From Gammaproteobacteria bacterium (lineage in GTDB: Bacteria > Pseudomonadota > Gammaproteobacteria > Ga0077536): 40,771 nt of DNA. The notes below the pieces were generated by a model. That model had not been told where the DNA came from. It saw only the letters and a list, made by a program, of their open reading frames with translations, and did no database searches. Below, in pieces: positions 1-40,771 of the stretch. Numbering within the stretch: the first letter of the stretch is position 1; every line of letters begins with the position of its first letter. Both the position numbers and the translations under genes were made by a program. The DNA lies in NCBI GenBank assembly GCA_016191285.1, contig JACPPA010000011.1, forward strand, positions 1 to 40,771, in the 5' to 3' direction.

Positions 1-42
1 ATAGATTCTTTGTCTGTAAGTTCTCCTAATTCTTACGAGATA

Positions 43-1602
43 TTATGCGCTGGCTTGCGCATGGAGTACCGGAAAGGTTTGTTCTTTCAATAAAACAGCA
101 GCACTGAGCAGGGCCCATCCTTTGTTGTTCAACCGCCAACGACGCGTGCGCGGCACCTTGGCTATCAAGCCGTAAATGTGAAAGCGTTTCAGGAGCCGGG
201 ATACTTTGGCGGACTGCTTGGCCATACAGCATCCACAAGACTGCATGAAGGGACTGCCGGCGAGCCGCGCGCGAATATCGCGATTGCGAAAGCCATGAAT
301 GGTGTTGGCGCCCGCGAGCAGGGCCTTGAAGGAGCGTTGATCCGCCATACTGAGCGGGTTGAATGCTTTAACGGCGTGCCCGGTAGGGGTTCGCTTAGGC
401 TCGGTGATCGCGTTCATGTGCTTGAGGGCTGTGCTCGGATCATCGACCACCGCCAAGGCCTCCAAGTAACGCTTGTTCGCGGCGAGCGAGACCTCGCGGT
501 AACGGAACAGGTTGGCGACGCCTTTGCGCATGGGGACCCATTGCGTGACGTGTCTTTTCCCACGCCTGACCCGTTTGCGGATCGTGAATGCGTCGGGCTG
601 GTTGATGACCGTCTCCACCCGCAGCACTGAACCGGCCTTATCGTACATCTTGATCCAGTTCATCTTGGCACGATGTTTCACGCGGATGCCGGGCAAACGC
701 TGCTTGCAGCGATCGGTCATGTCACTGACTACCTCGCCGCGAAACTGCCCGACTAGCTTCTTCCCAAGAAAGCTCATCACTTCCCTGGCGCCAAAGTACT
801 GCATACTGTGGCTGACTAATTTTGGATAGAGATCTTTGAGATCGGATGCGCTTCGGCACATCACATCAGTCGCGTATTCGCATTGTGCAGTGACCCAATA
901 ATATTGCATCCGCCCGAGCACCGATCCCAGCAGCGGATTGACCTGTCGTGCGTAGCGATCCAACACCCTTGGCCAGTTGACTGAGGTCAGCCGATCAGCG
1001 AAGCGCTGAGCTCTCGCGAGATCTTCAAGCCACAGGAACACATTGTCACATTGGGTGAACTTGATACCGCTCGCCGCCAGCTTGTTGGCCACCCAGTGGT
1101 GACCATTGACAAACACCTGCATGCGCAGCGGGAACCAGGTCTGCACCATGACATGGATCAGACCAAAGTCGCGATCCATGAAGTAGTAATAGAGATGTAG
1201 GCATTTGCGGTTGGCGCAGTTGACGAAGGGGTGGCCCTGTTGGAAGCGGAAGGAAAAGGTCTTGCAGGGTTCCACTTGGGCAAACACGCACACCAGGCCC
1301 TCTCGAATACCGTCGGCCTCGGCCATCTCGCGCGCGCGTTGTTCCTTCCTCGAACCGGTAGCCGCCAGATAGATGTAAGGTCGTCCTGCCTGCTCTGCGA
1401 TGGCCTGCGCGTGAGCTTTCAACGTCGCGGCATGTTCGAGCAAGAAGCTTTTCAGGTCGTGGAACTTGATGCCTTCCTGGTTCAAAAACTGCGCCATCGC
1501 AGCGCCCGACATAATGGGTAGATAACCGCGAAACAGCATGCGGTCGAAGCAGGAAAATACGCCCGTGATTTTCGACTCGTGTTTATCCAAAAAGGTTTTC
1601 AT
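43..1602 (-). CDS. Conserved protein of unknown function with C-terminal winged-helix-like region
   Basis: A 519-aa protein with a good ribosome binding site (GAGGT about 8 nt before the ATG). I do not recognise a named function. The body (about 1-400) is rich in aromatic and basic residues and has no transmembrane segment or signal peptide. The last 110 residues, beginning near FNPLSMADQRSFKAL and including GFRNRD and SAKVSRLLKRFHIYGLIAKV, look like a winged helix-turn-helix fold, so nucleic-acid binding is plausible. From memory, related proteins of similar length occur in many environmental bacteria, often in several copies, and are labelled hypothetical or MarR-like; this could not be checked here. 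It stands alone on the minus strand with no obvious operon partner. A CGCC-rich leader and a short GTGGCC/GGCCAC hairpin lie upstream (1676-1690). Confidence 0.75.
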   Translation of the reverse strand: MKTFLDKHESKITGVFSCFDRMLFRGYLPIMSGAAMAQFLNQEGIKFHDLKSFLLEHAATLKAHAQAIAEQAGRPYIYLAATGSRKEQRAREMAEADGIREGLVCVFAQVEPCKTFSFRFQQGHPFVNCANRKCLHLYYYFMDRDFGLIHVMVQTWFPLRMQVFVNGHHWVANKLAASGIKFTQCDNVFLWLEDLARAQRFADRLTSVNWPRVLDRYARQVNPLLGSVLGRMQYYWVTAQCEYATDVMCRSASDLKDLYPKLVSHSMQYFGAREVMSFLGKKLVGQFRGEVVSDMTDRCKQRLPGIRVKHRAKMNWIKMYDKAGSVLRVETVINQPDAFTIRKRVRRGKRHVTQWVPMRKGVANLFRYREVSLAANKRYLEALAVVDDPSTALKHMNAITEPKRTPTGHAVKAFNPLSMADQRSFKALLAGANTIHGFRNRDIRARLAGSPFMQSCGCCMAKQSAKVSRLLKRFHIYGLIAKVPRTRRWRLNNKGWALLSAAVLLKEQTFPVLHAQASA

Positions 1603-1932
1603 CGCCGCTACCTCGCCGATGCGAACTCATTAGTAGAGTTCATAGCACAGCAGGTCAAGGTTGGCGATTTTGGTTGTGGCCGCAGGCCACGCTAGGCGAT
1701 CGCGCCACGAGGGATTGGCGAACGCCGCTCAGCAGGGACTGCTATTCGACATTTGAGCGGCAGCTATCTGTAGATGTCAGTGCCCGGTTTTGGCCGGCTG
1801 CCCCACGCCGTTGCACGATAATCTTAGATTCGCGCAGTGACCGCAATCGAGCAAGGTTAGAGAACCTCATCTACCCCAAGCCTCCATTTGCTTGTGGCAG
1901 CAATCGGGCGCCGAATACATCGGCTCGCGCGA
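1603..1932. other. Gene-free stretch between two minus-strand genes
   Basis: I see no convincing gene here. It should hold the promoter of the 519-aa protein. The only structure noticed is a 6-bp stem with 3-nt loop at 1676-1690. Open frames crossing this part have no recognisable motifs. Confidence 0.4.
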
Positions 1933-2241
1933 TCAAATTCCGATGCTGTTGCCTTGCACCAGTTCGTAGTGGAGGACGGTGGGAAACGGGTCGTAGAAAT
2001 GATGCAGCAGTTTCTTCCAATCCTGGTATTGAGAGGACTTCCGGAACCCCTCTTCATGCGCCGCAACATTGTCCCAGCGGACCAGCAGAAGAAAATGGCC
2101 GTCGCGCTCCAGGCAACGCTGAAGCTCGTGGGATAGATAGCCGGGCATCGATGAGAGGATTGCCTGCGCTTGAAGAAACGCCGCTTCAAACGCGACAGAT
2201 TCTCCAGTTCGGATATGCAAGAGCGCTGCTTCGAGGATCAT
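1933..2241 (-). CDS. Antibiotic biosynthesis monooxygenase (ABM) family protein
   Basis: A 102-aa dimeric alpha-beta barrel protein. The run from MILEAALLHIRTGE through SMPGYLSHELQRCLE, FLLLVRWDN and HEEGFRKSSQYQDW is the usual ABM layout: beta strand, helix, strand pair, helix with a conserved aromatic, last strand (FPTVLHYELV). These proteins act as small oxygenases or as quinone- or haem-related enzymes; the substrate cannot be read from sequence. I chose the ATG at 2241 because homology starts there. In-frame upstream codons to 2310 lie inside an inserted repeat (2244-2389) and give a non-conserved extension (with alternative starts MIFEM and MSTAG). The insertion removed the native ribosome binding site, so expression may be altered or lost. 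Confidence 0.8.
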   Translation of the reverse strand: MILEAALLHIRTGESVAFEAAFLQAQAILSSMPGYLSHELQRCLERDGHFLLLVRWDNVAAHEEGFRKSSQYQDWKKLLHHFYDPFPTVLHYELVQGNSIGI

Positions 2242-2243
2242 TG

Positions 2244-2389
2244 TAGAACTCATCTCAAAAATCATTTTGAAGCGCCCATGCGTTGTTGCGTGGCTTCCTG
2301 CGGTGCTCATTTACTGCGGGTAAACTGTGCTCCTCGGAAGCCACGCGCCTAGCCTGGACACCCCAAAATGATTTTTGAGATGAGTTCTA
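2244..2389. mobile_element. MITE-like element with perfect terminal inverted repeats and TA ends
   Basis: Bases 2244-2268 and 2365-2389 are a perfect 25-bp inverted repeat (TAGAACTCATCTCAAAAATC... and its complement). If the outer TA is the target duplication, the element is 142 bp with 23-bp termini. A second nested inverted repeat of 11 bp (GCGTGGCTTCC at 2288-2298, GGAAGCCACGC at 2336-2346) lies inside. There is no coding capacity. TA target duplication suggests mobilisation by an IS630/Tc1-type transposase, but no full-length partner is in the window. It sits 2 bp upstream of the ABM start codon. Confidence 0.8.
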
Positions 2390-2720
2390 GTTTCGTGGGC
2401 CGGGTGAGGTGAATCCGGGATCATACCCGCTGAGTCAGAGCAGCGGATGAGCGCGTTCGACTCAATCTAGACCTGCGAGACTCGATTTAAATTTTCCGGA
2501 AGGCTGACTCTCAACGTCGCGGTTCAGTCGCGCGGCAGAGCCGGGTCTGTCGTAACCACCTGTTGTACATCAGTGCCCTTTCGTAGTCTTCAAGGTCTCC
2601 GGGCTGAGCCCAGGCCACGGGCCAGCCGTGCCCGCGCACGACCGGCCCGCTCCTATATCCGCTTCGCCGTCATGCCGCCCGCCGGCGTTCCGGTTGCGCG
2701 GGCGACACTTGCGTCCCTGC
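2390..2720. other. Gene-free stretch downstream of phosphotriesterase-like gene
   Basis: No gene, RNA or repeat is recognised here. It separates the 3' end of the phosphotriesterase-like gene from the MITE. Short GC-rich open frames are present, but none has a ribosome binding site or family motif. Confidence 0.4.
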
Positions 2721-3719
2721 TCAGGACTTGCGGCGCCGCGCCTTCGGCTTGGCTTGGCCGAAATAACTGCGCGGATTGTTGACCATCAGCGTATCGATGA
2801 TTTCCTCCGACACCCCCGCCTTGCGCATGGCCGGCAGGATGTTGCGCGAGATATGGGCCATGTTCCAGTTCGGCGACGCGGCGATCATGCCGTCCAACGC
2901 ACCGGTGTCGCGGCCGCGCCAGCATTCAACTGAATCGTGCGACATCATGATGCGGTCATACCCGACGCTGAGCAGTCCGAGCAGCGACGCCAAGCGCATC
3001 TTGTCCGAAGCGATCGCCTCGATGCCGAAGCGATCGAAGCCGAGCCACGCACCGCGCTCGAGAATGTCGAAGTAATAGCGCATATCGCCGACGCCGCAGG
3101 CATGGCCGATCAGCACCTTGTTGAAATCGACCTTCTCCTCGTCGAAGACGTCGAGCGTTTCGCGGCCGAAGGGTTCGAATTCGTCGTTGTGGCACAGGAT
3201 CGGCGCGCCGGTCGCGTTGCTGGCGCGCGCCGCCGCACGCAGGCACTTGATCTCGGTGTCCTTGATGCCCCCTCCCGGCGGCGTCACCCCGTGGATGCCG
3301 CCCGACGCCGTCTTGATGATGCCGGCCTTGATCCCGGTCTGACCAATCCCCTTCTCGATCTCCCGCACGTAGACCTCGGCGATGCCGTCGACGTCCATCA
3401 ATCGGAAGTGCATGGGGATGCCCAGGGCGTCGTTGTAGAGGCCGGTCGCGATGACGATCTGGACGCCAGACTTTTCCGACATCTCGGCCGCGAAAATCGG
3501 ATCGCGGCCCAGTTCCATCGGGCAGGGATCGACGATACTGCGGATCCCCAGTTCGCGGATTTCCTTCAGTTTCTTGGAGACCTTCGCGCCGCCTTTCTTA
3601 CGGTCGAAGTCTTCGTGGTCGAGCTCCCAGCCCGGCCAGCCGACACCCAAGTGCTCATGAATAAGTGTGGAGCCCAGATCTTCCACTTGGATCGGGCCCA
3701 GAACGGAATTAATCGCCAT
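2721..3719 (-). CDS. Phosphotriesterase family metal-dependent hydrolase (lactonase-like)
   Basis: A 332-aa amidohydrolase-superfamily protein. The metal ligands are visible: HEH at residues 21-23, the lysine in GIIKTASG that is normally carboxylated and bridges the metals, a histidine in ILCHND, the histidine in LIGHACG, and the aspartate in MSHDSV. This is the layout of phosphotriesterase-like lactonases. Start at 3719 is preferred over the upstream ATG at 3746 because AGGGGAGA lies 5-6 nt before it and homology starts at MAINSVLGPI. The basic C-terminal tail (KPKARRRKS) is unusual. It could hydrolyse a lactone made by the nearby Baeyer-Villiger enzyme (inference). It borders a transposase fragment upstream, so it may have lost its original partners. 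Confidence 0.9.
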   Translation of the reverse strand: MAINSVLGPIQVEDLGSTLIHEHLGVGWPGWELDHEDFDRKKGGAKVSKKLKEIRELGIRSIVDPCPMELGRDPIFAAEMSEKSGVQIVIATGLYNDALGIPMHFRLMDVDGIAEVYVREIEKGIGQTGIKAGIIKTASGGIHGVTPPGGGIKDTEIKCLRAAARASNATGAPILCHNDEFEPFGRETLDVFDEEKVDFNKVLIGHACGVGDMRYYFDILERGAWLGFDRFGIEAIASDKMRLASLLGLLSVGYDRIMMSHDSVECWRGRDTGALDGMIAASPNWNMAHISRNILPAMRKAGVSEEIIDTLMVNNPRSYFGQAKPKARRRKS

Positions 3720-3821
3720 ATCGTCTCCCCTGTTCGTGATTGTCATCGCATGAATTTCACCCGTGGCGCACGGCCAATGCGTCCGCCGCGCGCACTACCA
3801 GGCACGCCAGGGGATGGTGCC

Positions 3822-4004
3822 TCAGTCAATCACAGGGTTCCAGTAGGACGCGTCATCCGGCGCGCATTCCGCCAACATCCGAACCATCAGATCGGGATCG
3901 ATTGAGGAGCGGCCGATGTGGCTGTAGAACTTTGTTAGGTACTGCCGCAGCCCGCCGAGATCGAGACACCGGTCAATCCCACGCAGCAGATGAGATTGCG
4001 ACAC
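3822..4004 (-). pseudogene. Transposase N-terminal fragment (IS1182/IS5-type, DUF772 domain)
   Basis: The reading HLLRGIDRCLDLGGLR, then LTKFYSHIGRSSIDPDLMVR, is the N-terminal region of IS1182-like transposases (VP-HLLR-ID, FYS--GRPSIDP-LM-RML). Homology ends after VRMLAE and is followed by an unrelated tail and a stop. The rest of the transposase, including all catalytic residues, is missing. It butts directly onto the broken PQQ dehydrogenase, which suggests that the insertion sequence cut that gene and then decayed. Confidence 0.7.
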
Positions 4005-4016
4005 GTGATCTTCTCG

Positions 4017-4738
4017 ATCGCATAGGTCGTCCAGCTACCGCCACCACCGTAGCGCGCGCTCTTGCGCTCGGTCCAAGTTTCAGCGCCGGTCTCCTTGCCC
4101 CGGGGGATCATGTAGAACCGCCACACCTCGCATCCACTCTCCTGCTCCTAGGCCAGGATTCGCCCACGAATACCCCAGTCGCCGCCAGCCGTGCCGACGA
4201 TCAGAAGTCGCTGCCAGATCGCGGGCACTGAACTGAAAAATTCTCCTTGAAACGGATCGCCGATCGGTTGCTGCCAAATCGTCTTGCCGCTGGCTGCGTC
4301 GATTGCGAACAGACGGCCATCGGGCTTGCCGCGGAACAGCCTGCCGTTCGCCACGGCAACGCCGCGATTGATCTGAAAGACATCTTGCTGCTCGGACTGG
4401 TACACGTGACGCCAACGTAGCGTGCAGTTCGTTGCGTCGACCGCGAGCGTGTGGTGCGCGTTGGTGAAAAAGAGGGTGCCCCCAAGCTGCACGAGTCCAG
4501 CCTGGAAAGTTCCTGAATCGTCAACCTTCAAGCGACAGACTTCAGTGAGCGTCGCGACGTTACCCACATTGATCTGATCCAATGGGGAGTAACGCTGACC
4601 ATTAGCGGTGCCGTTGTAGCTCAACCAGTCTGCATCCGGAAGTGGCGTGGCGTTGATCGTCCCGCTGGCAAATAACGTTGTCGTTATCGTCAATACAATC
4701 AATTTTCGACGTGTTCGAATCGCGGCAAAATTCATCAT
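4017..4738 (-). pseudogene. PQQ-dependent dehydrogenase, 5' remnant with in-frame stop
   Basis: From 4738 a signal peptide (RRKLIVLTITTTLFASGTIN) leads into the first blades of a quinoprotein alcohol dehydrogenase propeller: DWLSYNGTANGQRYSPLDQI, VANGRLFRGKPDGRLFAID, GDWGIRGRILA. A TAG at about 4148-4150 stops translation. The same frame continues with VWRFYMIPRGKETGAETW and ARYGGGGSWTTYAIE, the usual next block of the family. The gene then ends at the transposase fragment near 4017; roughly the first 240 of about 600 residues remain. The enzyme would have been periplasmic, oxidising an alcohol with PQQ. The start overlaps the stop of the MFS remnant (TGATGATG), so the two were probably an operon. 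Confidence 0.8.
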
Positions 4739-4971
4739 CAGGTAAATGACACGGCGCTGAGACCACGGATGGTGGCGGCGTCGGCCCCAAGTTCGACGGC
4801 GAGAAACTTCGGCAACAGAAAGTAGGTTGAGAACGACAGGCCGATGATCGATGTCGTTACCAGCAGCAGCGCGAACTGCGGGGTTAGCAGGGGCTGAGGG
4901 TCACTATTCAACGAATTCCGCATCCAAAAATAACGGGGCAGCTCGCTAAATCCGTCCCCGAATGACCGCAT
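4738..4971 (-). pseudogene. MFS transporter, N-terminal remnant
   Basis: The stretch LLTPQFALLLVTTSIIGLSF then TYFLLPKFLAVELGADAATI is the first transmembrane helix and cytoplasmic turn of a major facilitator transporter. The frame ends after about 62-77 residues, whereas the family has about 400. A start at 4923 (MRNSLNSDPQ) fits homologues better than 4971; neither has a clear ribosome binding site. The stop overlaps the first codons of the PQQ dehydrogenase remnant. It is another sign of deletion in a former catabolic cluster. Confidence 0.6.
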
Positions 4972-4999
4972 ACCGCGGCGGGTTCAGGTTCGTGGCTCG

Positions 5000-5038
5000 C
5001 GCGTTCACGCTAGCGTGAGGCGTGGCTCCGTGAACGCG
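5000..5038. other. 10-bp inverted repeat (possible terminator of the VOC gene)
   Basis: CGCGTTCACG (5000-5009) and CGTGAACGCG (5029-5038) form a perfect 10-bp stem with a 19-nt loop, 37 nt after the stop of the VOC gene in its direction of transcription. There is no U-tract, so a rho-independent terminator is only possible. Confidence 0.4.
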
Positions 5039-5074
5039 AAGTAACGAGCGGCGAGCCGGAGTCGTGCGATGAGT

Positions 5075-5455
5075 TCAAGGCACTCGATACAATCCGCACA
5101 GCTTGTTGCCAGCAGGATCACGCAGGTAGGCGAGATAAAGCTTGCCGACGCCACTTTCGCGCACGCCCGGCGGGTCCTCGCAGGTGGTGCCGCCACTGGC
5201 CACGCCAGCGGCGTGCCAGGCATTAACCTGCGCCCGCGAGTCACAGGCAAAACCGATGGTGCCGCCGTTGGCAGCGGTCGCCGGCTGACCGTTGATGGGC
5301 TTGGTTACCAGAAATAGCCCGCCGTTGTGCATGTAGATCAGGCGTCCCTTGTCGTCGGTAATTGGAGCCTTCGCGCCCAACGCGCCGAGCACCGCGTCGT
5401 AGAAAGTTTTCGAGCGTGCGATGTCGTTACTGCCGATCATGATGTGCGAAAACAT
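5075..5455 (-). CDS. VOC (glyoxalase/bleomycin resistance) family protein
   Basis: A 126-aa single-domain vicinal-oxygen-chelate protein. It starts MFSHIMIGSNDIARSKTFYD, the typical first beta strand and helix, and ends LAYLRDPAGNKLCGLYR, the usual last strand with the RDPxGN turn. The histidine in FSHIMIG is in the expected metal-ligand position. The start at 5455 follows GAGGAG with good spacing; the ATG at 5488 would add a non-conserved leader. VOC proteins range from glyoxalases to ring-cleaving dioxygenases and isomerases; the substrate is not deducible. It is monocistronic, and a REP pair lies upstream. Confidence 0.85.
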   Translation of the reverse strand: MFSHIMIGSNDIARSKTFYDAVLGALGAKAPITDDKGRLIYMHNGGLFLVTKPINGQPATAANGGTIGFACDSRAQVNAWHAAGVASGGTTCEDPPGVRESGVGKLYLAYLRDPAGNKLCGLYRVP

Positions 5456-5549
5456 ATTTTTCTCCTCGTCTGTTGAAACCAGCCGCATATCCTGACGCCT
5501 GCGGCGAAGAAAGTCAGTCCCCGGTGAGTTGTCCGTGTGGGAGCTGGTT

Positions 5550-5616
5550 GTGGGAGCGGCTTTAGCCGCGAATCTTGACTGAGTAAGGATTCATTCGCCG
5601 CTAAAGCGGCTCCCAC
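5550..5616. repeat. REP-type palindrome pair
   Basis: Two REP units face each other: GTGGGAGCGGCTTTAGCCGC from 5550 and, inverted, GCCGCTAAAGCGGCTCCCAC ending at 5616, separated by about 20 nt. The two arms differ by swapped GG/CC versus CG/CG in the stem, so each arm can form its own hairpin. A partial GTGGGAGCTG occurs just before, near 5537. The same unit recurs at 15216-15235 and 20492-20686. This REP sequence class is common in gammaproteobacteria. Confidence 0.85.
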
Positions 5617-5685
5617 AATAACTGTGCATCCTTATGATGCAGGTTCATTGCGGGACACCTACTAGACTGCCCCGAAGCGCACCGG

Positions 5686-5952
5686 TCAGCGCAATTGACT
5701 GTCCTTGCTGCCCCGGCGGTTGAAGGTGCTCTGGAAACGCGTCTCGGCGTCGTGTGCTTCCTGGCAGGCCACGCAACGACGGACACCGGGCACGGCATGC
5801 CGACGGGCTTCGGGGATCGCATCACCACAATCCTCACAGTCCACGCGCCCAGCGCCACCGGCGAGCGCCTGCCGCGCATGCTCAACCGCATCGGCGATGC
5901 TTTGATCGATCTGGTCCTGTACCGCGCCGTCGCGCGACCAACCACCTGCCAT
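5686..5952 (-). CDS. DksA/TraR C4-type zinc finger protein (YbiI-like)
   Basis: An 88-aa protein with a four-cysteine zinc finger: DCEDCGDAIPEARRHAVPGV followed by RRCVACQEAHD, the signature of DksA/TraR proteins. Before it lies a short helix with QIDQSIADAVEHARQAL. The length matches the short YbiI/TraR subgroup rather than full-length DksA (about 150 aa), which has a long coiled coil. Such proteins may bind RNA polymerase in the secondary channel; the role of the short forms is poorly known. The start MAGGWSRDGAV is typical of the subgroup (MA-GW--DGAV). It is not in an operon with its neighbours. Confidence 0.85.
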   Translation of the reverse strand: MAGGWSRDGAVQDQIDQSIADAVEHARQALAGGAGRVDCEDCGDAIPEARRHAVPGVRRCVACQEAHDAETRFQSTFNRRGSKDSQLR

Positions 5953-6199
5953 CAGCTGCCCTCCTGGAGCGACGTGCCGTTGAAACGATTATGCGGCCGC
6001 ACGGCAAACTGATCCAATAATCCCAAAATCGAAAGTTCAATCTCGAACAAGCGATCGCTAAATGCCCGCTTTAAGACCGCGAGACGCGACTTTCCCAACA
6101 ACTTTGGGTCGTTATATTTTCTATACCCCTCACAGCAACACGTTGGCCAGATCTCGACCGACTGTTAGTACCGGGCCAATCCGAGATTGAGCCCGTTCG

Positions 6200-6425
6200 A
6201 TGCCTACCAGTGCTGCTCGTTACCTGATCGCCGTGATCGCGTTCGACCGCGTGATCCCATTTCACTTATCCGTGCCCTGCCTCGTATTCGGCGAAGTAAT
6301 CGCGAATGGAAACCCCTTCGATGTGGTGGTGTGCGCCGGCGCACTGGGAGTATGCCGACCGCATGGCCGCGCAGTTTCCGCAGGTGCGCTTCGATAGAAA
6401 CGTACTCTACGTCGAAGACTCCCGA
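6200..6425 (+). pseudogene. GlxA/FtrA-type (AraC family) regulator remnant with internal deletion
   Basis: Two pieces in different frames. The first (from 6200) reads YLIAVIAFDRVIPFHLSVPC then LVFGE, the N-terminal strand and helix of the DJ-1/PfpI-like domain of GlxA/FtrA regulators. The second (from about 6340) reads HWEYADRMAAQFPQVRFDRN then VLYVED, which matches the THW--A--LA-RFP-V--D-DVLYVD region normally some 80 residues further on. The segment with the pseudo-catalytic cysteine and the whole AraC DNA-binding domain are gone. It directly joins the outer-membrane protein remnant. Confidence 0.65.
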
Positions 6426-6670
6426 TCGGGGCTTACGATCGCAACGCCTTGGCCAACAGCAGCACGCATTACGGCAGTGTTACGCAGCAGGCAGGCCTTA
6501 CCTGGTTGCCGAATCCCCGCTGGGATCTTTCGCTCAATCCAAACGTTTCATTCAATTTCCGCAACGGCGCGACAGACTACCGCTCCGGAACGTTATTCGG
6601 GCTCACCGGCGGAATTAGCTACCGACCCCTGGTGTCCGATCTGCGCTGGCAGATCGGTGTAAACGGCTAA
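6410..6670 (+). pseudogene. Outer-membrane protein remnant (phenol meta-pathway/SphA-like transporter family)
   Basis: The frame reads PIGAYDRNALANSSTHYGSV, then LTWLPNPRWDLSLN, FNFRNGATDYRSGTLFGLTG and YRPLVSDLRWQIGVNG before a stop. Alternating beta-strand pattern and the GAYD-N-LAN, ATDYRSG-LF and -GVNG blocks match the C-terminal half of the family annotated as MetA pathway of phenol degradation or SphA-like transporters. Family members run on with GYYYQQ..., so both ends are missing. It probably once served uptake of an aromatic or steroid-like substrate for the adjacent oxygenase genes (inference). Confidence 0.6.
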
Positions 6671-7026
6671 TCTCCTCGTCTCAAGGACTAATCGAAGGGG
6701 TACCCATCATGCAAAGCATCCATAAAACCAAGAGAGCTACGTTCAAAAGCGATTGCACTCCGGAGGTAGTGCGCATCCAGTCATTCGCACGAAAAGATAT
6801 CCTTCTCGCTACAGCTTTACGATCCAGTTGCCCAAACTTATGTCACGCCATCCGATATGAAAAGCCGATAGCACACTGAAATAGAAGCAAGGCCAAGCGG
6901 CGTTTCTGTTCGCCACCGCACGGCCTTAGAGCGGTCCGCGCCCCAGCATTGCCCCGCCACGCTCATGCCCCTAAACTCAGCGGCATATTCACCGCCTTCC
7001 AATCTCGCTCCCGGAGAGAAAGCGCC
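6671..7026. other. Upstream region of the monooxygenase operon
   Basis: No reliable gene. An open frame of 56 codons starts at ATG 6709 after an AAGGGG and ends at 6879, but the encoded residues look random. The promoter of the monooxygenase operon should lie here; I could not single out a convincing -35/-10 pair. Confidence 0.35.
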
Positions 7027-8679
7027 ATGGCCAACACCGCAACCGCTACCCGTCACGTTACCGAGCAATTCGATGCCGTCGTGATCGGGGCTGGCTTCGG
7101 TGGCATGTATGCGCTGCATACGCTACGCGAACAAGGCCTCAACGTGCGCGCCTACGACGAAGCCTCGGGGGTAGGCGGCACTTGGTATTGGAACCGTTAC
7201 CCGGGCGCGCGCGTCGACTATCCCGGCGGGCCGTTCTACTGCTACACCTTCTCCGAAGATCTCATCAAGGAATTCGACTGGCCGGAGAAACAGCCCGACC
7301 AGCCGACGGTGCTGCGCTATCTCAACTTCGTGGCCGATCGCTTGGATCTCCGCGGCGACATCGAACTCGAAACTCGCATCACTGGCGCCGTATTCGACGA
7401 AGCTGCGCAGCGCTGGGAGATCGAGACCAGCAAAGGCACCCACGTGCGCGCCCAGTTCCTGGTCTGCGCAGTCGGCGCGCTATCCGCCACGCACATTCCC
7501 CCAATTCCGGGTGTCGATTCCTTTAAGGGCGAGCGCTACCACACCGGCCGCTGGCCGAATGACAAAAAGGTGGTGTTCAAGGGCAAGCGCGTCGGCATCA
7601 TTGGGACGGGCTCGTCGGGCATCCAGTCGACGCCGGTGGTGGCGCGCGATGCCGCGCATCTCACCGTTTTTCAGCGTACACCGCAGTACACGGTGCCTGC
7701 CGGCAATTGCCCGACCGATCAGGCGCTGGTTGCCGAGGCGCGCGCCGACTGGTCGAAGTTCCGCCACATCATGTTGACGACACCGATCGGCGCACCGGAC
7801 GTGCCCACCACCGTCCGCGCCTGCGAACACACACCCGAGCAGCGGCGCGACACCTACGAAGCCGCGTGGCGGAAAGGCGGGCTCGGCCCGATCCTGGTCA
7901 CGACTTATTGCGACATCCTCACCGACAAGCAATCGAACGACTGGTTGGCGGAATTCGTGCGCGACAAGATTCGCTCAGCGGTGCAGAACCCTGAGATCGC
8001 GCGGAAACTCCTGCCGAGCTATCTCATCGCGACCAAGCGCCAGGTCATGGACGAGGGCTACTACGAGACGTTTAACCGCGACAACGTAAACCTGGTCGAT
8101 TTGCGCGAGGATCCGATCATCGAGATCACCGCCGACGGCGTGCGCACCCAGAGTGGCCATCACTGGCTCGACATGCTGATCTTCGCCACGGGCTTCGACG
8201 CCATCACCGGCGCACTGCAGAAGATCAACCCGCGCGGCCGCAGCGGCGTACCGCTCACCGAGCGCTGGGCGGCACGCTTCAATTCCTATCTGGGTGTGAC
8301 GATTCCCAACATGCCTAACCTCTTCATGATCCATGGCCCAGAATCGCCGTGTGTGCTGTTCAATATGCCGCTCGGCGCTGAACTGCAGGGCGATTGGATC
8401 CGCGAGTGCATCCTGCACTTGCGCAAGCATGGCATCGGCAGCATCGAGCCGGCGCCGGGCGTGGACCTCGCGTGGGCTAAGGAAGTGGAGGAGGTCGCCA
8501 ACCTGTCGCTCTTCCCGCGGACGGAGTCCTGGTACACGGGTAGCAACATCGCCGGCAAGCATCGCCAGTTCGCGGTGCACCTGGGCGGGCCCGCCTACTT
8601 CGCGCGCCTGCGCGAAGTCGCTGAACGCGGTTACGAGGGTTTCATCACCGAACCCGAGCGGAGCGTGGCGGCGGCCTGA
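7027..8679 (+). CDS. Baeyer-Villiger flavin monooxygenase
   Basis: A 550-aa FAD- and NADPH-dependent enzyme that inserts oxygen next to a carbonyl, turning ketones into esters or cyclic ketones into lactones. Visible: FAD-binding GAGFGG (21-26), the type I BVMO fingerprint FKGERYHTGRWP (F166, H172, W176), NADPH-binding GTGSSG (193-198), and the ATGFD motif late in the protein. Length and layout fit cyclohexanone-monooxygenase-like enzymes. The start at 7027 is chosen for its GGAGAG ribosome binding site and because upstream codons (from 6949) are not conserved. A nitroreductase-like gene follows 68 bp downstream on the same strand, so they are probably co-transcribed. The substrate is unknown. 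Confidence 0.93.
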   Translation: MANTATATRHVTEQFDAVVIGAGFGGMYALHTLREQGLNVRAYDEASGVGGTWYWNRYPGARVDYPGGPFYCYTFSEDLIKEFDWPEKQPDQPTVLRYLNFVADRLDLRGDIELETRITGAVFDEAAQRWEIETSKGTHVRAQFLVCAVGALSATHIPPIPGVDSFKGERYHTGRWPNDKKVVFKGKRVGIIGTGSSGIQSTPVVARDAAHLTVFQRTPQYTVPAGNCPTDQALVAEARADWSKFRHIMLTTPIGAPDVPTTVRACEHTPEQRRDTYEAAWRKGGLGPILVTTYCDILTDKQSNDWLAEFVRDKIRSAVQNPEIARKLLPSYLIATKRQVMDEGYYETFNRDNVNLVDLREDPIIEITADGVRTQSGHHWLDMLIFATGFDAITGALQKINPRGRSGVPLTERWAARFNSYLGVTIPNMPNLFMIHGPESPCVLFNMPLGAELQGDWIRECILHLRKHGIGSIEPAPGVDLAWAKEVEEVANLSLFPRTESWYTGSNIAGKHRQFAVHLGGPAYFARLREVAERGYEGFITEPERSVAAA

Positions 8680-8747
8680 GCCGCGTTACGCGGCGTAGGC
8701 CCGGCATATTCCCCGATCATCGCACCCGAACAACAGAGGAATCGCAC

Positions 8748-9158
8748 ATGGATCTCGAAGAGATGAATCGCAAAGTCATCGAAGAATTTCGTGCCAATGC
8801 CGGTAAGGTCGGTGGACAATTCGACGGTGCCCCGATGCTGTTGCTGACCACTGTCGGCGCGAAGACTGGCGCTACGCGCGTCAATCCGCTGGTCTATCTA
8901 ATGGATGGCGCGCGCTATGTGATCATCGCGTCCTTCGCCGGCGCACCACACAATCCACCGTGGTTCCACAACCTGGTGAAGAATCCGAAAGTCCGAGTTG
9001 AGGTCGGCAGTGAGCAGTTCGGGGTGCGCGCGGAAGTGTTGACGGAACCGGCGCGCACTGAGTTCTATCAGAAGATGGCTGGGCGCATGCCGGTGTTCAA
9101 TGACTACGCCAAGAAAACCACGCGCACCATTCCGGTAATCGCCTTACATCGTCTGTAA
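8748..9158 (+). CDS. Deazaflavin-dependent (DDN-type) nitroreductase family protein
   Basis: A 136-aa split beta-barrel flavoprotein. The blocks LLLTTVGAKTGATRVNPLVY, APHNPPWFHNLVKNPKV and the end IPVIALHRL match the DDN/F420H2-dependent reductase family; the PPWFHNL--NP motif lies at the cofactor pocket. In actinobacteria such proteins use F420, but in proteobacteria the cofactor is uncertain. A GAGG ribosome binding site precedes the ATG. It is probably in an operon with the monooxygenase 68 bp upstream and might reduce an enone or quinone substrate before or after oxygen insertion (inference). Confidence 0.88.
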   Translation: MDLEEMNRKVIEEFRANAGKVGGQFDGAPMLLLTTVGAKTGATRVNPLVYLMDGARYVIIASFAGAPHNPPWFHNLVKNPKVRVEVGSEQFGVRAEVLTEPARTEFYQKMAGRMPVFNDYAKKTTRTIPVIALHRL

Positions 9159-9401
9159 GCGATCGGTTCCGGTGCGCCGCCGTCTGCAGCAATGGTTGGG
9201 TAGGGGATACAAAAGAGGGACTCGAACTCGCGGCGTCGCTTCACGAACCAACGTGAGCGCTATTTGCATTGTGTTGTAAACGCCGGTTACGAGCGGTGGC
9301 CACCACGGCCTTCAAGGCGAGTTTGAATTCGCTGTCCGGGGATTGCCAATGAGCGCAGTAGGTGGTCCCGCCTATTCCCGTGCTCGCGGTTTTCGAACCA
9401 C

Positions 9402-11114
9402 TTATCGGCGGCGTTTCGGAATGATGGGCAATAATAAGTAGGCGCGATGTTTCGGGCCGGAATACAGAGTGGTGGTTCCACCAAATACCGCCGGTGGGCG
9501 ATCGCGCGGATCGTCGTGCAGGAAGGGTCCCGAACCACGCGACGGGACATAGGCTTCGACGGCAGGTCCAGGTCGGTCGAAGTCCTGGCCCGCGATATTC
9601 AGCGCGAGCTGGAATCCTCGTGGCAACACGATGCACTGCGGCCAGATCTCAATCTGAACTTCGTAGATCACCCCAGGGGTTAATGGCTGCTTGTCGTCAT
9701 GCGTGTGATACGGTCGCCAAGGCAAAGAGCGCGCCGGATCCAATTTGCGATGCGAGGCGCGCAGCCACCCCTGAGCGAGCGGGGTCTTTGGATCGACCGT
9801 GCCCTGGAAGCACACCTCGCGGTTGTCGGGCGCGAATGCCTGCACGGTGAGAAACAGATCGGCATCGACCGTCGAGGATGACAGGTACAGCGTCGCGGCC
9901 ATCGGCCCAGTCAATTCGGTCTCCACAGTCAGCGCTGGCGAATTCCAGGTTACCCCGCGGCTCAGCGCTTTAAAGGACGCCGAACGCGCCGTCTTTGGAG
10001 GCGCCCAAGTCAGCCCGCCAGAACCGCCGGCATCAAGATAGAGTTTGGTCCAACGCGTACGAGCGAGCGGCCATTCGGCTTCCTTGCGCAATTCGACCTC
10101 AGTGGTAAAAGGCCGACGTACATTCAGCCACACCCTCGGTTCGCGATTCCAGCCGTTGCGCTCGCCTTTTAGAAAATAGTCAAAGAAGCGCTTTTGCAGC
10201 GCTATGCCGTACTCAAGATAGAACCACTCCTCGTGACGACCGGGGTGGCCTTCGAGCCATTTCTGTTTCGATGCTGCCTGGGTGAAAGCTTCGAAGTTGC
10301 CGCGCGGATGCAGACCAAAACCGGCCCAACTTGCGGCACTTAGGAACGGCACTTTTACTTTCGACCAATCCGGCGAGCGCGCGCGATACCACGCATCGTC
10401 CATCTCGCGGACACGAAAATTCTCGAGGGTATCCGCGCGGTTTTGTTTCAGTTGCTCCGCAGTTAGCTTGGCCGGTCCAGTGGCGCGAGTTTTCTGCCAG
10501 TGATCTCGTGGGCCGTTGGGGTTACCGTGCTGCACGGCGCTGACCTGCCGTGGATACCAAATTTCCATAAACTTGTTGGAGAGGATCCCACCATGACGCG
10601 CCCAGTCCCGATAGTGATCCGCCGCACCCTCCCACGGAATCATCGCCCTCAAATGGCGCGGCTGCAGCGCGGCCACCTGCCACTGGTTGATCGCGTAGTA
10701 CGACACGCCGTTCAAACCGACTTTGCCATTCGACCAGCGTTGCGTGCCGGCCCATTCGATGACGGCGGCGTAATCTTGAGTCTCGCGCGGCGAGAAGATA
10801 TCGAGGTAACCAGGCGAGCGGCCGGCGCCACGTGAATCAAACCGGACGCAAGCGTAGCCCCAAGGCACCCAGATTTCCGGGTCGACGGTTTCCCAGGTTA
10901 GCCAACGATGCTTCGAACCCGACAGAATATTGGGATGCATCGCGACCAGCGAATCCCATAGCGGCTTGAAATGTTCCTGGTACTTGACGCCTTTGCCATA
11001 TGGCCCACCTGCCATTATCACTGGCACTTTGCGCGTCGTGTCCGGCCGAAACACGTCGGCGCGCAGAACGACTCCATCGTCTATCGTAATCGGCAAATCA
11101 CGTTCGATAATCAT
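9402..11114 (-). CDS. CocE/NonD family (X-Pro dipeptidyl peptidase S15-like) hydrolase
   Basis: A 570-aa hydrolase. An alpha/beta-hydrolase core covers about 1-340, with nucleophile S138 in GLNGVSYYA, the oxyanion region MAGGPYGKG, and VRFDSRGAGRSPG as the strand-turn before a lid. The C-terminal jelly-roll domain (about 345-560, TKLYLDAGGSGGLTWAPP, ALNIAGQDFDRPG) is typical of CocE-like esterases. The catalytic His is probably the one in LEGHPGRHEEW. Start at 11114 follows GAGGAGAG. It converges on the monooxygenase operon and could hydrolyse the ester made there (inference). Some homologues are acylases rather than esterases. Confidence 0.9.
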   Translation of the reverse strand: MIIERDLPITIDDGVVLRADVFRPDTTRKVPVIMAGGPYGKGVKYQEHFKPLWDSLVAMHPNILSGSKHRWLTWETVDPEIWVPWGYACVRFDSRGAGRSPGYLDIFSPRETQDYAAVIEWAGTQRWSNGKVGLNGVSYYAINQWQVAALQPRHLRAMIPWEGAADHYRDWARHGGILSNKFMEIWYPRQVSAVQHGNPNGPRDHWQKTRATGPAKLTAEQLKQNRADTLENFRVREMDDAWYRARSPDWSKVKVPFLSAASWAGFGLHPRGNFEAFTQAASKQKWLEGHPGRHEEWFYLEYGIALQKRFFDYFLKGERNGWNREPRVWLNVRRPFTTEVELRKEAEWPLARTRWTKLYLDAGGSGGLTWAPPKTARSASFKALSRGVTWNSPALTVETELTGPMAATLYLSSSTVDADLFLTVQAFAPDNREVCFQGTVDPKTPLAQGWLRASHRKLDPARSLPWRPYHTHDDKQPLTPGVIYEVQIEIWPQCIVLPRGFQLALNIAGQDFDRPGPAVEAYVPSRGSGPFLHDDPRDRPPAVFGGTTTLYSGPKHRAYLLLPIIPKRRR

Positions 11115-11411
11115 TCTCGCGTTCTCTCCTCAGTGGACGTACGCCGCGCCTACTATTTTTCAAACTGAACGGAAGCGGCCGCATTCGACGCTTTGTGGGT
11201 TCGCAATTGCGCGGGCTAGCCGGCACTGGCCCAGGCTGTGTGAAAACGTGGATTCGAATGTCGCACGCGGTCGCTCAGCGATACTGAGTTTCGCGCAGCA
11301 ACTGGCGTCGAACAAGGCCAATGACCACTATCGGCCGAGAGTGTGTGAAAACGCAAAAATTCGGCGCCGCTCCGAAAAAATTCCTCACGCGATATTTATT
11401 AGTGGCTCAAT
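11115..11411. other. Spacer between the CocE hydrolase and the IS5-type element
   Basis: No gene seen. The words TGTGTGAAAACG occur twice (near 11238 and 11341), possibly old IS-associated remnants. The promoter of the CocE-like gene should lie within the first hundred bases. Confidence 0.35.
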
Positions 11412-11415
11412 CTAA

Positions 11416-12606
11416 GGAAGCTCTGCAAAAGTCTGTTTATCGGGAGGGAACTTTAAATCGGAGCAGACGATCGGATCGATTACCTGCAATGACGAGTTCG
11501 GAGACGAAGATGAAGCAACTGACCTTGGGCACGGGCTTCGAGAAGTACGGGAAGACGACGCGCCGAGAACAGTTTCTGTTGGAGATGGATAAGGTCGTGC
11601 CGTGGCGCAAGCTGTGTGCGCTGATTGAGCCGGTGTATTCGAACGGGTCGGAGGGACGCCCGCCGAAAGAGTTGGAGTTGGAGTTGATGCTGCGGGTGTA
11701 TTTTCTACAGCGGTGGTTCAATCTGTCCGATCCCGGGGTTGAGGAAGCGTTGTATGACTCACCAGCGATGCAGCGGTTTGTCGGCATTGATCTCGGGCAC
11801 TCGCCGGTGCCGGACGAATCGACGGTGCTACGCTTCCGTCATCTGCTGGAAACACATGAGTTAGGCGCGCGTGTGTTCGAGCGGGTGCAGGACTATTTGG
11901 AAGCCCATGGCATCAAAGTCGGTACCGGGACGATCGTTGACGCGACAATTATCAATGCGCCACCCTCGACCAAGAACCAAGACCGTAGTCGCGAGCCCGA
12001 GATGCATCGGACGAAGAAGGGTAACCAATGGGATTTCGGGATGAAGGCGCACCTTGGCGTCGACAGTCGGAGCAAGATTATTCATACGGTGGTGGCGGGC
12101 GGCGAACGTGCACGATTCAGTCTGCTTACCCGACTTGCTGCATGGCGCGGAGACGCGAGTCTGGGGTGACTCGGCCTATCAGGGTCAGGGCGATGTCCTA
12201 CACGAACACGCGCCTGCGGCCCAAGATTTCACGAATCGACGCTACCGTCGTAAAGGCGTGGTCAACGAAGTTGAACGGGCAAAGAACCAAACCAAGTCGA
12301 GCGTACGTGCTAAAGTTGAGCATCCGTTTCTGCTCATCAAGCGCCTCTTCGGCTTCGCCAAGACGCGCTATCGAGGGCTCGCGAAAAATGCGCATCGATT
12401 ATTGGTGACGTGCGCGTTGTCCAATCTCTATCTAGTGCGGCGCCGGCTACTACGATTGGTCGAGGCATAGTCCTGTCTGAAATCTGGAACATCAGGCAGC
12501 GGCGGCGCAAACCTCGCACAGAATCGCTGCATTTCGGCATCCTCATGCCGTGATTCCACTGAATCAGCCAACATCACGCTCGCATCGTTAGCTTTTCAGA
12601 CCTTCC
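11416..12606 (+). mobile_element. IS5-family insertion sequence, complete with ends and CTAA target duplication
   Basis: Left end GGAAGCTCTGCAAAAG starts at 11416; the complement of the right end, GGAAGGTCTGAAAAGC, ends at 12606. The ends align with one substitution and one gap. CTAA flanks both sides (11412-11415 and 12607-12610), the target duplication typical of the IS5 group. Total length is 1191 bp, as expected for that group. The single transposase gene inside is frameshifted. The right end lies 12 bp upstream of the -35 box of the next operon. Confidence 0.88.
11510..12470 (+). pseudogene. IS5-family transposase, frameshifted
   Basis: Starts MKQLTLGTGFEKYGKTTRRE at 11510 after GGAGA. 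The N-terminal DUF772 region (LELELMLRVYFLQRWFNLSD) and first DDE aspartate (GTIVDATII) are in frame 1. Near 12095 the frame changes by one: after SKIIHTVVA the protein continues only in the other frame with AANVHDSVCLPDLLHG, the second aspartate in VWGDSAYQG, and the glutamate in KVEHPFLLIKRLFG. It ends at 12470. The length change fits loss of two bases or gain of one. A programmed shift is possible, but no slippery heptamer is evident, so I treat it as inactive. Confidence 0.85.
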
Positions 12607-12618
12607 CTAATTTGTTAC

Positions 12619-12648
12619 TTGACATGCAGGTTATTACCTGCCTATTCT
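12619..12648 (+). promoter_or_regulatory. Promoter of the small ORF-ArsR-SRPBCC-DUF899 operon
   Basis: Perfect -35 TTGACA (12619-12624), 18-nt spacer, -10 TATTCT (12643-12648). The spacer is almost entirely filled by a palindrome (operator 1), the classic arrangement for a repressor that blocks RNA polymerase. The predicted transcript starts near 12655, about 70 nt before the first start codon. Confidence 0.75.
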
Positions 12649-12672
12649 TCAATCATGCAGGTATAAACCTGC
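12626..12672. promoter_or_regulatory. Two tandem palindromic operators
   Basis: GCAGGTTATTACCTGC (12626-12641) and GCAGGTATAAACCTGC (12657-12672) share the 6-bp arms GCAGGT/ACCTGC around a 4-bp AT-rich centre, and both are preceded by AT. Centres are 31 bp apart, about three helical turns, so two dimers would sit on the same face. The most likely ligand is the ArsR-family protein encoded 216 bp downstream (autoregulation, inference). Confidence 0.75.
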
Positions 12673-12726
12673 ATTTAAATAACCCTGATAACTGTGAGTT
12701 TCTACAACCAACTGAGGTAAGCAACC

Positions 12727-12843
12727 ATGAAAAATCGAATTGACGAAACAATCGCGTCAATCATTTGCGGCTTGGCAGAGCTCGCCATGTGGGGGTCGTT
12801 CGTCGGCTACCTCGCGACCAAGCATTTGCCGCCGATCGTTTGA
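12727..12843 (+). CDS. Putative 38-aa membrane microprotein, first gene of the ArsR operon
   Basis: ATG at 12727 follows GAGGT with 8-nt spacing, well placed behind the operon promoter. The 38 residues read MKNRIDETIASIICGLAEL then AMWGSFVGYLATKHLPPIV. Residues about 9-31 form one hydrophobic stretch with small residues, compatible with a single membrane-spanning helix; charged residues flank it. No family is recognised. It ends 44 nt before the chosen ArsR start, or 2 nt before an in-frame TTG at 12846. It may be a co-regulated small membrane protein or a leader peptide for translational coupling. Confidence 0.55.
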   Translation: MKNRIDETIASIICGLAELAMWGSFVGYLATKHLPPIV

Positions 12844-12887
12844 AGTTGAGCACAGCACGGAGCAAGCGCGTTCCTTCGCCGGCTGCG

Positions 12888-13211
12888 ATGAAGGAGATCG
12901 ATAAGGTGTTTAAGGCACTGGCTGATCCGAGTCGTCGCGAGTTGATTGACCGACTGCACGCCAAGAACGGGCAGACGCTCAGTGAGCTCTGCGCGGGATT
13001 GGACATGGCGCGGCAGTCGGTCACGCAACACTTAGGGTTGCTTGAAGAAGCGAACCTCATCTCCGTTCAGTGGCAGGGGCGGGACAAGCTGCATTACTTC
13101 AACCCCGTGCCCATCCACGAGATTTACGAACGCTGGATTCGCAAATTCGAGCGACAGCGCCTCGACGCTTTGCATGACTTCAAAACCAAACTCGAAGGGA
13201 AATTACGATGA
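12888..13211 (+). CDS. ArsR-family winged-helix transcriptional regulator
   Basis: A 107-aa regulator. MKEIDKVFKALADPSRRELI is the hallmark N-terminus; the HTH (TLSELCAGLDMARQSVTQHL) and wing (LISVQWQGRDKLHYFNP) follow. There are no metal-binding cysteine boxes, so this belongs to the subgroup paired with SRPBCC proteins rather than metal sensors. The start at 12888 fits homologues but lacks a strong ribosome binding site; an in-frame TTG at 12846 is an alternative. Its stop overlaps the next gene by 4 bp (ATGA), so the two are translationally coupled. It probably represses its own operon through the tandem palindromes. Confidence 0.9.
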   Translation: MKEIDKVFKALADPSRRELIDRLHAKNGQTLSELCAGLDMARQSVTQHLGLLEEANLISVQWQGRDKLHYFNPVPIHEIYERWIRKFERQRLDALHDFKTKLEGKLR

Positions 13212-13645
13212 GTAATGGCAAATTCGTGTACGTCACCTACATCGCGACGACGACGCACAAGGTGTGGGATGCGCTGATTAAAGGCGAGTTAACGCGACAG
13301 TATTGGAATCACGAGAACGTGACGGACTGGACACCAGGGGCGAAGTGGGCGTTAGTTGCGGACGATGACAAGCGCACTGTGAGACACGTCGGCAAGGTGC
13401 TGGAATGTGTGCCGCACAAGCGTCTCGCGATGACTTGGGGGGATCCCGCCGACGCGGCTGACGAATCTACGCATTCGCGCGTCGCCATTGATATCGAGAC
13501 GGTGGGCAAAATGGTTCGTTTAACCGTCACACACGAAAATCTCTCAGTAGACATGCAGCGTCGAATTACCAAGGGCTGGCCGCGTGTGCTCGCGAGCTTG
13601 AAATCGTTCTTGGAAACGGGAATCCCATTAGATACCTGGGCATAA
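13208..13645 (+). CDS. SRPBCC/AHSA1 (START-like) domain protein
   Basis: A 145-aa protein with one START-like ligand-binding fold. FVYVTYIATTTHKVWDALIK, then TRQYWNHENVTDWTPGAKWA and the terminal helix WPRVLASLKSFLETG are typical for AHSA1-type SRPBCC proteins encoded next to ArsR regulators. It may bind a hydrophobic ligand; its exact role is unknown. ATG overlaps the arsR stop by 4 bp. DUF899 follows after 39 bp, preceded by its own GGAGAG. The ArsR-SRPBCC-DUF899 order is a recurrent arrangement in bacteria as I recall it. Confidence 0.88.
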   Translation: MSNGKFVYVTYIATTTHKVWDALIKGELTRQYWNHENVTDWTPGAKWALVADDDKRTVRHVGKVLECVPHKRLAMTWGDPADAADESTHSRVAIDIETVGKMVRLTVTHENLSVDMQRRITKGWPRVLASLKSFLETGIPLDTWA

Positions 13646-13684
13646 ATTCGCTCGCTTGCGAGCATTAACCACTAGGAGAGAATC

Positions 13685-14458
13685 ATGGACAGCAACAAAG
13701 CGAACGACACGCATCAGCACAAAGAATCACACGGAGTGAAGGCGCCACCGATCGTGTCGCCGGAGCTCTGGGAAGCTGCGCTCGAGCAGATGCTCGTGAA
13801 AGAAAAAGCGTTTGTGCGCGCACGCGACGCGCTGGCCGCCGAACGCCGGCGGATGCCGTGGATGGCCGTCGAGAAGCCATACGAATTCGAGGGTCCGCAC
13901 GGAAAGGTGAGTCTGCGCGATCTATTCGAAGGGCGCCGGCAGTTGATCATTTATCGCGCGTTCTTCGAGCCTGGCGTGTTCGGCTGGCCCGAGCATGCGT
14001 GCCGCGGCTGCTCTTTAGGCGCCGATCAAGTCACCCACCTGGCCCACCTCAACGCGCGTGATACCACGCTCGCGTACGCCTCGCGCGCACCGCAGAGAGA
14101 TATCGAGCGCTTAAAGGCACGCATGGGATGGAAGATGCCGTGGTACACCATCACCGACAGTTTTGACGCGGACTTCGGCGTGGACGAGTGGCACGGCCAC
14201 AATGTATTCATTCACGACGGTGGCAAGGTGTTCCGGACCTATCTCATCAACACCCGCGGCGACGAGGCGATGGGGACGACGTGGAGCTACCTCGATATTA
14301 CGCCCCTAGGCCGTCAGGAAACTTGGGAGGACTCACCAACGGATTACCCCCAGACCCCCCCATACAAATGGTGGAACTGGCACGACAACTACGACACTGA
14401 GGCCACGCCTAACCCGAAGTGGGTCGCGGTGTTGTCCGCCGCCGGAGAAGCCAACTAG
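13685..14458 (+). CDS. DUF899 (thioredoxin-like) family protein
   Basis: A 257-aa cytoplasmic protein of the DUF899 family, which adopts a thioredoxin-like fold. Recognisable are LVKEKAFVRARDALAAERRR, MPWMAVEKPYEFEGPHG, the cysteine pair in HACRGCSLGADQV, WYTITDSFDADFGVDEWHG, and the late FRTYLINTRGDEAMGTTWSY block. Two close cysteines suggest a redox role, but no activity is established. It is the last gene of the ArsR operon; a strong hairpin lies about 160 bp downstream (14621-14654). Confidence 0.9.
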   Translation: MDSNKANDTHQHKESHGVKAPPIVSPELWEAALEQMLVKEKAFVRARDALAAERRRMPWMAVEKPYEFEGPHGKVSLRDLFEGRRQLIIYRAFFEPGVFGWPEHACRGCSLGADQVTHLAHLNARDTTLAYASRAPQRDIERLKARMGWKMPWYTITDSFDADFGVDEWHGHNVFIHDGGKVFRTYLINTRGDEAMGTTWSYLDITPLGRQETWEDSPTDYPQTPPYKWWNWHDNYDTEATPNPKWVAVLSAAGEAN

Positions 14459-14816
14459 CGAAAGTGCGGTACATAGACAAAAGCATTACTGAGGCTGCGT
14501 ATTTGGCGCGTCTCACGGCTGTGCCAAAATTCGCGAGTAGCAATAGAAGATTTGCTAAAAACGAGCAGTGTGCAGAAAAGTTTGATGGCTTCAGGGGATT
14601 TTTTGCTGAGTGTACTACGTCGCCAGCAAGCCGCCTTCGAGCGGTTTGCTGGCGTCTCGAAACCTAACCTTTTCGGGACGATTCAGGCGGCCGCTTTACG
14701 GCAACGAGATCGAGTAGCTGAAATTCCGTACTTGGCCGATCAGAGCCCCCGCGATAGTCACAACAATAAAACCTCCGTGTGTCACAAACGACTCTTTAGG
14801 ATTGACCATCCGCGAT
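14459..14816. other. Gene-free stretch with one strong hairpin
   Basis: Convergent intergenic region between DUF899 (+) and the BrnA-like antitoxin (-). The only clear structure is the hairpin at 14621-14654. A 102-codon open frame across it (14552-14860) shows no family motif and no ribosome binding site. Confidence 0.4.
14621..14654 (+). terminator. 14-bp stem hairpin, possible operon terminator
   Basis: CGCCAGCAAGCCGC (14621-14634) pairs with GCGGTTTGCTGGCG (14641-14654) over 14 bp with one G-U pair and a 6-nt loop (CTTCGA). A short CCTTTT follows about 15 nt later, so it is not a textbook rho-independent terminator. It may end the ArsR operon or serve both converging transcripts. Confidence 0.5.
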
Positions 14817-15068
14817 TTACTTTGGTGTGGCTATGGTCTGTTCGAGAGTTTCTCGAATGAAGCTTGTATAAGGGATCCCGCGCGCCTTTGCCCCGGCCTT
14901 CACTGCCGCCAGCAACGGTTTCGGTACGCGCATGTTGATCTGTTCGTCCTTCTTCTCGAATTCAAACCGCGTTGGTTTAAATTGCGAAAAATCTAGGTTA
15001 GATAAATCTTGGGCAAGAAACGCCTCAGCTTGCTTATCGGTTTTGAGGCGCGGTACTTTCTTTTTCAT
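14817..15068 (-). CDS. BrnA/CopG-type antitoxin, toxin partner truncated
   Basis: An 83-aa antitoxin. The N-terminal half (RLKTDKQAEAFLAQDLSNLD) is the toxin-binding segment with the usual DLS-LD motif; the C-terminal half EQINMRVPKPLLAAVKAGAK then ARGIPYTSFIRETLEQ is a ribbon-helix-helix DNA-binding domain. The gene follows an AAGGAG inside the coding end of a BrnT-like toxin remnant on the same strand, whose reading frame it overlaps by 35 bp. With the toxin cut, it is an orphan antitoxin that could still bind DNA or neutralise a toxin elsewhere. Confidence 0.85.
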   Translation of the reverse strand: MKKKVPRLKTDKQAEAFLAQDLSNLDFSQFKPTRFEFEKKDEQINMRVPKPLLAAVKAGAKARGIPYTSFIRETLEQTIATPK

Positions 15069-15177
15069 AGGCTTTGATCTCCTTAACGTGCATATACCGC
15101 GCGGTTACCGGGCGAATGAGGCGGCGTTTGTATTTCATTCGTAACGTGAAGACCTCGAAAAAGCGGACACACAACAT
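15034..15177 (-). pseudogene. BrnT-like toxin, C-terminal remnant
   Basis: A 47-codon frame from ATG 15177 reads LCVRFFEVFTLRMKYKRRLI then RPVTARYMHVKEIKAYEK, matching the last two strands and helix of BrnT-type RNase toxins (-VF-LR--, -RLI-AR-M--KE---YE). The first half of the roughly 90-aa toxin is missing; a REP unit and unrelated sequence lie there instead. Its end overlaps the antitoxin start, the normal brnTA arrangement. Confidence 0.65.
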
Positions 15178-15215
15178 AGGATATTTAACGGCGAAGTCGT
15201 AATCATGACCGATCC

Positions 15216-15235
15216 GCGGCTAAAGCCGCTCCCAC
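15216..15235 (-). repeat. Single REP unit
   Basis: GCGGCTAAAGCCGCTCCCAC at the end of this stretch is one arm of the REP family seen at 5550 and 20622. It lies where the 5' half of the BrnT-like toxin should be. Confidence 0.75.
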
Positions 15236-15280
15236 CAAAACCAAGCGCCGATTTATGAAACTTCTTGGCGGGACGTCGCG

Positions 15281-15640
15281 CTAAGTGCTTACCTCAACCC
15301 CGCGCCAGAACGCGACATAGCCCTCGATATTCTTCGCTGCATCCTTGGTCGCCGGATAAAACCAGCACGCGTCGCGATTGACCTTGCCGTCGACCACCAC
15401 ATCGTAATAACTCGCGGTCCCTTTCCAGCCGCACTCGCGGTCCCTTTCCAGCCGCACACCGTGTGCGTGTCGCTGGCTTGCACATAGGTGCGATTTAAAG
15501 TCTCGGGTGGAAAATAAATATTGCCTTCGACCGTTTCAAATACCGCTGACTCGGCGAGCCTAGTGTGCGGTGCCGGCTCACGCTCGCCACAATAGACACC
15601 TTAACTGCCGAGAGACGGTCATCGACCCCATCCGGACTCT
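15281..15640 (-). pseudogene. DUF427 family protein, frameshifted by a 23-bp tandem duplication
   Basis: The frame RLAESAVFETVEGNIYFPPE, then YVQASDTHTVCGWKGTAS is a DUF427 domain (LAES---, -YFPP, SDTHTVC-WKGTASY). A 23-bp unit is present twice in tandem (15410-15432 and 15433-15455), which duplicates the codons for GWKGTAS and shifts the frame. The rest of the domain (YYDVVVDGKVNRDACWFYPA, then IEGYVAFWRGVEV) is only readable in the next frame and stops at 15281. Further upstream an ES-W and CGER stretch with stops suggests more decay. Function of DUF427 is unknown. Confidence 0.75.
15287..15434 (-). repeat. 148-bp segmental duplication, copy 1 (copy 2 at 16516-16663)
   Basis: This 3' piece of the DUF427 gene recurs at 16516-16663 in the same orientation with one substitution noted (TTACCTC versus TTACTTC). 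Copy 1 belongs to its original gene; copy 2 is attached to the nitroreductase gene. Spacing between copies is 1229 bp. Confidence 0.9.
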
Positions 15641-15781
15641 GGTCGCGGGAATTCGAGTTCCCAGATAGCGGGTGTTTAATCAGCACATCGCTCCACTGAG
15701 CGGCGGCTTTCTCGTCTCCCACAGTTCGAACACAAGCTGCTACTTCCGGTCTTGGCCGACAGTGATCGTTTACGCGACGGA

Positions 15782-16069
15782 CTAAACCCGTTCCAATCGC
15801 CTCACCTTAATCGTACCGGAGCGGCGCTGCACCTGGGCCAGGTCATAGGCAACCTGCATTCGCAACCACACTTCAGCGCTGCCGCCGAACGCTTTCGACA
15901 ACCGCACGGCCATTTCTGCGGAGATATTGGCGTCACCGTTGACGAGGTTATTCAACGCCTGCCGGCTGACGCCAAGCGCCTTTGCGCCCGCCGTCACCGT
16001 CAACCCTAACGGCTCGAGGCAATCGTGGCGTACAGAGTGACCAGGATGCGGCGGATTCTTCATGGTCAT
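15782..16069 (-). CDS. higA: HigA-family antitoxin (XRE helix-turn-helix)
   Basis: A 95-aa antitoxin. It opens with NPPHPGHSVRHDCLEPLGLT, the signature of HigA/VapI proteins, followed by the HTH AGAKALGVSRQALNNLVNGD and the conserved ISAEMAVRLSKAFGGSAEVW block. AGGAGG lies 8 nt before the ATG at 16069. It follows higB by 12 bp on the same strand. HigA neutralises HigB and represses the promoter, here probably through the palindrome upstream of higB. Confidence 0.92.
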   Translation of the reverse strand: MTMKNPPHPGHSVRHDCLEPLGLTVTAGAKALGVSRQALNNLVNGDANISAEMAVRLSKAFGGSAEVWLRMQVAYDLAQVQRRSGTIKVRRLERV

Positions 16070-16081
16070 GGTGACAGCCTC

Positions 16082-16363
16082 CTAGTGATAATCCAGATAA
16101 TCAACATCAAAAACGTCGCCAGCGCCATCGCAGCGAAAAATTACGCGCCAATTCGCGGCTATGGTCACGCTCCAAAAGCCTTTCAGATCGCCGCGCAACG
16201 GGTGCAATCGATAACCGGGTAAGTCCATGTCCTGCGGCTGCATGATTTGATTAAGTCGCGCCAGCACCCGCGTAATCTTGTCGACCTGTGCGACGGGTAA
16301 ACGCCGTCGGTCGTCATCTTCAAACAGGCGTCGCAAGCCACGGTGCCGAAAACTTTGAATCAC
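16082..16363 (-). CDS. higB: HigB-family mRNA interferase toxin
   Basis: A 93-aa RelE/HigB-like toxin that cleaves mRNA on the ribosome. VIQSFRHRGLRRLFEDDDRR is the standard N-terminus; the core LPGYRLHPLRGDLKGFWSVT and end NWRVIFRC then DVDYLDYH are intact, with the basic and histidine residues expected. I place the start at GTG 16363, where family homology begins, instead of ATG 16399, because the latter overlaps the -35 box. With that start the transcript is nearly leaderless. higA follows immediately. Confidence 0.9.
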   Translation of the reverse strand: MIQSFRHRGLRRLFEDDDRRRLPVAQVDKITRVLARLNQIMQPQDMDLPGYRLHPLRGDLKGFWSVTIAANWRVIFRCDGAGDVFDVDYLDYH

Positions 16364-16370
16364 AATAATG

Positions 16371-16433
16371 AATTTAGAGTGACAAGCATTCGTTGTCAAA
16401 ATTAAAATCTTGGAACTGGTCTCCGAGACCAGT
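16371..16433 (-). promoter_or_regulatory. higBA promoter with upstream palindrome
   Basis: On the minus strand, -35 TTGACA (16399-16394), 17-nt spacer, -10 TAAATT (16376-16371); the GTG start follows only 7 nt later. Upstream lies ACTGGTCTC-C-GAGACCAGT (16415-16433), a 9-bp perfect palindrome with one central base, a plausible HigA operator. Confidence 0.7.
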
Positions 16434-16515
16434 AAGTCCTTGGTTTTTATGGACCGCTGCGCTCAGACAATGTCTGCTAAACGAACTCGTAGTATTTGCA
16501 AATGACCGACTAGGC

Positions 16516-16663
16516 GCTTACTTCAACCCCGCGCCAGAACGCGACATAGCCCTCGATATTCTTCGCTGCATCCTTGGTCGCCGGATAAAACCAGCACGCG
16601 TCGCGATTGACCTTGCCGTCGACCACCACATCGTAATAACTCGCGGTCCCTTTCCAGCCGCAC
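16516..16663 (-). repeat. 148-bp segmental duplication, copy 2
   Basis: Near-identical to 15287-15434. It encodes the C-terminal end of a DUF427 protein, but here it follows the truncated nitroreductase gene in a different reading frame. The DUF427 stop (CTA on plus) at 16510-16512 is also preserved. Confidence 0.9.
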
Positions 16664-17177
16664 CCGCGTAACCATACCAAAATAGTCCCACCGTGAACTC
16701 ACTCGGCGACGCACCGATCAGGGTCATGAAACGCGGGTCGCGCGTGACCTTTCCGGTTCCCCATTTCATACCGATGCCGCGCGCCCATAGCGTCAACATC
16801 AAATTCTGGATGGCGCAGCAACAAGCCGCGTAATCTTCGCGCTCCCGATTCGCGTCCTCGCTGGTTGCACAGGTCACGGCCAACCAGCCGGGCATCGCGC
16901 GCCAGCGTTGCAATTTGCTGGCCGCTGCCTGGTCTCCACTTTTCTGACGTACCAGTTCGGCGTTCAATTCGGCGATCCGCGCCCCACAGTCGGGGCTGAT
17001 TAGGTAAAACCGCCAGGGTTCGGTATGGTGATGATTGGGTGCCCATCGTGCCTGCTCGATCGCTTCGCGCACAGTTTCGGGCGCTGGCACTTCCGGCGTA
17101 AATTCATGGATGGTGCGTCGACTCCGGATTACGCTGTCGACGGCTGCGATCTCGGCTCGAGTAAGTTTCAGGATCAT
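16518..17177 (-). CDS. Nitroreductase family protein with replaced C-terminus
   Basis: FMN-dependent nitroreductase fold, closest in feel to the YdjA type. VIRSRRTIHEFTPEVPAPET, EQARWAPNHHHTEPWRFYLI, YAACCCAIQNLMLTLWARGI and MKWGTGKVTRD are canonical. The ORF runs from ATG 17177 to 16518, but true homology stops at VGLFWYGYAG near 16664. The last 48 or so codons read a duplicated DUF427 piece out of frame and give junk (RPRMQRRISRAMSRSGAG). Only about 20-25 native residues are lost, so the enzyme might still fold; activity is doubtful. Upstream starts to 17255 are not conserved. It diverges from slt. Confidence 0.8.
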   Translation of the reverse strand: MILKLTRAEIAAVDSVIRSRRTIHEFTPEVPAPETVREAIEQARWAPNHHHTEPWRFYLISPDCGARIAELNAELVRQKSGDQAAASKLQRWRAMPGWLAVTCATSEDANREREDYAACCCAIQNLMLTLWARGIGMKWGTGKVTRDPRFMTLIGASPSEFTVGLFWYGYAGAAGKGPRVITMWWSTARSIATRAGFIRRPRMQRRISRAMSRSGAGLK

Positions 17178-17272
17178 CAGATCTGCTCGGTTTATTGCTA
17201 CCTGGACGAACCATTGGCATTGCGCACCGGCGGCACGCCAGAGAGAATTATGCACGGTCTTCCGAGTTCATC

Positions 17273-19204
17273 ATGAAGTATTTTTTACTGATCGCGCTGC
17301 TGCTGTCTGACGCACTTAAGGCTGACGAGCTGGCCCAATTGCGCGCGCGTTTCGAACCCGTCTATAACGCAGCCGTGGCTGGGGCGGTGGTGTCGGCGAC
17401 TGCGCGCAAGTCCTTCGGCAATTATCCGCTTGCCCCCTACCTCGCGTATTACGCGCTGCGCGGGCGCCTGAGTAGTTTGCCGGTCAGCGAAGTTCGCACC
17501 TTTCTGGAAGCAAACGCGGACAGTCTGCTTGAGAAACGCCTGCGTACGGAGTGGTTGCGCGAACTGGCGCGCCAGGGTCGATTCGATCTATTCGCCGCCG
17601 ACTACACCGCGCAAGACGATGTCGAACTGCAATGCCATGCCCTAGCCGGTCAGATACGAGCCGGCGATACCGCGGCGACGGTCACCCAAGGCTTCAAGTT
17701 GTGGTTGACCGGAAAATCGCTACCCGATGCGTGTAATCCTGTATTTATCGCGTTGCGCGCGACCGGCGAGTTAACCGACGCGCTGGTGTGGCAACGGATC
17801 CTGTTGACCGCGCGCGGCGGTAATCCAGATCTCGCCTTAGGCATCGCTCGGCGCTATGCGTCAGCGAAGGATCAAGCGTTTGCCCAGCTCCTCGCCAATG
17901 TCCACGCGCGACCCGCCACCGTGCTAACGACCACGGCCTTACGTTACGATTCACCGCGCGTTCGCACTATCGTCGCGCATGGTATCGCGCGGTTGGCGCG
18001 CAGGAGCGTGAAGCAGGGTGTCGCCGCGTGGGCCGCGGCGCGGCAGCATTACAAATTCTCCACGGACGAAGTCGGCAAAGTTCAATACGACCTGGCGCTC
18101 GCCAGTGTCGCGACGGACGATCCGAGCGTCCTTACGCGACTCGATGCAGTTCCAGCAGCCGTGCACGACGATCTAATCGAGCGCTATCGCTTACGGGAAG
18201 GATTGAAAGCCGGCGCCTGGTCCAAGCTCGCGCAGTGGACGGCTGATGCGCCGCGCGGCGCCACCACGAACACGCTCCGCTGGCGCTATTGGCAGGCGCG
18301 CGCCTTGGAAAAGCTGGGCAAATCGGCAGAGGCGACCGCGGCCTTTCGCGCACTGGCGACGGAACGCGATTACTACGGCTTCCTCGCCAGCGATAAGCTG
18401 AGCCAACCTTATGCCATGACCCACCGACCGCTTAGCCCAGAGGCAAGCGAACTGGCACACATCGCGGCGTTACCCGGCATTAAGCGGGCCTATGAATTCT
18501 ATCGTCTAGGATTGCGCGGCCCGGCCATCGCCGAGTGGCAGTACTCGCTCGCCAACCTGGAAAAGCCGGCGCTCGAAACCGCGGCTAAACTCGCTTACGA
18601 CTGGGGTTGGGTCGATCGCACCATAGCACTGCTCGGGCAGATCCAATCCTATGACGATCTGCATCTGCGCTTTCCAATGCTGCACAAGGCGCTGGTGCTG
18701 CGCTTCGCCAAGCAACGCGAGCTGGCGCCCGCCCTTATCTATAGCATCATTCGCGGCGAAAGCGCGTTCGTCGTCGACGCACGTTCGCCGGCCGGCGCGT
18801 TGGGGTTGATGCAGTTAATGCCGGCGACGGGTAGCGTGACCGCGGAGCGCCTCGGAACCCCACTGCGCTCCGCCAGTGAACTGACCACCGTCGAACGCAA
18901 CATTGCGATCGGCACCGAGTATTTGCGCGAGGTATTACATCAGTTCAACGGCAATTTCACGCTCGCCGCCGCTGCCTACAATGCCGGCCCCAGTCGGGTG
19001 CGTCAGTGGTTACCTAAATCGGGTTGTGTCACCGCCGATGTGTGGATCGACACGATCCCGTTTGCCGAGACCGAAGCCTACGTCCGTCGCGCACTGTTCT
19101 ACGCCGCCATCTATGCCTGGCGACTCGGCCACGCGCCGCCACTATCGACGCAGCTGGCCGCGATTTCCCAATTCGGCGCGAGCGCGCAATGCCAGCACAC
19201 CTGA
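17273..19204 (+). CDS. slt: Soluble lytic murein transglycosylase (Slt70-like)
   Basis: A 643-aa periplasmic enzyme that cleaves peptidoglycan glycan chains to 1,6-anhydro products. A signal peptide (MKYFLLIALLLSDALKADEL) precedes a long alpha-helical ring domain (about 20-460) and a C-terminal lysozyme-like domain. Catalytic E496 is in IIRGESAFVVDA; the following SPAGALGLMQLMPATG and NIAIGTEYLREVL plus AAAAYNAGPSRV are the classic SLT motifs. Length and layout match Slt70. The start at 17273 is set by the signal peptide; the ribosome binding site is weak. It is followed after 66 bp by cca on the same strand. Confidence 0.93.
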   Translation: MKYFLLIALLLSDALKADELAQLRARFEPVYNAAVAGAVVSATARKSFGNYPLAPYLAYYALRGRLSSLPVSEVRTFLEANADSLLEKRLRTEWLRELARQGRFDLFAADYTAQDDVELQCHALAGQIRAGDTAATVTQGFKLWLTGKSLPDACNPVFIALRATGELTDALVWQRILLTARGGNPDLALGIARRYASAKDQAFAQLLANVHARPATVLTTTALRYDSPRVRTIVAHGIARLARRSVKQGVAAWAAARQHYKFSTDEVGKVQYDLALASVATDDPSVLTRLDAVPAAVHDDLIERYRLREGLKAGAWSKLAQWTADAPRGATTNTLRWRYWQARALEKLGKSAEATAAFRALATERDYYGFLASDKLSQPYAMTHRPLSPEASELAHIAALPGIKRAYEFYRLGLRGPAIAEWQYSLANLEKPALETAAKLAYDWGWVDRTIALLGQIQSYDDLHLRFPMLHKALVLRFAKQRELAPALIYSIIRGESAFVVDARSPAGALGLMQLMPATGSVTAERLGTPLRSASELTTVERNIAIGTEYLREVLHQFNGNFTLAAAAYNAGPSRVRQWLPKSGCVTADVWIDTIPFAETEAYVRRALFYAAIYAWRLGHAPPLSTQLAAISQFGASAQCQHT

Positions 19205-19270
19205 AACTAGCCATTGAAATAATGCGTGGCCGCCACGCCGCGGGCCAGCGCCACGCGCGGCACTAGCGGC

Positions 19271-20482
19271 GTGAAGATTTATCAAGTTGGCGGGGCAGTT
19301 CGCGATGGCCTGCTGGGGCTGCCAATTGTCGATCGCGATTGGGTCGTGGTCGGCGCCACACCAGCCGAATTGCTGGCGTTGGGTTATCGCCAGGTGGGGC
19401 GTGATTTCCCTGTTTTTCTCCATCCAACCACTCACGAGGAATATGCGCTCGCGCGCACCGAGCGCAAACGCGGCAGCGGCCATCACGGTTTTGAATTCGA
19501 CACCGCCGCGGTCGTTACGCTCGAAGAAGACCTGGCGCGGCGCGATGTCACGATCAACGCCATCGCCGCCGATGCGCACGGCATGCTCATCGATCCGTTT
19601 GACGGGCAAGCTGATCTGGCGCGACGGGTATTACGGCATGTGACGGCGGCATTTGTCGAAGATCCCCTCCGCGTTTTGCGCGTCGCGCGTTTCGCCGCAC
19701 GCTTTAATTTTTCGGTCGCCGCGGAAACCGTCGCCCTGATGGCCAGCATGGCGACGAACGGCGAACTCGCGACATTAACTCCCGAGCGGGTATGGAATGA
19801 GTTGGAGAAGGCCTTGAGTGCGCCCTATCCACAGCGCTTCATCGAAGTGTTGCGCGAGTGTGGCGCGTTGCGCGTTTTATTTCCCGATATCGATCGTTTA
19901 TTCGGCACGCCAGAAGGTCTCACGCATCACCCCGAAGGCGACACGGGAGCGCATCTACTACTCGCTCTGCACGAAGCCGCACGCCGTGCGGCGTCGCCGG
20001 CGGTGCGCTTCGCGGTATTACTCCACGATCTGGGCAAGGGGCAAACACCCCTCGACGTATTGCCCCGTCACCCGGGACACGAAGCGCGCAGCGCGGTGCT
20101 GGCAGACGCGTTTTGTCAGCGCTGGCGAGCGCCGAATGCGGTGCGTGAACTCGCGATCCTGGTTGCGCGCTATCACGTCAAGATTCATCGCGCGTTGGAG
20201 TTACGCGCATCGACCCTGGTCAGACTCATGGATGATCTCGATGCGTTTCGTCGGCCAGCTCGCGTAAGCGAAATATTGTTGGCGTGTGAGATCGATGCCG
20301 CAGGCCGTGCATTCCCGACGCCGCGGCCCTATCCTGCTGCGGCACATGTCGCGGCGGCATTAGACGCTGCGCAGAATATAGACATCGCATCCATCGTCAC
20401 CGGTCACGCCAACGGCGAAGCGATCAAGGCGGCGATTCACGCGGCGCGAGTCGCGGCGGTGCGCAAGTTAACGCAAGCTTGA
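19271..20482 (+). CDS. cca: CCA tRNA nucleotidyltransferase, multifunctional HD-domain type
   Basis: A 403-aa enzyme adding and repairing the 3'-CCA of tRNAs. KIYQVGGAVRDGLLG is the nucleotidyltransferase entry motif, with metal-binding D21 and D23 in VDRDWVVVG, then RRDVTINAIA and EDPLRVLRVARFAARF of the neck region. The C-terminal HD phosphohydrolase domain shows LLHDLGKG (H252 D253). This layout is that of E. coli Cca. The GTG at 19271 is chosen because E. coli-type proteins begin MKIYLVGG; a GTG at 19226 would add 15 non-conserved residues. REP elements follow the gene. Confidence 0.95.
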   Translation: MKIYQVGGAVRDGLLGLPIVDRDWVVVGATPAELLALGYRQVGRDFPVFLHPTTHEEYALARTERKRGSGHHGFEFDTAAVVTLEEDLARRDVTINAIAADAHGMLIDPFDGQADLARRVLRHVTAAFVEDPLRVLRVARFAARFNFSVAAETVALMASMATNGELATLTPERVWNELEKALSAPYPQRFIEVLRECGALRVLFPDIDRLFGTPEGLTHHPEGDTGAHLLLALHEAARRAASPAVRFAVLLHDLGKGQTPLDVLPRHPGHEARSAVLADAFCQRWRAPNAVRELAILVARYHVKIHRALELRASTLVRLMDDLDAFRRPARVSEILLACEIDAAGRAFPTPRPYPAAAHVAAALDAAQNIDIASIVTGHANGEAIKAAIHAARVAAVRKLTQA

Positions 20483-20491
20483 TAATAAATT

Positions 20492-20686
20492 GTGGTAGCC
20501 GCTTTAAACTTCGAATCTTTATTGAGGCCCGTTCGCGGATAAATCCGCTCCCACGAATATCCGCTCAATTATTGCGGGCAACTGCCGGCGGACGAAGTCT
20601 TCGGGTTGATCGAAATATTCTGTGGGAGCCGCTTTAGCGGCGAATTTCTCTTGAAATGTCCTGTTCGCCGCTAAAGCGGCTCCCAC
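20492..20686. repeat. REP cluster (four units in two inverted pairs)
   Basis: Pair 1: a degenerate arm from 20492 (GTGGTAGCCGCTTTAAACTT) and an inverted arm ending at 20554. Pair 2: GTGGGAGCCGCTTTAGCGGC from 20622 and its inverse GCCGCTAAAGCGGCTCCCAC ending at 20686. They fill the convergent gap between cca and the cyclase-FHA gene and may act in mRNA 3'-end protection or termination. Confidence 0.85.
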
Positions 20687-20709
20687 GAACTTCCATATGA
20701 CAAAAAACG

Positions 20710-21633
20710 CTAGCGACAGACGTAACGAATAGCGGCGAATGGTGTCGGCTGCTCGGGATTGCCGAGCACAATCATCCCGCTGCCGCTCAGCGGATAAGTT
20801 TCGCGTCGAACAATTTGCGAACTGCCCTGATCCTCGATCACGCAGGTGCCATTGGTGCTTTTGTCGGTAATCGTGCAGCGGCCGCGACTGAACTGCGCGG
20901 TGAAATGCTGGCGCGAGATCAAGTCTTGTTGCACCACTAGATCGTTTTGCGATCCGCGACCGACCGAGATCACCGGGCGCTCGGCGCTCAGCGACAGGGT
21001 ATCGCCTTCCAATGAAAAAATAACTGTCGTGTAACGCTGCGGAGCAGTGGTCGCGGACTCGGCGACGGCCGCCGTGATCGCTTCCACGTCCCAGATGATT
21101 TCGTAGAGGGCCACGTGTTCGAAGGACACGAAATTCCAGGTTTCATCGTCCACATAGCGTGACACCGCGCGAAAGATCCGCGGCAATGAGTCGATCACCG
21201 ACAAGGTGGCCAGCGTTTGATCCGGTTTGGCGTTACTCGCGGCCCAATGCGCGATTTTCGCGGTTTCGCTCATCAAGTCGTCTTTGTGACCTTGCACACA
21301 ACCAAAATGCAGGCCAATCCTGAGGCGCATGCGGCGGCCGGTGTTCGGGACCTGGAACTCGTCGCCGATTCGCGCGTGCATGTCGCAGGCGGCGGCAGCG
21401 GCATCCGCGGGTTGAGAGAAAAAGCACATTAGCTCGTCGCCGAGTTCGGCGGCGATGCGGCCATTTTTTGCGGCGACTAACTCGGTCAAGCGCGCGAGTA
21501 CCGTCGCGATCAGGCGCTGGGCCGTGACGTCGCCAAGTTTCTCGTAGAGTGCGGTGCTGCCGACGACATCGACGAACATAATCACCTGATGCGTCGCGAT
21601 CGCCGTGGCGGCTGCGGATTCGTGTCTCGCCAT
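20710..21633 (-). CDS. Class III cyclase-like domain fused to FHA domain
   Basis: A 307-aa cytoplasmic signalling protein. Residues about 14-185 are a class III nucleotidyl cyclase homology domain: metal-binding D22 in MFVDVVGSTALYEKLGD and D66 in GRIAAELGDELMCFF. Residues about 205-297 are an FHA phosphothreonine-binding domain with VGRGSQNDLVVQ, ISRQH (S240, R241, H243) and STNGT. In active cyclases a N---R motif stabilises the transition state; the aligned stretch here is AKIAHWAASN, with K and W at those places, so catalysis may be lost and the domain may be a sensor. Start at ATG 21633. It is monocistronic. Confidence 0.85.
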   Translation of the reverse strand: MARHESAAATAIATHQVIMFVDVVGSTALYEKLGDVTAQRLIATVLARLTELVAAKNGRIAAELGDELMCFFSQPADAAAAACDMHARIGDEFQVPNTGRRMRLRIGLHFGCVQGHKDDLMSETAKIAHWAASNAKPDQTLATLSVIDSLPRIFRAVSRYVDDETWNFVSFEHVALYEIIWDVEAITAAVAESATTAPQRYTTVIFSLEGDTLSLSAERPVISVGRGSQNDLVVQQDLISRQHFTAQFSRGRCTITDKSTNGTCVIEDQGSSQIVRRETYPLSGSGMIVLGNPEQPTPFAAIRYVCR

Positions 21634-21723
21634 CGAAGATTCCTACACTGTGCTCAAGGCGCGTTCACTGTTGACGATGGATATCGGCTGGTCCTGTGTG
21701 GTGCTTGATGGATCGGCTAGATC

Positions 21724-22359
21724 TTAATGACCGTCGGCACCCCATAGCTCGCGTAATCGCTGATCGCGTCCGCAGTTAAAGCGATAGAACTTATACCGCA
21801 CGGGATTCTTTTTGTAGTAATCCTGATGATAATTTTCGGCGGGATAGAATTTCGTCGCCGGTACGATTTCAGTCGCGATCCCGCCCTTCAACTGGGGTTG
21901 CTGAAGCAGTGCGGCCTTGGAGATTTCCGCCGCCTGCCGCTGGGCCGCGTCGTGGTAGAAGATCGCCGTTCGATATTGATGCCCGCTATCGCAAAATTGC
22001 CGGTCGGAGGTCGTCGGATCGATATTTCGCCAATACACGTCCAAGAGTTTTTCGTAGCTGACTTGCGTCGGGTCGTAGCGTACTTGCACGGCTTCGGCGT
22101 GCCCCGTGTCGCCGTTCGAGACTTCTTGGTAGGTCGGATTCTCTTTGGTTCCACCGGTGTAGCCCACGGTGGTCGACAACACGCCCACCACCGCGTCGAA
22201 CGGCGGCTCCATGCACCAGAAACAGCCACCGGCGAAGGTCGCGACCGCCTGCCCTGCGGTCGGCGCCGGCAACGCAGCGGGTTCGATTGCCGACTCACTG
22301 GCGGCCTCAGCGACGGCGCAGAACATCAACCCGGCGGCGAGAAGACTCAGATGACGCAT
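21724..22359 (-). CDS. msrA: Peptide methionine sulfoxide reductase A, exported
   Basis: A 211-aa MsrA with a signal peptide (MRHLSLLAAGLMFCAVAEAA), so it should repair oxidised methionine in periplasmic proteins. Active site G45-C46-F47-W48-C49 lies in FAGGCFWCMEPPF; YTGGTKENPTYQEVSNGDTG, GHAEAVQVRYDP and KFYPAENYHQDYY are the conserved substrate-binding blocks. A cysteine in FNCGRDQRL may be the resolving one. The start at 22359 fits the signal peptide and follows AGGGG. An open frame continues to 22584 but is not conserved. It diverges from the MshQ-like remnant. Confidence 0.93.
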   Translation of the reverse strand: MRHLSLLAAGLMFCAVAEAASESAIEPAALPAPTAGQAVATFAGGCFWCMEPPFDAVVGVLSTTVGYTGGTKENPTYQEVSNGDTGHAEAVQVRYDPTQVSYEKLLDVYWRNIDPTTSDRQFCDSGHQYRTAIFYHDAAQRQAAEISKAALLQQPQLKGGIATEIVPATKFYPAENYHQDYYKKNPVRYKFYRFNCGRDQRLRELWGADGH

Positions 22360-22642
22360 GACTACCCCTGCATTAAGGATGGACGAATCGAATCGAACTC
22401 GATCGCAAATCAGTGCAACCCGCACGCCTAGCCGCTGCCATTCGGACCCGTCGCACACCAACAAGTTGCATGGGGAAACACGCTGTCCGCAACCTTTCGC
22501 GGACCTCATCGCCGTCAGTCCCTCAAGACGCCCAATGGGTTCGCCGCTAACGAAACACCATGTCTGCCCCGCTCCGGGGACCAAGCCGCGCTGGCCGGAT
22601 AACTGTGAGCTCGATGAAGTACGCGCCAGAAGTGTTCCCGCG

Positions 22643-25600
22643 ATGGCTTATCACCGGCTGCCTAATAGTATCGGCCCCCCACGCACGTATCCCCTCGGCT
22701 ACGCCGACGCGGGTCTGATCCAGACCCTGCGCATCTACGGCGCCGATCTCGACGTGTCCGCCGGCGGCGGGGGCACCATTACGTTCACGACCACCGGCGT
22801 CGCGCCGAACCGAATATTCGTCGTGACCTGGAACAGTGTCTCGGCATGGAAGGCTGGCGGCGCCTCCAACTTCGGCGCGGGGACTGCCTACAATTTACAG
22901 ATCCAGCTGCACGAAGGCGGCGATTTCTACTACATGTACGGCGTCTCCGATGACGTCTCGGAGCCGGCGAATCAAGCGATGGGACCAGCGCAAATCGGCT
23001 GGGAAATCGCCACCAGTGATTTTGTCGTCGTGCAAAGCGGTCTGCCGGCCAATAACACCGGCATTCGCTTTTTTATTCCGGGTGCGCTCGCCGAATATCG
23101 CTTTGACTTGGGCAGTTTAAATGGCACCGCCGGTGAACTCCTCGATTCCAGCGGCAATGCCTTGAACGGCACGCGAATCAATAGCCCTAGCAACGCCAAC
23201 CAGGCGCAAATCAATTCCGGCGGCAAGGTTTGTCAGGCGGTATCGATCCCGGCGAACAGCACCCTCACGCAAATCGATGCGATCGACATCACACTACCGC
23301 CGACCCTGATCGGCAGCGCGGGGACGATCACGTTCTGGTACAAAAGCACCTCGGCGTGGGGCACGACTAACGCCGTTCTATTTGATGCAACATTAGTCAG
23401 CGGGCGCCACTTCTATCTGGCCCGCGATAGCAACGCGCGTTTGCGTTTTGTGGTGACCGACAATGCCGCCGTTCCGCGCACCATCACCCTGGTGCAAGCT
23501 GGATCGCCGGCGGTAGCGGCCGACACATGGAAACATCGCGCGGTCACCTGGGAACTCAGTGCCGGCAATGCGATCCTCGCGATTTATAGCGATGGGGTGC
23601 GTGTCGCGGCCGTCACCGATACGTCGAACGGCAGTCTCAACAGTAGCCTTGGGTCGCTCTATATCGGTGACAATCGGAGTCTCAATTCTGAATTAGGAAA
23701 CGCGACCGGCCCGGCACTGGAACGCTCAACAACGGCACGGCCAATGACGGCGCCGCGACCTATACCTTCGCGGCCGCGGATCTCGGCAGCGTGCAGCTTG
23801 GCTTGAAGGACACCATCGCCGAGGTGGTGAATATCGACGTCAGCGATGGCGTGGCGACGGAGCGTGGGGGCACGGCCACTGCGGCCGAGGATCGGGATTT
23901 AACTTTCGCGACCGCCGGCTTTGCATTTCTCGCCGACGGCACACCGGACACGCTCGCCATGCAGATCGCAGGCAAGCCCAATAACGTCGCGCCTGGTGCG
24001 CAAAACTTCGAACTCCAGGCTGTACGCACCAGTGATAAAACCGGCGCCTGCGTTGCGGCACTCGCTGCTACGCAAACCGTTGACGTCGCTTACGAGTGCG
24101 TGAGTCCCGCGACCTGTAGCGCGAGCGCGTTTAACGTGAGCGGTTCTAACATTGCCGGCAATCCGAACGGCGCGGTAACGAGTTATGCGCCGGTGACGCT
24201 GGCCTTCAACGCAAGCACCGGCAAAGCGCCATTCACCGCCCTATATTCCGATGCCGGTAGCGTGCGACTTCACGCCCGTTATGCCATTCCGCTCGGCGCC
24301 GGCGTCTCTGGTAATTTCATGACCGGCTCCAGCAACGCGTTCATCGATCGGCCATTTGCGCTCGCCGTGACCGTGCCGGGCAATCCCACGGCGAGCGGAC
24401 CAAGTGGCGGTCGCTTCATCGCGGCGGGCGCGACATTTGGCGCCACCGTCCGCGCTGTCACGTGGGCAGCCGCTGACGATACGAATAACGATGGCGTGGC
24501 CGACGGTCACGCCGCGGCGGATTTCAATCCGGCCAACAACACGACGTTGACCGACAACGCCACAACCCCCAATTACCAACCCGCCACGCCGCTTACGCTC
24601 AGTGCGCGCTTGAATCAACCCGTAGGCGGGACCGATCCAGGGCTCACGGGCACCACCACGGCGAGCATCGCGGGTGGCGTCGCGAGTCCGAGCGGCTTAC
24701 GTTTTGATGAAGTTGGCATCGTCGAGTTAAGCGCCGCGCAGAGCGGTAACTATCTGGGGATTGGTGCGGCCGAAACGGCCAAAATTCGCGGTAACTCGGG
24801 TTATGTCGGGCGCTTTGCACCCGCACGTTTAACGATCACCGCCAACGTGCCCACCTTTGCCGATGCCTGTCCGGCTGGCGTTTTCACTTATTTCGATCAA
24901 CCCTTCTTCTTCGCGCAAGCCCCGCAACTGATAGTAACGGGCGTAACCGCCGGCGGTGCACTGAACTAAAAATTACACCGCCACTGGATTCTGGAAACTC
25001 TCAAGCGCGCTCGCTGGACGCACCTATGTCGACACCACTGGTGCGACGGTGACGTTGAGTACGCAAATGGCTGGTTCCGTGACCGTTACTGGTACACCTG
25101 GGCTGACCGGCACCGCGATGTTAGCACTCGCCAGCGGCGCCACGGGCGACCGATTTTCGTACGCGCGCCGACGACTCATTGCGCCGCTGGTGAGTAAAGT
25201 TGATGCGCGTTTTGCGGGCCGCCGACCTAACCGATACCGACGGCGTGTGCTATGACCCGGATAACAACAATATCTGCGATCCGCTGACTGCCGCCGCCAT
25301 CACGGGGACGACGCTGCGCTTCGGTCGATTGGCTACGCAAAACGCCTTCGGATCGGAACTGATTCCGCTGGCGGTGCCCGCGCGCGCCGAGTATTACAAC
25401 GGCCTGGGCTTTGTGCCGAATACCGACGACACCTGTACCGTCATTGACACGAGTGCAGTCGATCTCGGGATTGGAAATTTCGGCAATCCGCCCGCCCAAG
25501 GCGTGCCGACGATTGCGCTCGGCGCCGGGACTACTAAGGTAACGATTACCTTCACGCCGCTGGTTGCCGGTGCGCTCGGCTTCCGCTTTAGCGCGCCGGG

Positions 25601-25787
25601 CGCGGGGAATACCGGCGACATCGACTATTCAATCAACCTTTCGGCGGCAACCGGCGCCCGCGCGGAATGGCTGCGCTACGATTGGAACGGTGACGGCGTT
25701 TTCGATAATGATCCGAGCGGCCGCGTGAGCTTCGGCATCTTCGCTGGCCGGAATGCGATCATCTATCAACGCGAGCCCTGGAACTGA
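22643..25787 (+). pseudogene. MshQ-like protein (LamG + DUF6701), broken into several frames
   Basis: A pilus-associated surface protein in pieces. Frame 1 (to about 23720) carries an N-terminal domain (VVTWNSVSAWKAGGASNFG) and a LamG/concanavalin-like domain (SAGTITFWYKSTSAWGTTNA, GRHFYLARD). The next frame starts near 23730 (GTLNNGTANDGAATYTFAAA) and runs to a stop at 24969. A third continues KNYTATGFWKLSSALAGRTY from 24970 to about 25190, and the fourth, DLTDTDGVCYDPDNNNICDP to IFAGRNAIIYQREPW, ends at 25787. The first junction also lacks sequence usual between LamG and DUF6701. No other MSHA pilus genes are nearby, so this is an isolated remnant. Confidence 0.8.
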
Positions 25788-26229
25788 ACCGCGCGCCTTA
25801 GGCAGCGGTGCAGCGTGCGGTATGATGCATCGAAATAAGTAGCGACCAGGTCCGGGAGAGGCCGGCAATCACGATTACACTGCCGGCGAACGCTGGAACC
25901 CAGTCAAATAATGGTTTTCCCGGATTCCGGCTTGCCAGGCCGTGTAAAGACTCCAAGTGGATTGGAGCAGGGAACAAGAACCCGGCACCCGTCATTCCGG
26001 CGCAGGCCGGAATCCAGTAAAAAAAGCGTCCGCGCTGCGCGAACGCCTATTCTGACTGGAAAGCCGGAGTTTCGCTGTGCGAATTCCGGAGTGACGGCGG
26101 TTCGAGCTTTTACACGGCCTCGAACGCCGGAATGACGACAGGAAAAGGACGGGGCGCACATAGTGATCAGTATTTTCGTTTCGCTATTTAGAGCGCACCA
26201 ACGGCCAGCGTCTTGGTAAGGGGAGCACC
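25788..26229. repeat. Intergenic repeat region with nested inverted repeats
   Basis: Outer 12-bp arms AGGCCGTGTAAA (25937-25948) and TTTACACGGCCT (26109-26120) enclose about 160 bp. Inside is a hairpin ATTCCGGC-GCAG-GCCGGAAT (25994-26013) followed by CCAGT, the widespread CATTCC..GGAATCCAG-type bacterial repeat, and more partial copies (ATTCCGGAGTGACGG, GCCGGAATGACG). No gene is seen. The aas promoter should lie near the right side. Confidence 0.65.
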
Positions 26230-29200
26230 ATGCTGAATCTATTTCGCGTTCGCGGCTTTACGGTTTTTACCGCGGTGGTGTTTCTGAACGCGTTTATCGA
26301 TCTTGGCCACAAGATCATTGTCCAAAACACTATCTTCAAAATTTACGACGGCAGCTTCCAAGTCACGCTGACGGCGCTGATCAATGCCTTAATTCTGCTG
26401 CCTTTCATATTACTGTTCACCCCCGCCGGCTTTGTCTCGGATAAATTTTCCAAGCCGCGCGTCATGCGCTGGTCAGCCTGGGCCGCGCTCGCGCTGACGC
26501 TGACGATCACGCTGTGCTATACCTTGGGTTGGTTTTGGTTCGCATTCTTGATGACGCTGTTACTCGGCGCGCAAGCCGCGATTTTTTCCCCGGCCAAATA
26601 CGGTTACATCAAAGAATTGGTCGGCGCGGCGGAACTGACGACTGCCAATGGCGCGGTGCAAGCGGTGTCGACGGTCGCGATGTTGGCCGGCATCTTCGCG
26701 TTCTCCGTGCTCTTTGAAGCGCATCTTGCCGGGCTTGAAGTGTCCTCGGCGGCGGAAGTTTTGCCCCTCATCGCACCCGCCGGCTGGTGGTTGGTGGCCG
26801 CGGCCCTATTCGAACTGCTCCTGGCCTACCTCCTGCCGATGAGCGCGCCAGCGGCGGCTGATCTTCAATTCAATTGGGAGGCCTATCGACGCTTGGAAAC
26901 GCTGCGGACCAATCTCACGGAGGTGCACGCGAATTCGATCGTCTATTTGTCGATTGTTGGGCTCGCGATCTTCTGGGCGATCGCGCAGGTCGTCGTCGCC
27001 GCGTATCCGGCGCTGGCCAAGGAAACCCTCGGACTAATGAGCACGGTGGTGGTGCAAGGATTATTGGCCTGCACCGGCTTTGGCATCATCGCGGGGTCGA
27101 TTGTTGCCGGTCGCGCGTCGCGTCAGCATATTGAAACCGGTCTGGTGCCGATCGGCGCGTTCGGCGTCGCCGCCACCGTCGCGTTAGTGCCCCTACTGCA
27201 TAGCGTAACCTTGCAAGGCGTGAACTTCATCGCGCTCGGTTTTCTCGGCGGACTTTTCATCGTGCCGCTGAATGCGTTGATCCAGTATCACGCCGAGGAG
27301 CGCGTGCGCGGCACCGTGCTCGCGGCCAGCAATTTCATCCAAAACGTCTTGATGCTCGGGTTCTTGGTATTAACCGTAGTGGCTTCGATCATCGGTCTAC
27401 CAGCGAAAAATCTGTTCTACCTACTGGTGCTGGTCGCGCTCGGCGGCGCGCTCTACACCGTCTATCAATTGCCGCAGGCGCTGGTCCGGATCATCGCCAA
27501 CATGGTGATCTCGCAGCGCTATCGGATCCGCGTACTGGGTTTCGATACCGTCCCGCGGACTGGCGGCGTGTTGTTGCTCGGCAATCACATCTCGTGGATC
27601 GACTGGGCCGTGCTGCAGATCGCGTGCCCGCGCCCGATCCGATTCGTCATGGAACGCGGCCTCTACGAGCGCTGGTATCTGAAATGGTTTCTCGATTCCT
27701 TCGGCGTCATCCCGATCGGCGGCGCCGGCAGTCGCACTGCGTTAGACGAAGTGCGTACGTGTTTGGATGCAGGGCAGGTGGTCGGGCTATTCCCGGAGGG
27801 GGCGATCAGTCGGACGGGGCATCTGGGTGAATTCAAACGCGGCTATGAACAAGCGGCGACCGATACCGAAGGCGTGATCGTGCCGTTTTACTTGCGGGGG
27901 TTATGGGGTAGCACGTTTTCGCGCTCGAGCGCGCGGCTTCGCGTGCTACGCGGCGGCGGCATGCGGCACGACATCGTCGTTGCGTTCGGCCGCCCGCTAC
28001 CGCTCAACACGCCGGCGGAGCAACTCAAACGCCGGGTGTTCGAACTGTCGATTGAATCGTGGGAACGCTACACCCAAACCTTGGATACCATTCCTGAAGC
28101 ATGGCTCGCCACCGCCAAACGCGTGAAGGGCGACATGGCGGTGGCTGACACGTTGAGTCGCGGCTTATCGGGTTATCGCGTGATCACGGGGGTGCTGATC
28201 ATCGCCGGCTTTGTGAAGCGCTACGCCCAGGGTCAGAACGTGGGCCTCCTGCTGCCGACCAGTAATGGCGGCGCATTGGCGAACATGGCGGTGCTGTTGC
28301 GCGGCAAGACGGTGGTCAATTTGAACTACACCGCGAGTACGGAGGCGCTACGCGCCGCGATCAACAAAGCAGAAATTAAAACAGTCTTCACCTCTACACG
28401 TTTTCTCGAGCGCTTGAAACAACGCGGTATCGAACCCGACACCTGGCTTAATTCAGTCCAGGTCTATCACTTGGAAGCGCTGGGCAGAGGCGTGACGCAA
28501 TTTCAAAAGATGGCGACGCTGCTGCAAGCCGTGCTACTGCCGCGCCGGTTATTGCGGATGCTCTACTGCGTGCGCGTGCCGCTCGAGAGTCCCGCCGCGA
28601 TATTATTTTCGAGCGGCAGCGAAGGCGAGCCAAAGGGCGTGGTGCTCTCCCATCGCAACATCATGGGCAACATCAAACAAATCTCCGATGTGCTGAACAC
28701 CGAAGAAAATGACGTGTTGATGGCGACCCTGCCGCAGTTTCACGCCTTCGGTCTAACCGCAACCACGTTGATGCCGTTGGTTGAAGGTATTCCGATGGTG
28801 TGTCATCCGGATCCGACTGATGCCGTCAACATCGGCAAGGCGGTCGCCGAATATCGCGCGACCATCCTGATGGGCACGTCGACCTTCCTCCGCCTCTATA
28901 CCAAGAATCCACGCGTGCATCACTTGATGTTCGAGTCGCTAAGGATTGTGGTTTCGGGCGCGGAAAAGCTCGCCGCCGATGTGCGCGAGGCGTTCAAAAT
29001 AAAATTCACGAAGGAAATCTACGAAGGCTACGGCGCGACCGAGACCACGCCGGTAGCCGGCACCAATATTCCAGATCGCCTCGACACCACGTATTGGAAG
29101 GTGCAATTCGGCAACAAGCCCGGGACGGTGGGCATGCCACTGCCCGGTTCGAGCTTTCGAATTGTCGATCCCAACACCTTGGACGAGTTGCCGACCGGCG

Positions 29201-29682
29201 AGGATGGTTTGATTCTAATCGGCGGCACGCAGGTCATGCTCGGCTACTTGGGCGATCCCGAACGCACCGCCAAGGTCATCGTCGAGAAAGACGGCCTGCG
29301 CTGGTACAAGACCGGCGACAAGGGTCATTTAGATGAGGACGGTTTTCTCACCATCGTCGATCGCTATTCACGTTTCGCCAAACTCGGCGGCGAAATGGTG
29401 AGCCTGACCGCGGTGGAAGAACAAATTCGCCGCGTGGTGGGCGATCCGGAACTCGATATCAGTGCGGTCAACCTGCCGGAGGCAAAAAAGGGCGAACAGA
29501 TCTTGTTGCTCGTCGCGGGCACCGAGCTCGATCTCGATACCTTGCGCAAGACCTTACTCGGAGCACAGTGCAATCCACTCACCATCCCGAGTGAATACCG
29601 GCGGGTTACCGAAATTCCTAAACTCGGCAGCGGCAAAACGGATTTCACGGCGGCGCGAAAGCTGGCCGAATCGGTTTTGTAG
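26230..29682 (+). CDS. aas: Acyl-[ACP]-phospholipid O-acyltransferase/acyl-ACP synthetase with MFS (LplT-like) domain
   Basis: A 1150-aa inner-membrane protein that takes up and re-acylates lysophospholipids. Residues 1-415 are an MFS transporter like LplT (VTLTALINALILLPFILLFT, VRGTVLAASNFIQNVLML). Residues about 440-640 are a PlsC acyltransferase with GNHISWID (H453, D458) and FPEGAISRTG (E523). Residues about 650-1145 are an AMP-forming acyl-ACP synthetase: P-loop FSSGSEGEPKGVVLSHRN near 790-805, YEGYGATETTP and YKTGDKGHLDEDGFL. E. coli encodes LplT and Aas separately; the fusion is common in other gammaproteobacteria. AGGGGAG precedes the ATG. cinA follows after 16 bp. Confidence 0.95.
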   Translation: MLNLFRVRGFTVFTAVVFLNAFIDLGHKIIVQNTIFKIYDGSFQVTLTALINALILLPFILLFTPAGFVSDKFSKPRVMRWSAWAALALTLTITLCYTLGWFWFAFLMTLLLGAQAAIFSPAKYGYIKELVGAAELTTANGAVQAVSTVAMLAGIFAFSVLFEAHLAGLEVSSAAEVLPLIAPAGWWLVAAALFELLLAYLLPMSAPAAADLQFNWEAYRRLETLRTNLTEVHANSIVYLSIVGLAIFWAIAQVVVAAYPALAKETLGLMSTVVVQGLLACTGFGIIAGSIVAGRASRQHIETGLVPIGAFGVAATVALVPLLHSVTLQGVNFIALGFLGGLFIVPLNALIQYHAEERVRGTVLAASNFIQNVLMLGFLVLTVVASIIGLPAKNLFYLLVLVALGGALYTVYQLPQALVRIIANMVISQRYRIRVLGFDTVPRTGGVLLLGNHISWIDWAVLQIACPRPIRFVMERGLYERWYLKWFLDSFGVIPIGGAGSRTALDEVRTCLDAGQVVGLFPEGAISRTGHLGEFKRGYEQAATDTEGVIVPFYLRGLWGSTFSRSSARLRVLRGGGMRHDIVVAFGRPLPLNTPAEQLKRRVFELSIESWERYTQTLDTIPEAWLATAKRVKGDMAVADTLSRGLSGYRVITGVLIIAGFVKRYAQGQNVGLLLPTSNGGALANMAVLLRGKTVVNLNYTASTEALRAAINKAEIKTVFTSTRFLERLKQRGIEPDTWLNSVQVYHLEALGRGVTQFQKMATLLQAVLLPRRLLRMLYCVRVPLESPAAILFSSGSEGEPKGVVLSHRNIMGNIKQISDVLNTEENDVLMATLPQFHAFGLTATTLMPLVEGIPMVCHPDPTDAVNIGKAVAEYRATILMGTSTFLRLYTKNPRVHHLMFESLRIVVSGAEKLAADVREAFKIKFTKEIYEGYGATETTPVAGTNIPDRLDTTYWKVQFGNKPGTVGMPLPGSSFRIVDPNTLDELPTGEDGLILIGGTQVMLGYLGDPERTAKVIVEKDGLRWYKTGDKGHLDEDGFLTIVDRYSRFAKLGGEMVSLTAVEEQIRRVVGDPELDISAVNLPEAKKGEQILLLVAGTELDLDTLRKTLLGAQCNPLTIPSEYRRVTEIPKLGSGKTDFTAARKLAESVL

Positions 29683-29698
29683 CAAGGAGCAAGCGTGC

Positions 29699-30934
29699 AT
29701 GCGTTGTGAAGTCGTCGCGATTGGCACTGAGCTGCTGCTCGGTCAGATCACCGATACCAATTCCTCGTGGATCGGCGAGCAGCTGGCGCTGGCCGGCATC
29801 GATTCGTATTTTCAGGTCAAGGTAGGTGACAACCTCGCGCGCATCGTCGACTGCATCAAGCAGGCCTTGCAGCGGAACGATGCGGTCATTACCTGCGGCG
29901 GTCTCGGCCCTACGCAGGATGACATTACGCGCGAGGCCATTGCCGAAGTCATGGGCGTGCCGATGGTGCGCGACGAGCAAATCGGTGAACGTATTCGTCA
30001 GATGTTCGAATCCCGCGGCCGCACGATGCCCGCGAACAACCTGCGCCAGGCCGACGTGCCGCGTGGCGCCACGACGATCCGCGAAATGCCCGGCACCGCG
30101 CCGGGTCTGGTCTGCCCCGTGGGCGACAAAGTGATCTACGCCGTGCCGGGCGTACCGAGTGAAATGCGCGAGATGATGCGCGGGACCATCCTGCCCGATC
30201 TCCAGCGCCGCGCGGGCGTGACCGCCGTGATCAAGAGTCGCGTGCTTCGCACCTGGGGCCATTCCGAATCCGGCTTGGCCGAAATGCTGGCGGCGCATAT
30301 GGAAGCGCTCGATGTTTCCGGCCGCGCCACGCTCGCGTTTCAAGCCAGTGGGATCGAAGGCATCAAGGTTCGCATCACCGCCAAAGCGGACAGCGAACAC
30401 CTCGCCAATGAGATCATCGCGCATGAGGAGGGCGTGGTGCGCGCGATCCTCGGGAATTATGTGTTTGGGATTGACGAGCAAACCATGGAGTTGGTGATTC
30501 TGACGGCGCTGCAACGCGCCGGCATGACACTCGCGGTCGCTGAAACCGCGACCGGTGGCTTGATAAGCCAGCGCTTAAGTGCCGTGCGCGAAAGTTCGCA
30601 AGCATTTCGGGGCGGCGTGATGATTGCGAGCAGCGAAGCACAGCAGCGGCTGCTGGGTGTGCCGCCCGCGCCCCACGCAAATCCGGAAACTACGGCAGCG
30701 CTGGCGGCGGCGGTGCGCGCGGCGCTAGGCGCTGATATCGGTCTCGCGACCACGGCCGTGGATGATTCCATACGCGGCCCTGGTCTTCGCCCAGGGACAG
30801 TCTTTATCGGTCTGGCCAACGCTACTGCCGCGACCGCTGAACGAATTCAATTACCGGGCGATCGCGAACGGATTCGCGAATTTTCAGTGATCAGCGCGTT
30901 GAATCTGCTCCGCCATCGCTTGCTGAAAATTTAG
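29699..30934 (+). CDS. CinA-like protein (COG1058 + degenerate NMN deamidase domain)
   Basis: A 411-aa two-domain protein. The N-terminal MoCF/COG1058 domain (1-170: CEVVAIGTELLLGQITDTNS, ITCGGLGPTQDDITREAIAE) is associated with ADP-ribose pyrophosphatase activity. The C-terminal PncC-like domain (about 265-405) should deamidate NMN, but its catalytic motifs are altered: AETATGG (282-287) replaces the usual AESCTGG, and VMIASSEAQQ (A310, Q315) stands where family members have a Tyr and Lys. This domain is therefore probably inactive. ATG 29699 follows AAGGAG; the gene is 16 bp after aas and likely co-transcribed. Confidence 0.9.
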   Translation: MRCEVVAIGTELLLGQITDTNSSWIGEQLALAGIDSYFQVKVGDNLARIVDCIKQALQRNDAVITCGGLGPTQDDITREAIAEVMGVPMVRDEQIGERIRQMFESRGRTMPANNLRQADVPRGATTIREMPGTAPGLVCPVGDKVIYAVPGVPSEMREMMRGTILPDLQRRAGVTAVIKSRVLRTWGHSESGLAEMLAAHMEALDVSGRATLAFQASGIEGIKVRITAKADSEHLANEIIAHEEGVVRAILGNYVFGIDEQTMELVILTALQRAGMTLAVAETATGGLISQRLSAVRESSQAFRGGVMIASSEAQQRLLGVPPAPHANPETTAALAAAVRAALGADIGLATTAVDDSIRGPGLRPGTVFIGLANATAATAERIQLPGDRERIREFSVISALNLLRHRLLKI

Positions 30935-30946
30935 TCGGCGGATTTA

Positions 30947-31192
30947 TCAGTGTCCCATGATTGAATTCATCGCCTTGGAGCGCGGATCAGGACCATGGCT
31001 TTGCTGCTGCTGAACGTATTGCGTGTATTCACCGCCTTGACGCTCGCAAACAGCGCGCTGCTCCGCTTCGTCCTTACCGTAGACCTTGATATACGCGCCA
31101 TCCAAACGACAGCGCATTTCCGGATCTGCCTGCGCTCCGGCCGTAACTGTTAATAGCGCGAGTAGCACCGAGTGACTAATTAATTGTCGCAT
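30947..31192 (-). CDS. Small secreted protein of unknown function
   Basis: An 81-aa protein with a signal peptide (MRQLISHSVLLALLTVTAGA, cleavage near AQA-DPE) and a mature part of about 58 residues with two cysteines (MRCRLDG, RAVCERQGG) that may form a disulphide, then a Gln-rich stretch (QYVQQQQSHGPDPRSKAM). It is hydrophilic and periplasmic or secreted. No family is recognised. The start at 31192 follows AAAGGACAG; in-frame ATGs further upstream (31207, 31363) are less likely. It converges with cinA, leaving 12 bp between the stops. Confidence 0.65.
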   Translation of the reverse strand: MRQLISHSVLLALLTVTAGAQADPEMRCRLDGAYIKVYGKDEAEQRAVCERQGGEYTQYVQQQQSHGPDPRSKAMNSIMGH

Positions 31193-31812
31193 TCTCTGTC
31201 CTTTCATCGACGAATTCGTCGGCGATAGCGAATTGATCGGTCGCGGATTGTAGCAACGACAACATGAGCGGTCGGAATCCGAGAGCCCGACGGCCGATTT
31301 AGGTAAGCTCCGCACACCGCGTTTTTCGATCAGGCTGACATTTCTTGTTTTCTTATCGTCCATCGTATTCGCAAGCGCATGAACGCCAGATTAAAACGCG
31401 CGCCAAGCCGCGAGTACTTAACAATGATTGTGTCGACCGGGTTGGCTGTGCCCCAATTCCAATTCTCCCATCTTCTACCGGCTTTGCCCGGCGCACTAGG
31501 TGTCCACTTTGTTTCATAAATCCTGTCACTGGGTGCCGCCTAGTTCTGTTTGATTTAGAGGGATATTTTTGTGGGTGTCCCCAATTCGTTCGGCCGGCGC
31601 GGTCTCGTACGCAGACGCTGCTTCAGGGCTAACTCGAATTGTAATGACCTTGGTTGCCATGTGCTTTCCCTTCGCGTCCATTACCATTTTGCCACCCTAC
31701 ACGCCGCCGGCTGAATGGCGAAAGTCTAATGCGATTCTTGAGCGCCGCCTGCCGCAACTCACGCGATATTCCATTATCTACCGGTACACCGCCTGCGGTA
31801 TCTTGCGGCACG
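31193..31812. other. Gene-free stretch holding repeat copy A
   Basis: About 600 bp without a credible gene. Several open frames cross it but lack ribosome binding sites and motifs. Repeat A (31545-31588) is in the middle. It marks the border between the housekeeping block and the variable island. Confidence 0.4.
31545..31588 (+). repeat. Recurrent island repeat, copy A (44 bp)
   Basis: Shares the core GGATATTTTTGTGGGTGTCC and end CAATTCG with copies B (33275-33346) and C (39652-39723). Only the 44-bp right part is conserved here; the left part found in B and C (ending in GAGCCGG or AAGCCGG) is absent. Confidence 0.75.
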
Positions 31813-32373
31813 TTACTTTGTGGCGCATCGATTAAAGGGGCAGCTAGGGAGCTTGGTCGCGAAGTTGTTGCTCGAACTGTTCAGCGTCGTGAGCAGACCA
31901 GTGTAAGGGTTGTAGCCCCGCTGGGTGTTGATCCCATCGCCTAAGGCGAACGCCGCCAGGTGCCCTTCCGCATCTTGGGCGGAGGCTTGCCAATAGGTCG
32001 TCACGGGGTTGACGTTGGCCGCCACACTTTGCACCGATTTCAAATAGCCGCTGGTGGTGTAGGTGTAGCTGAGCGTGAGGCCCGCCGGGTAATGCGGACT
32101 CACCGGAAACTGCACACTCGCCAGCTGACTGGAGTTCACCACATACGTAGTGGTAAAGGGATAGGCCACGCCATCAACGGTGCGGGTCTCCACACGCGGC
32201 CGGCCTTGCGCGTCATAGGTCCAGGTGTGCTCGGTCACGCCCGTGCGCGTCACCGCCGCCGGTTTGCCTTTGCCGTTGGCTTGGGTGTCAAACGCGAAGG
32301 TGGTCACTTCTTGCGAGGGCAGGCCGACCTTGTCGGTGCGCTGGGTTACGCGACCGAGCAGGTCGTAGACGAA
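31813..32373 (-). pseudogene. RHS/YD-repeat protein, internal fragment (copy 1)
   Basis: Reads FVYDLLGRVTQRTDKVGLPS, TWTYDAQGRPRVETRTVDGV, LTLSYTYTTSGYLKSVQSVA and AAFALGDGINTQRGYNPYTG, which are YD/RHS repeats of a large beta-shell protein. The left border is cut near 31848 (after NNFATKL) and the right border near 32373. The part from LKSVQSV to GINT is about 90 percent identical at DNA level to 38727-38850. Its position downstream of the RHS C-terminal fragment shows that it comes from a second RHS copy or a rearrangement. Not expressed as a complete protein. Confidence 0.8.
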
Positions 32374-32508
32374 AATATTTTCATGGCTATCCTCAATTCG
32401 TCATCGACGACGGCGCCGTGATCTTCGGTAATCAAATCAAATCGGAGGATGGTCATCTCCGCGAAACACGATAGAGGGTCGCTTAACCAGCGGCTGGAGG
32501 AACGAACG

Positions 32509-32751
32509 ATGACAACGGTACAAATCACGCTGCCGGATGACTTGGCGCAAAAAACCACCCAAGCGGGGTTGTTGTCGTCCTCAGCAGTCGAAGCCATGTT
32601 GCGCGAGCAGTTGCAGCGGCGTGCCGGTGAAACGCTGCAAGCGCTGTGGCAGCACATGTCCCAAGAGGAACTCACCCCTGAACTCGAGCAGGAGATCGTC
32701 GATGAGGTGCGCAAAGTGCGCGCCGAGCGGCGCACACGCGCCGGCAGTTGA
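32509..32751 (+). CDS. Antitoxin of a PIN-type toxin-antitoxin module
   Basis: An 80-aa protein starting MTTVQITLPDDLAQKTTQAG after GGAGG at 32509. The N-terminal strand-helix (VQITLPDDLA--) resembles AbrB/RHH-like antitoxins, and the C-terminus (LTPELEQEIVDEVRKVRAER) is a charged helix likely to bind the toxin. The stop overlaps the TTG start of the PIN toxin gene. An in-frame ATG at 32449 is less likely because the ribosome binding site and homology favour 32509. Confidence 0.8.
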   Translation: MTTVQITLPDDLAQKTTQAGLLSSSAVEAMLREQLQRRAGETLQALWQHMSQEELTPELEQEIVDEVRKVRAERRTRAGS

Positions 32752-33198
32752 TATCCGACGCGCCGCGGCTTACGCCGCGTTTAGTTCTCGACACCAATGT
32801 CGTAGTCGCGGGCCTGCTCTGGAATGGACCTCCGCGGCAATTGCTAGATCTAACTATTGGCGGAGCGGTTGCGCTGTATAGCACCGGGTTCCTGCTCGAT
32901 GAATTGGCCCACACGCTTGCGTATTCAAAATTTGCAGCGCGTATCCAGAACTTTGGTGCGACGCGCGAAGCGTTGGTTGCTGAATACACCGCACTCATCA
33001 CGCGGGTTAGTCCTGTCACGATGCCACGTATTTCACGCGATCCAGACGACGATCACGTTATCGCTTGTGCGCTCGCCGCGCACGCCGCGATGATAGTCTC
33101 CGGCAGATAAGGATCTGCGCGTGTTGCGCGAATATCACGGCATCCGCATCGTTTCCGCACGCGAGGCATTGAACCTCATCGCTCTCCGCCAAAGCTGA
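32748..33198 (+). pseudogene. PIN-domain toxin with a +1 frameshift near its end
   Basis: PIN-family RNase toxin. RLVLDTNVVVAGLLWNGPPR carries the first acidic residue, LLDELAHTLAYSKFA the second region, and RDPDDDHVIACALAAHA the third. The reading stops early at MIVSGR (33110). With one extra A ignored near 33103, it continues SGDKDLRVLREYHGIRIVSA then REALNL to a TGA at 33198, which restores the fourth acidic residue and the usual C-terminus. The toxin start is a TTG overlapping the antitoxin stop. The truncated product probably lacks full activity. Confidence 0.8.
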
Positions 33199-33274
33199 TC
33201 CGTCACGCCGTACTACCGACCACCGGCGTGTCCTGCTTCTGTGCTGCAGGTAAGTTTCGTGCGCCTAGCAGCGG

Positions 33275-33346
33275 TCGATTCAGCCGTTGAAAGCCGGTTA
33301 TTTCTATTTGATTTCGGCGGATATTTTTGTAGGTGTCCGCAATTCG
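33275..33346 (+). repeat. Recurrent island repeat, copy B (72 bp)
   Basis: Same length and register as copy C (39652-39723), about 85 percent identical by eye; shares its last 44 bp with copy A. It ends in CAATTCG, directly followed by the broken 3' end of the primase gene. The stop codon of that fragment lies within the repeat. Confidence 0.8.
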
Positions 33347-33636
33347 TGCGCCCGTCTGAATGCTCCAGATTCGAGCCATAAATCAGGCGCCTGGAGTAAC
33401 GCGAGCGCCGCTTCACGCGCGGCCTCACTCATTACCGGCGCGACGGACACCGGCGTCAAGGCGGCTTGCAAGCGCTGATCTTGCCACTGCTCGAGCTTCA
33501 GCAGCAGCTTGCCTAAGTCCCGCTGCACGACACTTTCTTCAACGGCGAACTCGCCGGCCGTCGCGCGCGCGAACGCCTGGCGATGTTTGGCGCTGTAGAG
33601 ATCTACGGTGTCCACGTAAAGACACTCACCACGACT
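33304..33636 (-). pseudogene. CHC2-type primase-like protein, internal fragment
   Basis: Reads LYVDTVDLYSAKHRQAFARA, then VVQRDLGKLLLKLEQWQDQR and SEAAREAALALLQAPDL. I recognise this as the middle part of large CHC2 zinc-finger/Toprim proteins (VDTLDLYSAR---F, V-KRDLG--LLKLE--QD, ALALL--P-L). It is bounded by the IS3-family element on one side and repeat B on the other; after APDL the frame reads repeat-derived codons (RTPTKISAEIK). The N-terminus of the same gene lies beyond the IS at 34890-35066. Confidence 0.7.
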
Positions 33637-33651
33637 TGATCCTGCCCGCGA

Positions 33652-34533
33652 TCAGTGGACATTTGCGTAAGCGAGTTGTTGTGCCTCAAACGCTGCTGGA
33701 CTGAGATAGCCGTTAGCGCTATGTCGGCGGGTTCGATTGTAATCAACCTCAATGTATTCGAATACCGTTTGTCGCATGGCTTCTCGCGTCGGGAAGTGTT
33801 CGCCATGAATGGCTTCAACTTTCAGCGTATGAAAAAAACTCTCAGCACATGCGTTGTCGTAGCAATTACCCGTGCCGCTCATACTGCACAGTAATCCGTG
33901 TTGGTCGAGCAATGCTTGGTAAGCGGCCGAGCAGTATTGACTGCCGCGGTCGGTGTGCACGATCACCCCGCGTGGTCGATGCGTGCGCCACAACGCCATG
34001 TGTAAGGCGTCACAGACCACCTGTGCAGTCATCCGTGCTGACATCGCCCACCCCACGACACGTCGCGAGTAGAGGTCAAGCACGATTGCTAGATAAAGCC
34101 AGCCTTCGTCAGTCCATAGGTAGGTGATGTCACCGACCCATTTTTGGCACGGCGCTGTCACCGTGAAGTCCTGCTGGAGTAAATTAGCCGCGACGGGCTG
34201 TGTGTGGTTCGAATTCGTGGTGGCTTTGAATTTCTTCGCCGCCTTGGCGCGCAATCCTTGTCGGCGCTGACTATTGGCCACCGTCTTGCGGTCGAATTGC
34301 TCGCCAACCAACGCCAAGTCCAAGGTCAACCTCGGCGAGCCCGCGCGGCCTTTCCCCTTCACGAAGGCCGCCTTGACCACCGGATCGAGATGCACGCGAC
34401 GTTGCGCGCGTACCGACGATTTGCCGCGACGATTGCGCCAGGCATAAAAACCACTGCGCGACACCGACAGCACGCGACTCATCACCGTCACTCTGAATAG
34501 CTCGTCATGGGCAGCCATGAATACGTACTTCAC
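33652..34533 (-). CDS. IS3-family transposase OrfB (DDE integrase core)
   Basis: A 293-aa protein. HTH_21-like N-terminal part ([20 protein letters not shown]), then the rve integrase core with D in [16 protein letters not shown] in [17 protein letters not shown], and E in [16 protein letters not shown], followed by [15 protein letters not shown]. All catalytic residues are present. It starts at a GTG that overlaps the orfA stop (GTGA), so translation is coupled or a frameshift gives the OrfAB fusion. The element may still be active. Confidence 0.92.
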
Positions 34534-34829
34534 TTCAGGCTCTTCGCGAAGTACGTGGCCGCTTTTTTTAATATCGCAAGCTCCTCGGCTTGCTCCGCCA
34601 ACAGGCGCTTTAGCCGGACAATTTCATTGACTTGAGATTGCTCCGCTTCGCCTTCCGAACATCGTTGCGCGAACTTCTGCCGCCAATCATAAAGTTGCGA
34701 TTCATGCAGCCCAATATCCCGTGCTGCCCGAGCAACCCCAACCTTCGCGGCCAACCCTAATGCTTCATCTTTGTACGATTGAGAATATTGTTGCCGCGGT
34801 TTCTTCTTTACCGGTATTTGCTTTGTCAT
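34530..34829 (-). CDS. IS3-family transposase OrfA (helix-turn-helix)
   Basis: A 99-aa protein. [20 protein letters not shown] then [20 protein letters not shown] is the HTH_Tnp_1 domain that binds the IS ends; a leucine-zipper-like helix ([20 protein letters not shown]) follows for multimerisation. The start at 34829 is preceded by GAGGTGG; the longer frame to 34874 would reach into the terminal repeat. Confidence 0.9.
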
Positions 34830-34889
34830 GGTCCACCTCTTTTGCGTAGGATAATCGCTTATCAAGGTGTCCACCGAACATGGGCAAGA

Positions 34890-35066
34890 TCACAGGTTCT
34901 TCTTTGGACTCACGACCAACGAGGGTTCATGATCATCATGGAACGGGCACAGCCCTAATAAATCTGCACCGTGACGAGTGAGCACCACGCCATGCGACTC
35001 GACCAATCGGGTCAGCGACACCTCACTTTTCAGTCGCTCGACTTCGCGCTCGGGGATGCGGGCCAT
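34890..35066 (-). pseudogene. CHC2-type primase-like protein, N-terminal fragment cut by the IS
   Basis: ATG 35066 follows AGGAGA. The 58 residues begin MARIPEREVERLKSEVSLTR and include LLGLCPFHDDHEPSLVVSP, the first half of a CHC2 zinc finger as in DnaG-like proteins (CPFH). The frame ends exactly where the IS3-family element begins. The middle of the gene, including the rest of the zinc finger and presumably Toprim, is missing; a later part survives at 33304-33636. Confidence 0.75.
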
Positions 35067-35113
35067 CAATCGGTCTCCTGCTTAAAACATGTCAAGGGGT
35101 AATCACTAAAACG

Positions 35114-35170
35114 TATGACTTTATTTACGTTCAATGTATAATAAAATAAATGTATAGACATTCAAGTAGT
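35114..35170 (+). promoter_or_regulatory. AT-rich divergent promoter region with repeated ATGTATA
   Basis: A consensus -10 TATAAT (35137-35142) has a weak -35 candidate TATGAC 17 nt upstream (35114-35119). ATGTATA occurs twice (35135 and 35150 region) and TTCAATGT...ACATTCAA forms an imperfect inverted pair around it. It lies between the divergent primase fragment and the XRE gene and is a likely binding site for the XRE regulator. Confidence 0.5.
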
Positions 35171-35239
35171 CTTTCTTAAACATGCAAAACTCACCCCTAC
35201 ACTCGCCGACATCCATTCACGCACGAGACCGCAGCGAAC

Positions 35240-35635
35240 ATGCCGAAGAAACTCAACGCTGAAGCCGCCACCGGCTTCGGGCCACGACTCGCCACCCTGC
35301 GTAAGGCCGCTGGGATCACCCAAACCGCGCTGGCCGCCGAGATCCAGATCTCACAACGCATGATGGCCTACTACGAAGGACCGACCGCGCATCCGCCGGC
35401 GAACTTGTTACCCGCGATGGCGACCGCGCTCGGCGTGAGTGTCGATACCTTGCTTGGGATCGAAGCGTCCAAACGTCGCGCCAAAGCGAGCGATACGCGG
35501 CTCGAGCGGCGCTTGCGTCAGATTGAGCAGTTGAACGCCACCGATAAGCGCCAGGTGATCCAGCTCATCGATGCTTTCATCGAGCGCGGGCACCTGAAGC
35601 GCAAACAACGCCAGGCTGATGCCGTGAGCGGTTAA
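35240..35635 (+). CDS. XRE-family helix-turn-helix regulator
   Basis: A 131-aa protein. The HTH_3 domain covers about 13-72: FGPRLATLRKAAGITQTALA, EIQISQRMMAYYEGPTAHPP, LLPAMATALGVSVDTLLGIE. A helical C-terminal tail (RLERRLRQIEQLNATDKRQV) may mediate dimerisation. Start at ATG 35240. It ends 11 bp before an antitoxin-PIN toxin pair on the same strand and probably controls that module. The AT-rich region upstream offers candidate operator repeats. Confidence 0.9.
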   Translation: MPKKLNAEAATGFGPRLATLRKAAGITQTALAAEIQISQRMMAYYEGPTAHPPANLLPAMATALGVSVDTLLGIEASKRRAKASDTRLERRLRQIEQLNATDKRQVIQLIDAFIERGHLKRKQRQADAVSG

Positions 35636-35646
35636 AGGAGAGCACC

Positions 35647-35874
35647 GTGTTACATGCCATCCGACAGAAGATCACCGTCCAAGCCGGCGGCCGTATTGAA
35701 CTGTGTGCGCCAGAGCTCGCTGAAGGTACTCGAGCCGACGTGATCGTGATTGAAGAGCCCGCGCCAGAAGTTTTACGCTCGCTCAGCGAGCTACTCGGCC
35801 AGGGGCGCGGCGCTTATGCCACCCCGGAAGCGGCCGATGCTTTCCTGCGTGGCGAGCGTGACGCGTGGGAGTGA
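35647..35874 (+). CDS. Antitoxin of PIN toxin module (VapB-like)
   Basis: A 75-aa protein with start GTG at 35647 after AAAGGAGAG. The N-terminus MLHAIRQKITVQAGGRIELC and following ELAEGTRADVIVIEE resemble AbrB/MazE-type swapped-hairpin DNA-binding strands; the C-terminus (AYATPEAADAFLRGERDAWE) is the toxin-binding tail with the typical A-DAFLR-ERD-WE. It overlaps the toxin gene by 4 bp (GTGA). Confidence 0.85.
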   Translation: MLHAIRQKITVQAGGRIELCAPELAEGTRADVIVIEEPAPEVLRSLSELLGQGRGAYATPEAADAFLRGERDAWE

Positions 35875-36302
35875 CCACGCTCCCGACCGGCAGCCGGCTT
35901 TATCTGGATGCGAACGTCTGGATTTACGCACTGGAAGGGTATGCTGCGTTTGCCGCGCCGCTTGCTGCGTTGTTTGCGCGGATTGATGCCGGCGAACTCA
36001 ATGCCATCACCAGCGAGTTCACTTTGGCCGAAGTGCTGGTCAAACCGTTTGCTGATCTCAACGTCGCACTCCAGCAGCGCTATATCGAGACCCTAAAAGA
36101 CCGACCCTCGCTCCGCATCGTGCCGGTGACACGCGAGATTCTGATCAGTGCGGCTCGCCTGCGCGCGCAGCATCCAACGCTTAAAATGCCCGACGCCTTG
36201 CATGCCGCCACCGCGCTCGAAAGCGGCGCCGGCGTTCTCGTCAGCAACGATACGCGCTTCGTCGCCGTGCCGGGACTACAACTGATGAAGCTCAGCGACT
36301 AA
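35871..36302 (+). CDS. PIN-domain RNase toxin (VapC-like)
   Basis: A 143-aa PIN-fold ribonuclease. The acidic active-site residues are all visible: D in LYLDANVWIYALEGY, E in EFTLAEVLVKPF, D in LKMPDALHAATALE, and D in LVSNDTRF. Start GTG 35871 overlaps the antitoxin stop; a GTG at 35865 is possible. Unlike the PIN genes at 32748 and 39717 it is intact. Together with the XRE regulator it forms a three-gene unit. Confidence 0.9.
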   Translation: MTTLPTGSRLYLDANVWIYALEGYAAFAAPLAALFARIDAGELNAITSEFTLAEVLVKPFADLNVALQQRYIETLKDRPSLRIVPVTREILISAARLRAQHPTLKMPDALHAATALESGAGVLVSNDTRFVAVPGLQLMKLSD

Positions 36303-36370
36303 AGATAAAAGCTCTTGCGAGGTCAAATCCTAAATGAGGGAGGCCCCAAATTCGCGATGCTTGATGCTCG

Positions 36371-36832
36371 TCACGGTACGCTCGGCCGTAACGGAAAATT
36401 AGTGGGCTGCGTCCGTGGATCCGCCACCGGAAGTTGTTGCTCAGTCCTAACTGCGTACAGAAAATCATCCGCCTCCATTTGCAGTCGCATTTGCGTTTCG
36501 TGCTCGTTCTCGACGTACTCAGGCGGTAGTGCATATATCTCTTTAAGCGAGTATCGAAAACTCTTCGACCCACCGACTAGATCTAAGGTCGGAACTTTTT
36601 TATTAGTCCCCTGAAGAACACTCCAGCTCAGGCGATTTAATTCATTGTCTCCGAGTCGTAGTAAGTATCCCGCACGCCACTGTGATTCCCCATCGGCAAA
36701 GCGGACAACCCAATCCGTTGAAGAATTGTTATAGAGGCTGATCGCCATATCCTTGGGGCAGCCGTACAGCGTAAGAATCAAAGGAAGCACCAGAACAAGC
36801 GAAATCCATTTCAGGAGGTTCCTTATGGCCAC
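36371..36832 (-). CDS. Putative lipoprotein overlapping the RHS tail; candidate immunity protein
   Basis: A 153-aa protein of no recognised family. From GTG 36832 it has a hydrophobic N-terminus (NLLKWISLVLVLPLILTL) ending in a lipobox-like LYGC (C25), so it is probably a membrane-anchored lipoprotein. The mature part is hydrophilic with many aromatic and acidic residues (DWVVRFADGESQWRAGYLLR, KEIYALPPEYVENEHETQMR). Its start lies 10 bp inside the end of the RHS C-terminal module on the same strand, with no ribosome binding site of its own, so translation looks coupled. Small proteins directly behind polymorphic toxin tails are often immunity proteins (inference). A longer frame to 36889 is less likely. 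Confidence 0.65.
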   Translation of the reverse strand: MAIRNLLKWISLVLVLPLILTLYGCPKDMAISLYNNSSTDWVVRFADGESQWRAGYLLRLGDNELNRLSWSVLQGTNKKVPTLDLVGGSKSFRYSLKEIYALPPEYVENEHETQMRLQMEADDFLYAVRTEQQLPVADPRTQPTNFPLRPSVP

Positions 36833-38850
36833 GGCTGCGGACTCGCTGAATGAGCACCTGTCTCCAAAACATTGGCCGGACCATGCCAATCTCCGCGATT
36901 GAAAATTAGCGCTCCTGTTCCAAGTAGCGCATGCGCCGGCAAATACAACGGCCCGAGTACTTGCGCTTGAAAGGTGTGCTGCATTTCCTCGACCCCAAGT
37001 GTGTGGTCAAAAAATCGCGGCGAGTCAGGCTGAAATTGCTGGCCAGTTCCGTAGATAATCGAATTGCCGAACGTCATCGCCGAGCCCATGAGCGGACTAT
37101 TGATGAACTGTATCGCGTTGTTGCCGAAGGTGATGTCTGGATTGGTTCCGAATAGGGTGCCTACCCCGTAGCCGAGCCCACCGTAAACTGAGCCGATGAC
37201 GGTGTTGGGTAAGGCCCAGATTTTCCCTGCAAGATCAGCTAGACCACGCAAGTGGGTTTCCGCCGTTAGCCGCCGATTGCAGCCCGCCACCATACAGATA
37301 ACTGAACGCGCCGGTGACGGCGCCATTCTCGAAGCTCCCGCCGCTCAGGCTGGACACCGTCCCACCGATGATCGCATTCGCCGCCACTCCGCCGGCAAAA
37401 CCCAATGACCCATCGATCTTGCCCCCCAAATTCGCCTGCGTGAATGCCGCGCCGACTCCGGCGGACAAGAACCCACTCTCAAAACTCCCGCCTTGCGCCA
37501 CGCTAGACAGCCCACCCACGGTGCCAGGGCGACGGCTTTCAATGCCTTTTCGCCAAAGTCCGCGCCCGCTACATCCCAGCCATGCAGCGAGTTGAAGCCC
37601 ACGGCAGTAACACCGCTGATCAACCCATTCTGCAAATCTCCCCCGCTACTAATGAGTCCCGAACTAAAGCCCGAGGCAAAGGTTACCTCGGCCGTCTGGG
37701 CCGCGGTAAGCAGGGTCGTTGAGATATACCACTGCCCGGCCGCGGCCACCGCAATCGCCGCAAAGGTCTGAATGTTATCCACCACGAAGTTAAGCACGGT
37801 GGCGAAGGCGTCGATAGCGCCGCCAATTAGATCGTCGACAAAAAAGTTGACCACGTCATCAAAGAATCCAAACCCCGTCGGGTCGGTGAACGACAACGGA
37901 TTGTTGTTGACATAACAATACCGGTTGTACGCCGGCGGGTTACCCGGGGTTTGGATATTAGGATCGGCCGAGGTGAAGCGCCCGAGCACGGGGTCATACA
38001 CCCGGCCGTTCATGTGCACCAGGCCGACGGTGTCGAGTTCTTCATGCCCGGTGTAACCGCGGATGGTGGTGTTCGAGGTGAGCGCGCCGGTCGCATCGGT
38101 CCAACCGGTCGCATTGCGCCGCTTACCCCACGTATCGAACGAGAAGCGCTCGACCACCGCTTTGGTCTCATCGGTGATGGCCACCATTGAACCTAAATGG
38201 TCGGTATGCAGGTAGCGCGTCTGTTGGGAGACCGGCGTCTCGGTGCTGCCGTTACTCTGGCCAATAGATTTGTAGAGGGCGATCAGCTCGCCGTGGGCCG
38301 TGACGTAGTGGGTGTGCGTCCAGGTCGCGAGACCGCCGACTGGCGGCAGCTTCTCGACCTCATACCGCAGCGGGCCTTGGACATAGAGCAAGGTCCGTCC
38401 GGTGCCTTCCACTTGCTTAAGCCGGTCGCGGTCGGCGCCATAGGTGAAGTCCACCGTGTTGCCATTCGCATCGAGATGCGTCGGCTGGTTGAACGCGCTG
38501 TAGGTCAGGTTGCCCAACACCGTGGTGCCTTGCTTCTGTTGCAAGCGATTGCCGTTGGCATCGCAACTGTAGGTCCAGCCGTTGACCGCCGTCACCGCAT
38601 GCGGACCCCCCGTGGTGCCGCCGTAAGCAAAGGTGCCGGTTAAGCCGGCCTTGGTCACGAAGTTACTGAGCGCGTCGTAGCTGTACGTCTTCGCCGCTTG
38701 GCCCACTACTTGCGAGCTGGTGACGCGTGGGTGTTGATCCCATTGCCTAAGGCGAATGCCGCCAAATGCCCTTCGGCATCTTGGGCCGTCGCTTGCCAAT
38801 ACGTCGTCACAGGGTTGCCGTTGGCCGCCACACTTTGCACTGACTTCAAA
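36823..38850 (-). pseudogene. RHS repeat-associated core protein with C-terminal module, frameshifted (copy 2)
   Basis: Reads, from high to low coordinates: LKSVQSVAANGNPVTTYWQA; then, in another frame after a missing segment, YSYDALSNFVTKAG, YLHTDHLGSMVAITDE and the RHS core GLVHMNGRVYDPVLGRFTSA, DPNIQTPGNPPAYNRY. After the core comes a hydrophobic region (FFVDDLIGGAIDAFATVLNF). Near 37520 the frame shifts to GGLSSVAQGGSFESGFLSAG, and near 37245 again to LADLAGKIWALPNTVIGSVY, FGNNAIQFINSPLMGSAMTF and EEMQHTFQAQVLGPLYLPAH, ending at 36823. RHS proteins are large secreted beta-cocoon proteins whose tails act as toxins. Three frame breaks make this copy non-functional unless the reads are wrong. 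Confidence 0.8.
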
Positions 38851-39000
38851 TGTTGAAAGTTACGCTCGCCCAACACCTCCGCCACGCATCTTCCAACGCT
38901 ACGATTAACGGTCCAAAGCGGTCGACGGCGACTGCTCAATCTTCGATAATTGGCACGATATTCGGAATCGTACGCTGAATCACAACCATTCGGGAGACGC

Positions 39001-39252
39001 ATGATGGCGAACGAGATTCTCACTTACTGCGACGGCCGCATCACCATCAATCCGGCGGTTTGCAACGGCAAGCCAACCCTCCGCAACATGCGAATAACGG
39101 CGCAAACCGTGCTCGAATACCTCAGCGCTGGCGAAACCGAAGCGGAGATCCTGCGCCAATATCCCGGGCTTGAAGCGGCGGACATTCGCGCTTGCTTACA
39201 GTTTGCGACGCGTCTCATGGAGCAGCACTACACCCTTGAATCCGTCGCTTGA
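39001..39252 (+). CDS. DUF433 family antitoxin
   Basis: An 83-aa protein starting MMANEILTYCDGRITINPAV behind GGGAG. The block CNGKPTLRNMRITAQTVLEY then LSAGETEAEILRQYPGLEAA and DIRACLQFA is the DUF433 HTH-like domain. It lies 1 bp upstream of a DUF5615 PIN-like gene, the usual partner. It is the antitoxin and probable autorepressor. Confidence 0.92.
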   Translation: MMANEILTYCDGRITINPAVCNGKPTLRNMRITAQTVLEYLSAGETEAEILRQYPGLEAADIRACLQFATRLMEQHYTLESVA

Positions 39253-39253
39253 G

Positions 39254-39595
39254 ATGGCGCGTTACTTGATTGATGCCAATCTCCCGTATCGATTTAAATT
39301 GTGGCAAAGCCCGGATTATGTACACGTTTTCGCTCTCAACGACCGCTGGAGTGACGATGAGATTTGGTACTACGCACGCGACAATCAATTAACCCTCGTC
39401 AGTAAAGACGCCGATTTCTCGGACCGAATCGTCACTGCAGCACCGCCGCCTCGCGTTATTCATTTACGGATTGGCAACCTGCTGATTCGCGATCTGCATG
39501 AATTCCTGGCTCGAACGTGGAGCCGCGTCTGCCTGCTTAGCGAAACCCACAAACTTGTTCGCGTTTACTTCGATCGCATCGAATGCGTGGCCTAG
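39254..39595 (+). CDS. DUF5615 family PIN-like toxin
   Basis: A 113-aa PIN-like ribonuclease partner of DUF433. YLIDANLPYRFKLW gives the first acidic residue; NDRWSDDEIWYYARDNQLTL then VSKDADFSDRI carries the D-EI and K-D-DF motifs typical of the family. The C-terminus (HEFLARTWSRVCLLSETHKL) is helical. It looks intact. ATG 39254 almost touches the DUF433 stop. Repeat C follows 57 bp after its stop. Confidence 0.92.
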   Translation: MARYLIDANLPYRFKLWQSPDYVHVFALNDRWSDDEIWYYARDNQLTLVSKDADFSDRIVTAAPPPRVIHLRIGNLLIRDLHEFLARTWSRVCLLSETHKLVRVYFDRIECVA

Positions 39596-39651
39596 GAACG
39601 ACTCGATCGTTTTAGCCGTGTTAATAGTGACCTGCCCCAAACGACTACCGA

Positions 39652-39723
39652 TCGATCCAGTCGTTGAGAGCCGGGTATTTCTATTTGAATTCGCGGGATA
39701 TTTTTGTGGGCGTCCCCTATTCG
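39652..39723 (+). repeat. Recurrent island repeat, copy C (72 bp)
   Basis: Matches copy B over its whole length (TCGATCCAGTCGTTGAGAGC at its start, GGATATTTTTGTGGGCGTCC near its end, ATTCG at the right edge). The stop codon and last residue of the truncated PIN toxin (39717-40070) come from its right edge. Confidence 0.8.
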
Positions 39724-40070
39724 ACGACGATATTGGCATCGTGGATCTGCTTACCACCCGTCGGAACTACCGCAAGTAAACGAAGCAGGTGCGCTGTGAC
39801 GGCCGCAGTTTCATCCGCGACATTGAACTGGGTTTCGAAATACCGCACGTGCTCGACAATAGTTGCTGGTAAGGCAGGCCGTTCAAACACCTGGGGTCGG
39901 GTTCGTACCGCGATAAATTCTCTAAGGACTTGGCGGCTGATCCAGAGCGGGCGTCCGCTTTGATAGGCTGACCCAAGCGCGCGCATCGCCGCCGCATGGA
40001 ACGGCGCCTCGGCGATATTGGCGTAGATCAAAACATTGGTGTCAACGAAGAGCGACTCAGCGTCCGTCAT
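39717..40070 (-). pseudogene. PIN-domain toxin (VapC-like), 3' end cut by repeat C
   Basis: Reads LFVDTNVLIYANIAEAPFHA (first Asp), WISRQVLREFIAVRTRP (Glu) and LAVVPTGGKQIHDANIVVE (third Asp in HDANI) before a stop. PIN toxins continue for another 20-25 residues with the last acidic residue in a -TFN--DF block; these are missing because repeat C starts here. 117 aa remain. The ATG 40070 overlaps the antitoxin stop by 14 bp. The toxin is probably inactive. Confidence 0.8.
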
Positions 40071-40287
40071 GGTCGTAAATATCTTCGCGGCGTAGCCCAA
40101 GATCCATTGGCCAAGCGCCAGCGCGCTCTACCGGAAATTCGAGCGACGCGCGGTGAACCGTTGCCGCCGCTCTGGCGACGGCGGTGCGCTGACGCAGAAA
40201 ATCGATAAAGTCTTCTACCTCAATCTGGCGTTCCGGCGGCAGCTCCTGGAGTTTGTTGATAAGTGCTTGGGCATTGTCGGCGTGCAT
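40057..40287 (-). CDS. DUF2281/VapB-type antitoxin
   Basis: A 76-aa antitoxin. ALINKLQELPPERQIEVEDF then IDFLRQR is the DUF2281 motif (LP---Q-EV-DFI-FL). The C-terminal tail (AWPMDLGLRREDIYDHDGR) is the flexible toxin-binding part with the typical ED-Y-D--- end. A GAGGGCGAGGG stretch precedes the ATG. It overlaps the damaged PIN gene, so it is now an antitoxin without a full toxin. Confidence 0.88.
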   Translation of the reverse strand: MHADNAQALINKLQELPPERQIEVEDFIDFLRQRTAVARAAATVHRASLEFPVERAGAWPMDLGLRREDIYDHDGR

Positions 40288-40719
40288 GCCCTCGCCCTCA
40301 ATTGGTGGCTAAGCGATTGTGCGCTCATTTCGCGCTTGTTAAGCCTATAGCCACCTATTCCGTAAGAAAAGCCAATACTTTTCGCGAGCTGCCGCGACCG
40401 GGTTCTGGGCCCGTGCGCCTAGTTGCCGCTGGCTACCGAAGGTAGCGCCGACGAATCGAACTCGGCTGCTCCAGAAGGCGCCGGGGCGCAGCGTCGAAAT
40501 TAAGAGACGTTAAAAAATTTAACCTTGAAATCAATTCAAAACAGGTGGATGTCCTCGATTCGTTGTTGCGAGTTCTTCTGGCCCAAGGCGTTCGTCACCG
40601 TGGTCGTGAAGTGGTTGTAGCTAGTTCAAGTACTCTGATAATCATTAGCCGTCTCCCAAGATTGGTGGTAGATGCGAAGTTGAAAGATTTCGTGAACCAC
40701 CAAGCAAAGGAGACGAGCG
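40288..40719. other. Spacer before an IS110-family gene
   Basis: No gene recognised. The right part presumably holds the non-coding 5' region of the IS110-family element that starts at 40720. The stretch at 40440-40460 has a short tRNA T-arm-like GAATCGAACTC but no full tRNA. Confidence 0.4.
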
Positions 40720-40771
40720 ATGACACTGTATTGTGGAATTGATTTGCATAGCAATAACGTGATGGTGTCGG
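40720..40771 (+). CDS. IS110-family transposase, N-terminal part (runs off the window)
   Basis: AAGGAG precedes ATG 40720. The 17 visible codons read MTLYCGIDLHSNNVMVS, the typical IS110 start (Y-GIDLHSN-), in which the Asp belongs to the RuvC-like DEDD active site. The rest lies outside the window. Confidence 0.85.
   Translation, partial: MTLYCGIDLHSNNVMVS

What the first reader, a model, noticed from the sequence alone, without database searches (positions are those of the whole stretch)
12619..12843. Tandem-operator promoter and an unannotated 38-aa membrane microprotein
Two GCAGGT-N4-ACCTGC palindromes, 31 bp apart, one inside the -35/-10 spacer, precede a 38-codon gene with a good ribosome binding site and a hydrophobic centre. 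It heads an ArsR-SRPBCC-DUF899 operon. A short co-regulated membrane peptide in this type of operon is not something I know to be described.
Basis: partly seen in the sequence, partly recalled or inferred. Interest (0 to 1): 0.6.

Follow-up and report, generated by a model that had tools for sequence, protein, structure and literature searches.

The report
ArsR-controlled copy of lineage-specific membrane microprotein
A 38-amino-acid membrane peptide, one of an unnamed family so far found in only two related bacterial genera, sits directly behind the paired switch sites of an ArsR repressor, so it should be made whenever that repressor lets go of the DNA.

Summary
Two exact GCAGGT-N4-ACCTGC palindromes, 31 bp apart, are the only such sites in the 5.1 Mb genome; the first fills the -35/-10 spacer. 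They are very probably the ArsR repressor's own operators: 81 of 90 ArsR relatives carry a GCA-N10-TGC palindrome within 130 nt upstream of arsR, against 7 of 441 control stretches. Two recognition-helix residues also co-vary with two operator bases in all four combinations.

The 38-aa ORF has no homolog in those 90 loci, so it is not a trait of that type of operon. It belongs to an unnamed single-helix microprotein family of the host lineage: 22 loci in 14 of 36 family genomes, all in two genera, four in this genome. Third codon positions vary most. Six of the 21 other copies lie directly behind a sensor kinase gene or its remnant, and nine carry another promoter box. The window copy has ArsR operators instead, and a glutamate where the other 21 have a small residue.

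The wiring is well supported. The function is inferred: a membrane-partner modulator, with a toxin-like peptide as main rival.

The parts
12619..12624 (+). -35 hexamer TTGACA
12626..12641 (.). operator O1, GCAGGT-N4-ACCTGC, inside the -35/-10 spacer
   Evidence: same position in ArsR relatives
12643..12648 (+). -10 hexamer TATTCT (18-bp spacer)
12657..12672 (.). operator O2, GCAGGT-N4-ACCTGC, about at the transcription start (inferred); also an 8-bp hairpin with its flanks if transcribed
12714..12718 (+). Shine-Dalgarno GAGGT, 8 nt before the start codon
   Evidence: sequence
12727..12843 (+). ORF38, single-helix membrane microprotein, family member
12888..13211 (+). ArsR-family repressor (HTH_20), recognition helix R42-Q-S44-V-T-Q47-H
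13208..13645 (+). SRPBCC/AHSA1-domain protein, start overlaps arsR stop
   Evidence: directly behind arsR in 90 of 90 relatives
13685..14458 (+). DUF899 protein; not seen near any of 90 relatives' arsR
14622..14653 (+). 13-bp hairpin about 160 nt after the DUF899 stop, possible end of the transcript (no T-run directly behind; the terminator scan did not list it)

Best explanation
The locus is an ArsR-repressed, self-regulated operon whose first gene is a recruited copy of a host-lineage microprotein. Well supported: the ArsR-family protein 12888-13211 binds O1, which would block RNA polymerase inside the -35/-10 spacer, and probably O2 near the transcription start, about three helical turns away on the same face. 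Strongly indicated: ORF38 encodes a real 38-aa protein, a single membrane helix, from a family whose other copies have other promoters, some of them behind an OmpR-type regulator plus hybrid kinase. In this genome one copy lies between the ArsR promoter and arsR, so whatever relieves ArsR (one near-invariant cysteine, C35, suggests a thiol-reactive or redox signal) switches on the peptide with SRPBCC and DUF899. Inferred: the peptide inserts in the inner membrane and modulates a larger membrane partner through its helix, adding a membrane output to the stress response. E18 in the helix suggests a partner or role changed from that of the other copies.
For: Operators: only exact sites in the genome; GCA-N10-TGC palindrome within 130 nt before arsR in 81 of 90 relatives against 7 of 441 control stretches, 73 of the 90 with TTGA.. 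within 12 nt 5'. Recognition code in the 81 typed loci: S44 with G at operator position 4 in 40 of 40, A/G44 with A in 41 of 41; Q47 with G at position 5 in 38 of 39, K47 with C in 42 of 42; all four combinations occur; the window fits (S, Q, GG). Family: eight places outside the window at E 2e-5 to 3e-3 with ORF38 alone as query; 22 loci in 14 of 36 family genomes with the profile, 9 of these not used to build it. Coding constraint: differences at codon positions 1/2/3 of .31/.25/.56 in four group A copies and .37/.34/.64 in the group holding ORF38; ORF38 against G003:C125 16 identical residues, 8.5 expected, reached in 0 of 2000 trials. One helix, residues 2-32, mean pLDDT 90.2. SD-like purine run before all eight 38-aa members.
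Against: No expression data. The palindrome-repressor link is comparative, and related ArsR rows are not independent. ORF38 has no syntenic ortholog, so constraint on this copy itself is not shown: two of its three comparisons in its group give p .024 and .08 for identity, and against four group A copies third-position differences exceed the others only slightly (14/13/18, 13/14/22, 14/13/15, 16/17/20). E18 replaces a residue that is small in the other 21 members, which could mean decay. No partner protein is known.
Confidence: 0.62

Rival explanations
1. ORF38 and its relatives are stress-induced membrane-active peptides of the type I toxin kind (like TisB or DinQ), which depolarise or perturb the inner membrane when made.
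For: Short, one predicted helix; several copies in some genomes with two tandem pairs, G000:C40 and G030:C34; lineage-limited. DinQ is a LexA-controlled 27-aa single-helix toxin (PMC3567139, passages read).
Against: No promoter-like site on the opposite strand in window 12450-14900 or in L166 7300-8400 (consensus scans only). Conserved synteny with a two-component system in several species, an invariant Trp and N-terminally extended 81-84-aa members are not typical of such toxins (recalled).
Confidence: 0.2
2. The family gives feedback on its neighbouring kinase in the way MgrB does on PhoQ, and the ArsR-controlled copy connects the ArsR signal to that two-component system.
For: Six of 22 copies lie directly behind the kinase gene or its remnant, five of them with the regulator gene upstream of it; 11-bp direct-repeat boxes before all six and, in eight of the ten upstream regions laid out, a -10-like element at fixed spacing. 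MgrB is a 47-aa membrane inhibitor of PhoQ (PMC10576120, abstract and start of introduction).
Against: Sixteen of 22 copies are not behind that kinase as far as the DNA held shows. The kinase has no clear membrane segments (in five proteins at most one window above 1.6, in L166_9 inside its weak GAF match). G005 keeps the peptide beside a 142-residue kinase remnant with no regulator found at E 1e-40. Family genomes G010, G012, G019 and G020 have regulator relatives at 65-73% identity but no peptide found.
Confidence: 0.15
3. ORF38 is a leader ORF whose translation matters, for coupling to arsR, and its peptide does not.
For: arsR has no obvious SD before ATG 12888 and starts 44 nt after the ORF38 stop.
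Against: The peptide is homologous to genes that stand alone elsewhere, and its similarity to the nearest one exceeds chance.
Confidence: 0.1
4. ORF38 is a neutral, decaying copy that happened to be caught between the promoter and arsR.
For: No ortholog at this place; E18 in the helix; lowest hydrophobicity of the family; a transposase with a broken frame lies just upstream.
Against: Intact frame, start, SD, Trp, Pro and length of 38 aa; similarity to the G003:C125 copy well above chance.
Confidence: 0.15

Closest known systems
Self-regulated ArsR-SRPBCC (AHSA1) gene pairs
   Same: Palindrome in the -35/-10 spacer, arsR then SRPBCC (90 of 90 loci); two or more palindromes in 12 of 90, in three of them (L035, L037, L102) the second one downstream as here
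   Different: A microprotein between operator and arsR, and DUF899 behind; neither seen in the 90. A first gene before arsR is itself not unique: in L045 and L073 an AHSA1-domain frame stands between operator and arsR, and L043, L047 and L051 look alike (by eye)
MgrB and related small regulators of a sensor kinase (SafA, UgtS)
   Same: Under 50 aa for most copies, one membrane helix, linked to a two-component system in six of 22 copies
   Different: No sequence relation found in Pfam or NCBIfam; the kinase appears soluble; the window copy is under ArsR
DinQ / TisB type I toxins of E. coli
   Same: Short single-helix peptide under a stress repressor; dinQ lies in the arsR-gor region (PMC3567139, passages)
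   Different: LexA control and antisense RNA; ORF38 is inside the ArsR transcription unit; no sequence comparison with DinQ or TisB was made beyond the family libraries

Membership tests
ArsR/SmtB family repressor | ArsR-type winged HTH domain | tested here: met
   HTH_20 50.5 bits against cut-off 27, HTH_5 24.7 against 22
Metal-sensing subset of ArsR/SmtB | Paired cysteines in the alpha-3 region (recalled) | tested here: not met
   The window protein has one cysteine, C35, present in 90 of 91 rows; NF033788 metalloregulator score 53.9, just below its cut-off 55. Not filed here
Self-regulated ArsR-SRPBCC pair | Palindromic operator overlapping the promoter of the arsR unit | tested here: met
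Self-regulated ArsR-SRPBCC pair | SRPBCC gene directly behind arsR | tested here: met
   13208-13645, overlap with the arsR stop; 90 of 90 relatives
Self-regulated ArsR-SRPBCC pair | ArsR protein binds the palindrome | not testable with these tools
   Only co-variation is shown
Unnamed microprotein family | Homologous core of about 38 residues, one helix, Trp and C-terminal Pro invariant in 22 of 22 | tested here: met
   W22 and P36 in ORF38; homology from a single-sequence search
Unnamed microprotein family | Small residue (G, A or S) four before the Trp (a common trait, not part of the definition) | tested here: not met
   E18 in ORF38; small in the other 21 members
Unnamed microprotein family | Upstream box YNACAAW-N4-YAACAAW (a subgroup trait, not part of the definition) | tested here: not met
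   Present with at most 1 mismatch in 9 of 22 members, absent in the window
MgrB-like kinase regulator | Binding to a membrane sensor kinase | not testable with these tools
   No interaction data; the neighbouring kinase looks soluble
Type I toxin | Antisense RNA antitoxin | tested here: inconclusive
   No opposite-strand promoter-like site; consensus scan only
Type I toxin | Toxic when overproduced | not testable with these tools
   Needs an experiment

The most novel reading that the evidence does not exclude
A lineage-specific family of single-helix peptides acts as an interchangeable membrane output module: different copies are wired to different regulators (an OmpR-type two-component system, and here an ArsR repressor). 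The ArsR-wired copy has gained a buried glutamate that gives it a new partner or ion-coupled function.
Probability: 0.28. Interest if true: 0.68.

Novelty: new variant of a known kind. Interest (0 to 1): 0.52.

Why it matters
It turns a lone small ORF into a testable family of 22 loci, and offers a natural case of regulatory rewiring: one copy under a one-component repressor, others behind a two-component system. It also yields a two-residue, two-base recognition code for ArsR proteins of ArsR-SRPBCC pairs that can be tested by simple gel-shifts and used to predict their operators.

Tried and rejected
ORF38 as a conserved part of ArsR-SRPBCC operons: rejected, 0 of 90 (also tblastn of up to 700 nt upstream at E up to 10, where the best non-self hit was 13 residues, E 0.13). 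ORF38 as a member of a known family: none in Pfam, NCBIfam, PHROGs or solved structures; only weak single-member hits, e.g. VEGFR-2_TMD E 0.0034 and MgtS E 0.14. ORF38 on plasmids: one hit at E 8; a group A relative on plasmids or phages: none at E 1. Wider spread: in 369 class genomes only G000 and G001 match well; five other genomes match at E 0.003-0.007, judged chance; the order as held contains only this family. Structured RNA: no Rfam hit at gathering scores; the leader folds better than shuffles (z -3.0), explained by the O2 palindrome. Operator with its -35 in viral contigs: none. Other genomic sites of the two-component box: 4 exact against a control of 2 (both strands), not informative. 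Placing ORF38 on a tree: not resolved with 41 columns. Codon positions pooled over both groups.55/.51/.67, are blurred because the groups are one codon out of register there. An IS boundary beside the promoter: no terminal repeats found; the related copy at C40 covers window 11502-12445 only, the transposase part.

I also tested the AHSA1 frames and the QueE label.

Full report
1. Observation. The palindromes are the only exact GCAGGT-N4-ACCTGC sites in the 5,098,228-base genome; the reversed control pattern gives one, and 100 shuffles of the window give none. Allowing two mismatches raises counts to the control level, so the signal is in the exact pair. The downstream genes are an ArsR-family protein, an AHSA1/SRPBCC protein and a DUF899 protein.

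2. The operators belong to ArsR. SRPBCC follows arsR in 90 of 90, DUF899 in 0 of 90 within the DNA held, and a GCA-N10-TGC palindrome with at least 5 of 6 arm pairs lies within 130 nt upstream in 81 of 90, against 7 of 441 control stretches. It typically fills the -35/-10 spacer, as O1 does. Twelve of 90 have two or more such palindromes: in nine the further copy lies upstream of the one in the spacer, in three (L035, L037, L102) downstream, as O2 does here. So a tandem arrangement is part of the range of these promoters.

3. A recognition code. Sorting the 81 typed loci by the recognition helix (window R42-Q-S44-V-T-Q47-H) shows that residue 44 goes with operator position 4 (S with G, 40 of 40; A or G with A, 41 of 41) and residue 47 with position 5 (Q with G, 38 of 39; K with C, 42 of 42). 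All four combinations occur: STQ-GG 36 (plus one with GT in one arm), SSK-GC 3, A-K types with AC 39 (one with AT in one arm), ATQ/GTQ-AG 2 (helix columns). Nine loci were untyped (L034, L038, L043, L045, L047, L051, L073, L080, L098). In seven of them a site that fits the code was found on a second look: L045, L047, L051 and L080 with GG and L043 and L073 with AG, further upstream, and L098 with AC and one end mismatch. L034 has one damaged arm; L038, at 46% the least similar of the ten plasmid rows, has a different palindrome in that place. The rows are related, so the counts overstate independence, but assortment of the two positions in all four combinations is hard to get from ancestry alone. 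The window fits the code. C35 is kept in 90 of 91 rows and is the window protein's only cysteine, which argues against a classical paired-cysteine metal site.

4. ORF38 is not an operon trait but a lineage trait. No ORF38 homolog was found in the 90 loci at E 1e-3. Searching 36 genomes of the window's family with ORF38 alone gave eight other places at E 2e-5 to 3e-3 and five weaker ones. A profile of 13 sequences, ORF38 included (A2), found 22 loci in 14 of 36 genomes: 5 of 6 in the window's genus and 9 of 9 in one other genus, none in the other eight genera. Thirteen of the 22 built the profile, so only nine are new. The window's genome has four copies: C48 (this one), two in tandem on C40, and one on C19. 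In 369 class genomes only G000 and G001 matched well.

5. It is a protein. All eight 38-aa members have their own ATG and a purine-rich SD. Codon positions 1/2/3 differ .31/.25/.56 among four group A copies (those near the kinase; L159, L160, L161, L164) and .37/.34/.64 among ORF38, G003:C125, G001:C17 and own C19 (228 comparisons per position in each group). In a placement test the identity of ORF38 to G003:C125 was reached in 0 of 2000 trials, to G001:C17 at p .024, to C19 at p .08 (.0165 by BLOSUM score); against the four group A copies the third-position excess is small. AlphaFold2 with A2 gives one helix, residues 2-32, mean pLDDT 90.2. Trp is invariant in 22 of 22. The residue four before it is G, A or S in 21 of 22 and Glu in ORF38 alone.

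6. Context of the family. In G000, G001, G003, G030 and G004 one copy lies directly behind an OmpR-type regulator and a GAF-PAS-HisKA-HATPase-REC hybrid kinase (Pfam for the G000 pair, the GAF match weak; positions; in G004 the kinase match is in two pieces). In G005 only a 142-residue kinase remnant was found, yet the peptide and its box are kept. That makes six of 22 copies; in a seventh, G032, a regulator fragment at the contig end lies beside the peptide. A convergent QueE-like radical-SAM gene lies on the other side in G000, G001, G003 and G004, and in G005 with another frame between (best matches are QueE profiles but below their cut-offs). The remaining copies have various neighbours. 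Nine of 22 members carry YNACAAW-N4-YAACAAW at -110 to -142 with at most one mismatch; shuffled upstream regions do so at .0017 each, but the motif was derived from these same sequences. In L159, L161, L164 and L166 the box overlaps the kinase stop codon, so part of its conservation may be due to that; in L162 it lies behind the stop. No box was found before the regulator genes (five loci). Of ten upstream regions laid out, eight align without gaps from the box to an ACA element and a YAGACT-like -10; L170 and L172 do not. The window has none of this; its promoter carries the ArsR operators.

7. Interpretation. The simplest history is that an ArsR operon with its promoter and a native microprotein gene came together in the window's lineage: no close ArsR relative was found in 95 related genomes (best E 3e-13, 39% identity). 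The result is an ArsR-derepressed microprotein. This wiring is well supported by comparison; the physiological role is not shown. I rank a modulator of a membrane partner first, a toxin-like peptide second, and keep MgrB-like feedback, a leader ORF and a decaying copy as rivals.

8. Literature. Searches for ArsR with SRPBCC and DUF899 gave 0 papers, ArsR family with AHSA1, operon and palindrom 0, ArsR with SRPBCC 2 and ArsR with AHSA1 1, none about such an operon by title and abstract start. DUF899 with thioredoxin gave 3, small membrane proteins with ArsR and operator 5 (at least 3 of 4 terms), and two searches on small proteins with two-component systems 24 (8 listed) and 4. A search for ArsR recognition-helix specificity listed nine papers, none on this code by title and abstract start. 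Apart from the two papers named next I saw listings only, and only open-licence PMC papers are held, so absence from print is not shown. DinQ (PMC3567139, passages) and MgrB (PMC10576120, abstract and start of introduction) are the closest functional parallels.

Noticed in passing
window 13011-13031 (recognition helix) with 12626-12672; loci L029-L118: Two-position recognition code of ArsR proteins in ArsR-SRPBCC pairs: residue 44 (S or A/G) with operator base 4 (G or A), residue 47 (Q or K) with base 5 (G or C), all four combinations seen.
   Followed up: yes
L166 7500-8160 (G000:C40) and L168 6700-7300 (G030:C34): Tandem pairs of the microprotein gene beside a QueE-like gene; the first C40 copy is followed by a terminator-like hairpin.
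   Followed up: partly
L045 2452-3000 and L073 2415-3000 (L043, L047, L051 look alike): In these ArsR loci the operator lies before an additional AHSA1-domain frame that stands between it and arsR.
   Followed up: partly
window 11321-12470 +: Transposase (DUF772/DDE) split into two overlapping frames just upstream of the operon, with a 72% identical relative at C40:93457-94396.
   Followed up: partly
window 14817-15068 - and 15782-16399 -: CopG-type antitoxin gene and a HTH_3 plus HigB-like toxin pair close behind the operon, suggesting a mobile or plastic region.
   Followed up: no
window 15281-15457 - and 16510-16680 -: Two near-identical C-terminal halves of a DUF427 (NTP_transf_9) protein, the second overlapping the 3' end of a nitroreductase frame.
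   Followed up: no
L160 4948-5370 (G005): Kinase gene reduced to a 142-residue remnant while the neighbouring microprotein and its upstream box are intact.
   Followed up: partly
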